Assembly: GCA_009829735.1 (NCBI GenBank)
Contig: CM020620.1
Span: 22,170,020 to 22,234,019 of the forward strand
Origin: Pyropia yezoensis
Taxonomy: Eukaryota > Rhodophyta > Bangiophyceae > Bangiales > Bangiaceae
Reading direction: 5' to 3'
DNA: 64,000 nucleotides
How positions within the stretch are numbered: position 1 is the stretch's first letter; the number at the start of each line of letters is the position of its first letter. Positions 1 through 64,000 of the stretch are shown here, piece by piece. The notes below the pieces were generated by a model. The model did no database searches and was not told where the DNA came from. It saw only the letters and a program-made list of their open reading frames with translations. The position numbers were made by a program, and so were the translations under genes.

Positions 1-1582
1 GCATTGCAATCGATGGTGGTAAACACCGTAGCTTCCCCCAGGGAGTCGATGCATTCATCCATCCTTGGTAAAGGGTATGAGTCTTTCTTGGTAACCAAGT
101 TGAGGCGTCGATAATCGACGCAAAACCGAGGGGTTTGATCCTTCTTCGGTACGATAACGACTGGGGCACCCCACTCCGACATCAAAGGTCGGATCACCTT
201 TGCTTCGCTCATCCTCTTCACTTCTCCATCAACGATCTCTCGTTGCATAGGTCCCGCTCGGTGCGGTTGTGAGCGGGCGGGGCGTGCGCCTGGTACCAGG
301 TCAATACGATGTTGGGTTGCCCCAATGGTACCCAAGGCCCCGCCTGTCCACATGACGTCATGCTTTCTTAGCATTCGTCGTACCCCTTCGGCTACCGAAG
401 GGGGAAGATGGTCGAGGTCAGCCTCGGCCAGTGCCTTCAAGGCTTCTTGGTCCTTTGGCGGCATGTCCGCCGGAGCCGCCGATGGGTTAGGCTTCCCGTC
501 ATCGGGTTGCTGTCGCTCGGTGGTCTCGGCGGCCGCCAGTACCTCAAGTGGTTCCACTTGACCTTCCTTGTCAGGGGTAAGGATATCTCCTTCGTAGAGC
601 TCGGCAATCCCGAGGATAGTTCCCTTCGGGAGGGTGACTGCCTTACGGCGATAGTTCGCCATCACTAGGAGGGACGACCCTCCTGCTGGGAGGTCTATGA
701 GACCATTGGCCATGGTCAACCCATGGCGCTTGTACGTCCGCAGGTTGGACCGGACTCTGCAGATGCCCGCGAGGTCGCAGTTAACCGGGAGGACTGTTTC
801 CAACAACGGCTCAAAGCGAGTTCGCTTGGCCAACCGAAGTGTCTTCGGCTCGACGCTTGCGTACACCTCAGCCACGCCAACATGGCTCCCTTGTAGCGTC
901 AGGTCCCTGACGATAGCCGTATGTCCTCGCTTCGTCCCGTCGGCCTCTTGCAGCTCGACGGTCCTCCGGCCAGGCCGGATTGCATCAACGTGAACGTTGA
1001 TGAAGGTGCATCCCAATATAAAGGGCACCGATAGGGTCTCACACACCAGGAAGTCGACTTCCGTGGTGAGTTCCCCGATGGTAACCTGCAGCGACATCGC
1101 TGCGGTCGTACGAATGAGGCGACCATTCGCGTCCTTGATGGTGGGTCCCCGAGTCACTCTGACTCGCGGAAGCCACTTGTCCGGGAGGGTGTCCTTCCGG
1201 ATAAGGTTGGGTTCAGCCCCTGTATCCAGTACAGGGTAGTGCGATCGTGTCGACTGGGGGTCAACCCCCAGTGTGGCTGATACCTTGAAGTTCTCCAAGG
1301 TGAACAGTACGTGGCCTACACCGATATCCGGTGTAGCTCGGGCATCCTGAACAGGGCCCTCGTCTGGTTCCATGTGACGGGGCTTCCCGTCCTCTCCTCC
1401 CAACCTTGGAGGTTGGCCATCAATCCCCTGACGCCGTATCGTCGGGGCCGGAGGGTGTACCCGGGGGTTGATGCGGCGTCGGCTCAACCGCGCTCTCCGT
1501 GGGGCTTTCTCCGCGGTACTCCGGGGTGGCTTGCTTGGGTTACCCCAGCGCCCCCCGGTCATCCTTCCTCTTACTCGTTTCC
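1..1582 (-). CDS. pol: Ty3/gypsy pol (protease and start of reverse transcriptase), element D, partial
   Basis: This is the pol frame of the family-2 element. It is open on the minus strand from the -1 frameshift site at 1577-1583 to the left window edge; I checked the frame and found no stop between 1 and 1667. The aspartic protease active site reads PVLDTGAEPN, with the catalytic Asp at 1224-1226. The reverse transcriptase starts near 250 (GPMQREIVDGEV, then PVVIVPKK, then FCVDYRRLN) and runs off the window inside YPLPRMDECIDSLGEATVF followed by TIDCN. The YxDD catalytic box, RNase H and integrase lie outside. The frame is -1 relative to gag, so it is probably made only as a Gag-Pol fusion. 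No internal stop is seen, so this part is not visibly decayed. The host element is interrupted or rearranged; see the findings on the inversion. Confidence 0.9.
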
Positions 1583-3760
1583 CGCCCTTGGTAGGGTGCT
1601 GTCCGCCGGGACCTCCGGCTGAACAGGTGCCTCCTCGACGGCCAGTACTCCACCTGGAGCTGGCTGCCTACCCGGTGCGGGTCCGGGTTCTCTGGCGGGA
1701 TACCCCCCGGTGGATGCCTTGTGTTGCGCCGCTGCCCGCCGAGACTCCTCGTGGATGAGTGGGCAGGAAGACACCCAGTGCTGGGGATCCCCACACAACG
1801 TACATCCGGACGTGCCGGTCCCTCCTTGAGTTCGCATCGGGGTAGCCCCGTAGCTGCGGTTGCCTCCCTCGGGCGCCCGAGTGCCTGCTCTCTGGTAGGC
1901 CTTGGGTCCTTGGGTCAACCGGAACATGGACTCCCCCAACCGGTTGGATCGGCCCGCAATCTGCGGAGGTGCCTCCGTGCGCACCGCCCATGTTGGCAAG
2001 GGTTGGTGAGGGTTACCCGTCACCGGGGAGTACCCCGTAGTCCGTACGTACGGGACACGACGTCCCGTGCCCTCGCTGACCTGGAGCTGGGTCCCCGCCG
2101 GAGCAATGTACGCTACCGTACCGTGCTCATCAATCACCGGCGTCGCCGGTAGCAACAGGTGGCCCTGTTGGTCAAGTAGAGGTTCATCCTCGCCCGTAGG
2201 GGTATGTTCGGTCGCCACCAGTACTGGTGCGGCCTTACGTTCCACCTTCTCTTGCCTCGGTACCGGGGTAAGACTGGGCTTGCCTCCCTCACCCTTAGGC
2301 TTCGGGGCCAAGGCACATTCCGGGTGTAGAACCCGGTAGGCGTCCCCCAGGGACTTGCACATATGCATCAGTCGACTGAAGTTCGTCCGGGCCGTGTTGG
2401 CTCCCCGTGCGGATATCCGCACGTAGTTGGGTACTCCTGCGAACAGGATGGCCCGTAGTTCCCCTTCACCGAGAAGCTTCCCCAGCTCGTAGTCGAGCTC
2501 TTGGACCCGGCGTCCGAACATCTTCTCATCCTCCCAGCTCTGGGCGGTGGCAGTGCGCAGGGCCCGGTAGTGGTCCTCGCACTTGTCCTCACTGAGGTAA
2601 CTGCTCAGCAGCTCCTTGAGAATCCCACGGTAATCCATGGGGGTGGCCGCGACCCTCATTCCCGGCATCGGGGATGCCTGGCGAAGAATGCCTCGCACCC
2701 GTTCATCAACAAAGAACGGGAGGATCTCCAGGGCCAGCCCCTCGTTGACGAGCGCCTTGTCCGCGGCTGCCTTGAAGCTAGTCAAGAAGCCGATGACTGC
2801 CAACGGGCGTCCGTTCGGCCCCCTGAACATAGGGACTCCCTTCATAAGGGTCTGCATAGAGCGAATCGCTCGGTGCGACGTATTACGCATCGATTCCGAT
2901 ACGGTGGTAGATCGGTCCTCCAAACGATAACGTTCCGGAGTAAGAACCGACCGGAAGACCTCGTTAACGATCTCCGTGTCAGCGTCCTGGGTATCCAGTC
3001 GCTTAGCCAGTTGGTGAGCAAACTCATCGGACTCCATCCGCTTCAGTAGGCTCGCAGTTACCTGCGCGGTCATAGCTTCCACCACTGAAGATGGTACTTC
3101 AGGCGTCGGCACCTCGGGAACCCGAGTTGCCTGGCCTCCTTCGTCGTGGGGGTACTGTGAGAGGGTACCCCCTCCCCCAATAACCGACTCTCCACCGGCG
3201 TAAGTATCCGCCGGGTCGTGTCCGCGGAGTCCGCTTCGGGTGCTCCGAGCGTATCGCTCCGTGTGACTCCGTTCCAACTCTGCCGACGAGTCGGATCCAT
3301 ACCCCATTGTGTCCGGGGGTTGTCCAGGAGTAGCAACACCGGGGTTGACCCTGGTGGACTCCGAAAGTAGTCCGGCCGGTTCGAACCGTACCGGTGTGGG
3401 AGGAACACGTCGGGGTCCCGTCGTGTGGCGTGTTGACATCAACACTGCCATTGCGTCCTCCGTCCGATCTTGACGGGCGTCGAGCCCGGAAATCCGGGCC
3501 CCGATGCGGGCCAATGATGCCATCAGGGAATCCCCTGGTGAAGGAGGCGGCGGAGTAAGGTCGGTCGATGACAGTTGAGGCGGACCCCCGCCTCCTGCCG
3601 TCCGAGCTGTGCCAAACGTCGATCCGGCACCGGAAAGCATGGGCGTCTTAATGTTGTCGATCGGGTTCCCGATCCCGGTTCTCGTAGTCACCTCCGGGGT
3701 CGGGGTCGACGTCGATCCGTCATCTTGAACGTTCCCCGTCTCTTGGGTAGCCATAGTCAC
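1571..3760 (-). CDS. gag: Gag polyprotein of Ty3/gypsy element D
   Basis: A 729-codon frame (start MTMATQ, a second Met two codons later) encodes the structural protein of the family-2 element. The first ~200 residues are rich in Ser, Thr and Pro and likely disordered. The middle (about residues 250-450) is an ordinary mixed sequence, as expected for a capsid domain. A zinc knuckle of the form CX2CX4HX4C (CTLCGDPQHWVSSC) sits at about residues 651-665 and should bind the RNA genome. The gag stop at 1571 directly follows the frameshift heptamer. Upstream, 3761-3960 is the leader and 3961-3978 the primer site. It is longer than the gag of the neighbouring element (586 codons), and the two share little beyond layout, so the families are distinct. 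Confidence 0.88.
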   Translation of the reverse strand: MTMATQETGNVQDDGSTSTPTPEVTTRTGIGNPIDNIKTPMLSGAGSTFGTARTAGGGGPPQLSSTDLTPPPPSPGDSLMASLARIGARISGLDARQDRTEDAMAVLMSTRHTTGPRRVPPTPVRFEPAGLLSESTRVNPGVATPGQPPDTMGYGSDSSAELERSHTERYARSTRSGLRGHDPADTYAGGESVIGGGGTLSQYPHDEGGQATRVPEVPTPEVPSSVVEAMTAQVTASLLKRMESDEFAHQLAKRLDTQDADTEIVNEVFRSVLTPERYRLEDRSTTVSESMRNTSHRAIRSMQTLMKGVPMFRGPNGRPLAVIGFLTSFKAAADKALVNEGLALEILPFFVDERVRGILRQASPMPGMRVAATPMDYRGILKELLSSYLSEDKCEDHYRALRTATAQSWEDEKMFGRRVQELDYELGKLLGEGELRAILFAGVPNYVRISARGANTARTNFSRLMHMCKSLGDAYRVLHPECALAPKPKGEGGKPSLTPVPRQEKVERKAAPVLVATEHTPTGEDEPLLDQQGHLLLPATPVIDEHGTVAYIAPAGTQLQVSEGTGRRVPYVRTTGYSPVTGNPHQPLPTWAVRTEAPPQIAGRSNRLGESMFRLTQGPKAYQRAGTRAPEGGNRSYGATPMRTQGGTGTSGCTLCGDPQHWVSSCPLIHEESRRAAAQHKASTGGYPAREPGPAPGRQPAPGGVLAVEEAPVQPEVPADSTLPRAGNE
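1577..1583 (-). promoter_or_regulatory. Predicted -1 ribosomal frameshift heptamer, element D
   Basis: On the minus strand the sequence is GGGAAAC, phased G GGA AAC in the gag frame and followed by GAG and the gag stop TAA (1571-1573). A one-base slip back gives GGG AAA CGA, which enters the open pol frame. XXXYYYZ is the standard form for -1 frameshifting, and the same heptamer is known from simian retrovirus gag-pro. A possible downstream stem (1553-1558 with 1521-1526, plus an inner GGG/CCC pairing) starts about 18 nt on, farther than usual. The same heptamer in the same phase occurs at 12609-12615 in the other element. Confidence 0.75.
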
Positions 3761-3960
3761 AATCAGTCAACCGACGTAACAATCACCACGAATAAGAGAG
3801 CGAGGGGGTAGATTGGGGAGAGTAACAGTAGATCACAGTCAAAGGTAAAAACTCAACACAATCGATCAGGTCGCAACACCACGAGTACAAGAAAAGGACC
3901 GGATCCCTATCCGTGTGCCAGGGCCGAAGACGGCGTCACCACACGGGTGACGGAAACCCG

Positions 3961-3978
3961 TCCCCTGCTGCTCCACCA
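3961..3978 (-). promoter_or_regulatory. Primer binding site, element D
   Basis: The minus strand reads TGGTGGAGCAGCAGGGGA, one base inside the 5' LTR end at 3980. It begins with TGG, the complement of the tRNA CCA tail, so the primer tRNA should end in TCCCCTGCTGCTCCA-CCA. The identical 18-mer sits next to LTR B (14554-14571). I cannot assign the tRNA species from the sequence. Confidence 0.8.
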
Positions 3979-3979
3979 A

Positions 3980-4343
3980 TGTAGCACAATAGGAATCCGT
4001 CGCACGTCCACTCTCAGGGAACACTCACCAAGGGGGATCGGCACCAACGTCACCGGGAGGCCAAGGTTGCTGTCCTTGGAGCGCAAGCCACGGGACCAAG
4101 ATGGGAGCCCAAATGGGAGGGGTTTGTTGTTCTGCCTTGGCCGGCGGTGGATTCGCCGCCGGCCCCCTCGTTATAAACCCTCGGAGACACTACTAACTAC
4201 CCTCCACCCGAAGATGCAAGTCCCTCTGGTCATACGTAACTTGTAGATACCGTTACCAGTACGGACTCTCAAATTGAAAGCCAAGGATTAGAAGTAGCCC
4301 CCCTAATTTTTAGGGTCACAATACGGCCAACCATATTGCTACA
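3980..4343 (-). mobile_element. 5' LTR of element D (family 2)
   Basis: This 364-bp repeat has ends TGTAGCACAATAGG and CATATTGCTACA, with the TG...CA boundary of Ty3/gypsy LTRs. An inverted copy is at 16309-16671. The primer site lies on its left and the target-site duplication cccag (4344-4348) on its right, so it is the 5' LTR of the minus-strand element at 1-3978. By eye at least five differences, including an indel, separate it from the copy at 16309, so the insertion is not very recent. A TATAAA at 4173-4178 is almost palindromic (TTTATAAC on the other strand). Confidence 0.9.
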
Positions 4344-4348
4344 CCCAG
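4344..4348. repeat. Target-site duplication cccag (right side of LTR D)
   Basis: cccag directly follows LTR D and is repeated, as ctggg on the plus strand, next to the inverted LTR D' (16672-16676). The uninterrupted aORF copy has ctcag at the same place (7096-7100). The shared one-base variant on both sides shows that the two LTRs came from one insertion. Confidence 0.85.
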
Positions 4349-5496
4349 GCGTCGATCAAGGGCTTCTTCCATTCCATCCCGTACATGATATACACCTCCG
4401 AGATGACGGTCTTGGCGGCCAACCACTGGCTCCACGAGGTCTTGGTGTCTAACCGGCTTTGGCTTCTCCCCGACCTCCTGACGGTCTGGAGCGTCGACAA
4501 GTTGACCGTCGACTTCCTGTGCAGCCAGGAAGAGGAGTACAAGGAGCTCTTCCAAGCGATGATTGACTTCCGGCGTCAGCTCCCGGTGCATGACCGGAGC
4601 TTCTTGAACGCGATCGCCGACCAGAACAGTCCGCGTCGGGATGGCTCAGGTTGGGTGCAGGTGGTCTACCAGTCTTCTCTGGCCAAGGTGCAGCTGGCGA
4701 CGAAGCTGCCGGCGTGGCCGCAGCTAGTCAGCCTTCCTGCTCCGGTCGCCCTCGATCTCCTGCCAACTGGGCCGCTGGTACAAGAGTCGGGATGGGCCGC
4801 GGCGGTCGGTCGGGCGTCTGCGGCGGCCCCACTTCCTCCAGTTGCGCCTGCCGCCCCGGTGGCCTTGCCTGATCCGGCGTTGGCGCGGTTGCGTCCCGCT
4901 CTGGCTGTGCCGGTACTTCAAGCTCCTCCGGCACCGCACTTGTCTGCAGCGAGTCTTGGCGTGCTCGTCCGGTCGCCGACTACTCCGGCCGTTCCTCCTC
5001 GGGCGCCTTCTTCAACTGTCGGCGGCCCTGTGCCCCCCCTTGAGTTGGGGACTCCGGTTTCCGGGGCCATTGCTAACCGTCCGGTGGTGGCAAACTCGGG
5101 TCGGTTCGAGATCCCGGAGCCGACTCTGCGCCTTTCCCGCTTTCGGGTGCCTGACTGGTACCTGAACCAAGGTAGCCCGACGTGCGACCAGTATGACGTC
5201 GGCATGGTGGAGGACCGGCTGAGTCGTCTTCCGGTGCAGGTCGAAGGCGTCGGGTCTTCCTTGGTTCTGGGCACATATGCCAGCGTCTTGAACGACGTGG
5301 TCGACCTGGTGTTTGCTTGCGCGGACAGCGGCCAGATGTCGGACAGCCCGGTGGTTGGTGAACTTTTGGCGACCTTGACGCGGCATGGCTTGGCCCAGCA
5401 GGGGTCGGAGACCTTCACAAGCTTCCAGGGGCGCCGACAGGTATATCGGGATGAGCGGGAGCGCCCGGCAACTACCGGTACTGCTTCGGTGGCGTC
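4344..5496 (+). pseudogene. 3' half of the antisense ORF (aORF) of element C, split by element D
   Basis: This fragment corresponds to the C-terminal half of the intact aORF at 6252-8282, from the GCGTCGATCAAGGG point (7101) to near its end. It is open over its whole length, and the translation stays close to the intact copy (for example ANHWLHEVLVSNRLW, TVDFLCS, YDVGMVEDRLSRLPVQVEG, GELLATLTRHGLAQQ). The conserved frame argues that the strand is coding. It has no start of its own. The matching 5' half is on the minus strand at 16672-17523. At 5496 homology to the intact copy stops and LTR A begins; a stop codon occurs within the LTR. Confidence 0.8.
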
Positions 5497-6067
5497 TGTG
5501 GTATAAAACTCGATCCTCTCAGACACGTGTCAATATCCCTCGGGGGAAAGGGACAGGTAACACAGAAAGGGGAACTACGAGAATGGTATGCCTGTTGCCT
5601 CACGTGCCTGCTCGCAGAGCAAACAGATACGCACGGTAGTGCACACGGGGAAGAGGAAAGCAAACGCGCAGTTGTCTTCTCCCTGAGGGCGCGGGCCAAG
5701 GGCGCCTCGCTGTCCCTCTCAACGTGCATCTGGGGGAGCCTCGGCACGTTGGCCAGGTAGCCCCCCCATAACCCCGAGTGGCCCCGACCCGAGTCTAACC
5801 TCGTCAGGTCGGGGGCCACTATCACTACTAATTCTATTCCCACTCACTAATCTCACACTCAAATTCTCTCAAATCAAGTCCCTCACAAGTATGCAAAAAC
5901 CCATCAGCAATCCCTCTCTCACGTATGGATAGCGTAGTCCACCGCATCCCAGTGCCGGGCACGGGCCACGGCCGCCAACCATTACCACACGGCGGGCGTG
6001 TTCTGGCACCTGGTGCCCTCTGGTTGTAGTCCCGGGTCGGCGCCAAGTCGGGGCCAGGGATGCTACA
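5497..6067 (-). mobile_element. LTR A, 3' LTR of element AB (family 1)
   Basis: This 571-bp LTR reads TGTGGTATAAAACTCG...GGGATGCTACA on the plus strand, with near-identical copies at 14576-15146 and (inverted) 17708-18278. The PPT lies on its right, making it the 3' LTR of the minus-strand element. The only canonical TATA box that I see (TATAAAA, 5502-5508) points to the plus strand, toward the aORF, not toward gag-pol. Confidence 0.92.
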
Positions 6068-6080
6068 TAGCTCCCTCCCT
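6068..6080 (-). promoter_or_regulatory. Polypurine tract of element AB
   Basis: The minus strand reads AGGGAGGGAGCTA immediately before the LTR start TGTAGCATCC. This is the expected place and composition for the plus-strand primer of reverse transcription. The same tract precedes LTR C (17695-17707). Confidence 0.8.
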
Positions 6081-6251
6081 AGTCCGGCACGTCCTCGGGC
6101 CGAACCAGGTGCCACCGTGCACAGCCTCGAGCACGTCAACACCGGTGCCAGGGTCGAGCGTCTTCACCCTGATCACGATCACCTGCTCCGGTTCTCTGCC
6201 CCCCTTCTCTCCTTCACCTTGGCCCTCGCGTTCCCCCGGAGTCTGGACGTC

Positions 6252-8282
6252 ATGTCCAGTTCCGAGATCCAAGCTGGGCCCGTGGTTCCGGCGGCGAGTG
6301 TTGCGGAGGAGAACTCGGGTAGTCGCGCCCCTCTCCTGCCTCCGGCTCCTCAGGTGTCGATGTCGGCGCCGGTCGCCACGGCGGGGACGGATCGGGTTCC
6401 CCCGGCTTCTGTGATGCACCCGGTCGAGACCCCCCCGGTGGGTCTCCCGGAGATGCTTCTTGGGCAGGACCCTCTGGCGGCCCGGCGTTACTCCACGGTG
6501 GTCGGCAACGCCGGCGCGGCCCAGTGCCAGCAGGATTGCTTGGACCTCTGGCGCAAGGAACTCCAGCGCGGGGTCTTGACAGAGATGGATAAGGCTCGTC
6601 TTCACACGGCGGACCAGATGCGCCTGGCACAAGACCGCTCCCAAAGCTTCTCGGGTTCCTCCTGGGTTGCTCGTCTGGAGGATCTCCCCTTCGCGCTGGT
6701 GCTGGATCTGCCCTTGACCGAGCGTCGCGTGTCCGCGTCCGTTCTCCGGTGGCCGGAGGAGGAAGGGTACGTCCACCGGGCGCTCAAGGTCTGGGACGAG
6801 GCGCTCAAGGGGTCGGGGAGCCTGAACTGCGACCCCCGTCCGAGCATGGTCGCTCTGGAGCCGCCTTTCTTGACCCGGAAGTACTCCGTGTTGTCGCCGG
6901 CGCGGGAGCAAGGCGAGCGGCGCGGGCACCAGCGTGACTTCATCGTGAGCTGCAACCATCAGGAGTTCTGGAAGCTGGATAAGGCTAACCGGGCGGCGTA
7001 CTACCCCAAGGTCATCCCGCAGCAGCAGAAAGTCGAGATCCCGGTCGGGTTTGCTCCATCCAGCATCCCCTTCACCTGGTACTTCTTGGACGCCTTGACT
7101 CAGGCGTCGATCAAGGGCTTCTTCCACTCGATCCCGTACATGATGTACACGTCCGAGATAACAGTGTTGGCGGCCAACCACTGGCTTCACGAGGTCTTGG
7201 TGTCCAACCGGCTTTGGTTTCTCCCTGACCTCCTGATGGTCTGGATTGTCGACAAGTTGACCGTTGACTTCCTGTGCAGCCAGGACGAAGAGTACAAGGG
7301 GCTCTTCCAGGCGATGATTGACTTCCGGCGTCTGGTGCCGGTGCATGACCGGAACTGCTTGAACGCGATTGCCGACCAGAACCGCCCGCGTCGGGGTGGC
7401 TTCGGTTGGGCGCAGGTGGTCTACCAGTCTTCTCCGGCCAAGGTGCAGCTGGCGACGCCGCTTCCGGCGTGGCCGCAGCTAGGTAGCTTTCCTGCCCCAG
7501 CCGCCCTTGATCTCCTGCCAGTTGGGCCGCCGGTGCAGGAGTCGGGATGGGCCGCGGCGGTCGGTCAGGCGTCTGCGGCGGCTCCGCTTCCTCCTGTTGC
7601 ACCTGTCGCCCCGGTGGCCTTGCCTGATCCGGCGTTGGCGCGGTTGCGTCCCGCTCTGGCTGTGGCGGTACTTCAAGCTCCTCCGGCACCGCGCCTGTCT
7701 GCGGCCAGTCTGGGGGTGACCGTGCGGTCGCCTACCACTCCGGCCGCTCCGCCTCGGACGCCTTCTTCCAACGCCGGCGGCGCTGTGCCTCCGTTGGAGT
7801 TGGGTACTCCGGTTTCGGAGGCCGTTGTGGACCGTCCGGTGGTGTCATCCTCGGGGCGGTTCGAGATTCCGGCGCCGACTCTGCGCCTTACCCGCTTCCG
7901 GGTGCCTGACTGGTACCTGATCCAAGGTGGTCCGACATGCGACCAGTATGACGTCGGTATGATTGAAGACCAGCTGGGTCGTCTTCCGGTGCAGGTTGAA
8001 GGCGTTGGGTCCTCCCTGGTGCTGGGTACTTACGCCAGCGTCTTGAACAACGTGGTCGACCGGGTGTTTGCTTGCGCGGACAGCGGCCAGATGTCGAACA
8101 GCCCGGTGGTTGGCGAACTTCTGGCGACCTTGACGCGGCATGGCTTGGCCCAGCAGTGGTCAGAAATTTTCTCTGGCTTCCAGGGGCGCCGACGGGCATA
8201 TCTGGATGAGCGGGAGCCCCCGGCAACTACCGGTACTACTCCGATGGCGTCATACCGGGATGCACCGCGTCCACCGCACTAA
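6252..8282 (+). CDS. Intact antisense ORF of element AB, unknown function
   Basis: The 676-residue frame lies on the strand opposite to gag-pol, between the pol stop (8515) and the 3' LTR. I chose the ATG at 6252 (MSSSEIQ) because the disrupted copy of element C has the same start and the truncated family-2 counterpart starts in a similar place; the frame is open farther up to an ATG in the LTR at 6060. The N-terminal ~70 residues and residues 400-570 are Pro/Ala-rich. The centre (about 80-390) is globular-looking, with conserved stretches such as FIVSCNHQEFWKLDKANRAA and ANHWLHEVLVSNRLWFLPDL. The C-terminal ~130 residues are again well ordered (RFRVPDWYL). No membrane span or known catalytic motif is evident. 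Antisense extra ORFs are known in plant Ty3/gypsy elements of the Tat lineage; I infer an analogous case without claiming homology. A 427-codon frame on the minus strand at 6063-7346 is a shadow. Confidence 0.75.
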   Translation: MSSSEIQAGPVVPAASVAEENSGSRAPLLPPAPQVSMSAPVATAGTDRVPPASVMHPVETPPVGLPEMLLGQDPLAARRYSTVVGNAGAAQCQQDCLDLWRKELQRGVLTEMDKARLHTADQMRLAQDRSQSFSGSSWVARLEDLPFALVLDLPLTERRVSASVLRWPEEEGYVHRALKVWDEALKGSGSLNCDPRPSMVALEPPFLTRKYSVLSPAREQGERRGHQRDFIVSCNHQEFWKLDKANRAAYYPKVIPQQQKVEIPVGFAPSSIPFTWYFLDALTQASIKGFFHSIPYMMYTSEITVLAANHWLHEVLVSNRLWFLPDLLMVWIVDKLTVDFLCSQDEEYKGLFQAMIDFRRLVPVHDRNCLNAIADQNRPRRGGFGWAQVVYQSSPAKVQLATPLPAWPQLGSFPAPAALDLLPVGPPVQESGWAAAVGQASAAAPLPPVAPVAPVALPDPALARLRPALAVAVLQAPPAPRLSAASLGVTVRSPTTPAAPPRTPSSNAGGAVPPLELGTPVSEAVVDRPVVSSSGRFEIPAPTLRLTRFRVPDWYLIQGGPTCDQYDVGMIEDQLGRLPVQVEGVGSSLVLGTYASVLNNVVDRVFACADSGQMSNSPVVGELLATLTRHGLAQQWSEIFSGFQGRRRAYLDEREPPATTGTTPMASYRDAPRPPH

Positions 8283-8514
8283 GTCATCCCGTCTTCTTCC
8301 GGTTCCCGTCGTGCCGCGGAGGCAGCGCTGGAGGACACTCCCGCGGCTCAGCGTCCGCGCCGGGAGTAGTAGTGGGAGGCAAGGAGGGTGAGGGTCTTGG
8401 GAGAAGCGAGGAGGGAAGAGGCGGAGAGAAGGGTTGCCCGAGCGGGTGCTTGTTTTCCTTGATTGTTCCATGCTTGTATTGCGTGTTCTCCTTGATATAC
8501 CCGTTCCCTTCTTC

Positions 8515-11500
8515 TCAATCCTCTTGTTCCGCATCCGTTGCGGATGAACTCGGCTCGTCCCGAGGGTCTTGGTTGGCCCCATCCTCTTGGTCCTCCTCCG
8601 AGTCCGACTCCAGAATCTTGCCGGCTCTGGCCACTGGAGTGCCCTCTATCCCGTTCCGTCGCGTGTAGGCAGAGACATCCGCGATGGGTAGCCGGTTTGA
8701 GGGTTCCCAGGTATCATCTGCCGGGTTAAAACCGAACCAGCGTACTCGCAGGTACAGGCGTCCGTCTCTCCAGGCATGGTCCACAAACTTGACGTAGACA
8801 TATCCCCGACCTTCTTCTTGGGATAGCCAGGGTACTGCGGCCCGCTTGCGCCGGGTCAAGTCCCGTTGGCTTGGCGGTGGAGCTCGGGTGACTTGGTCGC
8901 TGCTCACGCGGTACGGGGAGCCATCCACGTCTAGAAGAAAGGTCCAACCGTCCGTATTCAGGATCTCATAGGGTCCATCCGTCTTCGAGTCCAGCTTCCC
9001 CCGGGTCTTGCTATGGTTGTCCACAAAAACCCAGTCGCCACCACCCAGTTCCTTGTTCTTTTCCCGAACGCCCTTGTCATAGCCCCGCTTGTATCGCTCC
9101 TGGGTCTTCGAGATTGACTCCTTGACTCTTGGGAGCAGGAGCTTCAGTTGTTCCAGGAACTCATCCTTTGCCTTGGGACCTGACTTCAGTGCAGGCTGGA
9201 GACCGTCTGGTATTCTTTCCAGGGAGAAGTTGGTCAGCCGCCTTGGGGTGACAAAGTCGAGTGGAGCGACCCCCGTTGTCCGGTGAACTCGGGAGTTGTA
9301 GGCTAGAGTGAGGACAGCCAGGAGCTCGTCCCAGTCTTCTTGGTGCTCCTCCACGTAGTGCCGTAGCATGTCTACTAGGGTCCGGTTGAATCGTTCCACC
9401 TGGCCGTTCGTTTGCGGGAGGTACGTCGTGGTGTACAAGTTCTTGATGCCCATCAGGTCACAGACTCCTTGGAAGAACAGGGATGCAAACTGGGGACCGT
9501 TGTCGGTTAAGACGGAGTCTGGAGGGCCGTAGGCAGCTATCCAGTACTCGCAGAAGGCTGACGTGACATCCAGAGCCGTGATGGTCCTCAGCGGGATTGC
9601 TCGAGTGAACTTGGAGAACCGGTCACATATGATGAGCAGGTATATGTTGCCACTGGATGTTTCAGGTAGGGGCCCCAGGATGTCCATGCTTAAGCTTGCA
9701 AAGGGCTCCGCCGCAGGGAATAGGCGTAGCTTAGAAGTCTTCTTCCTCTGGGACAACCGGTTCCTTGCACAAGAAACACAAGCCTCCAGGTACTTATGGA
9801 CGTCACTGGCCATGGTTTCCCAGTAATAGTGTCGTCTCATGGAAGCATACATCCGATTGATACCAGGATGTCCGGCCTGGGGAGACGAGTGCTCCAGGCG
9901 TAGGATGTCAGCTCGTAGGCCCCGGGGTACGTAGACTTGAGTGGCCCCATCGAAGGGTGACACCCGTACTAGGAGTCCGTCTGTAGACTCGGAGAAACGA
10001 CTGTTCCGGTTCAGGTCCATTTGGTGGCGAAGCTCCAAGCATTGAGGATCCGTCAGTTGTGCCTCCAGCATCCGGTGAATAGTCACCGGTTGATCAGCTT
10101 CAGGTGTCCCATACAGGGGAGCATGCCAGCCACGTCCGACATTCGGGAGGATGAAGCAAGGTATTTCCTCCGGGATAGGACCGGTATCGGCTGCAGGAGT
10201 CTCCAGCCGGGACATGGTGTCGGCGCAGTGGTGCTCCCTCCCTGCTCTGGTGCACACCTTGTACTTGAACTCCGAAAGGCGTAGGCGCCACCGGGCGACC
10301 CTTCCTTGACTGCTGTCCATGCATAGCAGCCACCTTAGGCTGGCGTGGTCCGTCCGGATGAGGAACTCTTGTCCTTCAAGATATGGCCGTAACAGGAAGC
10401 AAGCCCAGACGACTGCCAAGCACTCGCGCTCCGTCGTGGAATAGTTCTTCTCAGCTGGAGTCAAGACGCGACTATAGTAGCCTATCGGGAGAAAGTGCCC
10501 ATCAGGTTGCTGCTGGAGTAGTGAGCACCCCACCTGGACGCCACGGGCTTCAGTCTCCAGAACAAACTGGCCCTCCCGCTTGGGTAACGCCAGTACTGGA
10601 GTGGTGGTCAGGCGCTTCTTGAGCTCTTCGAAGGCCGCGGTCTGCTTCTCGTCGAACACCGGGAGTTGTGCGGGAAGCTTCTTGCTGGTAAGCTTGGTCA
10701 ATGGCCGGGCAATCAGAGCATAGTCCCGTACGAACCGGCGATAGACGTTGCACATACCCAGGAAGCTCTTGAGTTCCGTCTGGGTTTTGGGTTGCCTTGC
10801 ATGCCGGAGGGCCTTGATGTTCTTCTCATTGACTCGGAGCTCCCCCGGACTCAGCACGTGCCCCAGATACTCCACCTCAGTCTCAAAGAGGTGGCACTTC
10901 TCGGCCTTGAGGGTAACTCCAGCCTTGGACAGGAGGGCCAGGACCTCCCGAAGGTGCTCCAGGTGTTCCGCTGGGGTCTTGGAGAAAACGATAATGTCGT
11001 CCAGGTAGATCAAACATGTTCTCCACCTTAGCCCGGACAGGATGATGTCGATGGCTCTTTGGAAGGTTGCCGGAGCATTGGTGAGACCAAAAGGAAGACG
11101 CTTGCACCGGAATAGTCCCAGGTGGCACGTGAAGGTGGTCTTGTCCTTGTCCTCGTCAGCCAGAGGGATCTGCCAGTAACCGGCATTACAATCCAGTGTC
11201 GAGAAGAGGGTGGCATCACCAAGAAAGTCGAGGCAATCATCCATCCGGGGTATCGGGTATACGTCCTTAACTGTCATCTCGTTCAGGCGCCGGTAGTCAA
11301 AGCAGAAACGGAAGTGACCGCCGGTTTTCGGGACGACTACCACCGGGAAAGCCCACTCGCCATCAGACGGCTCGATAACATCCATCTTGAGCATCTTGTT
11401 AACCTGCTTCTCAATCTCATCCCGGCGATGAGGTCCGGCCCGATATGGTTGCATGTGCACTGGCTTAGCTTCCGGCTTGAGTTGAATCCGGTGTAGAGTG

Positions 11501-12615
11501 GCGTCCATCTTGCCCAGCTCTCCCGACCACAGGTGCCGATATTCCTGGAGAAGCTTCTCCAGTGCCTCCTTCAAGTCGGGAGGGACATTTTCTTGCTTGA
11601 CCTTCGGCATCCCGGGTGGTGCTTGTTCGGGTTTCGGAGTAGCGCTGCCAGCCTGCTCTTGCTTCGGAGGTACGTCTAAGGCCGTCAAGTTGGATGCCAG
11701 TTCTTGTTGCAGGTTCAGGAGGTCTTCCTTGCTCATAGCACGGGCGGATCCCCGGTAAGGCTCTGCTGTACCAACTCGGGTGCCCTTGGCGAGGGTTATT
11801 GGCTTCCGGCTCACGTTGACGATGAGCACCGGGAACGGGGTGTGCCTTTCTACCTTCTTGTGATGTCCGTGGGCCAAGTATAACCGGTGTTTCGCCAGAA
11901 ATCCCTTACGTCCGTAGATCAGGCATTGACCTGCAATCCGGGTCGTTACTTGAACCTTGGTCTCTGAGCGAGGAGGTAGGAGCACCGGTTTGAAGAGAGT
12001 CAAGGTAGAGGGTGGGATGCGTTCCCTCTTGCTCTTGGCTACACGAACCTTGGCGTCCAGATGCTCCAATACCGGTGACACAAACCCATGGTTGAACTGG
12101 ACCTTCCCTTCTCCGGGTAGGATGCTCTTGACATGCTGCTTCTGGAAGTCCCAGCCTAGGATGAGGGGGACTGATAGGGTCTTGACTACTAGAAAGGGAA
12201 AAAGCATTGGTTCATTGTTGACATAGATGGCGACAGGAAGACGGCCAAGCGGTCGTAGGGTTTGACCCGAAGCGTCGACGATATGGGTCCGGGTAGGCGC
12301 TCTCCAGGCATGTCGACGCCAGCCCGGAGGTAACAGGTTCTCAGTGATGACGCTTGGTCCGGCTCCCGTGTCAACCACCGGCGTAACAGCTTGGGGGAGG
12401 CTATCCCCCACACGCATACGAGCATTAATCTTGAGGTTTTCTTTACGCAGGACGAGCAATGTCCCCTTGAACAAACAGGGTGTCCAGGCGGCTACCGGTT
12501 GAGCAGGTAACCGCCGTCCCTTCTCCCGGCACGCAAGGGGGGAACAGGTAGAAGTACCCTGCCGTTGGAGGTTCGGGAAGACACTTGGGGAGAGCGCCTG
12601 CCCTACTCGTTTCCC
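8515..12615 (-). CDS. pol: Ty3/gypsy Pol polyprotein of element AB (PR-RT-RNaseH-IN-chromodomain)
   Basis: The frame is open from the frameshift site to the stop at 8515; the first Met is at 12474. The protease active site is DTGAG (12358-12372). Reverse transcriptase contains YRAGPHRRDEIEK, FCFDYRRLN and the YLDD box at 10996-11007. RNase H follows, with the usual Glu (TTERE) and Asp (RTDH), but the first Asp of the usual TDAS is Glu (TEAR, 10549-10551). Integrase has the HHCC zinc motif (HSSPQAGH...CVSC) and a D,D35,E core: Asp at 9682-9684, Asp at 9502-9504, Glu at 9394-9396. The C-terminus (about 8655-8815) is a chromodomain-like segment (YVYVKFVDHAW, LRVRWFGF, DTWEPSNRL), which in chromoviruses directs insertion to marked chromatin. 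No stop or frameshift breaks it, so it may have been active recently. It is expressed only by -1 frameshifting from gag. Confidence 0.93.
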   Translation of the reverse strand, partial: GKRVGQALSPSVFPNLQRQGTSTCSPLACREKGRRLPAQPVAAWTPCLFKGTLLVLRKENLKINARMRVGDSLPQAVTPVVDTGAGPSVITENLLPPGWRRHAWRAPTRTHIVDASGQTLRPLGRLPVAIYVNNEPMLFPFLVVKTLSVPLILGWDFQKQHVKSILPGEGKVQFNHGFVSPVLEHLDAKVRVAKSKRERIPPSTLTLFKPVLLPPRSETKVQVTTRIAGQCLIYGRKGFLAKHRLYLAHGHHKKVERHTPFPVLIVNVSRKPITLAKGTRVGTAEPYRGSARAMSKEDLLNLQQELASNLTALDVPPKQEQAGSATPKPEQAPPGMPKVKQENVPPDLKEALEKLLQEYRHLWSGELGKMDATLHRIQLKPEAKPVHMQPYRAGPHRRDEIEKQVNKMLKMDVIEPSDGEWAFPVVVVPKTGGHFRFCFDYRRLNEMTVKDVYPIPRMDDCLDFLGDATLFSTLDCNAGYWQIPLADEDKDKTTFTCHLGLFRCKRLPFGLTNAPATFQRAIDIILSGLRWRTCLIYLDDIIVFSKTPAEHLEHLREVLALLSKAGVTLKAEKCHLFETEVEYLGHVLSPGELRVNEKNIKALRHARQPKTQTELKSFLGMCNVYRRFVRDYALIARPLTKLTSKKLPAQLPVFDEKQTAAFEELKKRLTTTPVLALPKREGQFVLETEARGVQVGCSLLQQQPDGHFLPIGYYSRVLTPAEKNYSTTERECLAVVWACFLLRPYLEGQEFLIRTDHASLRWLLCMDSSQGRVARWRLRLSEFKYKVCTRAGREHHCADTMSRLETPAADTGPIPEEIPCFILPNVGRGWHAPLYGTPEADQPVTIHRMLEAQLTDPQCLELRHQMDLNRNSRFSESTDGLLVRVSPFDGATQVYVPRGLRADILRLEHSSPQAGHPGINRMYASMRRHYYWETMASDVHKYLEACVSCARNRLSQRKKTSKLRLFPAAEPFASLSMDILGPLPETSSGNIYLLIICDRFSKFTRAIPLRTITALDVTSAFCEYWIAAYGPPDSVLTDNGPQFASLFFQGVCDLMGIKNLYTTTYLPQTNGQVERFNRTLVDMLRHYVEEHQEDWDELLAVLTLAYNSRVHRTTGVAPLDFVTPRRLTNFSLERIPDGLQPALKSGPKAKDEFLEQLKLLLPRVKESISKTQERYKRGYDKGVREKNKELGGGDWVFVDNHSKTRGKLDSKTDGPYEILNTDGWTFLLDVDGSPYRVSSDQVTRAPPPSQRDLTRRKRAAVPWLSQEEGRGYVYVKFVDHAWRDGRLYLRVRWFGFNPADDTWEPSNRLPIADVSAYTRRNGIEGTPVARAGKILESDSEEDQEDGANQDPRDEPSSSATDAEQED

Positions 12616-14363
12616 GGGTCCGAGGAGTCCTTAGAGGTTTCGGTCACCAGGTCAAAGTCCGTAGGAGCTTCCCTTGCCAGAGCCTCCGTGATGCTCTGTA
12701 AAGTTGCCACTCGGATTGCGTGTACCTGTGCCTTGTCAATCTTGGAGGGTGCTCGCCGGTCAGCCCAGTTGACCGCCTTTGCAAACACCAGTCCTTGACG
12801 CTTGAGTTTCTCCTGGAGGTCCTTGGGAATGGTCGGGCACTGGTAGGACATGTGATCCTCCTTCTGGCACAGCCAACAAGACCGGAATCGCTGGTTCTTG
12901 ACTTGCCTGGGGGCGACCAGGGATGGTTGCTCCTTAGAAACGAAGCCGCCCCACTTGTCCCCTGACCCCATGGGTGAGGCCTCGCCAACTGCGAGTACCG
13001 GTACAGGGCTATCACCTCCCTTATACTTGTCGGGTCCGGGTCGAACTCGCGACAACGGCTTGGGAGTTGATACCATGGGAGCTTGGAGGGCCCTGGCTTG
13101 CCGGTACTTGCCCTGGGTGTAGGCCATCAACTGCTGGAAGGTATGTTCTTGATGTTCCTGGTTGTAGTTCTCCGCATCCACTTGAAGATATTCAGGAAGC
13201 CCTTCCGAGAAGATCATCTTGAGCCTGACCTCAGGGTAAACGTTGCCACAAGCATCGCTCATCTCCCGGACACGACGGGCGAACGCCTCTGGAGTCTCTT
13301 GTCTATCCATGGTTGCCCGGTTCAGCCTGCCGACTGCTTTACGCAGAGAGTCCGCGTCAGCGTAGTTGGACAGGAGCCAGTTGACCGCCTCCGGATAACT
13401 CGCGACGGTACGTCCGACAATGTGTCCGGCAGAGTCTGGTAGAACCTGTGCAAACCGCTGTTCCGCTTCTCCGGTCATGAAGTTAACCAGGAGGTAGAGA
13501 GCCTTGCCCTCGGACACATCGTTGTCATTGCATGCCTTGACAAACCGGCGCAGGAAGGCAAAGATAAGCGCCGGTCTCTTCCCAGAAAACTTAGGATGTC
13601 CCCCGAAGCTCGGCTGCATTCGCCGGTTCAGGGACGCCATCTTCTTGGCCATCTTCCGGGTGTAACCTTGGTCTTGGTTCTCCAGCCGGTAGTTACCCCA
13701 ATACGTGACCTTGTTCAGGGTGGCATCTCCCACTTGGTGGGCAGGGAAGTCAAACTCGACTAGCCTGCGCCGGGTGGGACCGGGAGATGCATCCCAATCA
13801 TATCCCTCCTCAGAGCTGGAGGAACTGGTCTCGCTGGTGCTAGAGCGACGGCGATGACGCCGACGCCTTCGGCTGCTCCGGTTACCGGTCTTGGAGCTCC
13901 CCGCCCCATAGGATGCAAGGGGAGGAAAAGCTTGGCCGGTCCCAGGAGTCGAGGTCTCAGGGAGACCCGTAGAACCAGTCACAACGGTGCCTCTGGCATC
14001 GCTAGTGCCCACAGGAAGAGGTGTATACACCCAGCTGCCATGTGTGGGTCCAGGAGTAAACACACCAGGGGCTATCCCTGGAGGTTGAGGAGTAGAACCG
14101 ACAGGAGGGAGACGTCTGCTGCGAGCGGACTCAAACGCCGTTGACCCCGGGGTGGCTCCCACAGGAGGAACAGCCGGAGGAACGGGAGCAGGTGGTGCTT
14201 GGCCGCCTGTGGACTCCAGTCCGCTACCGGATGTCACACCCAGGTCTGCTTCACCCGTAGGGAGAACGCCGGGTTGGGCACCGTCCCCCGCGGTGACCAG
14301 GGATGCGTCAAGGGACGCGGGGTCTACCCCTTCGGGCACCGTCGTGCCAGGGAGGGTAGCCAT
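12603..14363 (-). CDS. gag: Gag polyprotein of element AB
   Basis: 586 residues from MATLPGTTVP (14363); the frame is open upstream to a Met at 14486, but the MAT start is similar to the MATQ start of the other gag. The N-terminal ~170 residues are Pro/Gly/Ser/Thr-rich, followed by a basic and then Ser-rich stretch (SSRRRRRHRRRSSTSET). The capsid-like region is about residues 200-460 (for example ALIFAFLRRFVKACNDNDV). A zinc knuckle CWLCQKEDHMSYQC (CX2CX4HX4C) lies at about 492-505. The protein ends DPGNE, the same last three residues as the gag of element D, because the frameshift heptamer is shared. It should assemble the particle and package element RNA. Confidence 0.88.
   Translation of the reverse strand: MATLPGTTVPEGVDPASLDASLVTAGDGAQPGVLPTGEADLGVTSGSGLESTGGQAPPAPVPPAVPPVGATPGSTAFESARSRRLPPVGSTPQPPGIAPGVFTPGPTHGSWVYTPLPVGTSDARGTVVTGSTGLPETSTPGTGQAFPPLASYGAGSSKTGNRSSRRRRRHRRRSSTSETSSSSSEEGYDWDASPGPTRRRLVEFDFPAHQVGDATLNKVTYWGNYRLENQDQGYTRKMAKKMASLNRRMQPSFGGHPKFSGKRPALIFAFLRRFVKACNDNDVSEGKALYLLVNFMTGEAEQRFAQVLPDSAGHIVGRTVASYPEAVNWLLSNYADADSLRKAVGRLNRATMDRQETPEAFARRVREMSDACGNVYPEVRLKMIFSEGLPEYLQVDAENYNQEHQEHTFQQLMAYTQGKYRQARALQAPMVSTPKPLSRVRPGPDKYKGGDSPVPVLAVGEASPMGSGDKWGGFVSKEQPSLVAPRQVKNQRFRSCWLCQKEDHMSYQCPTIPKDLQEKLKRQGLVFAKAVNWADRRAPSKIDKAQVHAIRVATLQSITEALAREAPTDFDLVTETSKDSSDPGNE
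12609..12615 (-). promoter_or_regulatory. Predicted -1 ribosomal frameshift heptamer, element AB
   Basis: GGGAAAC on the minus strand is phased CCG GGA AAC GAG TAG in gag, with the stop at 12603-12605. Slipping one base back continues as GGG AAA CGA into pol. The gag and pol frames overlap only over 12603-12630 (a pol-frame stop lies at 12631-12633), so this is the only plausible place for the shift. Identical site, phase and distance to the stop occur in the other family at 1577-1583. Confidence 0.8.
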
Positions 14364-14553
14364 GTTGGTCTCTTGACAGCCACAGTCCAGTTGCCTGCGT
14401 GTCCAAAGATCGCCAGACCACAAGAGAGGGGTTGGAGAGCCAGGAATGGGATTCCCGTGAACGGGTGCAAATAATTCCCAAACCACAGAAAAAGACAGAA
14501 CAGGAACAACCCAACCGCTGCTCCCAAATGTCTCTTCTCAAACACTCCAATCA

Positions 14554-14571
14554 TCCCCTGCTGCTCCACCA
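14554..14571 (-). promoter_or_regulatory. Primer binding site, element AB
   Basis: The minus strand reads TGGTGGAGCAGCAGGGGA, four bases inside LTR B. It is identical to the 18-mer at 3961-3978, while the flanking bases differ between the two elements, so the match is specific to the tRNA primer and not just copied surrounding sequence. Confidence 0.82.
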
Positions 14572-14575
14572 AATA

Positions 14576-15146
14576 TGTGGTATAAAACTCGATCCTCTCA
14601 GACACGTGTCAATATCCCTCGGAGGAAAGGGACAGGTAACACAGAAAGGGGAACTACGAGAATGGTATGCCTGTTGCCTCACGTGCCTGCTCGCAGAGCA
14701 AACAGATACGCACGGTAGTGCACACGGGGAAGAGGAAAGCAAACGCGCAGTTGTCTTTTCCCTGAGGGCGCGGGCCAAGGGCGCCTCGCTGTCCCTCTTA
14801 ACGTGCATCTGGGGGAGCCTCGGCACGTTGGCCAGGTAGCCCCCCCATAACCCCGAGTGGCCCCGACCCGAGTCTAACCTCGTCAGGTCGGGGGCCACTA
14901 TCACTACTAATTCTATTCCCACTCACTAATCTCACACTCAAATTCTCTCACATCAAGTCCCTCACAAGTATGCAAAAACCCATCAGCAATCCCTCTCTCA
15001 CGTATGGATAGCGTAGTCCACCGCATCCCAGTGCCGGGCACGGGCCACGGCCGCCAACCATCACCACACGGCGGGCGTGTTCTGGCACCTGGTGCCCTCT
15101 GGTTGTAGTCCCGGGTCGGCGCCAAGTCGGGGCCAGGGATGCTACA
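14576..15146 (-). mobile_element. LTR B, 5' LTR of element AB (family 1)
   Basis: 571 bp with the same ends as LTR A. By eye five substitutions separate A and B (in the ctcgg/a gga, tctt/c tccc, ctct/c aacg, ctca a/c atc and accat t/c acc positions). The primer site on its left identifies it as the 5' LTR. Right of it, family-2 internal sequence starts abruptly at 15147, with no duplication of the sequence left of LTR A. Confidence 0.92.
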
Positions 15147-15724
15147 GGAAGAAGAAGGGCGGGCGCCCGCCCGGAGTAACTACCGGAGTCCACTGCCATC
15201 GGTGTAGACCCACCTTGACCACCAGACGCCCGCGGCACCGCGGGCAGAGCAACGCCGCCACCCGAGCCCGACGGGGGCACCTCGGGGGCAGCAGGGGTAG
15301 ACCCGTCACCCGCAGCCGCGGATGAACCACCCGGGCGGGCACCCGCGCCGTCTTGACCCGCCGTCCCGGTCGGGGTGCCACCATAACCGCCCGACACGCC
15401 GGCGACGCCGTCTTGAGGTTGAGCCGCGCCGGCACCGGCGACAGGAGCCATCCGGGCCGCCGGAGGAGTAGGGGTAGACGCAGCAGCTACCCGCGGTTGC
15501 CCGCCACCCGACGGAGCCGTCGTGCCGCTGCACACGGACGACACACCGCCCGGAGCACCGTCTGGAGCCATGCGAACGGTCACCCGGTCGCCCTCGTCTT
15601 CGGACGAGCTCGCCAAGAAACACTCGGCGGGGGTGGCAGAGACGGGAACGTCCTCCACCATCACCTCCTCCTCCTCCTCAAGCAGGAGGTCGTCCTCGCC
15701 CCCGGGTACCTGGGGGTCCGACAT
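15147..15724 (-). pseudogene. Truncated antisense ORF of element D (family 2)
   Basis: A minus-strand frame starts at MSDPQVPGGEDD (15724) and runs, without a stop, for about 192 codons until it is cut by LTR B at 15147. It is antisense to element D, whose 3' end (PPT and LTR D') lies to the right in plus orientation. The start is acidic (EDDLLLEEEEEVMVED); the rest is Ala/Pro/Gly/Ser-rich. Position and orientation relative to the 3' LTR match the aORF of family 1, and the start is similarly placed, but I see no clear sequence similarity beyond MS-rich starts and Pro/Ala composition. Function unknown. Confidence 0.5.
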
Positions 15725-16294
15725 GATGACCGGGGTAGCAGGGGCGCCCCGTGCAGAAAAGCCGAGGCCGGCTCGACCCGGTACAAGGAACGCTCGCGCG
15801 GACGAGCCAGGGAAGCGCGGGCACCCGCGCTTATAACCACACAGTTCAGCACGAGCGATACGGCAGCGCGGGACGACCCGCGCCAGCCGGGCTACGAGGG
15901 CGCTCCACCCAGGCACCTGGACCGGAGCCACGCCCCCTCCACACGGGGTAACCAGGGGGGTCACCCCCAACCGCCCCCACGCAACGCGGGCAACCCCGCC
16001 CCCCACTCAATCGTCTCACGAGAGGGGCTCCCCTACCACCAGACACCTGGTGGCGGATCCGCTTGCCCACCCCTCGGAAAGGGGGGTCGTGAACAGAAAC
16101 CCGCATCGGGAAATTAACGGTCCGGAAAACGGATCGTGTGTGTACCACACAAAGGGGGGCACCCCCCCTCAGGCAACCTCGAAAAGGGGTGTCTGTCGCG
16201 ACAGGGCGCAAAGCCCCACCCGACTGGTAAACGGTCACGCGACCCACTTACATTCGGTAACCCGAATGCAACTCGACCCGAGGACGGGCCGAAT
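15725..16294 (+). mobile_element. Element D internal region between antisense ORF and PPT
   Basis: About 570 bp of GC-rich sequence between the start of the truncated antisense ORF and the PPT. The minus frame remains open upstream of 15724 to 16006, but its Pro/Gly/Arg composition does not look like protein. I read it as the untranslated leader of the antisense transcript, by position only. Confidence 0.4.
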
Positions 16295-16308
16295 CTAAGG
16301 GGGGGATA
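16295..16308 (+). promoter_or_regulatory. Polypurine tract of element D
   Basis: The plus strand reads CTAAGGGGGGGATA directly before TGTAGCAATATGG, the start of LTR D'. This fixes LTR D' as a 3' LTR, with its internal sequence on the left. Confidence 0.75.
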
Positions 16309-16671
16309 TGTAGCAATATGGTTGGCCGTATTGTGACCCTAATGTTAGGGGGGCTACTTCTAATCCTTGGCTTTCAATTTGAGAGTCCGTACTGGTCACG
16401 GCATCTACAAGTTACGTATGACCAGAGGGACTTGCATCTTGGGGTGGAGGGTAGTTAGTAGTGTCTCCGAGGGTTTATAACGAGGGGGCCGGCGGCGAAT
16501 CCACCGCCGGCCAAGGCAGAACAACAAACCCCTCCCATTTGGGCTCCCATCTTGGTCCCGTGGCTTGCGCTCCAAGGACAGCAACCTTGGCCTCCCGGTG
16601 ACGTTGGTGCCGATCCCCCTTGGTGAGTGTTCCCTGAGAGTGGACGTGCGACGGATTCCTATTGTGCTACA
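16309..16671 (+). mobile_element. LTR D', 3' LTR of element D (family 2), inverted relative to LTR D
   Basis: 363 bp, inverted copy of 3980-4343 with the same TG...CA ends. It is followed by ctggg (16672-16676), the other half of the target duplication seen at 4344-4348. LTR D and LTR D' therefore belong to a single insertion, but they point in opposite directions 12 kb apart. Confidence 0.9.
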
Positions 16672-17523
16672 CTGGGTCAAGGCGTCTAGAAAGTACCAGG
16701 TGAAGGGGATGCTGGATGGAGCAAACCCGACCGGGATCTCGACTTCCTGCTGCTGCGGGATGACCTTGGGGTAGTACGCCGCCCGGTTGGCCTTGTCCAG
16801 CTTCCAGAACTTTTGATGGTTGCAGCTCACGATGAAGTCACGCTGGTGCCCGCGCCGCTGGCCTTGCTCCCGCGCCGGCGACAACACGGAGTACTTCCGG
16901 GTCAAGAAAGGCGGCTCCAGAGCGACCATGCTCGGACAGGGATCACAGTTCAGGCTCCCCGGCCCCTTGAGCGCCTCGTCCCAGATCTTGAGCGCCCGAT
17001 GGACGTACCCTTCCTCCGCTGGCCACTGGAGAACGGACGCAGACACGCGACGCTCTGTCAAGGGTAGATCCAGCCCCAGCGCGAAGAGGAGATCTTCCAG
17101 GCGAGCAACCCAAGAGGAACCCGAAAAACTCCGGGAGCGGTCTTGAGCCAGGCGCATCTGGTCCGCCGCATGGAGACGAGTCTTGTCCATCTCCATCAAG
17201 ACTCCGCGCTGGAGTTCCTTGCGCCAGATGACCAGGCAATCCTGCTGGCACTGGGCCGCGCTGGCGTTGCCGACCACCGTAGAGTAGCGCCGGCCCGCCA
17301 GAGGATCCTGCCCAAGAAGCATCTCCGGGAGACCCGCCGGGGGGGTCTCGACCGGGCGCGACGCAGAAGCCGGGGGAACTCGATCCGCCTCCGCCGCGGC
17401 GACCGACGCCGGCACCGACACCCGAGGAACCGGAGGCAGGAGAGGGGCACGGTTAACCGAGCTCTCCTCTGCAACACTCGCCGCCGGAACCGCGGGCCCA
17501 ACTTGGATCTCGGAACTGGACAT
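16672..17523 (-). pseudogene. 5' half of the antisense ORF of element C, split by element D
   Basis: Starts at MSSSEIQVGP (17523) and is open to the insertion point at 16672, where LTR D' begins. The translation matches residues 1-281 of the intact aORF closely (for example YSTVVGNASAAQCQQDC, RKYSVLSPAREQ, FIVSCNHQKFWKLDKANRAA, SSIPFTWYFLDALTQ). The complementary 3' half is at 4344-5496 on the other strand. No frameshift or stop has accumulated over about 850 bp, suggesting fairly recent disruption. Confidence 0.82.
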
Positions 17524-17707
17524 GACGTCTAGAATCCGGGGGAACGGGAGGGTCAAGGTGAAGGAGGAGGGGGGGGGGCAGGATTGGGGCAGGTGATCGT
17601 ACTCGGGGTGAAGACGCTCGACCTCGGCACCGCTGTGGACGTGCTCGAGGCTGTGCACGGTGACACCTGGTTCGGCCCGAGGACGTGCCGGACTAGGGAG
17701 GGAGCTA

Positions 17708-18278
17708 TGTAGCATCCCTGGCCCCGACTTGGCGCCGACCCGGGACTGCAACCAGAGGGCACCAGGTGCCAGAACACGCCCGCCATGTGGTAATGGTTGG
17801 CGGCCGTGGCCCGTGCCCGGCACTGGGATGCGGTGGACTACGCTACCCACACGTGAGAGAGGGATTTCTGCTGGGTTTTTGCATACTTGTGAGGGACTTG
17901 ATTTGAGAGAATTCGAGTGTGAGATTAGTGAGTGGGAATAGAATTAGTAGTGATCGTGGCCCGCGACCTGACGAGGTTAGACTCGGGTCGGGGCCACTCG
18001 GGGGTATGGGGGGGCCACCTGGCCAACGTGCCGAGGCTCCCCCAGATGCACGTTGAGAGGGACAGCGAGGCGCCCTTGGCCCGCGCCATCAGGAAAAAGA
18101 CAGCTGCGCGTTTGCTTTCCTCTTCCCCGTGTGCACTACCGTGCGTATCTGTTTGCTCTGCGAGCAGGCACGTGAGGCAGCAGGCGTACCACTCTCGTAG
18201 TTCCCCTTTCTGTGTTACCTGTCCCTTTCCTCCGAGGGATATTGACACGTGTCTGAGAGGATCGAGTTTTATACCACA
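17708..18278 (+). mobile_element. LTR C, 3' LTR of element C (family 1), with PPT at 17695-17707
   Basis: 571 bp, inverted relative to LTRs A and B, from TGTAGCATCCC to TTTTATACCACA. It is preceded by the same AGGGAGGGAGCTA polypurine tract, so it is the 3' LTR of a plus-oriented element whose aORF lies left on the minus strand. It is more diverged from A and B than they are from each other, consistent with an older insertion. Its right flank begins accat. Confidence 0.9.
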
Positions 18279-18671
18279 ACCATCCCCCCCCTCAACAGGC
18301 GCCCCATTGAGTCTCTCGTCCTCAACACCCCCCTCCACCTCAATAAGCCCCGTCGCAGGGCCCGCCCGCGGGCCTTCTCGGCCCCCCTCCTCCTCTCCAC
18401 CGCCTCCATTATCTTGAGCGCAAGGGGGTAGGACGCCGACGTCCGCCCCGCCGCCGCCGTTGGGCGCGTCACCCACACCGGCCGCTCCACTGCGGCTGGT
18501 TGCGCGCTCGCCGCTCTCAGCACCTCCCGCTCGGGGCCGCTTGTGGCCGCGGTGCTTGAAGAACGTCGCCCTCGACACCATGCGGCCGTCGGCCGTCCCC
18601 TCATCGGTGCACCACCAGCACAGGCAAAATCGCTCTTCCCCGCGGTTGGCCATGAAGAGGGGGATGAGCAA
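18279..18671 (-). pseudogene. Transposon-like ORF fragment cut by LTR C
   Basis: A minus-strand frame begins MLIPLFMANRGEERF, then a Cys/His cluster CLCWWCTDEG...ATFFKHRGH, then a Gly/Ala/Arg-rich region; it is interrupted by the LTR at 18278. Small clusters of this kind (CxCx2C...HxxH) occur at the start of several DNA-transposon-related ORFs. I recognise the style, not a specific family. It might equally be an unrelated host gene hit by element C. Confidence 0.3.
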
Positions 18672-18971
18672 GGGAGACCGGCGATGCTAAGGGGGGGGGG
18701 ACAGATGATAACGGAACGCAGAACTGGACACAGTGGCGGGGGGCAGGGGAAGGACGATACGGACCTCGAGGGGGGGGACGACAGGGGAGCGTAGTAGTCG
18801 ATGGGGTGCGGCTGGTGAAGCCCGGCAGTGCGATGGCTGAAGGGCAGACGTCCGTAGAGGGCATGCCGGTCACTATGTCCGTCCGCGGACCCGACTTGAA
18901 CGGCTCCAAGACAGCGGGCCCATTACCGGCGTTGGCCATCGATTCTCGACAGCCAATGAGAGCACAGAACA

Positions 18972-19773
18972 TCAGGCAGTGGCATCGCGAGAACCTGCCA
19001 TAACATTCAACTGGCTCCTAATTCCGGGCGGATGAACAGCGGCAGATCTAGAAGGCTCGCCATTGGCCGCTTCCAGACGCTTCCAACGGGCTGCAAGGAT
19101 AACCAGGCAAGAGGCAGGATATCCCGCCTCCTGCCTGGATAACCCGCCAAAATTTCCCGTAGGGCTCATGGAAGAAACGGACACTGACCGAGGGGCGTCG
19201 TACACCGCGCGCGCGCCACGCCCTCGCCGCCCCTTCCAATGTCCCACCCCCACCCCCCCCCCCCCCCCCCCCCCCCCTCTTCTATCCAACGTACCCCGCT
19301 CGTACGCCTCGGCCTCTGCCTTTGCCGCCTCCAAGCGCGCCTGAGCGGCGCCATACCCTCCAACACCAGCCGCCGCTCTTCCACCCCCCGCAGCTCTTTC
19401 GCCTCGGCCGCCCGCGTTGCGGCGAGGCGGTCGGCCGCCGCCGCCGCCAACGCCGCTGCAGTGTCATCCCCATTGCGGGCGTCAACGCCGCGGGGCGACC
19501 AACATCGCCGCCGCCTCCCACCTCCGTTCCACGCATATCACGAAGCAATCCCCCCCCGCCCCGTGCTTCCCCGCTTCTCCCTCCCCGCGAAATCCTACCG
19601 CCCCCCCCCTCCACCTGCCGCCGCAGCCGACGAAGCATCGTCTTGACATTGGCGCCCGCGGCGAGCAGCGCAGCGACCACCCCTGCCCAACAGCCCGCTG
19701 CGGCGGCGTGGTTTGGCAACTCCTCGCCCGCTGTCGCCATGTCGATGGCCGCCACGGCCAGCCACGCCACCAC
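18972..19773 (-). pseudogene. Decayed coiled-coil ORF (two or more frames)
   Basis: On the minus strand a coiled-coil-like sequence can be followed across a frame change near 19340: first frame ADRLAATRAAEAKELRGVEE, second frame ARLEAAKAEAEAYERGTLD. Upstream (from 19773) an Ala-rich segment starts MVAWLAVAAIDMATAGEEL. A 25-nt C run (19253-19277) follows the coiled coil. Family not recognised; it may be the remains of a transposon ORF. Sequence between 18672 and 18971 shows nothing I can support. Confidence 0.25.
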
Positions 19774-21939
19774 CGCTTCCCCATCGGCGACCGCCGTGGC
19801 GGCATAAGTGGCGGCGGTGGTGGCCGCGGTGGTGCCGAAGAGGCTCGCGTCCGTCGCACTGGACTAGTTCGAGGGTCACCACGTGGCACCAACTCGCTTG
19901 CCGCGAACGCCTGTTCGAGGGTCGCCACGTGGCAACGGCAGCCCGCTATCTGCGCCGGCGCTTCCCGACGCCTGCCCCGCAAATACCAAGTCAAAATGAA
20001 AAACAGGGGAGGAGGAAGAGGACGATGAGGTGTGCGGGAGCGCGAAGACATCCCCCCCCACCTCATTTCCCCCCTCCTCCCCCCCGGGCCTCCCCCCCCC
20101 CCGTTCCTCGATCGGGAGTAGGACGCGAAAGGGGGAAGGGGCAAGCGAGAGGTTCAGGGCTCTGCAGGGAGGGCTGCTGCCCCACCACCCTACCCAACTA
20201 CTCACAACCTCCCCCCGAACGGAGGTAGTAAGTGTAGGACGGGGGACGCGGCTATGGTAGTGGCCACCGGTGCTTTTAGGTGTCGCGCATGGCTGGACGA
20301 GGGCGGGGAAGAAGCTGCAGAGAGAGACGGCAAGCGACGTCGACCAAAATATATGACCGACGGGGGAGGGCCCGGGGAAGCTGTGGATTGACAGGGAAGA
20401 CGTTCGGCATGACCTCCCCTTTGCATCTGCTCCGCCGTATGGAGCTCCGCTCGGAGGAAGCTGCGACGCGTGTCCAGGCTGCGTGGTCAGATGCGGAGCC
20501 AGTCTCCATTTAGTGCCGATACAGCGGCGGCGATGCCCACCGCAGCAGCCGCTGCTCGTGTTGTAGGGTCTGTTCCCCCGCTCCACCCTTCCGCTGCTCT
20601 TCGAACCCATGGGACTGCCCTTAGTTCTGATGCAACGCATGTGTATGGCTGCACATCGCCTCACCCCCCCCCCCCCCACGCCCAGTGTGCAGCCTCGTCT
20701 CGTCTACGCCGCGCAGCCTGAGGGCGGCCAGTCGATGCCTGGGGCAGGGTAGTTGCTCGCCCGTGCCGTTCGGGAGTGGATACCCGTCGGTGCGGCCGAG
20801 AGAGGCGTTGGGGGCAGCTGGCTGCAAGGCAGAGGAGCCCATCTCACCCGTCTCCGCCCACCCCTGCCGCCATTCAGCGGGGGGTGCCTCGGCAGCCAAG
20901 GTAGAACCATGGCACGACGCCGCTTCTGCAGCCGGAAAGCTGTATGATCGTGCCGCGCGCATCTCGAGACACGACACAGCGGGCAACATGGCACGAGCAC
21001 CTCATTGGCCGAGGCGTGGGGCCCGAAGATTGTCCGAGAACCGAGAAAAAAATGCTCCGTGTGTCTTTTTTGAGCAACGTACCATATGTAAACGAGCCCC
21101 ATGTAATCGAATACACACTGTACACGCATGCGCACTGTGTACGTACAGTACGTACATACGTATGTACAGTACCAGTACATGTACTGTACATTGCGTGGCC
21201 CCTTGCCCGCCTTCTGACTGTCTGTATCTATGGACAGTACTTACAAACGTAGACAGCCGTTGCGGGGAGGGAAGTGCCTCTCCCTTCCAGGGAATCCCTG
21301 GGCTCCCGCCGCCTCATCCCCCCCACCTCGGTGAGTCTCTCGCAAGCACCAATCCAGTCCCCAGAGGACGGGCGTGTACCGTACCACTCCGCATACATCC
21401 CCCCCCCCCCCCCCGGCAAAATCCACGCACCGCCCCAGCGGCCACCGGGGCGCGCGGGGCAACGCGGCGCTCTTGGGGCCGCCGGGGCGGCCGACTGACA
21501 TGCGCCCGACGCCGCTGCCGCCTCTCCTTTCCATTCCCGGGAGGGGGTGGGGGGGGGGGGCTACAGTCTCGCATGCCCCACGGACCTTTCTGACGACTGT
21601 CTGCCTGCTTCTGCCAGAGGGGGTGGTATGCACCACACCCCCCGTGGGTGTGGTGGCCCGCCGCCTCTTGATCCACCCGGTAGGTACGCAAACATAGCTA
21701 CCTACACCCCACCCACCACAGCACCCCTTTTCGAAATCAGCGGTGTAAATTATTACATGATCGGGGGAAAAAAGAGGACCGTACAGTGGTTGTTTTAGGA
21801 CATGTTGTCCTCTTCACGCGATAAGACCCCTTCCTCTCGCCTGTGACCGCCAGGTGGTTGGTCAGTCAACACTCCTTCCACTGCCCGGCGAAATTATCGG
21901 CATCCAGCATTCCTGTGGACCATTCGAGAGCTTCAGCAT

Positions 21940-22010
21940 GTCAAATGTGGGTCGGTGGCGTGGGCCTGGGGCACGTTTCTGCCTCGTGAGGCCCCCGACC
22001 CACATTTGAC
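21940..22010. repeat. Foldback: perfect 16-bp inverted repeat with extended stem
   Basis: GTCAAATGTGGGTCGG (21940-21955) is exactly complementary to 21995-22010, with a 39-nt interior. Inside, GGGCCT and AGGCCC can extend the stem after a short bulge. It lies in a lower-GC patch. It could be a short transposon relic or an RNA hairpin; no flanking duplication was evident. Confidence 0.7.
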
Positions 22011-25000
22011 GACCCATACATGGCTATCCACCCCTCCCTACCCACATCAGATACCGGTCCCAGGGCGCTTCCGGCGAGCGCTTCGCGCCACAATGTGACG
22101 CAATTATTTTTTTGAGGGCTCGCGCTGACACGCCGATACTTGCGAGCCGACAGCGGCAAGCGAGCGGCGGTTACGTTGCTTGCCAACGCACGGCGTGTGC
22201 GCCGGTCCGCAGAAGCCCAGCGGGCTGCCTGCCCACGCACGGCGGGCTGCTTGCTGGCGTACGGCATGTCTGCACTCCTGCAAGCCAACTCGCGGAGTGA
22301 CCGGCTGCGAGCCGACACGCAGCGTTTGTCCCGTTCGCTCTTGCTTCTGCCGCCGACTTCGGCTGCCGCGCATGCTGCACCGGGTCGTCCGTTCTGTTCT
22401 ACACCCTCGGCTTCGACACCATGCTTACTTCCCCTCCCCCTGCGCCTTCCCCTGCTTTCCCACGTCCTCCTGCGTTCCCACTCCCCCCTCCCGTCTTTTC
22501 CCCCCCTCCCGTCGTTCCCCCGCCTCCCGTCCTTCGCCCGCCAGCCGACTCTGGCCTCTCTCTCCCAGCGCCTCCTGCTTCGGCAGCGGCCATGCCCACG
22601 CCGCCGCAGGGCGGGGCTATTAACTCAGAAAAGTAGGTGGTCGCGTGCGCTCCGTACCGCCCCCCCTTGGATCCCTCTTCACGTCAGTCACCCTGCCTTC
22701 ACTCCGTCCTCCTTCACCCCCCGTCCTGTCGAAAGATGCCACCTTCCCTTGCCCCCTTCACCGCCCCCCCCCCTCCCCCGTCTCGTCTCTGCGCCACCCT
22801 TTCTCTCCCCATCTCTCCTAGTTTTGCCTGCCATGGGCTCCTCTCGCCTCTCACCTTTGTGCACGGCGCCCTTCGGCCAGCTCGCGCGCGCACGGCTGGG
22901 CCGTCGGCGTCCATGTGATTGCCCGCCGCATTGCACGAGGCGGACCGCGGCCTTAGCGAGGCAACCCCTGGTGGTAAGCCGAAATGGGGGGTGGGGGGGG
23001 GGAGCGGGTAGGACCGTTCGGCCGCCCTCTTCGCCGCCGTCGCCGCCGCCGCCTCTGCCACGACTGCCGCCACCAGACCGCTTTGGCACCTCCGTGGGGA
23101 AAGGATTTCCGTGTAGGGGCGCCCACGGACGCCGGCCGCAGCCTTGTCGCTGACGCCTCCCCCATGCCTCACGCCTCTCTCGCCCCCCCGTGTCTTACGC
23201 CTCTTGCGCGCTGCTCGCCCGCCGTCCCTGTCCTTCACTCCTCCTCCCCCACCACCCCTCATGTCCCCGCTTCGCAGGCCACATCTTCATCTTCCTCGGC
23301 TACCTCGGCGCGCACCCGCCATCATGCGTGCCGCCCCCCCCTCCTATATCACCGGTGCCGTCCGCGCGCTGCCGTCGCCGCCTTTTTTGTGGGAGCCGGC
23401 CGCCAGCGGCAACCGCTGCAGCAGCGGCTGCAGCGGCGACGTTCGATGAGGCGGCCGCGGCTGGGGGGAGCTGACTGGTCTGTGGAGCCGAGGGGATTAG
23501 GGATGAGCGGCTGGGGGGTGGTAGTGGTGTCGAGCGGGGCGGGGGGGGGTGATGGGAGGGCCCGCAGCGCCGCGCTGATGGCATGCGGACGAGGCTGCCG
23601 AGCGGAGAGTTGCACGCTATGGGGGGGACCGTGCCTGTTTGCTCTTGCTATGGACAGGCTCTGACTCTCGCTGGTTTGGCTCGTCCAAATTCTCTGTTGC
23701 TCTCCTTTCTGCCGTGCTTTTGTCCACTCTTTTGCTGTGATGTGTCCGTTTTTGCAGCGTTTCCCGCTCCTATGGACCTGGCGCACCATGCCCACCTCAT
23801 CGTGCACGCTCGCGCAATAGGGTGAGGGTGCCTCGAGGCGTGCGGGTGAGGCGTAGTGCTGGGGTTGTGACGGTGGGTATGTGGGCGCTGGGGGGTATCG
23901 ACGATGTCTTTGTTCTGAAACAATGAGGTGACACTGGCCATCTTTGTTGTCGGTCACACTCTCGTCGTGCGCATGTATTCGTTCCGTTTCCCGTGTTGGT
24001 CTAGCTTCTCTTGTCACTTGGTAGTGGTCGTGTAGTTCTTTGTCCGGTAGCACCAGGCATGCTGGGCGGTCAGGGAGGGCGGGGGGATGTGCTTAAAAAC
24101 AAATTAAGACTCGCAGGAAAAACCACAAACAGACGCTTGTGACCAAAGACCTGAGGAACCCTTGCGCGCAGGTGCCCGTACTGTGTTTGCCCCACGATGT
24201 CGCTCTTACACATCTCCGACTACAGTGACTATATCCAGTCACGGCTGTATCCGGTCACGACATCTGCGCAGCTTTGCAGAAAACATCACAAACGTCAATC
24301 CCAAAACAGTAGGCTCTCGACGGAAAAATATAAATTCGCGTACCATCTATTCGGCGGACCCGTCGGATATACTATTGGGGGGTGGTGCTGTGACCCGCGC
24401 GCGCGCGCATGCGCACGCGCGTGTGCCGCGTGGGGCGTGCGCAACGGCGGCGGGCACGGCGGCAGGCAGGCAGGCGCCACTGGCGCCGACGCCTCGAGAG
24501 CGGGACCCCCCCCTTCACGCCTCGTGCTCTGTCTCTCTCTCCCCTTGCTCCCCCCCCCCCCCCCCCCCCCCCCCACTGTCAACCGACGGTGACGTGCCAG
24601 CTGGCCGAGAGCCACTGAACTGTGCGCAGCGCCGCTGCCAACCAAACCCCGTTGCCCACTGCCGCGCACAGCGGGTGGGTGGCCACTGCCCCCGGGGTTG
24701 ATAGCCAGCCGGGGGAGGGGGAAAGCAAAGGAGCGAGGCGTGCCCAACACCCCCCCCCCCCCCCCCCCAGTCGCATCCGCCCCCGCACCCCCGCCCTCCC
24801 CCCCCCCCCCCCGTCCTCCTCCACCTCGCTACATACTACAGGGAGTGCGCTCTCCCCCCGTGCGTTGCGTCGTCGTTTAGGGTGTGGGGACGGTGCATGG
24901 ACTCGCGCTCCCCTCCCCTCCCCGGTGAGTCGATGAGTGCCGGAGGTGGGGGGGGGTGGGGGGGGGGGGATTGGCGGCGCGCCCGCTTTCGCGGGGGGCT

Positions 25001-25662
25001 CTTCCCGAGAGGGTGCCCAGCCAGATGCGCCGCCCCCGCCCCCCCCCCCCCCCCACCCTGCCCCCCGCGGGACGCTCCCTCGCGTGGAGGGGGGCGCCCC
25101 AGAGCGCCGCCACCGTGCGCCGCTGCAACGTGCGCGTGCGGGGGGGTACGGCAAAAAAGAGCCACGGGGGGGGGTGGCCTGTGTAGGGTTGGTTGGGGGC
25201 GGGGTGGGGTTGGGGTGGGGAGAGCGAGACAGCGTGTGGTGGGGTGGGGTGGGAGAGGGACTGGGGATGAGGGGCGGTGGGGGGGGGGGTGTGGGGGGGT
25301 TCGCGCTCGCTGCCAGCAACGCTCTCCCTGTGGCCGCCAGTGGCGAGGGGCACCGCCGAGGGTTTGGGGGGGGGGGGGGGGGGGGGGGGGGCGGGGGGGG
25401 GGGGGTGGAGGAGCGGCGTGGAAGGGACACGGGAGGGGGCCGCCGGTGGCAACCGTTGCCGGTTGTGGGGCAGATGGGCTGTGGCCGGTGGCGGGGGGGG
25501 GAGGGAAGCGCGCTGGGCGGCGAGCATCGTGTGGGGCGGCAGCTGCCGCGCGGGGGGGTGCGGGGGTGTTGTGGGGGGGGGTGGGCGTGTGCGGGGGTCG
25601 GTCGCGCCCACCCCCCAACCCCCCACCACCACCACACCTCGCCTGTTGGGGAGAGGTGGGCC

Positions 25663-25702
25663 GCCCGCCCGCCCGCCCGCCCGCCCGCCCGCCCGCCCGC
25701 CC
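25663..25702. repeat. CCCG/GCCC tandem array
   Basis: About ten tandem GCCC units, followed by GGCTGGCC-type imperfect repeats to about 25760. The opposite strand is G-rich with regularly spaced GGG and could form quadruplexes. Confidence 0.85.
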
Positions 25703-25913
25703 GGCTGGCCGGCTGGCCGCCCGGCTGGCCGCCCGGCTGGCTGCCCGGCTGGCTGCCCGCCGTGCCGGCCAGTGCCGGCGGGCCGGGCCCAGCGGCGGCG
25801 TCTTGACCTTGCCCACGATGCGATGCGCGCCCCTGTTTTCTTCTTGGCCTCTTGGTTTGCCCTCCCCCCCCCCCCCCCCCCCTAAACTCGCACCCCCTCG
25901 CACGCACTGTTTT

Positions 25914-25948
<35 letters not shown>

Positions 25949-26182
25949 CCTCCCCCGGCCCCCCGCCTTTGACCCCGTCCCGTCAGCCGGTCGCCCTCCC
26001 TCTGCCGTCCTGTGGGGGCGCCCCATAACAGACCGCCGGCGGCTGCCAACCGGGTCACCGCAGCGGCACGTGCGGCGGTGGTAGATAGACGGGTTGGGGG
26101 GGAGGGCGCAGCAGCCGCTGTGCCCGCTGCATGCTGCATGCTGCTTGCTTGCTGCTTGGTGGTGGTGCTGCTGTTCTGGTGG

Positions 26183-26218
<36 letters not shown>

Positions 26219-26358
26219 GGGAAGGGGTGCGTTTCCAACAGGAGGGGTCGGCCGCGGCGACTGGCTCCCCCCCCCCCCCCCCCCCCCCCCCGGGGCTCCC
26301 CCCTCCCCGGTGGCAATCGGGTGGCCGGCGCACGGTCTCGTCGGTCCCCACCACCACC

Positions 26359-26391
<33 letters not shown>

Positions 26392-26506
26392 ACCCGCCAC
26401 CGCCGCGGGATCGTGGGGGGGGGGGGGGGGGGAGCGCTCGAGAGGGTCGGCTGGTGCACGCCGCCGCGGCGGCCTGCCCCACCTGCCGCCCCACCTCTCC
26501 CCCCCC

Positions 26507-27006
26507 NNNNNNNNNNNNNNNNNNNNNNNNNNNNNNNNNNNNNNNNNNNNNNNNNNNNNNNNNNNNNNNNNNNNNNNNNNNNNNNNNNNNNNNNNNNNNN
26601 NNNNNNNNNNNNNNNNNNNNNNNNNNNNNNNNNNNNNNNNNNNNNNNNNNNNNNNNNNNNNNNNNNNNNNNNNNNNNNNNNNNNNNNNNNNNNNNNNNNN
26701 NNNNNNNNNNNNNNNNNNNNNNNNNNNNNNNNNNNNNNNNNNNNNNNNNNNNNNNNNNNNNNNNNNNNNNNNNNNNNNNNNNNNNNNNNNNNNNNNNNNN
26801 NNNNNNNNNNNNNNNNNNNNNNNNNNNNNNNNNNNNNNNNNNNNNNNNNNNNNNNNNNNNNNNNNNNNNNNNNNNNNNNNNNNNNNNNNNNNNNNNNNNN
26901 NNNNNNNNNNNNNNNNNNNNNNNNNNNNNNNNNNNNNNNNNNNNNNNNNNNNNNNNNNNNNNNNNNNNNNNNNNNNNNNNNNNNNNNNNNNNNNNNNNNN
27001 NNNNNN
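26507..27006. other. Assembly gap (500 N)
   Basis: Exactly 500 N, a conventional placeholder length, flanked on both sides by C/G homopolymers of 10-33 nt. The true distance and content are unknown; frames that appear to span it mean nothing. Confidence 0.98.
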
Positions 27007-28020
27007 TGCCGCCACTGCAGTGGGGGGGCACACTCGTGGGCGGCTGGCAAGGCAGTCGCCACCACAGCGGGGTGGGGGGGGGTGGGGGCGCCACGCACAG
27101 CCTTGCAGTCGTTGCCGGCGCCAGCGGGGAGGGGGGGCGGGGCGGGGGGGGAGACGCAACGCGAGTCGTGCTCCCCCCCCCCACCGGGCCCGGCCCCCCC
27201 CCCCCCCCCCCCATCCACCCCCGGCCGCCCCTCCCCGAGCGCGCCCTTTTGGAGGCACCCACCCCCCACCCCCCCCCTCTCCGCCCGCCGGGCCCGCCGG
27301 CGAGCGGCGCCGCCGCCCCCCCCCCCCCGCTCCCCGCCGCCCGCCCTGGCGGCGGGCGACCGCGCCGGCACCGCGCGGGCGGCGGGCGGAGGGGCGGGCG
27401 GGCGGGCGGGCGGCGGGCGGGCGGGCGGTCCCCCCCCCCCCGGCGGCGATCCTTGTCGCCGCGGCCTCCACCCCGTCGCCTGTTGACGGTGGCGGCGGCA
27501 GCGGCGGTGGCGGCGGCGGTGGTGGCGGCGGCCGCCACCCGGTCGCCGTGTCCCCGAGTGCCGCCGCCACCGCGCATTGGCGCAGGGTGGGGGGGGCGGT
27601 GGCGGCAGCGGCGGCGGCGGCAGCGGCAGCGGGGGGGGGGGAAGGCGGCGGGGTGTGGTGGAGGTGGTGGGGGTGGGGGTGGGGTGGGGGTGGGGGGTGG
27701 GGGGGGGTGGCGGCGGCGGCGACGGTGGCAGCGACGGCAGTGGGGTCGCCCCCTCCCGCGCGGAAACCCGCCCGGCGTCTGTGCAGTGACGGTGCGCCGC
27801 CGTCCGCTGCGGCCTCGGGTGGCTATTTATATTGCCGGCCGCCGCAGGGGGGGGCGGGGGGGTGGGGGGGGGGGGGGGTGGCGGTGGTTGGCGCCGCCGC
27901 GGCGGACGGGGGGAGGAGCGCGTTGGGGGGCGCGCCGGCGGACGTCGACGCCCAGTTGTTGGCCGCCGTCTCCCCGGCGGGTGCGCGTGTGGAGGTGGCC
28001 TGTGCACTGTGGGGGGGAGT

Positions 28021-28094
28021 GGGCGGGCGGGCGGGCGGGCGGGCGGGCGGGCGGGACGGGACGGGCGGGCGGGCGGGCGGGCGGGCGGGACGGG
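28021..28094. repeat. CGGG tandem arrays
   Basis: Two blocks of GCGG/GGGC tetranucleotides broken by GGGACGGGACGGG; a related array is at 27396-27427. Both are G-rich on the plus strand, opposite to the array at 25663. Confidence 0.85.
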
Positions 28095-28491
28095 CGGGCG
28101 GCAGACGGCGCGGGCGGGTGGGTGGCCGGCGCGGGCGGCGGTCGGTCGACCTCGGGGGTGGCCCTTCCCCCCGCCGTCCCCCTTGCGCACGGCGTGTTGG
28201 CCGCCGCCCCCGTGGGTCCTTGTTCGCCGCCTGTTGCGGCAGCGCTGCCGGTTGCCGCGACCGCCGTTGGGCGTGTGGTTGGGGCAAAAGGGGGCGGAGG
28301 GGGGGGGGGGGGGGGGGGGGGGTGAGGGGAGGGAGAGCTGGCCGGGTGGGCGGTGAGGTGGCCGGGGTGGTCGGGGGTGGGGTGGATACTTGCCGGGGGG
28401 GGGGGAGTTGGTGGTGGCACCGGCGGGGGGGGTGGGCGCAGGACGCACGGCGGGCTCCCTTGCCTCCTCCCCCCGTGCCCCCCGCGGCCGC

Positions 28492-28522
<31 letters not shown>

Positions 28523-28764
28523 TGCTGCTGCTGCTGCTGCCGGTTGCGTAGCGTCTGCGACCTCCCCCGCCGCCTCCAACCCTTGCACGACCACCACCGC
28601 CACCGCCACCGCCATCCCCACCTCCACCGCCATCAGCCGCTGCAACCACCGCTGCCTGCCACCGCGGGGGGGACTGTCTCTCCCGTCTTCCTCTTTTTTT
28701 GGGGGGGGGCGCGCCCACCCGCGGGCGCGTGCGCCCGGCCGTGAGCGGCGGGGCTCCCTTCCCT

Positions 28765-28800
<36 letters not shown>

Positions 28801-28839
28801 CGCCCTTGCCGCCCCGCCGCCGCCACCGTCACGCCGTCC

Positions 28840-28980
28840 ATGGCCAGGGACGGCTGGCGCGCCGCGGCGGCGGCCGCGGCGGCGTTGGCGGCGGCGGCTG
28901 CGCTGGTGGGAACCGCCGCCGCTGCCACGGCTGCCGCGTCCACGGCGGGGGGCGGGGTGGGGGCGACGGCGGCGGCGGCT

Positions 28981-29015
<35 letters not shown>

Positions 29016-31369
29016 TGTCGAGACGAGGACGGCATCGGCCACGGGCAGCGGCGGAGGGGGGCGGCCCCTGCTGGGGCCCACAGACTGGCTGCTGAGCCGC
29101 CGCGCCGGGCAGCCGCTCTCCCCCCTCGGCAGGGCATCCACCCCGGCAGCGTCCACGTCGGCGGTAGCGGCGGCGGCGACCAGCGGCACCAGCCAGGCCA
29201 CCCCCCCCTCCCCACTCTGGGGAGCCACCCTCCCCACCACCGCCCGCGTGACGCCGGTCGTCAGCGAGCTGTGCCCCCCCTCCCCCCGCGCCCATCATCC
29301 TCGGCGCCACCTGCCCCTGCTACTTTGGCTACGTCCTCTTCTCCGACGTGCGGGGCACCCCCTTCCAGCTGACGCTCCGCCTCGCCGCCACCCCCGCCAC
29401 CGCGCGGCTGTCCCCGGCCGCCCGCGCCGCGGCGGCGGCGGAGCTGGACCGCCTCTCCGCGCCGCAAGCGGCGGCCGTGTCCCCGGAAGAGGGGCCTGCC
29501 GCGACCACCGTCTACACCACCCGCAGCGACCGGCTGCGCCTTGCCATCGACGCCGACGTGGAGGTGGTGGTCAGCGTCCAGCCCGCCGGGCGGCCGCCGC
29601 CCCAGCCGCGGCCCGCGGGGGGGGGGAGCGACGGGGGGGCTGGGGGGGGGCGCCCCGGCTGCGAGACGGGCATTGCGCTTGTCCTCGAGACGGTGGAGCC
29701 AACGTGCGCGGCACGGGACATTTCGGTGGGCGGCCGCGGCACGCCGGTGCGGCCGCTCGGCGGGCGGGGGGACGGCGGCGGTGGGGGCGCGCCGGGCGCG
29801 CTCTCGGGTGAGGGGGGATGGGGGGGTGGGGGGGGGGGGATCGAGGGCCCTTGGCCGTGGGGGCGGGTGACCCCCGCCGCGGCGGCAGGGGGCCTCTGGG
29901 GCGGGGCAGCGCGGCAACCATCGCTGGCGTTGGCAGGGGGACGTTCTGCGGCGCGGCCCGCGGCGGCGGGCGTGCCCCCTCACCCCGGTGGCAGCCAACG
30001 GCGCGCCACCCCGCCCGCCCCTGCCCCCGCCCTCCCCTCCACCACCGCCCGTATTGTTGGCGGCACCACCCTGACCGACCCGCTGGCGCGCGCGTTTGTC
30101 ATCAGGCTCAACACCCCCGCCGGCACGTGCAGCGGGGCGCTGCTGTCCCCCCGCCACGCCCTCACCGTTGCGCACTGTGGCATCGTGCCGGGCGACACGG
30201 TGGTGGTGCTGGCGGCAGGCGACGGCGGTGGCGGTGACGGCGGCGGCGGCGGCGGCGGCGGGGGGGGGGTGGACGGGCGCGGGGGGGTCCTCCGCGTCGT
30301 TGCTGCCGTCACGATGCACCCAGAGTGGGAGGAGCGGACGCTCGCGCATGATGTGGCCGTCTTGACGCTCGCCGCCGACGCGCCCGACTTTTACGCCCCC
30401 CGCCAGGCAGAGGCGGACGGCGGCGGCGGCGGCGGCGGCGGCATCGACCTAACCCCCCCCGTGGTGGTCAACCACGACCCCGCCATCCCCGTGACGGGCA
30501 GCGGCGTCAGGGTGGCTGGCTACGGCCTCGTCTCCCACGTGTGGAGCACCCCCGACGCGGCGGAGCGGTCGGTGGACGTGCGGGTGGTGGCGGCCGCCCC
30601 GTGCGCCGCGTCGTTTGCGCGCACCGAGACGGTCGAGGAGTCCGAGCCGCTGTCGTCGCTCGTCCACGCGTCTATGCACGTGTGTGCGGGGGTGGCGGCG
30701 GGCGGGTGTGACGCATGCCACGGGGACAGTGGCGGGCCTCTCTACCAGTCGATGCGGATGCCCCGACTGCGGCGGGGGGGCTCGGCCCCCGCCGATGGTG
30801 GATCCCCACAAGGCGAAAACGACACGGTGAGGACGTACGTCCTCGTTGGGTTGACCAGCTTCTCCCCCGGCTGCGCCGACAGGGACACGCCCACCGCCTA
30901 CACCCGCCTGTCGGCGTACGCCGGGTGGATTGACTCGGTGGTGGGTGCCGGCACGGGGCCGGTCCGGCCCGACGGCAGCCGCGTCGGCGACCCAGACGAC
31001 ACGGCCACCTACTCATTTGCGCCGCCCCTGGACGATGCCGGGGCGGGGGGGGGGGGCGTCGGCGGTAGCGGCGACGGCGGCCGCCCATCGGGTGGTGGCA
31101 GCGGCGACGGCGGGTCAGCCCCTCCCGGCGGGGGGGGAGGCAGCGGCCAGGACCCCCGAGGGGAGGGGGGGGGCGACGGTGCTGCCGGCGCCTCCTCCGC
31201 CGGCGGCGACGGTGGGGGCCGCCGCCCCCTCTCGGCCGGCGCCGCGGTGGGCATTGGGCTGGGCGTCCTTGGCGCGGTGGTGCTGGCGGTGGCGGCGGTG
31301 CTGGGTGGCCTCCACCTGTCGCGGTCACGGCGGGCGGGCGGCGCTGGCGGGGGGGAGGGGGGGGGGTGA
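28840..31369 (+). CDS. Trypsin-type serine protease (S1) with signal peptide and C-terminal membrane anchor; one frame change
   Basis: The start MARDGWRAA (28840) gives an Ala-rich signal peptide. The frame then changes in the C run gccccccctcccccc (29273-29287), after which PIILGATCPCYFGYVLFSD continues; I treat this as a homopolymer error. Together about 843 codons. The protease domain starts at RIVGG (about 30050). The triad is His in LTVAHC (30173-30175), Asp in HDVAVLTL (30350-30352) and Ser in GDSGGP (30728-30730). The residue six before the Ser is Asp (CDACHGDSGG), which in this family gives cleavage after Lys/Arg. A Gly/Ser-rich stalk (about 31040-31230) leads to one hydrophobic span (VGIGLGVLGAVVLAVAAVLG) and a short basic tail, so the enzyme probably acts outside the cell or in the secretory lumen, tethered to a membrane. 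Substrate unknown; the ~200-residue N-terminal region is not recognised. Confidence 0.82.
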
Positions 31370-34300
31370 TTGAGGCGCAGGCGGGGTAGGTGTCCCTGCC
31401 GCACACCACCCCATGGCGGCGGTGTGGGGGGTGTGTGGGTGTGGAGAGGATGGACGGCTGCCGGGCGGGGCGGGGTGTGGGTGGCCGGTTGGGTGGCCGG
31501 TCGGCCGCCATCACTCCGCCATCCACCGTCGGCGGCTGGGAGGCTTGAAGGAAGCGTTGCCCGGGCCGCGGCCGCGCGGCGCGTGTGGGTGCGCCACCAC
31601 CTGCCGCAACCTCCTGACGCACCCCTCCTGGTGGAAGTTGGGGTGGGGGGGCTGGGCACCCGTTCCCCTGCCCGCCCGTCTGCGCGCCCACCCTCCCCTG
31701 TCCCCAGACCTCCCCGCCCCGCCACAAGGGGGGTGGCAAGGAGATTGGGGCCGCTACTGGCCGGCCGGCCGCCTCTGGCCGCCACTCCTCGCCGCTCATC
31801 CGCGACCCCCCCCCCCCCGGTCACGGCCAACACGGGGCGGTTCCTGGCGCTGCTCGTGGCCCCGCGCGCGGCCGGCCAGCCGTCCAGGACGGGGCGGAGA
31901 GACCCCAGCGGCGACACCCGGCGCCCGTGGCACGCGCGGCTCTGGGCGGGCGCTGCATGCGGCGGCTGCGGCGGCGGCGGCGGCGGCGGCGTCGGCGGCA
32001 GCGGCCGGCAGCTGGTGCCCCAGCTGGCCGCCTCGGGCGTCGTGGGGCGCTCACACGCGCGAGGCCTGCGGGCGGTAGCAGCTAACGACTGACGACCGTG
32101 GTGGGGGGTGGCCGGTGAGGGCCCCCTCGGCCTCGACGGACGGCTGGCACGGGCCTATGGGGACCGCACCGTCGGTCTGCGGCAGCGTGCACCCACGGGG
32201 TGGAGGCACTTCTTCTCTCTCTTTTGAGCGGCTGTTGTGGCGGTCGGTCGTCGACACAGAGGCCACTACGGCAAGAGCAGCGGCGACGGTGGTGGCGCGC
32301 GGGGGGGGGGGGGGGGGGGGGGGGGGGGAGGGGGGGAGGAAGGGGGGGGGGGGAGGGAGGCAGGAGAGGTGGGGTGGAAGGGCGCACCGGTCACGCCGCG
32401 GTGGCCAGCGGCAGGCGGTTGCGACGGCCGTGATGGCTACGTCCGTGTCGGCGGCGTCGCGGGTGCGGGAAGACGCTGGAAGAAGTCTGCGGCAGGGGTT
32501 TCAACGCGAGGGGTGGGGGGGGGGGGGGGGGGAAGGTGTGCGAGGAGGAGGGTGATGGGGGCAGTGGCTCGGGGCGGGGGAGGGGGCGGTTGGGAGCCGC
32601 TGAGGAGGGCAGGGCAGGTGGGGGGAGCAAGCAAGCTGGTCTGGTCAGTGCCACGCACCGTGAGCCGTGTCGTGGGACGGGCGGCGGCTCCATCCCAGTG
32701 TCAGTGGACTGCTTGGTCACCCAGAGGCCCGTATGTACTGTACTGTTTACACATGTAGCCAGTGATGGCTGAATGTTTCCTAACGCGTCATCTGTCTGGC
32801 TTGACCTTGTTGACGTGAGGGTGGAAAAATGTCCTTCTGTGCTCGTCGTGAGCATAAGCCTTGTCGGGTTTTCTATGTACTGTACACCACAGGAGGAACA
32901 TGCTATTTATGATCTATGATATGTGGATGTGCCCGCTGTAGGTATATGCTCTGCTTCCTTGCCTGGTTGCCACGGGGGGGCAGGAAGCCACAGGGGCACC
33001 CGCCGGTGCCGCCGTGGGAAGCATGGGAAGCCACGGGGGCGCCCGCCGGTGCCCCGCGGGGGCGCCCGCCGGTGTCCCCGTGGCTTCCCGGCGTCCCGCG
33101 GGCCGCAAAGGACCCCGTGGCTTCCTTGCAACCTAAACAGTGCGTACGCGATTACGTATATTCCTTACTGTATGCAACTGTACTGTACATTGACACAGGA
33201 CAGAAAAAAGCTGCTACAAAAGCGACTTTGAAGAGACACTCGCACTTTTTGCGCCATATAGATATGCTCCTCGTGCTCTTCCTGCTGCGCTCCAGGCAGA
33301 CACGACGCGCTCAGCAGCCGTCTCTACAGAATCGTAATCCAAACGGGTGCAATACCGACCCTCTGTTGGCGCACCCCCTGCACCGGCGGGTGCGCCGCGC
33401 AGTGGCCTCTGCGACAGCCATCCGCCACCACAGTCCGGTCGTAAACGCCCCCTCCCCCACCGGCCACGTAGACAGGCACTCCGTCCCCTCTCCCCCCCCC
33501 CGCTCCTCTCCTTCACCCCGTCCCACGAAGCGCGACCGAGCCCCCTGCGAGACGAGCCACTTCGCGGCTTGACTGAACTCAGGCCAGCCAGCACCTCTGA
33601 CCCCCCCACTCACACGCATCTGCCTCTGGCTGTTGCCGTCGCCCGACCCCAGGAGTGGCTGCTGCGGTGCATCGCGTTCTGCCGCCGTCCGGCCAGCCGG
33701 GATGGCGTGAAAGACGACGCTGCCGTCGTCCCGCGGTCGGATGCGCCCTGCCACGCAGCATCGGACGCTCAGGAGGATCTGTAGACCCTCCAGCTGGCTA
33801 CGAGCTAGCCCGTAGCGGGCGGCCGTTCCCATTTGCAAGTGCTGCCGTTCTTTGTGACCCCTCCCCCCCCCTTACCAGCCGTGTTGCCCTGTCGGGCGAC
33901 GACGGTGGTGCGCCGCTACCCCAACCGCCGTTCCTGCCCCCGTTGCCGCCGCCATTGCGGCCGCCGCACTCGCCGCCACCTCTCGACCGCCCCCTGTCAG
34001 TGTCGGCGCTGGCTGCGAAAACGAGGGCACGCGTACGCTGGCACTCATGACCTTTACCGACGGGAGGACGAAACGGCGAGGCGGAAAGGGGGACGGCGCT
34101 GCGGCCCGCTGCACGAAGAGGTTGGCGGTTGTATACAGCGGCGGCGGCGCATGCGGGCGGCAGCTGATGCGGACCGCACTCCGCTCTACTTGCTTGTCAT
34201 GTAAGGTCTCGTTTGCCCTGGATGAATCTTCTTGCTACCCCAGGCGGCGGGCGACGCCTCGTGCGCCGCGACAGTGGGGCACGCACTCACGCGTGTGCCC

Positions 34301-35239
34301 CAGACGGTGACGGGCGCCTACCGGCGGCCACACATATGGAATGGGCGTCAAACAGTAGGCGTACGATACGTCTGGATGGAGCACCGGGGCGGGGCCCGCG
34401 GGAGGGCGAGCATCACAAAGAGAGGGCTGTGGGGTGGGGGCCCCCGCGCGTGAGAGCTCCGTCGATGACACGACCGCTCGGGGGAGGCACCGCCTCGGTG
34501 CCGTCGGCGCAGCGCCCCCGCCCCCCCACCCTCTGTTCCTATCCGATGGACGCCCCGCTCCCCCAATGCAAACGTTCCAATCCCATGGCCCCAATTTCTC
34601 CACGTGGTGTGGCCACCGTGACACCGCGCCTTCGATGCAAGCGGGGTGGGTTGCAGTCGCGCCCGGCTGGTTTGTCAGCGACAACCCAACCCCTCCCCTA
34701 GCTAGGGGCAAACGAGGGGGGGGGGGGAGGGGGTGTTGGGTGTGGCCCGCCGCCCGGGATCAGGCGTCGCCCGACGCTCCCCCTCCACGGTTGGCCAATG
34801 GGGTGGACGGAGCGCCGCCGCGACGGCGGCGGCCACCCAATCAACGGCGTTGCTTGGCCCCAGCCGCGCCGCCCGCGGGCCCGCCGCGGTGGGAGGCTGG
34901 CGGCGGCCCCCGCGCGGGGCCGCGCGCCCGGCGCGCGCGGGCGGCCGCCCGCCACCGCCGTCGACGCCCTCATGCCGCCCGCCACTCGGTGACGACCCCC
35001 TCCCCTGCCTCCAGACGCACGTGCGCCGGCAGCTGCGCAGTGACGCGACGGCGTAGGGCGTCCCCCCCTCCTCCACTCCATCCCTCTCCCCCCCCCCCCC
35101 CCCCCCCACCCCTGCCTCACCTCATCTCTATCCCCATCAACCCCTCCCGGACAGTGCTGTCACCCCCCTGCCGGCCGTCCCCCCCCCTCCCCTTCCACGC
35201 CCTCCCCCCCCCCCCCCCCCCCACGAACCCGCCGTCGCG
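31370..35239. other. Intergenic region between protease and glycerol-3-phosphate dehydrogenase
   Basis: I see no supportable gene. It contains G runs (32300-32328, 32515-32531), a more AT-rich part (32720-33350) with repeated TACTGTAC motifs, a perfect 13-bp inverted repeat (33026-33088), and C runs just upstream of the dehydrogenase (35091-35107, 35208-35221). Frames at 33311-33838 (minus) and 33347-33784 (plus) have mixed composition but overlap each other and show no domain. Confidence 0.55.
33026..33088. repeat. 13-bp inverted repeat with GCCCGCCGGTG direct repeats
   Basis: GGAAGCCACGGGG (33026-33038) is perfectly complementary to CCCCGTGGCTTCC (33076-33088). Between and before them CACCCGCCGGTG/GCCCGCCGGTG occurs three times, and a further GGAAGCCAC-like copy starts near 32984. 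It is a compact hairpin-prone block. Confidence 0.75.
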
Positions 35240-37721
35240 ATGGGCCGCCTCCGCAAGGTGGCCATTGGCGCCAGCGTCCTGGCCGTCGGCGGCGGCCTCG
35301 GCCTCCGCTCCGCCCTCTCCCCCGCGGGGTCTCGCAAGGAGCGCGCCGCCGCGCGCGCGGCGGTGGCGCTGGCGCCCCTCGACACGGTGCCCAGCCGCGG
35401 GGAGCAGCTGGCCGCCCTCCGCGCCTCTGCGGCCGGCCCGGCGGGCGGGTCGCCGCCCACCCCGCCCGCCGCGGCGGGGGGGAGTGGCGCGCTCGCCGCG
35501 CAGGCTGCTGGCGAGGCAGCGTCGTCTGCTGGCCAGCGGTGGCCGGCGCCCAAGGTGGTGGCCGCCGACGGCGCGCCCGCCGCGTTTGACGTGCTGGTCA
35601 TTGGCGGCGGCGCGACGGGGACGGGGGTGGCGCTCGACGCGGCGCTGCGGGACCTCAACGTGGCCCTCGTGGAGCGGGATGACTTTGCGAGCGGCTCGTC
35701 CAGCCGGTCCACCAAGCTGATCCACGGGGGGGTGCGGTACCTGGAAAAGGCGTTTTTCCAGCTGGACCCGTCGCAGCTCAAGCTGGTGTTTGAGGCCCTC
35801 AGCGAGCGCTCCATTATGCTGTCGCAGGCGCCCCACCTGACCCGCCCGCTGCCGACCATCTTGCCGTGCTACAAGCTGTGGGAGGTCCCTTTTTATCGCG
35901 CCGGCCTGCTGGTACGTTTGGTGGGTGGGTGATGGGATGGGTAGGGGGGTTGGGGGACATCCACTGCTGCGCTCCCCGCGTCGGCGGGGGGCTCGCGCGA
36001 CTACCAGTCGACACCCTCGGGCAGTGGACTGCTGAGTGAGGTGTGCACTGACAGTGGTGCTATACGTCTGGTTCACTCATGTGCGGCAATTCCCAGTCTA
36101 CCCGTTTGCTGACTGACAATCTTTGACCCTCGTGTGCACATTTGCGTGTACTCTGTTGTGCTGGTTTGTCGGGTACCCATTGTCGCCCTCTGCTTCCGTG
36201 TACCGCCGTGGCCTTTTGTTCCTTCCCCTCTCTCGTCTCCAGGCCTATGACGTCATTGCCTACCTAGGACACGGCCTCTTGTATCTTTCCAAGTTTGTGC
36301 CTGCTGGCGAGGCCCTCCGCCTCTTCCCCACCCTGGCCAGCAAGGCTGTGGACGGCAAGCAGCTGCGTGGGACCATTGTCTACTATGATGGCCAGATGAA
36401 TGACTCGCGCTTTGCGACGTCGCTCGCACTTACCGCGGCTCTTCATGGCGCAAAGGTGGCCAACCACACAGAAGTCGTGGGTATGCTCCACGACGAGAAC
36501 GGCAAGGCCGTCGGCGCCACTGTCAAGGACCTGATGACTGGCGAGACTTTTGACGTGCGCGCCAAGGTTGTGATCAATGCCACTGGTCCGTTCACGGACG
36601 GCGTGCGGAAGCTGTCCAACCCGGAAGTGCGGGAAATGATTGCCCCTTCGTCGGGCGTGCACATTACCCTGCCCGAGTACTACTCCCCTGACGGCATGGG
36701 GCTTATTGTGCCCAAGACCAAGGACGGCCGCGTCGTTTTTATGCTCCCGTGGATGGGCTCCACCATTGCGGGCACGACGGACAGTTCCGTGAAGATTACG
36801 GCCAACCCGCAGCCCCACGAGGATGAGATTGCCTTCATCCTGGACGCCCTGTCGGATTACCTCACCGTCGAGGTGCGTCGGAAGGACGTCAAGTCGGCGT
36901 GGTCAGGCATCCGCCCTCTGGCCATGGATCCCGACGCCAAGCCCTCGGGCAACACCCAAAACATCCTGCGGGAACACGCGGTGCACGTGTCGCCGGACAA
37001 TGTGGTTACCATTACTGGCGGTAAGTGGACGACGTACCGCAAGATGGCTGAGGACGCCCTGGACCGCGCGCTGTCCGTGACACCCGAGCTGGCGCCCAAG
37101 GCGTCCAAGTGCAAGACGGAGTTTGTGCAGCTGGTGGGCGCCCACAAGTGGGACCCCAGCTATTTTACCTTCCTGGCCCAGCGGTATGAGCGGGTCAAGT
37201 ACCCAGTTCAGACCGCGGCGGAGAAGGCGTCGGACGTGGCCAACGGCATCGACCACTCCAACCATCACGTGTACGGTGGTCTCTTGGGCGTGGACGTTGC
37301 GCAGCACCTGTCAGCCGCGTACGGGGACCAGGCATACAAGGTTGCGGAGCTTGCGGAGCGGGGCTTTGGCAAGAAGCTGGCCCATAACCACCCGCTGCTT
37401 GAGGCGGAAGTGATTTACACCATCCGTTACGAGTACTGTCTGACTGCGTCGGACTTTTTGGCACGGCGGTCCCGGCTGGCATTCCTGGACGCTAAGGCGG
37501 CTGTCTCGGCGGCGCCCCGCGTCATTGAGCTGATGGCCCAGGAGCTGGGCTGGAACAAGGCCCGCGTGGAGGCGGAAACCAAGGAGACTGCCGCCTTCCT
37601 GCGTACCTTTACCGCGGGCAAGAAGGAGCCCTACACGGCAGAGGAGTTGGCGTCTGCGGCTGCATTGACGACCGCGGCTGCTTCACCGCCCGCGGCTGCT
37701 TCGCCGCCAGCGGAGAGGTAG
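35240..37721 (+). CDS. GPD2/GUT2-like: FAD-dependent glycerol-3-phosphate dehydrogenase, mitochondrial type (two exons)
   Basis: Oxidises sn-glycerol 3-phosphate to dihydroxyacetone phosphate and passes electrons to quinone, normally on the outer face of the inner mitochondrial membrane. Exon 1 is 35240-35911 (224 codons) and exon 2 is 36243-37721; both junctions are in phase 0, giving 716 residues. The N-terminus (MGRLRKVAIGASVLAVGGGL) is basic and hydrophobic, fitting a presequence or anchor, and is followed by an Ala/Pro-rich linker. The FAD-binding motif VLVIGGGATGTG is near residue 117. Family signatures follow: STKLIHGGVRYLEKAFFQL, GTIVYYDGQMNDSR, VINATGPFTD, PWMGSTIAGTTDS, SAWSGIRPL, GGKWTTYRKMAED, SRLAFLDAKAA. 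The C-terminus ends in an Ala/Pro tail, and the EF-hand pair of the animal enzyme is absent. Exon 2 has fewer homopolymers and more normal composition than its surroundings. Confidence 0.96.
35912..36242 (+). other. Spliceosomal intron of the glycerol-3-phosphate dehydrogenase gene
   Basis: 331 bp with donor CTG|GTACGT and acceptor CTCGTCTCCAG|GCC, a pyrimidine-rich 3' end and a possible branch site in TGCTGACTGAC (about 36107). It carries in-frame stops. Joining gives an uninterrupted family match (FYRAGLL|AYDVIAYLG). It is clearly richer in A and T than the exons. Confidence 0.93.
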
Positions 37722-38169
37722 AGCCCGTGGCGGGAAGAAACGTTTGGGGGAGGTGGGGCGGGCGCGGGTGCTCCGCCTCCCACTAGGGTGGCAGCGTATG
37801 TCGGTCGTCTCAATACACTCTTGTACTTTAATGCCTTGGTGCGGCTGCCGAGGACCACGAACCTGCAAGTCGTGTCCGAACGTTGCCCAATGCGCGGTCT
37901 GCAGGGCAGTGTCCTCAGCGGTGGGGCACCCGCAAAGTGTAGCTCACACCAGCCTCACCGGGCAGCGAACCACATCGACCACGGTGCAGCACACGCAGCT
38001 ACCCTACTCTTGAACAGCGCCTCGAGGACGGACAAGCACGGACGCCACAGCAGTTGGCCTCACGGAGACACGCCCCCGTACAGGCGACGCGCAGCCACCC
38101 CTCCCCCCAACCCGTGCTCCACACACCCGCCGGCCACCCCGCCCGCTCACCTCCATCTTGCCTCCCCAC

Positions 38170-39339
38170 TCACAGTGCCTCCAGCCACTCCAGCGCCACA
38201 AACGACAGCGGCCGGTGGCTGCCCGCCGGCGCCGCCAACCGGCGGGCGCGCCGCCGCTCCCGCCGTGCCAGCCGCCGCTCCGCTCGCGGCGAGGACGCTG
38301 TCGGCGGGCGGCGGCTGCCGGCGGCGCGGGCGGGGGGGGCGGCAGCCGGGGTGGGCGCGCCGGCGGGCTGCGCCGTCGGCCGGTGGCGGCTGCTGGCAGG
38401 GACGGTGGGGGCGGCCGCGGCCGCAGCCGAAGGGGGCGGTGCCCCCTCCAGTGGCGCGGCCAGCTGACCGGCTGCTGGGGTGGCGTCCCCATCTGCCCCC
38501 CTGACCGCCACCCCCACCGGTGGCGGTAACCCCTCTAGAGGCGCCCCCGTCGGTGCCGAGGCGGTAGATGCCGCCGCCACCGCCGCCGCCGCCGCAGCGT
38601 CCACGGACGCCGCCGCCGCCGTAGTGTCCATGGATGCCGCCACCGTATCAGCAGCCGACGGCGGCCGTGGCCGCCGCGGCCGCCGCCGTCGCCGTGGCAG
38701 CGGCGCCGCGACCAGCGACGCCACCGGCGCGCGGCACGTTGGGCACGTGTCCCGGAAGGCCAGCCACGCCCGAACGCACGTCGGGCCCGAGTGGAAGACG
38801 TGGCCACACGGGAGGACCACCACCTCCTCTGCCGCATCGAGGTCCCCCATGCAGACGGCGCACGTCGGGGGGGCGCCGGCCGGGGAGCCACCCGCGTCAC
38901 CTGGGCGGCCCGCACCGTCAGCCGCCTCGTCAACGGCCTCGCTGTCCTCAACGGCAGTAGCGGCGGCGGCGGCGGCGGCAACGGCCATCGTGGACGCCAC
39001 GGGCTGCCCCGTCGTCGGCAACGGACCGGGCAAAGGAGCGTCGCCACCGCTCGCATACCCACCGCTCCCACAGTCCAGGGAGAGTGCCAGCGCGGCGGCA
39101 GCGACGACCGCCACGTCGGCGGCCCCGTCGAGCGGCGGGGACGCCACCGGCGGCGCCCCCCCCCGACGCGTCGGCAGGGCGGCGAGCGCGTCCTCCCGCG
39201 CGCGGCTCGCCGCGGTCACGGCCGGCGACTCGTGGGCCGCGGGCGGCGGGAAGGGCAGCGTCGACACCGCTTCGGCGAGGCGCAGCTGCCGGCGTGCGTA
39301 GTAGCGGTCATAGAGGATGAGGCCCACGTGGAGGAGCAT
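38170..39339 (-). CDS. RING-H2 finger protein (probable E3 ubiquitin ligase), possibly 5'-incomplete
   Basis: The RING at 38722-38862 reads CAVCMGDLDAAEEVVVLPCG, then HVFH, then TCVRAW and CPTCR, a C3H2C3 (RING-H2) pattern that binds two zinc ions and recruits E2 enzymes. I start at ATG 39339 (MLLHVGLILYDRYY), 389 residues. However, CCCGCTTCCAG directly precedes this ATG after a pyrimidine run, so it may be a splice acceptor with earlier exon(s) not identified; the frame also stays open to a Met at 39441. The flanks of the RING are Ala/Pro/Arg-rich and probably disordered. The C-terminus ends FVALEWLEAL. Substrate and location unknown. Confidence 0.72.
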   Translation of the reverse strand: MLLHVGLILYDRYYARRQLRLAEAVSTLPFPPPAAHESPAVTAASRAREDALAALPTRRGGAPPVASPPLDGAADVAVVAAAALALSLDCGSGGYASGGDAPLPGPLPTTGQPVASTMAVAAAAAAATAVEDSEAVDEAADGAGRPGDAGGSPAGAPPTCAVCMGDLDAAEEVVVLPCGHVFHSGPTCVRAWLAFRDTCPTCRAPVASLVAAPLPRRRRRPRRPRPPSAADTVAASMDTTAAAASVDAAAAAAVAAASTASAPTGAPLEGLPPPVGVAVRGADGDATPAAGQLAAPLEGAPPPSAAAAAAPTVPASSRHRPTAQPAGAPTPAAAPPARAAGSRRPPTASSPRAERRLARRERRRARRLAAPAGSHRPLSFVALEWLEAL

Positions 39340-40499
39340 CTGGAAGCGGGAGGGGGGGGGCGACGAGGGGCGGGACAGCACAGCACAGCACAGGGTCAAC
39401 GGTAGACCGGGTGGGGACGGCAGTCGGCGAGAGGGAAGCACCGTACCAACAAAAAAAAACAGTGCCCAACGGAGCGAGCGGGGTTAGGCGTTTGGGTGTT
39501 GCCACGGCGGCGGGTGGCGGCCCGCCGAGAGCAGACGTGCCACGCGCGCCCACGCGGGCCGCCTAAATGAGGCCAGCGGGGAGGCATGCCGGCAGGGGGC
39601 GGCGCTGGCGCACTGCGCAGCGGGCGACGGCCCCCCACCCACGGGCCACACACACCCGCAGACGGTCGCCCGACGATGCGCCCCTGCCACCTCCGTCGGG
39701 GGGGGGGCGACCTCCCCCCCCCCGCCCCCCCCCTCTCGACGGCGGGGGCGGGCGCCACGGGCGCGCCCGCAGGGAGACCGCCGGCTGGCACGGCTCGCGG
39801 GTTGGAAACGAAACAAATAGCAGGCAACGCGTCGACGGGAGGAACGGGGGGAGGGGCGGCGGGGGTGGGCTTGGAGAGGGGCAGGGGAGAGGGGCAGGGG
39901 AGAGGGGGGGGGGAGGGGGACAGGCGGCAGACACCCCCCCACCCCCCCCCCCCCCATCGCCCCCCCTCCCCCATCACCCCCCTTGCGTACCCCCCCCAGG
40001 CGCTCGCGGGCGGGACGTACCACCAAGACCATGACCGGTGAGGCGGGCAACGGCGCGCGGGGCGCCGGCGGTCCCCCCCCCCCCCCCCCCAACCCCACCC
40101 CGCCGGCGTGTCGCGGGAGCACCCCAACGTGACAAAGGACGTGGGTGACAAAGGACGTGGGTGGTCCCCCGGCGGGGCCACGCCGACCGGCCAGCCGACC
40201 AGTGGTGGGGACGCGGGGTGCCAATCGAGACGGCCGTGGCGGTAGCGGTAGCGGTGGCGGTGGGTGGTGGTGGTGGCGGTGGGCGGTGGGGCGGTGGGGG
40301 TTGGTGGTGGCAGAGGCGGTCGCGGGGCTGGGCTCGGCCCCACGGCCGCGGGCCGCGTGGCCAGCCGCCGTGGCGGCGGCGCGGGGGATGGGAAGAGGCC
40401 CAGCCGGCGCTACGAGCGCGCCGCCACGGGGAGATGGCGGGGCGGGGGGGGGAGCCCGGGCGCAGAGGGGGGGATGGGAAGGTCGGATAGGCGGCGGCA

Positions 40500-40541
<42 letters not shown>

Positions 40542-42764
40542 CGCACGAGGAGCGTAGAGGCGGCGGTACGGGGGGGGGGGGTGAGCACGGGGGTCAGCTA
40601 CGCTTGCACCTCGTCCATGCGTGGTGATCGACTGCCCGCTCCCCCCCCTACCGATCCTGGATACCAGCTATCCAGAAAGAGAGAGGGGGATCACTGCTCC
40701 TGACCATAGACGCCCCGCAGGACAAAAAGGCCCAGTGCAAGGGCGTGTTGGCGGGGGGGTGCGTGGAATCTCCATCCAGTTCGCGCTGCGGCGGGGGCCC
40801 GCGCGGCATCGCGGGGCGGCCGGCCCTCCCGGCACACGTCGCGCGCCGGCCCGCGCGTTGGGTGGCCCAGCCACACGACGCCCATCGGCGCAGAAACGCC
40901 CCCATTTCGACACCCGCGTCGCCGCGTCGGTGCGTTTCTCCCCCTCGCCCCGACTCCTCTCCCCCCCCCGGTACCCCCCCTCCCCGCCTCCTTTTTTTGG
41001 GGGGGGGACGACAGACACTCTCCCTGCTGCGAAATAGACGACAGACATATCCCCCCCTGTCGCTGGACGACAGACACCCCCTGCACGGTGGGCGACAGGC
41101 AGACACGCGCCGCTGTATGGCAGCGGTACCGCCCCCCCGCCTCTCGCCGGCCACCGTGTGCCGTCTGTGGTTTGCGCTGGGAGGAAAAGGTCGGGTATAA
41201 CTGGGGGGGGGGTGACGGGGAAGGCGCGGGGGGGGGTGGCAGCGTGAGGGCGGGTGCTCACCCGCATTGGCCGCGGCCGCGGGGTGATCGTCCTTCCCCC
41301 GTTCGCGGGGAGACAGGGGGCGGCCAGGACAGCAAACTAGGCAAGAAAGATGGCCGGGCGCGCGAGTGACAGCGGGCACTCCGCCCACCGTCCTCGCGGT
41401 GGTATGGGCACCAGCATCGGCACGGCTACCTCCTCCCCCACCGCCCCCGCCCCCCGCAGTTGCCCCCCCTCCCCTCGCCGCTGCCATCGCCAGAGCCTGG
41501 CAACCACGGCGCCGCCCCGTCGGGCGGGGCACGGGGGGGTACGTCCCCAATCCGCCGGCGCGGCTCGCGCACCGCCACCTACCCAGAGCTCCCGCCCTCC
41601 AAGCCAGTCACAGCCCTTGCCTGGACAGACAACCCCAGCCTCGGCTGTCCCCTTCCTTCCCCCCCCCCCCCCCTCTCCGCCCATGGGGAGAATGGCCATT
41701 CTACCTACTCCCCCCCCCACCCACCGCCCCTTGCAGCAGAAAGAAGTCGTGACACCCGCGCAGCCACGCGAGCCGGCAGGTGGCCGCGCGGGCCACCAGC
41801 GGCGGCAGTCGCGACGGTGCGTTTCTCCCTCCTCAGCGCCACGCCCGTGTGTGTGTACCTACCCCCGCACGCCCCCCACCCCCACCCCCTTCCCCACACG
41901 TATCATTGGACGATAGACACATAACTTGGTTGGCCGTGGCCACGTGCACACCCCCGCCCAGGGTGTGTGGCGGATGGACGGGAGCGCCTGCCATCACACT
42001 GTTCTCACACAAACGTGGCGGGGGCTGGGGCGGCGTAGAAGGAGGGGCCCGGCGCCCCCCCCACGGGGCACAGCGCCGCACGTGCTGCGGCGGCACTGTG
42101 CGCTGCGGCGGCGGCGGCGCCATGGAAGAAGGGGGCGGTCCTCAGCCACGGGGCCGCTCGCCGCCAGCGTCGTCGCCCCCCACCGGCGCACGGTGCATCC
42201 TGCGAGGGGGGGGGTCTGCGCAGGGGGGATCCCGCCCCGGCTGACAGACCCGACCCCGCCCGCTGGCGTCATCCCAACGAGCTGCGGCTGTGGATGTTCT
42301 ACCCCGCATGGCTGGGCGCCAAAAGCAGCAGCCGACAGTCGCGGCCGAGGAGCTCGACCACCGCATCCGGCAGTCGCGGATGGGGGGAAAGGAGGGAGGA
42401 GAGGTGGTCGATGGTAGGCCGGAAAGGACGGTGGGCGACGTGAGCAGCTGGTGCAGCCATGCGCACGGCTACAAGCGGGGGGGTGCAGCGGCGGCCGGCG
42501 GCTGCCGGCAACCCACGGGCGGGAGGGGACTCGGGGCCACCGCCTGGTGGGACAGAGAGACTGGCGACCACACCCCCGTCAAAGTGACCAAACGCGTGCA
42601 CCGGGCGGCCGAGACAAGGGCCGCCCTTGCAGCGGGGAGCGGTATGGCAGCAGCAGAGGTCGCCACCGGCCACCGCCGCCGCTTCTTTGCCGCGGTCGTC
42701 GCTGTTGACGCCCTCCGCGCGCGGTGGGGCGTGGGTCACATGGTGTGTCGGCCACACCTCCCCC
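39340..42764. other. Intergenic region, homopolymer-rich
   Basis: Contains the longest homopolymer of the window, 41 G (40501-40541), plus several C runs. On the minus strand a GTACGT at about 40015-40020 could be the donor for an upstream exon of the RING gene, but I cannot show coding sequence. Four near-copies of GACGACAGACA(C/T) lie at 41006-41095 (cgacagacac/catat). No gene supported. Confidence 0.5.
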
Positions 42765-44738
42765 TTACCCGGCACCTGCACCAGCGTCCGCGGCGGCGGC
42801 CACAGCCTCGGCGGGCGCGCCGCCGTCCACCCCCCCCACCTCCGCCGCCCCCCCCGGGATGCCCGCATCTTCCAGCGCCTGCACCAGCGCGGCCGCGTAG
42901 GGCTCCCACGTCAGCCACCGCGGCAGGACGTTGCCGTGGAGCAGCGGCGTCGCCAGCTTGGCCGCGTACGCCACCGGGTCCCCTGCGAGTGCCCGCACCT
43001 CGTCCACACAGGCGGCCCAGTCGCCCGCCGGCCCCGGCTCGCACAGCACAACGGCGGCGGCGTTAAAGTAGGCGGGAAAGTCGGGGGCACCCCAGTAGAT
43101 GGGCACCGTCTGAGCGAGGTAGCTGTTGACAATCTTTTCGGTCACGTAGCCGGGCACCGCCGCGTTCTCCGCGGCCACCGAAAACCGGTAGTCGCGGAAC
43201 CACCACACCACCCGACTGCGGTCGTCGTCGAGCTCGGGGGGGATCCCCGGCGACACGGCGAGCAGCGCCGTTGCGTTCGTGTCACACGAGCTGAGGCCGT
43301 CGACGACGAGGCCCGCGGCGGTCAGCGCCCGCACCGCGGCGGTGCGGGTCAGGAGGGCGCCCGTCGAGTAGTCAGCACAGTGGCGGGACGCCCAGGCGGC
43401 GAAGCGGGTCTTGCCCGCCGCCACGGCGGTGGCGTTGAAGGTGGGCGGTCGCACCAGCAGCGCCGGGTCTGCCAGGGACGGGTGGCGCTCGGGGAAGGAA
43501 AAGAGCGCGTAGGGGATGTGGATGAGGGGGGGCGTCGGCGCCCCCGCGGGGCCACCGTCCTTGATGCCAACGTCCCCACCGTCAGCCCCCGCCGGCGGCG
43601 ACACCGCCACGGTGGACAGGCGCGGGTAGGCCACATTGGGGGTCCACGATCGGGGTTCCATATCAATCCGCACGTCGAGCGGCGGCGGCGCGCCGGGGGG
43701 GGGCGACGGCAGGGCGCACCGCCCCCAGTCTGACCGGACGGTCACGTCGGCGGCCGCGGGGGCGGCAACGGCTGCCAGGCGGGGCGACGCGGCGGCCAGC
43801 GCAATGACCGCCCGCGCCGCCCAGTCTTCCTCGCAGTAGGCGAGCGTAAACGTGGGGGGCGTCGCCGCCGTCGCCCCTCCTTCTGTCTCCGCCCCGGGAA
43901 GGGGGGCAGACGGGGGGGGCAGGGCGGCGGCGGCGTCGGCTGCGCTGCCGGTGCTGTCGGCAGCTGCCTCCCCCTCAAGGCGGGTGACCCCGTCGGCCAC
44001 GGTCGTTCCCTCTGCCAACGTGGGGGGCGGGGACGCCGCGGATGGTGGTGACGGCGGCGACCCTGCGGGTGGCGGGGAGGCAGACAGCGACGACGACGGC
44101 GACGGCGACGACGGGGATGGGGACGGGGACGGGGACGGCGAAGGTGATGCAAGGACCAGAGGTAGGGATGCCACCGGCGGGGCGGCGGGTGGGGATGCCA
44201 CCGGTGACAGCTGCAGCGTCGGCGGCGGCGCGGCGGCCGAGGCGGTGGCGGCGGCGGCGAGCGGCACGCCGTCCCCCCCCACCCGCGGGCGGATGACCAC
44301 CCACGACGGCACCGTCCAGCCGCCCGCCGCCGACGACGGCCGCCCCGGCAAGGCGCCGTGGAGGGTCCAGCCCAGCGCGGCGGCACCGAGCACCAGCGTC
44401 CCCGCCGCCCATGAAATCAGCCGCCCGCTGCGGACGGCGGCGGGGGTGGCCACCCAGGGGGCCGCCGCCGGTGGCCGCCGCCGCCGGCTGCCACCGCCAC
44501 CGCCGCCGGCGCCGCCACCGTCGCCGGTGCCGCCGCCGTCGCCGTCACCACCACGCTCCCCGCCGCGGCTGCCACCGCCGCCGCCCCGGCTGACCGCCGT
44601 CGCCGATGTCACGGCGGGGAGGGGCAGGCCGCCCGCGGCTGAGGAGGAGATTCCTTTGGAGCGGGGGGGAAGACCCCCCGACGACGACCGCATCGTGCGA
44701 CCACGGGAGGGGGGGGGGGGGGGGGAACGGGAGCGCAA
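42765..44738 (-). CDS. GT10-family fucosyltransferase, type II Golgi membrane protein
   Basis: Transfers L-fucose from GDP-fucose, usually in alpha-1,3/1,4 linkage, to glycans in the Golgi. 657 residues from 44738; a second Met at 44693 avoids a G run and may be the true start. A basic Gly/Ser-rich cytosolic tail precedes one hydrophobic segment (LISWAAGTLVLGAAALGWTL, about residue 110-130), then a long Ser/Pro-rich stem with Ser-Pro repeats (44076-44140). The catalytic part includes DVRIDMEPRSW and IPYALFSFPERHP, and the family signature FSVAAENAAVPGYVTEKIVN followed by VPIYWGAPDF (about 43085-43190), which forms the donor site in known GT10 enzymes. The first half of the domain, which determines the acceptor, gives no clue to its glycan. 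A single exon in this window. Confidence 0.88.
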   Translation of the reverse strand: MRSRSPPPPPSRGRTMRSSSGGLPPRSKGISSSAAGGLPLPAVTSATAVSRGGGGGSRGGERGGDGDGGGTGDGGGAGGGGGGSRRRRPPAAAPWVATPAAVRSGRLISWAAGTLVLGAAALGWTLHGALPGRPSSAAGGWTVPSWVVIRPRVGGDGVPLAAAATASAAAPPPTLQLSPVASPPAAPPVASLPLVLASPSPSPSPSPSPSSPSPSSSLSASPPPAGSPPSPPSAASPPPTLAEGTTVADGVTRLEGEAAADSTGSAADAAAALPPPSAPLPGAETEGGATAATPPTFTLAYCEEDWAARAVIALAAASPRLAAVAAPAAADVTVRSDWGRCALPSPPPGAPPPLDVRIDMEPRSWTPNVAYPRLSTVAVSPPAGADGGDVGIKDGGPAGAPTPPLIHIPYALFSFPERHPSLADPALLVRPPTFNATAVAAGKTRFAAWASRHCADYSTGALLTRTAAVRALTAAGLVVDGLSSCDTNATALLAVSPGIPPELDDDRSRVVWWFRDYRFSVAAENAAVPGYVTEKIVNSYLAQTVPIYWGAPDFPAYFNAAAVVLCEPGPAGDWAACVDEVRALAGDPVAYAAKLATPLLHGNVLPRWLTWEPYAAALVQALEDAGIPGGAAEVGGVDGGAPAEAVAAAADAGAGAG

Positions 44739-46270
44739 GCCGCGACAAGGACAGATGGTGGGGTCAGGGACAAGGGGGGGGGGGGTGGAAGAGTGTGGGG
44801 CGAGGTGGTGGAGGGGGGGAGAGGGCAGTAGATGGGGGGACGCAAGGTGATGGGGGGAGGAGAGGAGAGAAGAGGAGGGGGGTCTGGTGCCACGATCCCG
44901 GATGCAGACGGTGGACGCACCGGCGACAACGACGCGTGCCAGACGCTTTTACCAAAGCGGTATCGACGGTGGCGTCCGCAGACCTTCTGAGAAGAACAGA
45001 GCGCACAAGAAGGAAGCAGACCCACCACGCGACTTGCCGAGGGGTCAGCCACACGCCGCGGGCCGCACCGCTGGTGCCTCGCGGCCAAAGGGGCAAGCGT
45101 GTGAAGGCAGCGGGCGGCCCGGCGCCCCCCCCCCCCTCATCCGACCGCCGGTCGCGCACCGCGCGCCGTGGACGGCCCCGCCGACAGTGGCGGGCGTCGC
45201 GGGCGGCCGCCCCCCGCTGAACCGGGTGGCACCGGCTCTTGAGTTTGCAGTGGGGAGGAGGCTGGCTCGCGCCACATGCGGCGGACGGCTCACCCCGGGC
45301 GGGAGAGCCGCGGGCCCCCGCGTGAGCGCAATCATTTTCGCCAATCGCTTCCCGTTGACAGTGCGGAGGGGCGAGCGCGCCCGCGGGCGGGCGCCCCGTT
45401 CTCGGCACCGCGGGCGGCCACGCGCCGCGGCACCCTTATTTTTGGTTGGCAGCGCGTCCACTCGCACGGGCACGAGTGGCGGGCGTGGACGGGTGATCCA
45501 CACCCATCATGGGCAATGATTGCGCGCCGCGTGGGGGATCACGGTGGGGCCATGCACCCTGTCAAATGGGCCCTTTTTTTTCTCTATCAGGGCAACATTC
45601 AGGTCCAGTTCATCCGTTATTTACAATTGGGGGCTGGTCGAGTCGGACACACGGGCTGGACCGGGCGGGCCTCCTCCCCGTCAAGGCGTGAAGCGGCGGT
45701 CGTGGCCGTTGCAGAGGCGCCGTCGAGGCTGCTCGCCACTGCCACCGCCGCCACCGTCGCGTCGTCGAGCACCGAATATGAACGGGCGCCGTCGCCGCCG
45801 TGGGGGGGGGGGGGGGGGGAAGGCCACGCGCGGTCCACCCGCATCCGTGGTGCGGGGTGCGGCGGGGGACAGCGGAACGTGCCGCGGGCGGCTGTCGCCA
45901 GGCCATCTGCGACACCGGCCGCCGCTGCCAAGGGGGCACAGCCCGCGGGAAGGAGCGGTCCGCACTCCTTCGTGGCTGTCCACGGGGGGCGGGGGGGGCT
46001 CTGGGCGCGGGATGGACGCCACTGGCGGCCGAAAAGAAGGGGACCCGACCGGCTGTCCGCGCACCGGGACCCCCACCCCGCCGCCCAACCACCGCGGCGG
46101 CGAGACCGCAGTCGGCGCCCCGCGGCCGTGGGGCGGCCGTCAAAAAAAATAAAAAACTGCTCGTCACCCCAACGGCGGCGGCGGGCCAGCCAGCGGGCGC
46201 CACCCCCACCCCACCCCACCCCACCCCCCGCGGGGGGGGCGACACGGGTCCCGGCGCGCGTGCCGGCGGC
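44739..46270. other. Intergenic region between fucosyltransferase and membrane protein
   Basis: About 1.5 kb without a gene I can support; both flanking genes read leftwards. The part at 44880-45010 is of lower GC and may hold the fucosyltransferase promoter by position. G runs at 44706-44725 and 45800-45818. Confidence 0.5.
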
Positions 46271-47242
46271 TCAGTCTGTCCGCTGCCGCCACGACCCCCG
46301 GGTGACAATGACGAAGATGGCAACCAAACAGAGCACCGCGTACGCCACCCCCGTGGCGGCGGTCAGGCCGGCCAGGAGGCCGACGCGGTAGCCGTGGCGG
46401 GCGCCGAGGTAGAGCGTCTGCACCCGCACCAGCGGCGCCCCCGCCAGGGAGCGGTACACCGCGGTGGTGCCGCCCCAGCCCGGGAGGGTGGCGGTGAGCT
46501 CATCCCGGATGGTGGCGCCCCGCCAGCGGGCGCCCGCCTTCTCCTCCGCCGTCAGCGCCGCGAGGGCGCCGGTGGAGGCGACGCCGGCGACGAGGAGCAC
46601 CGTCACCGCCCCCGCCTCCCGTTCACCCCAGGCGCGGGTGGACAGGAGCGCCGCCACCGCCGCCGCCGCACAGGGGAGGGCGACTAGGGCGGCAGCCGCC
46701 ACCGCCGACGCCGACGCGGGGTCGGCGGGGGGGGGGGCGCCCCAGGCGGCGCGGTCGTACTGGGCGGCCAGCGCCCGCGTCGTGGCCCGCGCCGACGCGT
46801 ACCGTGCGTCGGGGCTCCACACGATGCGGGGGGGGATCTCGGCGGCGGGCGCCGCCGCCGCCGCCGGAGCCCCTACCCCGGCACCTGCCCCTGCTGCTGC
46901 GCCTGCGGCCGCGCGGACATTGGCCGTCAAGGGGTAGGCGCAGGGGGTGACGGCCAGCGCGAGCGCCACCTCCGCCGCCGACGCCGGGTTGATCTCCCGG
47001 GCGCCGCGGCCGAGCAGCCACGCCGGCCGCACGACCGGGTCGTCGACCCGCCAGCCGGCGGGGGCGGCCGAAAAGTTGCACGCGGGGAGGGCGGTGAAGC
47101 GCGCCTGCTCGGGGGGCCCCGTGCCGTTGGCCATGGTGTGGTCGGGGTCAAACGTCCAGGTGGCCTGGTAGGTGAGCGACTGGCGGCGGGCGGGGGTGTC
47201 GGCGGGCGCGCCGCCGTCCCCCCCGTCGCCGTCGCCGTCGCT

Positions 47243-47275
<33 letters not shown>

Positions 47276-48096
47276 ACCGCCACCGCCGCCGCCGCCGCCG
47301 TCGTGGCCACACAGGCGGGCGCGGTCGGCGGCCACAAACGCCGCCACGGGGGGCCGACAAAAGACGTAGGCCACCGCCTGGAGCCACTTGGCGCGCCCCG
47401 CCGCGGCGGCCGCGGACCGGTCGGCGGGGTCCCACATGCTGTGCGGGGACCACGCGGGGCCCAGCGGGTCGGTCACCACCGGCGGGGACCCCGGCGCCGC
47501 CACCGTCGCCGAGGCGGTGAGGGTAAAGCCCGCGCGGATGGCCCACGAGTCGGCGGCGGGGGTGGCGGGGAGCCACCGGGCGTCCGCCACCGCCGCCCGC
47601 CCCAGCGACAGCAGGTCCTCGTCGGCCATGGACACGGGCACCGCCACCCCCGACCCGTCGGTGTGGGTGAGCAGCGGCGCGTGGGTGCCGTTGTAGTAGT
47701 CGTACCGGCGGGAGCCGACCACGTTGACCGCCGACAGGTCCATGCACTCCCGCGTCTGGCAGTAGCCGCCCGTCACGCGGGAGATGGCCAGCACGTCGTA
47801 CGCCCCCGCCCGCCGCACAATGGAGCCGGACAGGCTGTTGCGCTGCAGCGTCAGCATGCGCAGCACGGCCGCCTCTTGCAGCAGCTGGCTGCCGCCGCCG
47901 CCGCCGCCGCCCGCGTCGGATGGCAAGGCCGTAAACGTCACGCCGTGGACGACGCGGCCGGCGGCGTCAAAGTTGCGCAGCCGCGCCAGCTGCTCCCCCC
48001 AGTGGAGCCAGTCCCCACGGCGGCCCGTCACCTCCCCGCCCCCCCCACTCCCCCCCCCCCCCCCCCAGGGGCGGCAGTACCGCCGACGTTGTCTTT

Positions 48097-48145
<49 letters not shown>

Positions 48146-48544
48146 GTGGGGGTGGCAGCAGCAGCGGCGGGCTGCTCGTCGACGGGCAGCCACGTCCGCG
48201 CCGCCGTCGCGTCTGTAACGGGCGAGCCGCACACGGCGGGCCACCCGCCGGCCACCGACGGCGACGGCGGCGCGCCGACGGCGCACTGCAGGGCGGGGAG
48301 GAGGTGAAAGGCGCCGAGCGACGCGTTGGCCGGCGCGGGGAATGGCGGCGGCGGCCCGCCGGTCGCGGCGGCGTCGACGGCAACAGCGACGGCGGCGGCG
48401 GCGGGCGGGACGGCGGCGGCGGCGGCTGCGGCCGTTGCCCCCCCCCCACCCCCCCACCAACACCGCGGCGGCCGTTGCCGACGCGGCAGCGGCAGCGGCG
48501 GCGGCCGCGGCGGCGGCCGCCGCCGCCACCCTCGCTCTTGCCAT
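46271..48544 (-). CDS. Unrecognised signal-peptide protein with lumenal domain and C-terminal membrane spans; two frame changes
   Basis: Start MARARVAAAA (48544) gives an Ala-rich signal peptide. The natural continuation moves to another frame at the C runs 48438-48455, reading NASLGAFHLLPALQCAVGA and WLPVDEQP plus a 13-residue Asp tract, and returns to the first frame at the 16-C run 48051-48066. In the uncorrected frame the same DNA gives an Arg-rich stretch, which I regard as false. The body contains Cys residues and N-glycosylation sequons (NGTH, NGTG, NFSA) and a Gly/Asp repeat (47220-47280). Two hydrophobic segments (VAAAALVALPCAAAAVAALL; AVTVLLVAGVASTGALAAL) and a final longer one (AYAVLCLVAIFVIV) end just before a basic tail. 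I do not recognise the family; a multi-span secretory-pathway or plasma membrane protein is the inference. Confidence 0.6.
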
Positions 48545-51500
48545 TGCTTGACGTAATAAAAAGGGGGCCGGGGGGAAGGGAAAGGGGGAGCAGGGAGGGA
48601 CGGCGCCGACGGGGGAGGGGGAGGAGAGGAGGCGGGAGGAGGGACGGCGGGTGGGTCACGGTGGTGAGGGGGGTTGGCCGTGGACACAAACAAAGCCTAC
48701 ACCCGTCGGGGAGGGCCACCCCCCGGCCGGCGGGCAGCCACGTTTGTACGGTAGGGACACGGCAGCGCTACGGGCGGGCCACCCCCAGCGCCGGCGCACC
48801 CCACCGACCCGCAGCCGGCGGCGGCGGAGCGGGCACCCGCAACCGGCGGCGGGCCCGCCCCCCCCCCACGGCCGGCCCGCCGCCGCCACCACCGTCGGCC
48901 GCCGCATCCCACCCCGCGGCGGCGGCGGCAGCCGCCGCAGGGACGGCGGGCCACCGCCACGCGAGGCGCAGCGGCAGCGACGGCCGCCACGGCGCTCCCG
49001 TCCCCTGGCCGGTGACGATGGCCCCCAGCCGCCGCCACCCCCCCCCCCCCCCCCCCCACCCCCCCCCCCCCACACCACCCACCCCCTACCTGCAGCCCGG
49101 GGGATGGGCGACAACGCCGCCCGCCCCCCCGTCCCCCCGCCCACCCACCCCGTGCCGCGTGCGACACAAGCGGGCCCGTCACGGGGCGGCGCGTCAGCGG
49201 CACGTCCCCCGGGTACCGGGCGGGCGCGCCGTGATCACCTCCCCCCACCCCCACCCACCACCCACCACCCCCCCACCCACCCCCCCCCCCCCGCCGCCGT
49301 CAAACACCCGCCACACCGCCGCGCGTCCGTCCCTCCCGCCTCCACCCCCCCCCCCCCCCCCCCCCCCCACGTACCACGGCAGCCGCGCCCGCTGACCTCC
49401 CCAACGACCCCAGTGACCACCCCCCCACCCCCTCTCATCCAGTCTGCGGTAGCATCACTGGCGCGCCCTCCCCCCCCCCCCACCACACACCCCTCATCCA
49501 GTCCGCCGTTGCGTCACAGGCGCGCCCTCCCACCCCCCCACCCCCCCCCCCCACTCCGCACCCCCCACCCCCCCCCCACTCCGCACCCACCCACCCCCAC
49601 CCCCCCACTCCGCACCCTCCCCCCCCCCCCCCCCCCCCCGCACCCCCCAAACCCCCACCCGCCGTCAACCGCGCTGGCAGCGACCGCCCTGCCACGCGCC
49701 GTCACCCGGCGCACGTAGGGGAGACAAGGGGAAAACGCGGGGGGGGAAGGGGACAGTACAGTAGTACCACCACCCCCGCACCCCCACCCCCACCCCCACC
49801 CCCCCCCCCCCACCCCCTCCCCGCCACACGCCTCGGCAGTGCGGGCCTGTGTCCCACGCTGCTGCCGTCGCCACACGGCGCCACCGACGGGCGGCATTCC
49901 CCCCCAACCCCCCCCCCCCACCCGCCCTTCCCCCCAACGACGCGTCCACGCGTGGCACAGAGGCGGCGGCGGGCGACGTGCACACCTCCCTCCCCCCGCC
50001 CCCACCCCACCCCACCCCTCCCCACCCCACCCCCCCTTACCTACGGCCTCTGCCGACGGCACCCCGCCGCCGCGCGGGCCGCCCAGCGACGCGCACGGCC
50101 CACGGCCAACGAGGCGGCCGGGACGGGCGGGGGGGGTCCGCGGCGGCGGCGTGGCGGGGGGGGGGGAGAGCGGAGGGGGCGGGGGCGGGGGAGGCGGAGG
50201 GGGGGGGGCGGCACGCCTGCTGTGCTGTAGGTACAGTACGGTACGGTTCAGTACCTCCCTCTGCCGGCCGGCGGTCCATCCTCCCCCCCCCCCCCTCCAC
50301 CGCCACCCCACCCCACCCCACCTCACCCTACCCCTCCCCTCCCCCCCCACCCCCCGGCCCCCCGCATTCTCCACCCCATCCTCGTCACTGCTAGACGGGT
50401 GCGGCGGGGCCAACGGCGCTCCCTACCCTACAGTACCCCCCCCCCCCACGCGGGCCTCCCCCCCCTCCCCCCCCCCCCCCGCCTCTCCCCCCCTTCTCCA
50501 CACGGCAGCCGCCGGTGGAGGCGGCGGCAGCGCCCCCCCCCCCGCCGCCGCCGCCGCGTCACGGCCGCCACACCCCCCCCCCCACCCCCCCCCCTCTCCC
50601 CCCCGCCTCGCCGCCGCCGCCCCCGCCCGGCGTGGGCCGCCCCAGGGGGCGGGCGGCAGGCACCCGCACGCCGGCGGCCGCCGTCGCCGGCGGCGCCCAA
50701 CAGCGCGGCAGCGGTGCATAGCGGGGGGGGGGGGGCGGGAAGGCCAACCGCCGTGGCGCCCGTGGCCGCCGCCGCCCCCCCCGCCGCCCCCCCCCCGCCC
50801 CCCCCCCCGCCCCCCCCCCGCCCCCCCCCCCGCCCCCCCCCCGCCGCCGCTGCCGCTGCCGCCCCATCCGTCATTGACACTGGTTGGTCGCCGGCCGCCG
50901 CGGCCGGCGGGTGCCACCGGCCGGCCGGCCGGGGGGGGGGGGGGGGGGACGAGACACTCACCCGCGCGTCCCAGACGCCGCCGCGGGGTGGGGGGGGGTG
51001 TACCGACACCGACGGGGGGGCGTCGCGGGCGGCAGCGCGCGTGCCCCCCCGTCCCGCCCGCCGGCTGGCCGGCCAGTCGCCCGGGCGGGCACCCCACCCC
51101 GCCCCCCCCCCCCCCCCCCCCCCCCCGCGCGCACGCCCGCCCCCCGCCCCCGGCCCGCCGCCGCCACTGTGCCTCCCCCCGACGGCAGGGCGGTGGGGGC
51201 GGGTGGGGCGTCCCCTCTCTCCCCCCCCCACCCCCCCCCCCCCCCCCCCCCGCGGGCTCGCTCCACCCGCAGCGCCCGTCGGCGACGCCGTCGTCCAGCA
51301 CCCCGCCTGCTGACCGTCTCTGTCCCCCCCCCCCCCCCCCATCCGGGTCGCTGTCGGCTCTCGGGGGGTGGGGGGGTGGGGGGGGGGTGGGTGGGGGGGT
51401 GGGGGGGGGTGAGCGCAGCCCCGTCCCGACGCCGCCCCAGGACGGCGGGGCTCCCGCCCTAGCCAAGCTACCTACCGACCACCCCCTCCCCGCTGCCATG

Positions 51501-52230
51501 TTGGCCCCCCCCCCCGCCCCGCCGTGCTGCCCCCCGCCCGGCGGTCTGCGGCTGCGGCCGGGGTGTGTGTGGCTACCGTAGGTACAGTATGTATGTATGT
51601 ACAGTACGTACAGTACGTATGTACAGTACAGTCTACCCCGCCGCACACTCGCCTGCGCTGTGCCCGCCAATGTGGCGTCGGCCGATCGCGGCGCCCGCCC
51701 GCCTGCCTGCCTGCATGCCTGCATGCCTGCATGCCTGCCTGCCTGCCTGCCTGCATGCTTGCCCGCCTGCCTGCTTGCCTACCTGCCTGCCTGCCTACCC
51801 GCCTGCCTGCCTACCCGCCTGGTCGGTCCATTGTCCCGCCCCCACACGGGACGATTGGCGCGGAACCTCGGGGGGGGGGGGGGGGGGGGGGGGGGAGCGG
51901 CGTGGCCTGCGTGACCGGCTCACCCCCGACCAGACACAGCTGCGGGCGGCGGGTGGGCGCACCCGAGCCGCGGGCGCAGCCGCATAGCGCCGGCCGCCCC
52001 CAGACAGAGGGGCGGGCCGACGGGTGGCGCCCCGTTGGGTCCCCCCCCCCCCACCGTCTGCACGGCCGCGCATCGCTCCATGGTGCCAATGGCAATGGTC
52101 GTGCTCCGTCTGTCCCCCGCCCTATCCCCCCTGCATCCCGCGCAGTCCCAGCCTACCCCTCAGTGTCTATCCCGTGGGCGCCCCCCCCCCGCCGCCCTCC
52201 ATCACTCGCCTACCTTGCCTTGCCGACGCG
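48545..52230. other. Intergenic region, strongly C-rich on the plus strand
   Basis: From about 49020 to 51300 the plus strand is dominated by C runs (10-20 nt) broken by CAC and CCG units; the minus strand is correspondingly G-rich. Long frames exist in several phases only because stops are rare. It also holds GTACAGTA motif clusters (49753-49768, 50226-50253, 51575-51632) and the CCTG array. No gene supported. Confidence 0.6.
51700..51826. repeat. CCTG (GCCTGCCTGCATGCCT) microsatellite
   Basis: About 125 bp of tetranucleotide GCCT units with interspersed GCAT, GCTT, ACCT and ACCC variants. Interruptions show that it is old or degenerating. A frame through it reads as a Pro-Ala-Cys-Leu repeat, which I do not take as protein. 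Confidence 0.9.
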
Positions 52231-52290
52231 CTACACCCCAGTCCCCCTCGACAGGTCGGCCGCCGGCGCCGGCGCCGCCCAGCCCACCCT

Positions 52291-52333
<43 letters not shown>

Positions 52334-52464
52334 TCACCACCACCACCGTGGCCACCGCCGCCATCGCCGCCGCCGCCGCGGCCGCCGTCCCCGTCTGGGT
52401 GGCCCCCCCGCAAAAAGGCGGGCATGGACCACGAGCTAATCTCCCGCGACCGGAGCCCCCCGCT

Positions 52465-52508
<44 letters not shown>

Positions 52509-55127
52509 TCTGCTCTGACCGCCGCTGCCGCCGCTCCCGGGACAGCACCCCAAAGGCGCTCGTGCGGGGGGACACGCGGCCGAGCAGCTCCAGGGCGCTC
52601 GACGTGGACCGCCGGCCGCCGCCGGGCGGCCCCGCGCCGCCGTCAGAGGCGCCCTCCAAGTCACTGTCGCTGTCGCCGCCGCCGCCGCCGCCGCCGCCGC
52701 GTCCGCCGCCGCCGCCGCCGCGCAGGCCGCCGCCCCCGTCCTCGGCCAGCGCCTCGGCTTCCTTGGCCGCCGCCGACGCGCGCGACGCGTCCTGCCGGCC
52801 GAGCATAAACAGCAGCGGCGCGACGATAAACGTAAAGACGGATAGGCCCAGGAAGTTGCCGCCGTACCCAATCACCTGCGGACGGGGGAGGAAGAGCGGG
52901 CAAAAGAAAAAAGAAAGGTGCGTGAAGCGGGGGGAGGGAACAGGCACAAGCAAACAAAGGGACCGAGGAGAAAAAGAAGAGGGGGCAAAAAAAGAGAGTC
53001 AGCCTGCCATCCCGGCCGCAGCCCCCACCGTATCCCGCCAAGCGCGCACCCTCCTCCCCTCCCGCCCACCACGAGTGCGGGCCTCCGCCGCCCCCCACCA
53101 CGCACCTGCTCGAGGAACTGCGCGACCGTGTAGGTGGAGCGCGTCGAGTAGTGCTCCACGGTGTAGGTGAAAAAGGCGAGGGAGACGTGGAAAAAGTTCT
53201 GCCCTGGCTCCCGCTGCTGCAGCCGCGGGTACACGTCCGCCTTGGCCACGTACTGCTCCTCCTGGGCGCGGAGGCGGTCGGCGCCCTGCCGCACATTGTG
53301 CTCGACGACGCGCTTGGACAGGAAGAGCTGGGTGAGGCTGTTGGCGGCCACCCGGCCGAGCGGCACCCCCGAGATGGACTCGTGGTCGTGCGCCGCCGTG
53401 TTGTCCGCGTCCGCCAGCCGGTCCAGCACGTGCACGTCCACCCCCGGATCATAGTTGACGAGCGGCGTGGAGAACTCCACCGCCCCGTTGACCACCACCC
53501 ACCCGGTGCCGTTCCAGTTGTAGCGGGGCGCCTCCTCAGCGGGGGGCGTTGGGTAAAAGTGGCCACCGAAAAAGACCGTGTTGCACAGCTGCCGGGAGGT
53601 CATGGCGGCGGTGCTGAGCGTGGCCGGGTCCACCCCCGGGGTGACGCCCAGGATGCCCTTGCGCTGCAGCTCGGCCAGCTCGGTGGCGTTGGCGAGGAGC
53701 TTGAGGAGTTCCGCCGTGTACTCGTCGTCCATGCTGTCGGGGGAGACCATGCACTGGGCAAACGGCGCGTACGAGACAAAGTGGATCTGCACGTTGTGCA
53801 GCTTGTTCTCCTCGGCCGTCCTGCCCCGGTGGAGGACCAGGTTCTCATCCAACACCTTCTCGTAGCAGTAGACACAGTCAATGCCCGTCACCCCGCGGTG
53901 GCGCGTCGACAGGATGCCCGTGCGGTCGCTGCAGTTCGGCGGCCCTTTGGGGAGCTCCCGGAGGAGGCCCGCGCCAACGGGGTCGTCCTCCCGGCGGCCC
54001 AGCGCGCTCGCGTCTGGCCCCGGCGGGAGGCGCATGTACGTGACGCGGAACAGGGAGGGCCCCGAGTAGTTGCGGTCCCGGCGGAGGGCTTCGGAGAAGG
54101 CGGGCCCCTCGACACAAAAGCTCAGCCGCGGCACCGGCAGGGAGGTGACGTCCTCAAAGCGCGCGTGCGTCAGCGGGTTTTGGATGTCCGTGACAAAGTC
54201 CCGGACCAGCAGCCCCACCAGCACAATGCACGTGGCGGTGGTGAGGAAGAGGAGCGCGAGCGTCACCCACAGCCGCTTCTCCCGGTAGCTCACCACCCCG
54301 TCCCCGTCCCGGTCTGCCCACCGGGCGTACCAGGGGAGCGCCGCGTGGGCGGCCGCCGCCTCGGCGGCCGCCTCCTCCGCCGACGCCGCCCACATGGCCA
54401 GCGCCTCCTCCATCCGCCGGCCGGCGGCGGCGAGGCCCGCCAGCGCCGCCGCCTCGTCCGCCTCCCCCAGCGCCGCGTCCAGCGCCCGCCGCACCGCCGC
54501 CCGCTCGTCGTCGAGCATCCGGGAGAGGTCGCCGAGGCCCCGCCCCCGGGCGGCGGTGACGGCGTCGCCCAGCTTGGCGAGGCCCGTGAAGAGGGCCTCC
54601 AGGTCGTGCTTCTCCGCCAGCGCCCGCTTGTACCCGCCGGGGTCCCGCGCCAGCAGCGCCGCCCGCAGCCGCCCGCGGCTGGCTGCGAGCGCCCGCGCCT
54701 CGCGGCGGCGGCTGAGGCTCTCCCGCCGGCCCCCGTCGGACGTCACCGACGTGCGGCGCCACCAGCCGCCGCCGCCGCCGCCGCCGCCGTCCCCGCCGCC
54801 GCCGCCGCCGGCAGCAGAGGCGGCGGCGGTGGAGCGGCGGCCGCCGCCGCCGCCTCCCACCTCGATGTCATCGTCGCTGTCGTAGCGGCGGAACGGCTTG
54901 TCGCCGCCCCCGTCTTGCGGGGCGCCCACGCCCACAGAGGAGGAGGAGGCAGAAGTGGGGCTGTCGGACGGCGCGCGCCCCGTCGACGGGCGGGCGCCGC
55001 CCGTCTCTGCGCGGCCCTGGGGATCCGCCGTGGGGTTGCCGGCGGGCGCCGGGGGCTCGCCGGCGGGCGCCGGGTGATCGCCGGCGGGCGCACCCCCGGT
55101 GGGGAGGGGCGCCGGCGGGGAGGGCAT
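52231..55127 (-). CDS. DEG/ENaC-superfamily-like ion channel with EF-hand before TM1 (two exons)
   Basis: Exon 1 is 53106-55127 (674 codons from MPSPPAPLPT) and exon 2 is 52231-52875; both junctions are in phase 0, giving 888 residues. The N-terminal part is Pro/Ser-rich, then a helical Arg/Ala-rich region. A 12-residue EF-hand loop DRDGDGVVSYRE (about residues 272-283) has all calcium ligand positions. It is followed at once by TM1 (LWVTLALLFLTTATCIVLVG). Then comes a long extracellular-type region (about 370 residues) with six Cys and sequons (NYSG, NCSD, NATE, NGTG), starting with DVTSLPVPRLSFCVEG as in the post-TM1 segment of ENaC/ASIC. Before TM2 is YTVAQFLEQVIGYGGNFLGL, then SVFTFIVAP. 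The G-L-S matches the G-x-S selectivity motif, and GG-x-x-GL-x-x-S resembles ASIC. Such subunits form trimeric cation channels. The Gly/Ser-rich tail (about 190 residues) is disordered. Family assignment rests on topology and short motifs, hence the moderate confidence. Confidence 0.7.
52876..53105 (-). other. Spliceosomal intron of the channel gene
   Basis: 230 bp on the minus strand, donor CAG|GTGCGT, acceptor CCCGTCCGCAG|GTG. It contains in-frame low-complexity sequence, and splicing joins AQFLEQ to VIGYGGNFLG, which restores the pre-TM2/TM2 motif. Phase 0, like the dehydrogenase intron. Confidence 0.88.
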
Positions 55128-56789
55128 GGCGACGCTTTGGGGGGAGGGGGGGGGGCGGGGGGGGGGGAGGGCGCCGTACCGTTGGGGCACGGCGTCGTGG
55201 TCGTCGGGTGGCAAGGGGGGGGGGAGTGCCCGTAGCGGCGTCGGAGCGGTCGACGCGCCGGGGGATGAGGCGGCGGCCGCCGTCCGCGGTCGCACACAAA
55301 AGACGTCCCCCGCGCCTGCGCGTGACGCCCCCCCGACACACGCACTCCACGGCTGGGGGCGCACAGGCGCCCACGTCAGCACGCGGGGCGGGGCCCCCGG
55401 CGGCCCATGGAGGGAAGGGGGGGAGGGGGTGCCCCGTCTGTGCCATCCCGCATTGTGATGGCGGTGGGACGCACCGTACCAGACACTCCCCCAGAGGGGG
55501 CTGACCGTAGCGGCCCTCAGCACGGCCGTCGCAGCTGATGTCGGCCGTGCGGTGCAAAGGGGGTGAGCCCTGAGGAGGCGGCGACGGTGGGCTGGCGGCC
55601 GCCCGCCCGGCCGCGGCGCTTGGCAGGGATCCATGCCCGTCGGTGCCCCCCGCCGCCGACGCGCACGGAGTCGACAGGCGACCGCCGGCGCCCGAATTAT
55701 CCATAGGGGGTTTGGTGATGGAGGCATGGGTGGCGGGAGGACGGCAGCCCCACTGACGCCATTGTGTTGTGTTGGCCGCGCGGTCCATGCTATCGCGGTC
55801 GACTATGAGCTGGCGCCGTCGACAGCGACTGAGGTGGGCCCCGCCGCAGGCGGTGTGCCCGACGAGGACGGTCGGCCTCCCGCCCACCCCTCTGGCTGGA
55901 CCAAACGGGGGAGCGTGGGCCAGCTTTTTTTTTTTTTTTTCCAGCTACTGGCATATCGATACACACCTTGCCCCACCCCCGCCCCCCCCTCCCCGCCCGG
56001 CCACCCCCCGACCCCCCGCACCTCGCCCCCTCGGAGAGCAGCTGGGCTGACGCGCGGCGACGCCGCTTCCCCCTCCCGACCGCCCCCACCGCCGCCACCC
56101 CGCACGCACTGCCGTTATCGTCACGCGCTCCCAAGGCCCGACAGAGACGGGGCGGTGGCTCCCACCCCCCCCCCCGCAAAAAACAAAAAAGAAGAGGGAG
56201 AGGGTCGTTGCAACTTTGCCTCGGCTGAGGCACACGTGGGCCCACGTGGGGAGGGCGTCTGTGGGGGGAAGGAGGGGGGATGGGCGCGGGAGGAGGGATC
56301 ACAGACGCACCAGAGAACCAGGTCAAGGTCCCCCGCCTTTGCGGAGCGCCTCGCCGCCGTTTGAGGTGATGGGCCGCCACGGCGGTGGCGGGCGGGTCCG
56401 CCTTGTGGCGGCGCCGCACGCGCACTGCCGCGCGCCATGAGGGAGGCGGCGGCCGCCGCCGCGGCCAGTCCTCGAGCTGGCGTCGCCGCCCCCCGTTGCG
56501 CAGCCGTACCCTGGGGTTGGCGCGCAAAGGGGCGTCGGGCGTGACCAGCGGCCCCCAAGCGCGCGTTGGGCCTACATAGGGGGGGGGGCCCTTGTCTTGG
56601 CCGGCGCTGCCGTCGCCGCCGCCTGCCGACGGTGGCCCGCTTTGTGGAACTCGTGGATGCGGTGATGGTGGCAGTGGCGATGATGGTAACGGTGGCGGAT
56701 GGCTGCGGCGGCAGTGATGGGAGCGGTGTTGCTCAGCACAGGTCTAAATCTAAAGCTTTAGGTAGACCGTCCCCCTTCGTCAGGTTCCC

Positions 56790-56996
56790 ATGATGACGAT
56801 GCTGCCGAAGTTTTTCTTTTTCTTTCTTCTACTGTCTCGCCTCCTCTGGGACGTCCATGGGGCGGCGTCGGCGGGCGCTGCCGCAAAAGAGGGGCCCGAT
56901 CCCCGCAAGCGGGGTAGCGGCCGGCCAAATTGGTTGTGGCGGCCACGCTGGCACACCCCGGATGCGGCCGTCATGACGTTGTGGGAGGCAGGTTAG
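56790..56996 (+). CDS. Possible small secreted protein
   Basis: A 68-codon frame starts MMTMLPKFFFFFLLLSRLLW, a hydrophobic stretch that looks like a signal peptide, followed by DVHGAASAGAAAKE and a basic Trp-containing tail. No family recognised. The hydrophobicity comes from a T-rich DNA stretch, so chance is quite possible. Confidence 0.2.
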   Translation: MMTMLPKFFFFFLLLSRLLWDVHGAASAGAAAKEGPDPRKRGSGRPNWLWRPRWHTPDAAVMTLWEAG

Positions 56997-58975
56997 GCGC
57001 GAGGCAGAGAGGAGGGGGGGAGCTCAAGACAAGTGCGTTGGTGCGCCTCGCGCAGGGGGTCGCTCCGGGAGCCAGAGGGCGGGAGTTGGGGGGGGAACAC
57101 TGCCCCACTTCTCGTCTGGGCTGCGCTCCGCTTGCCCACCCGCTGCGCTCCTCCCCCGTGCGCTGCGGCCCGGCCCAGAGGGGCGGTCCGTCCTCTGGAC
57201 ACTCACACCCCACCGCGGCGGGGTCGGCGCCGCCGCCGCCTCGCCGGCGCACGTTATGGGATTAATGTCCTCCCTGCTTCGCAACCCCCACCCCCACCCC
57301 TCCTCCCACGTCCATTGCACGGTAGGGTGGTGGAAGCGCCCGTCGGCGGTGGCGCGTTTTCTCTTCTTCTTGGCTCCTTTGTTCACAACCGCTGCCCGCC
57401 GACCCAATGTGAGCTGGTCGGCTGTGACGGCCATGGAGACGACAACAACAGCAGCAGCAGCAGCGGCAACGGCAGCGGCAGCGGCGAGAGCGGCAGCGGC
57501 AGCGTCGTCGTTAATCGTCAGCCGTCCCCTTCCTCCATCCACGCGAATCGTCCCACCGGACCCGTCTCTACTCCACCCTCTCTGCGCGCCCCAGGGCGAG
57601 GCGTCGGAGGCGGCGGCGGCCTCGGACTCATAATCCGCACCCGTCCACGGCATGAGAGCTGACGGCGTGCCCGTGGCGGGCAGGTCGGCGCCGGCGCCGG
57701 ATCAGCGGCTGGCCATCGCGTTGTGAAGAGGAGCGTCTATTCGTGGGGAAAGAGGAGGGAACGGAGGCGAGGCGGTCCAAACGGCAAGCTCTCGTCGCCC
57801 GGGAGGGACGGTACGGAGGGAGCAACTGTCAGCCTGATCGTCAAGGGAAGTACTGTATACAAATCCCCATCAGCCCGCTGCACCTCCCCTACCAAGCTCA
57901 GCCGCGAGCCCCCCTCCCAAATGGAGGTGATACTCGGGCACACCCTATGAAGTTGGCGCCCATACAACAACGCGGCGTGCGGATGGCCGTCTGCCGCCGC
58001 CACAGGCTTTCCCATCTGCCTCTCTTGCTGCCACGCGGCTCGGTGGCGTTTGGCCTACCTATTGTTCCTCTCTTTTCACCCCTTCCGTGCCGCTGTGAGT
58101 GCTTGCAGCAGGAGCGGCGGCGGTGGCGGCAGCTGTGCTGCCGGCAGTGGCGGCGGTTGTGCTGGCGGCGGTTGTGCTGGCGGCAGCTGCGGCGATGTGG
58201 GGGCGGCTGCCGCAGCGGCGTCGGAGGCGGCGCTGCAGTCCAAAGGGTACCTTCGGTTAGCAGGATGCGCCAAGGGGGGGATGATTCTGGGTGGAGGCAG
58301 GGGACATGTCCGTGAGGTGGAGGAACGGGGGGTAGTTGGAGAAAGGGGGTGGGCGGGGCCCGTCACGCTGGGACGGGGAGACCGCGTCAGCCCTTCCCCC
58401 TCCCCCCTCCCTGCCTGTTCTGTCGTCAGATTGCCTTGCGCGCTGCGCCTGTTGACAGCACCTGCCTGACGAACCCTCCTCTGCGGACCGCATGCCGCTC
58501 CATGGCTCTCGCTCACTGCCACGGGCGCGGGGAGGGGGTGCGCCGGCGTTCCAGCCCACAGCACACGGACCTACGCGTTCGCCGCGGAAGCGGCTGTCTG
58601 CCGACGGAGACCGAGCAAAGAGAAGAGGAGAGCGGGCGGGAACGACGGCCGCTGCTCGCGGCCAAGCAAGAGCGCGGCGCCGCCGCCTTGAACAGGCTCG
58701 CGCCGGAGCGGGCCGCGTTTTTAAAGTTTGGGCCCGGCGAGCGAACACCTATGCCTGCTGTGCGTGGCCGGTGCGTAGGGGCTGTGAGGGGCCGTGCGCG
58801 CGGCCCCAGTCACGTGTCGGACGAGGAGGCGCAAGTGGCAGCACGCCCCTGCTCTACTTTTTTTTTTGAATCGTGTCGTGTCTGGACCGGCGGGGCTGTT
58901 TACCCACTGGTACCGAAAGCAGTCGCAAGGGCCTGTGTCTGCCGCGGGCCGACGTCTGCGCTCCGCCGCGGAGAT

Positions 58976-59014
58976 CCTATACATATATACATATACACGC
59001 ATAGATATACATAT
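58976..59014. repeat. AT-rich island of TATACA units
   Basis: ctatacatatatacatatacacgc...atatacatatg: short TATAC/ATACA repeats in surroundings of very high GC. It could be a degenerate microsatellite or a promoter-like element; there is no adjacent gene to decide. Confidence 0.6.
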
Positions 59015-60409
59015 GCAGGAGAGGGATGGGGGCTCCGCGCGCCCGGAGCTGCACCGCTCGTCGGAGCGAAAGCCAGACGCCGAAGCCGCGGATTCACCGC
59101 GGGGAAAGGCGGGCAGGGACGCGGGCGGGCGGGGTTTTGGCAGCGGTGAGGCTCTGCCCCGCCAGAGGGCCGTGCAGCACCTCAGAAAAAAACGACAACC
59201 GTGGGGGGGAGGTTGGAGGGGGCAGGCGCAAACGACGTTGCCGACCTCGTGAAGAGGCGGGGCTGCCTCTCCGGAGGGCGGGGAACCGCACGTTGCCGGG
59301 GAGGCCCGGCAGGTCGAGATTTTGGGCGCCACCCCGTCCCCCAGCCCCCCAGGCCACCTCCCCCCCCCCGCCTGCGCCACGCGGGGAAAAACGGGGCAAG
59401 GCTGGTGGGGAGCTCTCGCGAGGTGCACGGCGCGCTCACCGCCCGGCGCGTCGCGTCCCCCCGGCGCAGGCCACAGTGGGTGGGGGCGAAACGCCGGCCT
59501 GCCGTTTTGTGGGCCCGCCGTTGTGGGCGGCCCCCCCCCCGTTTCGTCGGCTGCGGGCCCGCTGCCCCCACAGCTCCCCCCCCTCCCCTGCGCTTGGAAG
59601 CGGGGAGGTGTGGGGGTTGTAGATTCGGCGGGGAACTGTGGGAAGCAGCCGCAAGCTGGGGGGTCACCCCCTCGGGTCAGGCGGGTCACGCCCCCCCCCC
59701 TCGGGGCGGACCCACCCCAAACAGCAGCTCTTGTTAGGGGGGCGGGCTGGGCCCCCAGCCATCCCATGATGGGCCCGGGGGTGGAGGTGAGGGCTTTTTG
59801 GCGCCAGAAGTCGCCCCTCCCCATGCGCAGAGTGTGCCCACACAGACCGCAGAACCACAACACTGCCCAACGCACCCACGCATGCGCCCCCTCTTTATTG
59901 AGGGGGCCAGAGATGGTGTGTGGCGCGGGCCACGGACGGAGACGCTCACGGGGTGGGGGGGCTTGCAGACCGGTGGTGGCGGCGCGGGCGCGCCTCCCCC
60001 CGACGCCCCCCCGCCTGCGCGCCGCCCGTGTCCACGGGGCGGCTGTCGCCGACGCGGCCCCACCGCGGCGTTGCAGCCCCTACCGCGCGGTACACGCGCG
60101 GGTGTCGGCCACCGCAGGGAGGGGCGGTTCCGCGACGGAACGCGCGCGCGCGCGCGCGGCGTTTGCAAATCCCCCCACCCCACCCTCCCGTCTCTTGTTA
60201 AGGGGGCACCACCCGGCCTGTTGTCGTCGTGTACCCCCTTGCGCGGCCACAGGCACACGTCGTACAGTGCGCTCTTCCACCCGACGAGCCAGAGTGTCTG
60301 GCCCCTTCTCGCCGGTCCTTGCCACCGCTTCCAAGCACCTTACGCGTCGCGGTCCCTGCAGCGCACCCCCTCCCCCCCCTTCTATCGTCCGTGTTCCCCC
60401 CACACTTCT

Positions 60410-60428
60410 GTTTTTTTTTTTTCTTGCA
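60410..60428 (+). promoter_or_regulatory. Candidate 3' splice site (5'-UTR intron of the Ala/Pro-rich gene)
   Basis: A run of 13 T and C followed by TTGCAG|TAGGGG is a textbook acceptor, 65 bp before the ATG at 60493. The exon just after it is not coding (TAG in one frame), so an intron in the untranslated leader is the simplest reading. The matching donor was not identified. Confidence 0.45.
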
Positions 60429-60492
60429 GTAGGGGCGGCGCACCGGCGCCCCTTTCCTACGGTCGTGGTCGAGACACCCACACGAGCGGGTC

Positions 60493-63355
60493 ATGGCGTC
60501 TACGGCGGCTATGCCAGCCGACGTGCCCTCCCCCCCCCGGGCGGACAGGGAGCGGCGGCCCAGTGGCAGCGGCGGCAGCGGCGGTAGCCGTGGCAGTCGT
60601 GGCAGCAGCGGCAGCGACGTGACGCCCGAGCCGCGGCTGGCGCGCCACAACACGGTGCCCACCGGCATTGGCGGCGGCGGCGGCGGCGGCGACGCGCACC
60701 ACCCCCAGTTGGGCCTGTCGGCGCTCCGGTCGCTGCGGCTGCGGCTGGACGACCGCCGCGGGTCGGGGTCGCTGTCGTCGGCGCCGTCGTCGTCGGCGGC
60801 GGCGGGCGCCAAGTCCCCGTCGGGCCTCCGGTCGCCGCTGGGGAAGCTCGCGTCGGGGGGGGGCAGCTTCCTCCGCCGCTTCCGCTCCGCGGCGGCGGCC
60901 AAGGAGGCGGCCGCCGCCGCTGCCGCTGCGGGGGGCTCCCCGGCGGCGGCCTCCGCCGCCTCCTCCACCGTGGGCGGCTCGTCGGTGCCATCGTCCCCGC
61001 CGCCGCCCGCGTCGGGGGGCGGGGGGGGGGGGCTGGTGAAGAGTGGCTCCTTCCTCCGCCGCCGCTCGGCACGTGCCGTTGCGGCGGCGACCGCCGCGGC
61101 GGCGGCGGCGGGGGGGGGGCGGGCACGTCCAGCCGGGATAACAGCAACGGCACCGGCCGGGATGCGAGCGCGGGCAGCCGCGTCAGCGGCGGCAGCGGCG
61201 GCAGCGGCGGCAGCGGCGGGGACGGCGGGGGGACCAAGACCCCCCCCCCGGCGGCAGCGTCGGCCGACGCGCCGCCACCGCCGGCGGTGGCGTCGGCAGG
61301 CGCCGACGGCGGCGGCGGCGGGGGGGGGAGCGACGGGGAGCCCGCCGGCGGGGTGGGCGGCGGGGTGGCGCGCCTCGGCCGCCGCCTCACCCGCGCGGCG
61401 TCCATGCCGCTGTCGCCGTCCCGGCGGGGGCGGGCGGCGGCGGCTGCCGCCGCCGCGTCGGCCGCCGAGGCGGTGCGGGAGCGGGAGCGGGCGCGGGCGC
61501 GCGCCGACGGGGAGGTCGCGTCGGTGGCGACCGTCCTCGACGGCATTGCCGCCGACGCTGCCGCCGCCGCCGCCGGCCAGGGGGGTGCGCGAGGGGACGC
61601 GCAGCCGTCCGCGGCGCCGCCCCCCGACCCGCCGCTGCAGCTGGGCAAGGTTGTCATTGACGCGGGCGCCGCGGCGGGGCGGACGTCCACCGCGGTGCGG
61701 CCCGCGTCTTTGCCGGCGCGGGGCGTGCCGCCGCTGGCGGAGGGGGGGGCGCCCCCGCCGCTGGCCGAAGTGGCCGACGTAGCGCCGCTGCCAGTGCCGG
61801 CAGGGGCACCCGCGGCGGCAGACGTGGCAGCTGCTGCGGCAGAGCCTCCAACGGCAGCGCCCGAGGCAGCGCCAGACGCGACGTCCAAGGCAGAGGCCAA
61901 GGGGGGGGCCAAGGCAGAGGCCAAGGGGGAGCCCAAAGCAGAGCCCACGGCAGAGGCCAAGGTCGACGCCAAGGCCGCGGCCAAGGGGGCAGAGGCCAAG
62001 GCGGCCACGCCCCCAGCGGCGGCCTCGCCTGTGCGCGCCGCGCCTGCGCCCGCGCCGGCGGCGCCCACCAGCGAGCCGTCGGCGGCAGCCGCGACGCCAC
62101 CGCCGCCGCCACCCCGCGCCGGGCCGCCGCCCCAGCCCGCGACGCCACCTGCCGAGCCGCCCGCCGTGTCGCCGCCCGTGACGGCGCCCGCGGCGGCTAC
62201 GGGCGAGGCGTCGCCGCCCGCGGCCGCGGCGGCGGCGGCTGCCCCCATCGCCGCCCCCGCCCCCGCCGCTCCCTCCCCCCCCCCCCCCTCAAGGCGGTGG
62301 CGCCGCCGCCACCGGCGACGGCGGCCAAAGCAGGGGCCAAGGCGCCTGCCAAGGCAGCGGCGGCGGCGGCGGCGGCGCGGGTGCCCCCCCCGCCGCCGCC
62401 CAAGGCAGAGGTCAAGGCGCCCGCCAAGGGCGGCTCCCGCGCCGCCTTCAAGGCCGCCTTCCTCGGCGCCCCCCGGTCGGCGGCCAAGGCGGCGGCCAAG
62501 GCGGCATCGCCGGTGGCGGCGGGGGCGGCCGGCAAGCCGGCACCGGCGCCGGCGCCGGCGCCTGCCGCTCCCGCAGCGGCGGCGGCGGCGGCGACAGCCG
62601 CCCCGCCCGCCGCGGCACCCGCCGCCGCGGCGCCGCCACGGCCGGCCGCCACCCGTGACGCGGCGGTGCCGCCGCTGACCGCCCCCCCCCCCGCCCCCCC
62701 CACCGGCCGGCGGGTCACCTTTGGCACCCCCCCCGCGGTGACCGCCGCCGCCGCCGACGCCGCCGCCGCCGTCACGGCAGCGGCGCCGCCCGGCGCCGCG
62801 CCGTCGGCGGCCGCCCTCGACGCGGCCGTTGCCGCGGCGGTCGCGTCCATGGCCGCCCAGCGGGACGCTGCCGTCGCGTCGCGGGACGAGGCGGTCCGCG
62901 CGGCGGCGGCGGCCCGGTCGGCCGCCGCCGCCGCCGCCGCACGGGCCGACGCGGCCACCGCCGCGGCGGCGCGGCGGGTGGCGGCGGCCGCGGCGGCGGC
63001 ACGCAAGGCGACGCTGGCCGAGGGCGGGGCGACGGCCCCCCGGGGGGCTGCGCCGCCGCCGCGGGCGGGCGCCGCCGCCGTGGCGGCCGCGGCCGACGCG
63101 GCCGACGCGGCCGCGGGGGGGGGGGCGGGGGCGGGGGACAAGGACGGCGGCGTTGGTGGGGGCGGTGGCGGCGGCGGTGGCGGCCGCGCGCTCCGCCGGC
63201 TGGCGCGGGGGGTGGTGCTGGCGGCGGCGCTGGCGGCGGCCTTCCAGGGCGGCATGGCCGCCGACGCCTGGGCCAAGGACGAGGACGCCGACGACCGCGC
63301 TGGCGAGGGGGGGGAGGAGCAGCCCCGTCGGCCGTTTTGGGTGTGGGGGCCTTGA
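60493..63355 (+). CDS. Long Ala/Pro/Lys-rich low-complexity protein with C-terminal hydrophobic segment; two frame changes
   Basis: Start ATGGCG at 60493 (MASTAAMPADVPSPPRAD). A sensible protein continues only if the frame changes at the G run 61110-61119 (then GTSSRDNSNGTGRDASAG) and again at the 14-C run 62275-62288; with both it spans about 953 codons. N-terminal third: Ser/Gly/Arg-rich with repeated FLRR motifs (GGSFLRRF, SGSFLRRRSARA) and RLTRAASMPLSP, possible phosphorylation and lipid or 14-3-3 type sites by appearance. Middle: an AEAK/KAEAK-rich segment (61885-62010) and Pro/Ala runs. Later: a helical Ala-rich segment (ASMAAQRDAAVASRDEAVRA). End: RLARGVVLAAALAAAFQGGM, then an acidic tail, which may be a membrane anchor. 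Family unknown. The larger frame on the opposite strand (60509-63586) is a shadow without motifs. Confidence 0.6.
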
Positions 63356-64000
63356 GGGTAGGGAGGGGGGGGGGGGGACGGAGGGACGAGCATGGTATTT
63401 TGGGAGGGCGGGGGAGGGGGGGGGCGGGGGATTGGGGATTGGTGAAGGGGGGGGTTGGGGGTTGGGGGTTGGGGGCTGGGGGCTGGGGGCTGGGGGCTGG
63501 GGGCTGGGGGCTGGGGGGGGGCCCCCCCCAAACCCCCAGCCCCCAACCCCCGGGGGGGGGGGCGTCTGCTCCCCGTCGTCCGCCAATTGGCGTTGCCGCC
63601 GCGCGCCGCGCGGGCGCCGCGGCGGCCGCCGACCGACGGCGCGGCGGCGGGGGGCGGTGCCGTGTACCTATTCGTTTCCGTGCGCCCGCCGCCGGCACCG
63701 TGCCGGGCGGCGTTTCCTGGGGGATAGTCCTACGTGACGCGACCAAAGTTTTTTCTTCCATCCGCGTGTAGGGAGCACATGTGTGCGTGTTCCCCCCGGC
63801 CCCCCCTCTGCCGGTGTGTGTGAGTGCGGCAGGGCGGTTGGGTGGCGCGGCAGGGCGGTTGGGACGCCCCGTGGGGCGGGTGCGCTTCTTCAGGTGGCAA
63901 CGAAAAAAAAACCAGCAACAAGACGGGGCACACGGCACGGGCCGCGGCCACACGCCGTCCCCGCGTCGGGGGGTCGCCACAACATCTACGTTTAAAAAAG
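63356..64000. other. Right end: G-rich minisatellite and non-coding sequence
   Basis: After the stop at 63355 come G runs, then tandem TTGGGGG and CTGGGGG heptamers (63453-63514) and an inverted CCCCCAA/CCCCCAG arm (63521-63551). From 63700 to 64000 the sequence is more mixed and contains T and A runs (63749-63757, 63903-63911), but no gene that I can support. Confidence 0.6.
63453..63551. repeat. TTGGGGG/CTGGGGG minisatellite with inverted arm
   Basis: Roughly nine heptamers (first three TTGGGGG, then CTGGGGG) end in a G run and turn into CCCCCCCCAAACCCCCAGCC plus CCCAACCCCC, so the block can fold back on itself. Telomere-like in look, but no known telomere unit is claimed. Confidence 0.8.

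Follow-up and report, generated by a model that had tools for sequence, protein, structure and literature searches.

A candidate DEG/ENaC-like channel from the red alga Pyropia yezoensis whose first membrane span is fused to an EF-hand

DEG/ENaC channels are cation-conducting trimers, often amiloride-sensitive; most known members come from animals, and the exceptions are scattered. In the animal members an HG segment precedes the first transmembrane span (TM1), the belt motif of the second span (TM2) has the form [G/S]-x-S, and the cysteine array of ASIC1 comprises seven disulfides. According to the report on PDPNaC1, this channel conducts though its HG motif is missing, and mutations of its Gly-Ala-Ser motif left selectivity unaltered (PMC12714832). 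BRTNaC1 was considered as a possible red-algal channel but rejected, as both BRTNaC1 and PDPNaC1 are described as centipede proteins (PMC12804983, PMC12714832). A BLASTp survey of many eukaryote groups, Rhodophyta included, reported candidates in holozoans plus a single alveolate and a single stramenopile, with none from red algae (PMC10507113). In the open-licence literature we found neither a red-algal DEG/ENaC channel nor an EF-hand fused to one, and the EF-hand passages in the excerpts retrieved concerned partner proteins. The sequence-only reading of the locus had likewise named no described channel of the superfamily with such a fusion.

Gene structure and relatives

The window, i.e. the whole stretch of 64,000 nucleotides that was analyzed, lies 22.17 Mb along its contig, has a G+C content of 69.5% and contains 500 N. 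Reading of its open reading frames and splice sites gave a minus-strand gene with two exons and a product of 888 amino acids (Table 1). EF-hand, TM1 and the entire loop are held by a single unbroken ORF. The splice junction, between EQ and VIGYGGNFLGLS, is identical in P0001 from Pyropia vietnamensis, and some motifs of the C-terminal tail encoded by exon 2 are also present there. P0009, a paralog named in the manner of Trinity transcripts, continues across this junction. In P0006 and P0007, which are probably ORFs read from genomic DNA, homology ends at the codon that corresponds to the junction. Because the junction and parts of the tail recur in P0001, P0009 crosses the junction, and the EF-hand loop is kept in all nine sequences that reach it, the gene architecture is more than a product of chance.

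Table 1. Features of the gene, with positions in the window and residues of the predicted protein
Feature	Position	Strand	Residues	Content and basis
Exon 1	53106..55127	-	1-674	ATG at 55127; low-complexity N-terminus, helical domain, EF-hand, TM1, loop; ORF and donor, orthologs P0001 and P0002
Intron	52876..53105	-		GT-AG, 230 nt, frame kept; GT donor at 53105; junction also in P0001
Exon 2	52231..52875	-	675-888	Ends with TAG stop; TM2, glycine-rich tail; tail motifs also in P0001
Helical domain	54342..54707	-	about 141-262	Invariant alignment blocks; helices in P0001 model
EF-hand loop DRDGDGVVSYRE	54279..54314	-	272-283	Kept in 9 of 11 family sequences, those reaching the loop
TM1	54204..54272	-	about 286-308	Hydropathy; helix 278-313 of P0001 model links EF-hand exit helix to TM1
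Post-TM1 motif PRLSFC	54114..54131	-	333-338	P-x-x-[ST]-F-C in 10 of 11 family sequences, those reaching the motif
Loop between spans	53112..54194	-	about 312-672	About 360-370 residues; 6 Cys, 4 N-glycosylation sequons
TM2	52783..52866	-	about 678-705	Hydropathy; Pfam ASC match spans first half
GLS	52840..52848	-	684-686	At the place of the ASIC1 GAS belt by hhalign register

Two further ORFs of the window carried recognizable Pfam domains. On the minus strand (8518-12630), one ORF combines reverse transcriptase, RNase H and integrase with weak matches to chromodomain and aspartyl protease and resembles a Ty3/gypsy-type LTR retrotransposon; on the plus strand (36117-37718), an ORF in which a FAD-dependent oxidoreductase domain (DAO) is joined by a DAO_C domain resembles glycerol-3-phosphate dehydrogenase/oxidase. 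An Rfam scan of the window at gathering scores gave no match.

Three protein searches recovered ten relatives (P0001 to P0010). Each search scored about 8,000 candidates having five-residue words in common with the query, and the family may extend to further lineages. The three relatives with a species name, P0001 and P0005 (both Pyropia vietnamensis) and P0002 (Porphyra umbilicalis), are all Bangiales. Closest to the window protein are P0001, at 77% identity, and the Porphyra umbilicalis protein, at 62%. The family falls into group A, consisting of the window protein and P0001 to P0004, and group B, consisting of P0005 to P0010. Identity of group B members to P0001 amounts to 38% for P0005 to P0007, 36% for P0008, and 29% for P0009 and P0010, which are both partial. 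In P0004 homology is lost within the loop, and this copy looks decayed. In P0008 and P0010 it is lost inside TM2 after NFF, where a second group B intron may perhaps lie just before the filter codons.

Membrane spans, loop and EF-hand

Of all 19-residue segments, the two that begin at residues 290 (2.64) and 682 (2.26) have the highest hydropathy, and the next best reaches only 0.96. The sequence-only reading had proposed two membrane spans, a Cys-containing, glycosylation-rich loop of about 370 residues between them, a post-TM1 segment that includes PRLSFC, and an EF-hand loop just before TM1; all four were recovered. In alignment A6 (ten rows, P0004 left out), every row has five of the loop cysteines; the sixth, that of SFC or TFC, is absent only from P0010, which stops short. 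The number of sequons in sequences spanning the loop ranges from one (P0005) to five (P0001); the loop is presumably extracellular. In the P0001 model, 26 of the 33 ten-residue blocks between residues 321 and 650 have a pLDDT of 65-92. Compared by eye, PRLSFC resembles FPAVTFC of ASIC1. The conserved cysteine array of animal type is absent, the loop having six Cys only, and the pre-TM1 HG motif is absent from the stretch between 60 residues before and 10 residues after the EF-hand loop in all nine sequences reaching it.

A G-x-S filter in TM2, also proposed, is present in the window protein, while group B has DIS in its place. TM2 is intact in four sequences, with GLS in the window protein and P0001, and DIS in P0005 (717-719) and P0009 (394-396); NF-x-x-x-S-VFT is common to all four.

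The 12-residue EF-hand pattern (D1, D/N3, D5, G6, hydrophobic 8, E12) was found in the window protein and P0001 to P0008, P0004 being counted in this tally; the other two family sequences stop short. The ligand positions are kept in all nine, with Asn at position 3 in P0004, and the distance from the start of the EF-hand loop to P-x-x-[ST]-F-C is 61 residues in each. The helical domain ahead of the EF-hand (LLARDPGGYKRALAEKHDLE...) is strongly conserved among the aligned relatives and had no Pfam match. Pfam scans of single sequences listed EF-hand_1 (E = 0.11 and 0.26) and EF-hand_5 (E = 0.13 and 0.086), all below cut-off. When a family profile of the pre-TM1/TM1 region (seven rows) was compared with PDB sequences, 179 distinct sequences were matched at E <= 10. 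Calmodulins were among the best 60 of these 179, which were displayed; their best whole-sequence E-value of 0.0018 sums several EF-hands per chain, and no single stretch was significant in the four alignments displayed (best i-Evalue 4.4). In the P0001 model, a helix (263-268), a loop and a second helix (278-313) follow each other, the last continuing as TM1; confidence is moderate here, with a pLDDT of 57-71 for blocks 251-300.

Sequence and predicted-fold similarity to known channels

The sequence-only reading had likened the protein to ENaC and ASIC channels and suggested comparison with the ASC profile (PF00858). ASC matches were obtained around TM2 (profile positions 399-450 of 455) with E-values of 0.005-0.026, yet all of them, at 14.0-16.3 bits, fall under the curated cut-off of 23.6 bits. 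E-values were 0.007 for the trimmed window core, 0.012 for P0001 and 0.026 for a hand-made consensus; the C-terminal piece gave 0.018 for the window protein and 0.0052 for P0001. The window protein was scanned as separate exons and as trimmed core; exons 1 and 2 on their own showed no ASC match at E <= 1, and none was found in the group B proteins with TM2 (P0005 and P0009) or in the C-terminal piece of P0005. A six-frame search of the alga's own genome (107.5 Mb, 11 contigs) with PF00858 gave no match, and since even the present gene was missed, this search is uninformative about other copies. As a side observation, PF00858 scored above its cut-off in one of 14 control genomes, that of the bacterium Thermotoga maritima, which is unexpected for a mainly animal family. 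Neither phmmer nor the family profiles retrieved a DEG/ENaC or PAC chain from PDB sequences at E <= 10. Pfam includes a TMEM206 family; it was unlisted at E <= 10 in scans of P0001 to P0010, the window core and the pieces, in which HMMER filtering leaves few matches weaker than about E = 0.1.

Aligned to chicken ASIC1 with hhalign, the combined profile of groups A and B matched over 65 columns with 29% identity (P = 0.0018). None of the block shuffles of ASIC1, which preserve local composition, reached its score (0/110 and 0/170, i.e. 0/280). The score of group A alone (26.9) was matched by two of 170 shuffles, and that of group B alone (26.5) by one of 170. With a single ASIC sequence as target, the probability column of hhalign stood at 3.4-14.8%. 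Both groups gave the same register, in which GLS or DIS is laid on the GAS belt of ASIC1 (P0001 682-684 on chicken ASIC1 443-445).

A template-free model matched ASIC, ENaC and FaNaC (Z up to 11.1) as well as the chloride channel PAC (Z up to 9.7). The match extended from TM1 to TM2 for ASIC1 and FaNaC; for ENaC it was confined to the loop or stopped at TM2. An initial structure model (three rows; pLDDT 37.9, pTM 0.26) was kept out of the fold searches. Foldseek ranked PAC first (E = 2.7 × 10−4), and the first DEG/ENaC chain was PDPNaC1 (E = 0.21); the PAC target chains mostly comprise 251-285 residues, whereas the loop of the algal protein is longer. The proposed ENaC/ASIC landmarks held in the profile and shuffle-control tests and agree with the predicted fold, but the ASC match stays under its cut-off, neither HG nor a cysteine array of animal type is present, group B has DIS, and Foldseek places PAC above DEG/ENaC. 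Pfam ASC, the ASIC1 alignment and the predicted fold are concordant and point, weakly, to kinship with DEG/ENaC.

Interpretation and comparison with described channels

We describe the protein as a DEG/ENaC-like channel in which TM1 is fused to an EF-hand, a designation based on sequence and modelling that leaves family membership unproven. Our preferred reading, with a probability of roughly one half, is that it forms a subunit of a divergent channel of this kind with the trimer fold of ASIC, ENaC and PAC, in which Ca2+ tunes the gate via the EF-hand and TM1. The N-terminus and the tail would be cytosolic, and TM1 and TM2, the latter with the GLS belt, would flank a beta-rich extracellular domain; three subunits would form one presumably cation-selective pore. 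The EF-hand is taken as cytosolic on the basis of analogy to ASIC/ENaC topology, the loop sequons, and the basic residues found by the inner ends of both spans. It would sit where animal DEG/ENaC have the HG segment, and its exit helix would form the cytosolic end of TM1. Cytosolic Ca2+, bound at the foot of each TM1, may bend or stiffen this helix and so shift the gate; the presumed sign of the effect is a feedback that tunes or shuts the channel. The fixed spacing of 61 residues suggests that EF-hand and TM1 form a rigid unit, and on these grounds we propose that Ca2+ binding acts directly on TM1. Speculatively, the Asp at the group B belt would put three carboxylates into the trimer pore and could favour Ca2+. 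A wider version, which we advance tentatively, sees in red algae an ancient branch of the ASIC/ENaC/PAC trimer fold whose EF-hand, rigidly fused to TM1, replaces HG as a direct cytosolic Ca2+ gate; GLS and DIS pores would differ in selectivity, and in group B a ring of Asp would favour Ca2+.

A serious, if doubtful, alternative is a DEG/ENaC-like channel in which the EF-hand does not gate the pore but serves as a structural element or binds Ca2+ to aid folding or trafficking. EF-hands are mostly paired and a lone one is unusual, which speaks for such a role, as does the moderate confidence of the model in blocks 251-300. Against it stand the ligand positions kept in nine of nine sequences and the invariant spacing to the post-TM1 motif that mechanical coupling predicts, although such spacing is also expected of any rigid membrane-proximal element. 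It is rather unlikely that the protein shares the broad trimer fold but belongs nearer to PAC/TMEM206, or to a lineage separate from both DEG/ENaC and PAC, possibly with different ion selectivity.

That a two-TM protein with this fold would be non-conducting, serving as receptor or scaffold, we regard as improbable. Group B is the stronger case for it, since DIS stands in place of GxS and Asp thus occupies the first filter position of both intact TM2 sequences (P0005 and P0009), and the middle Leu of the group A belt is bulky. NF-x-x-x-S-VFT is nevertheless kept in all four intact TM2 sequences, and PDPNaC1 is reported to conduct without HG and with selectivity insensitive to Gly-Ala-Ser mutations (PMC12714832). 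An artefact of the gene model, with EF-hand and TM2 on separate transcripts, could be suspected from the facts that the window gene is known from genomic DNA alone and that the Trinity-named P0009 starts within TM1 and does not cover the EF-hand. With EF-hand, TM1 and loop in one ORF, the junction recurring in P0001 and P0009, and tail motifs of exon 2 common to P0001, it is very improbable.

Nori species are crops exposed to tidal drying and salt stress. If the preferred reading of a Ca2+-tuned DEG/ENaC-like subunit is right and the channel works, channels of this kind would be older or more widely spread than thought, possibly with a built-in calcium switch; a Ca2+ sensor in TM1 would also offer a simple handle on TM1-driven gating of the fold. 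Should the wider lineage hold, the fold would be older than animals and would occur in Archaeplastida as well. The choice between loss and transfer, which the BLASTp survey left open (PMC10507113), and the age of the fold would both be touched by a red-algal relative that is too divergent for a search of that kind.

Among described systems, the Deg/ENaC homologs of heterokonts, alveolates and filasterean relatives are likewise non-animal, but were detected by BLASTp with animal queries (PMC10507113). PDPNaC1 and BRTNaC1 are similarly divergent DEG/ENaC channels, and PDPNaC1 also lacks HG; unlike the algal protein, they are animal (centipede) proteins, whose chains in the PDB comprise 421 and 431 residues, and PDPNaC1 has a Gly-Ala-Ser belt, with EF-hands unmentioned in the accessible portion of its report (PMC12714832). 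PAC (TMEM206/ASOR), the proton-activated chloride channel, is of the two-TM trimer fold class proposed for the algal protein and came first in Foldseek, whereas the algal protein has a longer loop, a GxS belt and an EF-hand, and no Pfam sequence match to PAC was seen. With the DEG/ENaC channels (ASIC1, ENaC, FaNaC; PF00858), it has in common two spans flanking a large Cys-containing loop, G-x-S at the GAS place and P-x-x-[ST]-F-C after TM1, and its predicted fold resembles theirs. In contrast to them, it scores below the Pfam cut-off, has six loop cysteines and no HG, comes from a red alga, and carries a helical domain and an EF-hand directly ahead of TM1.
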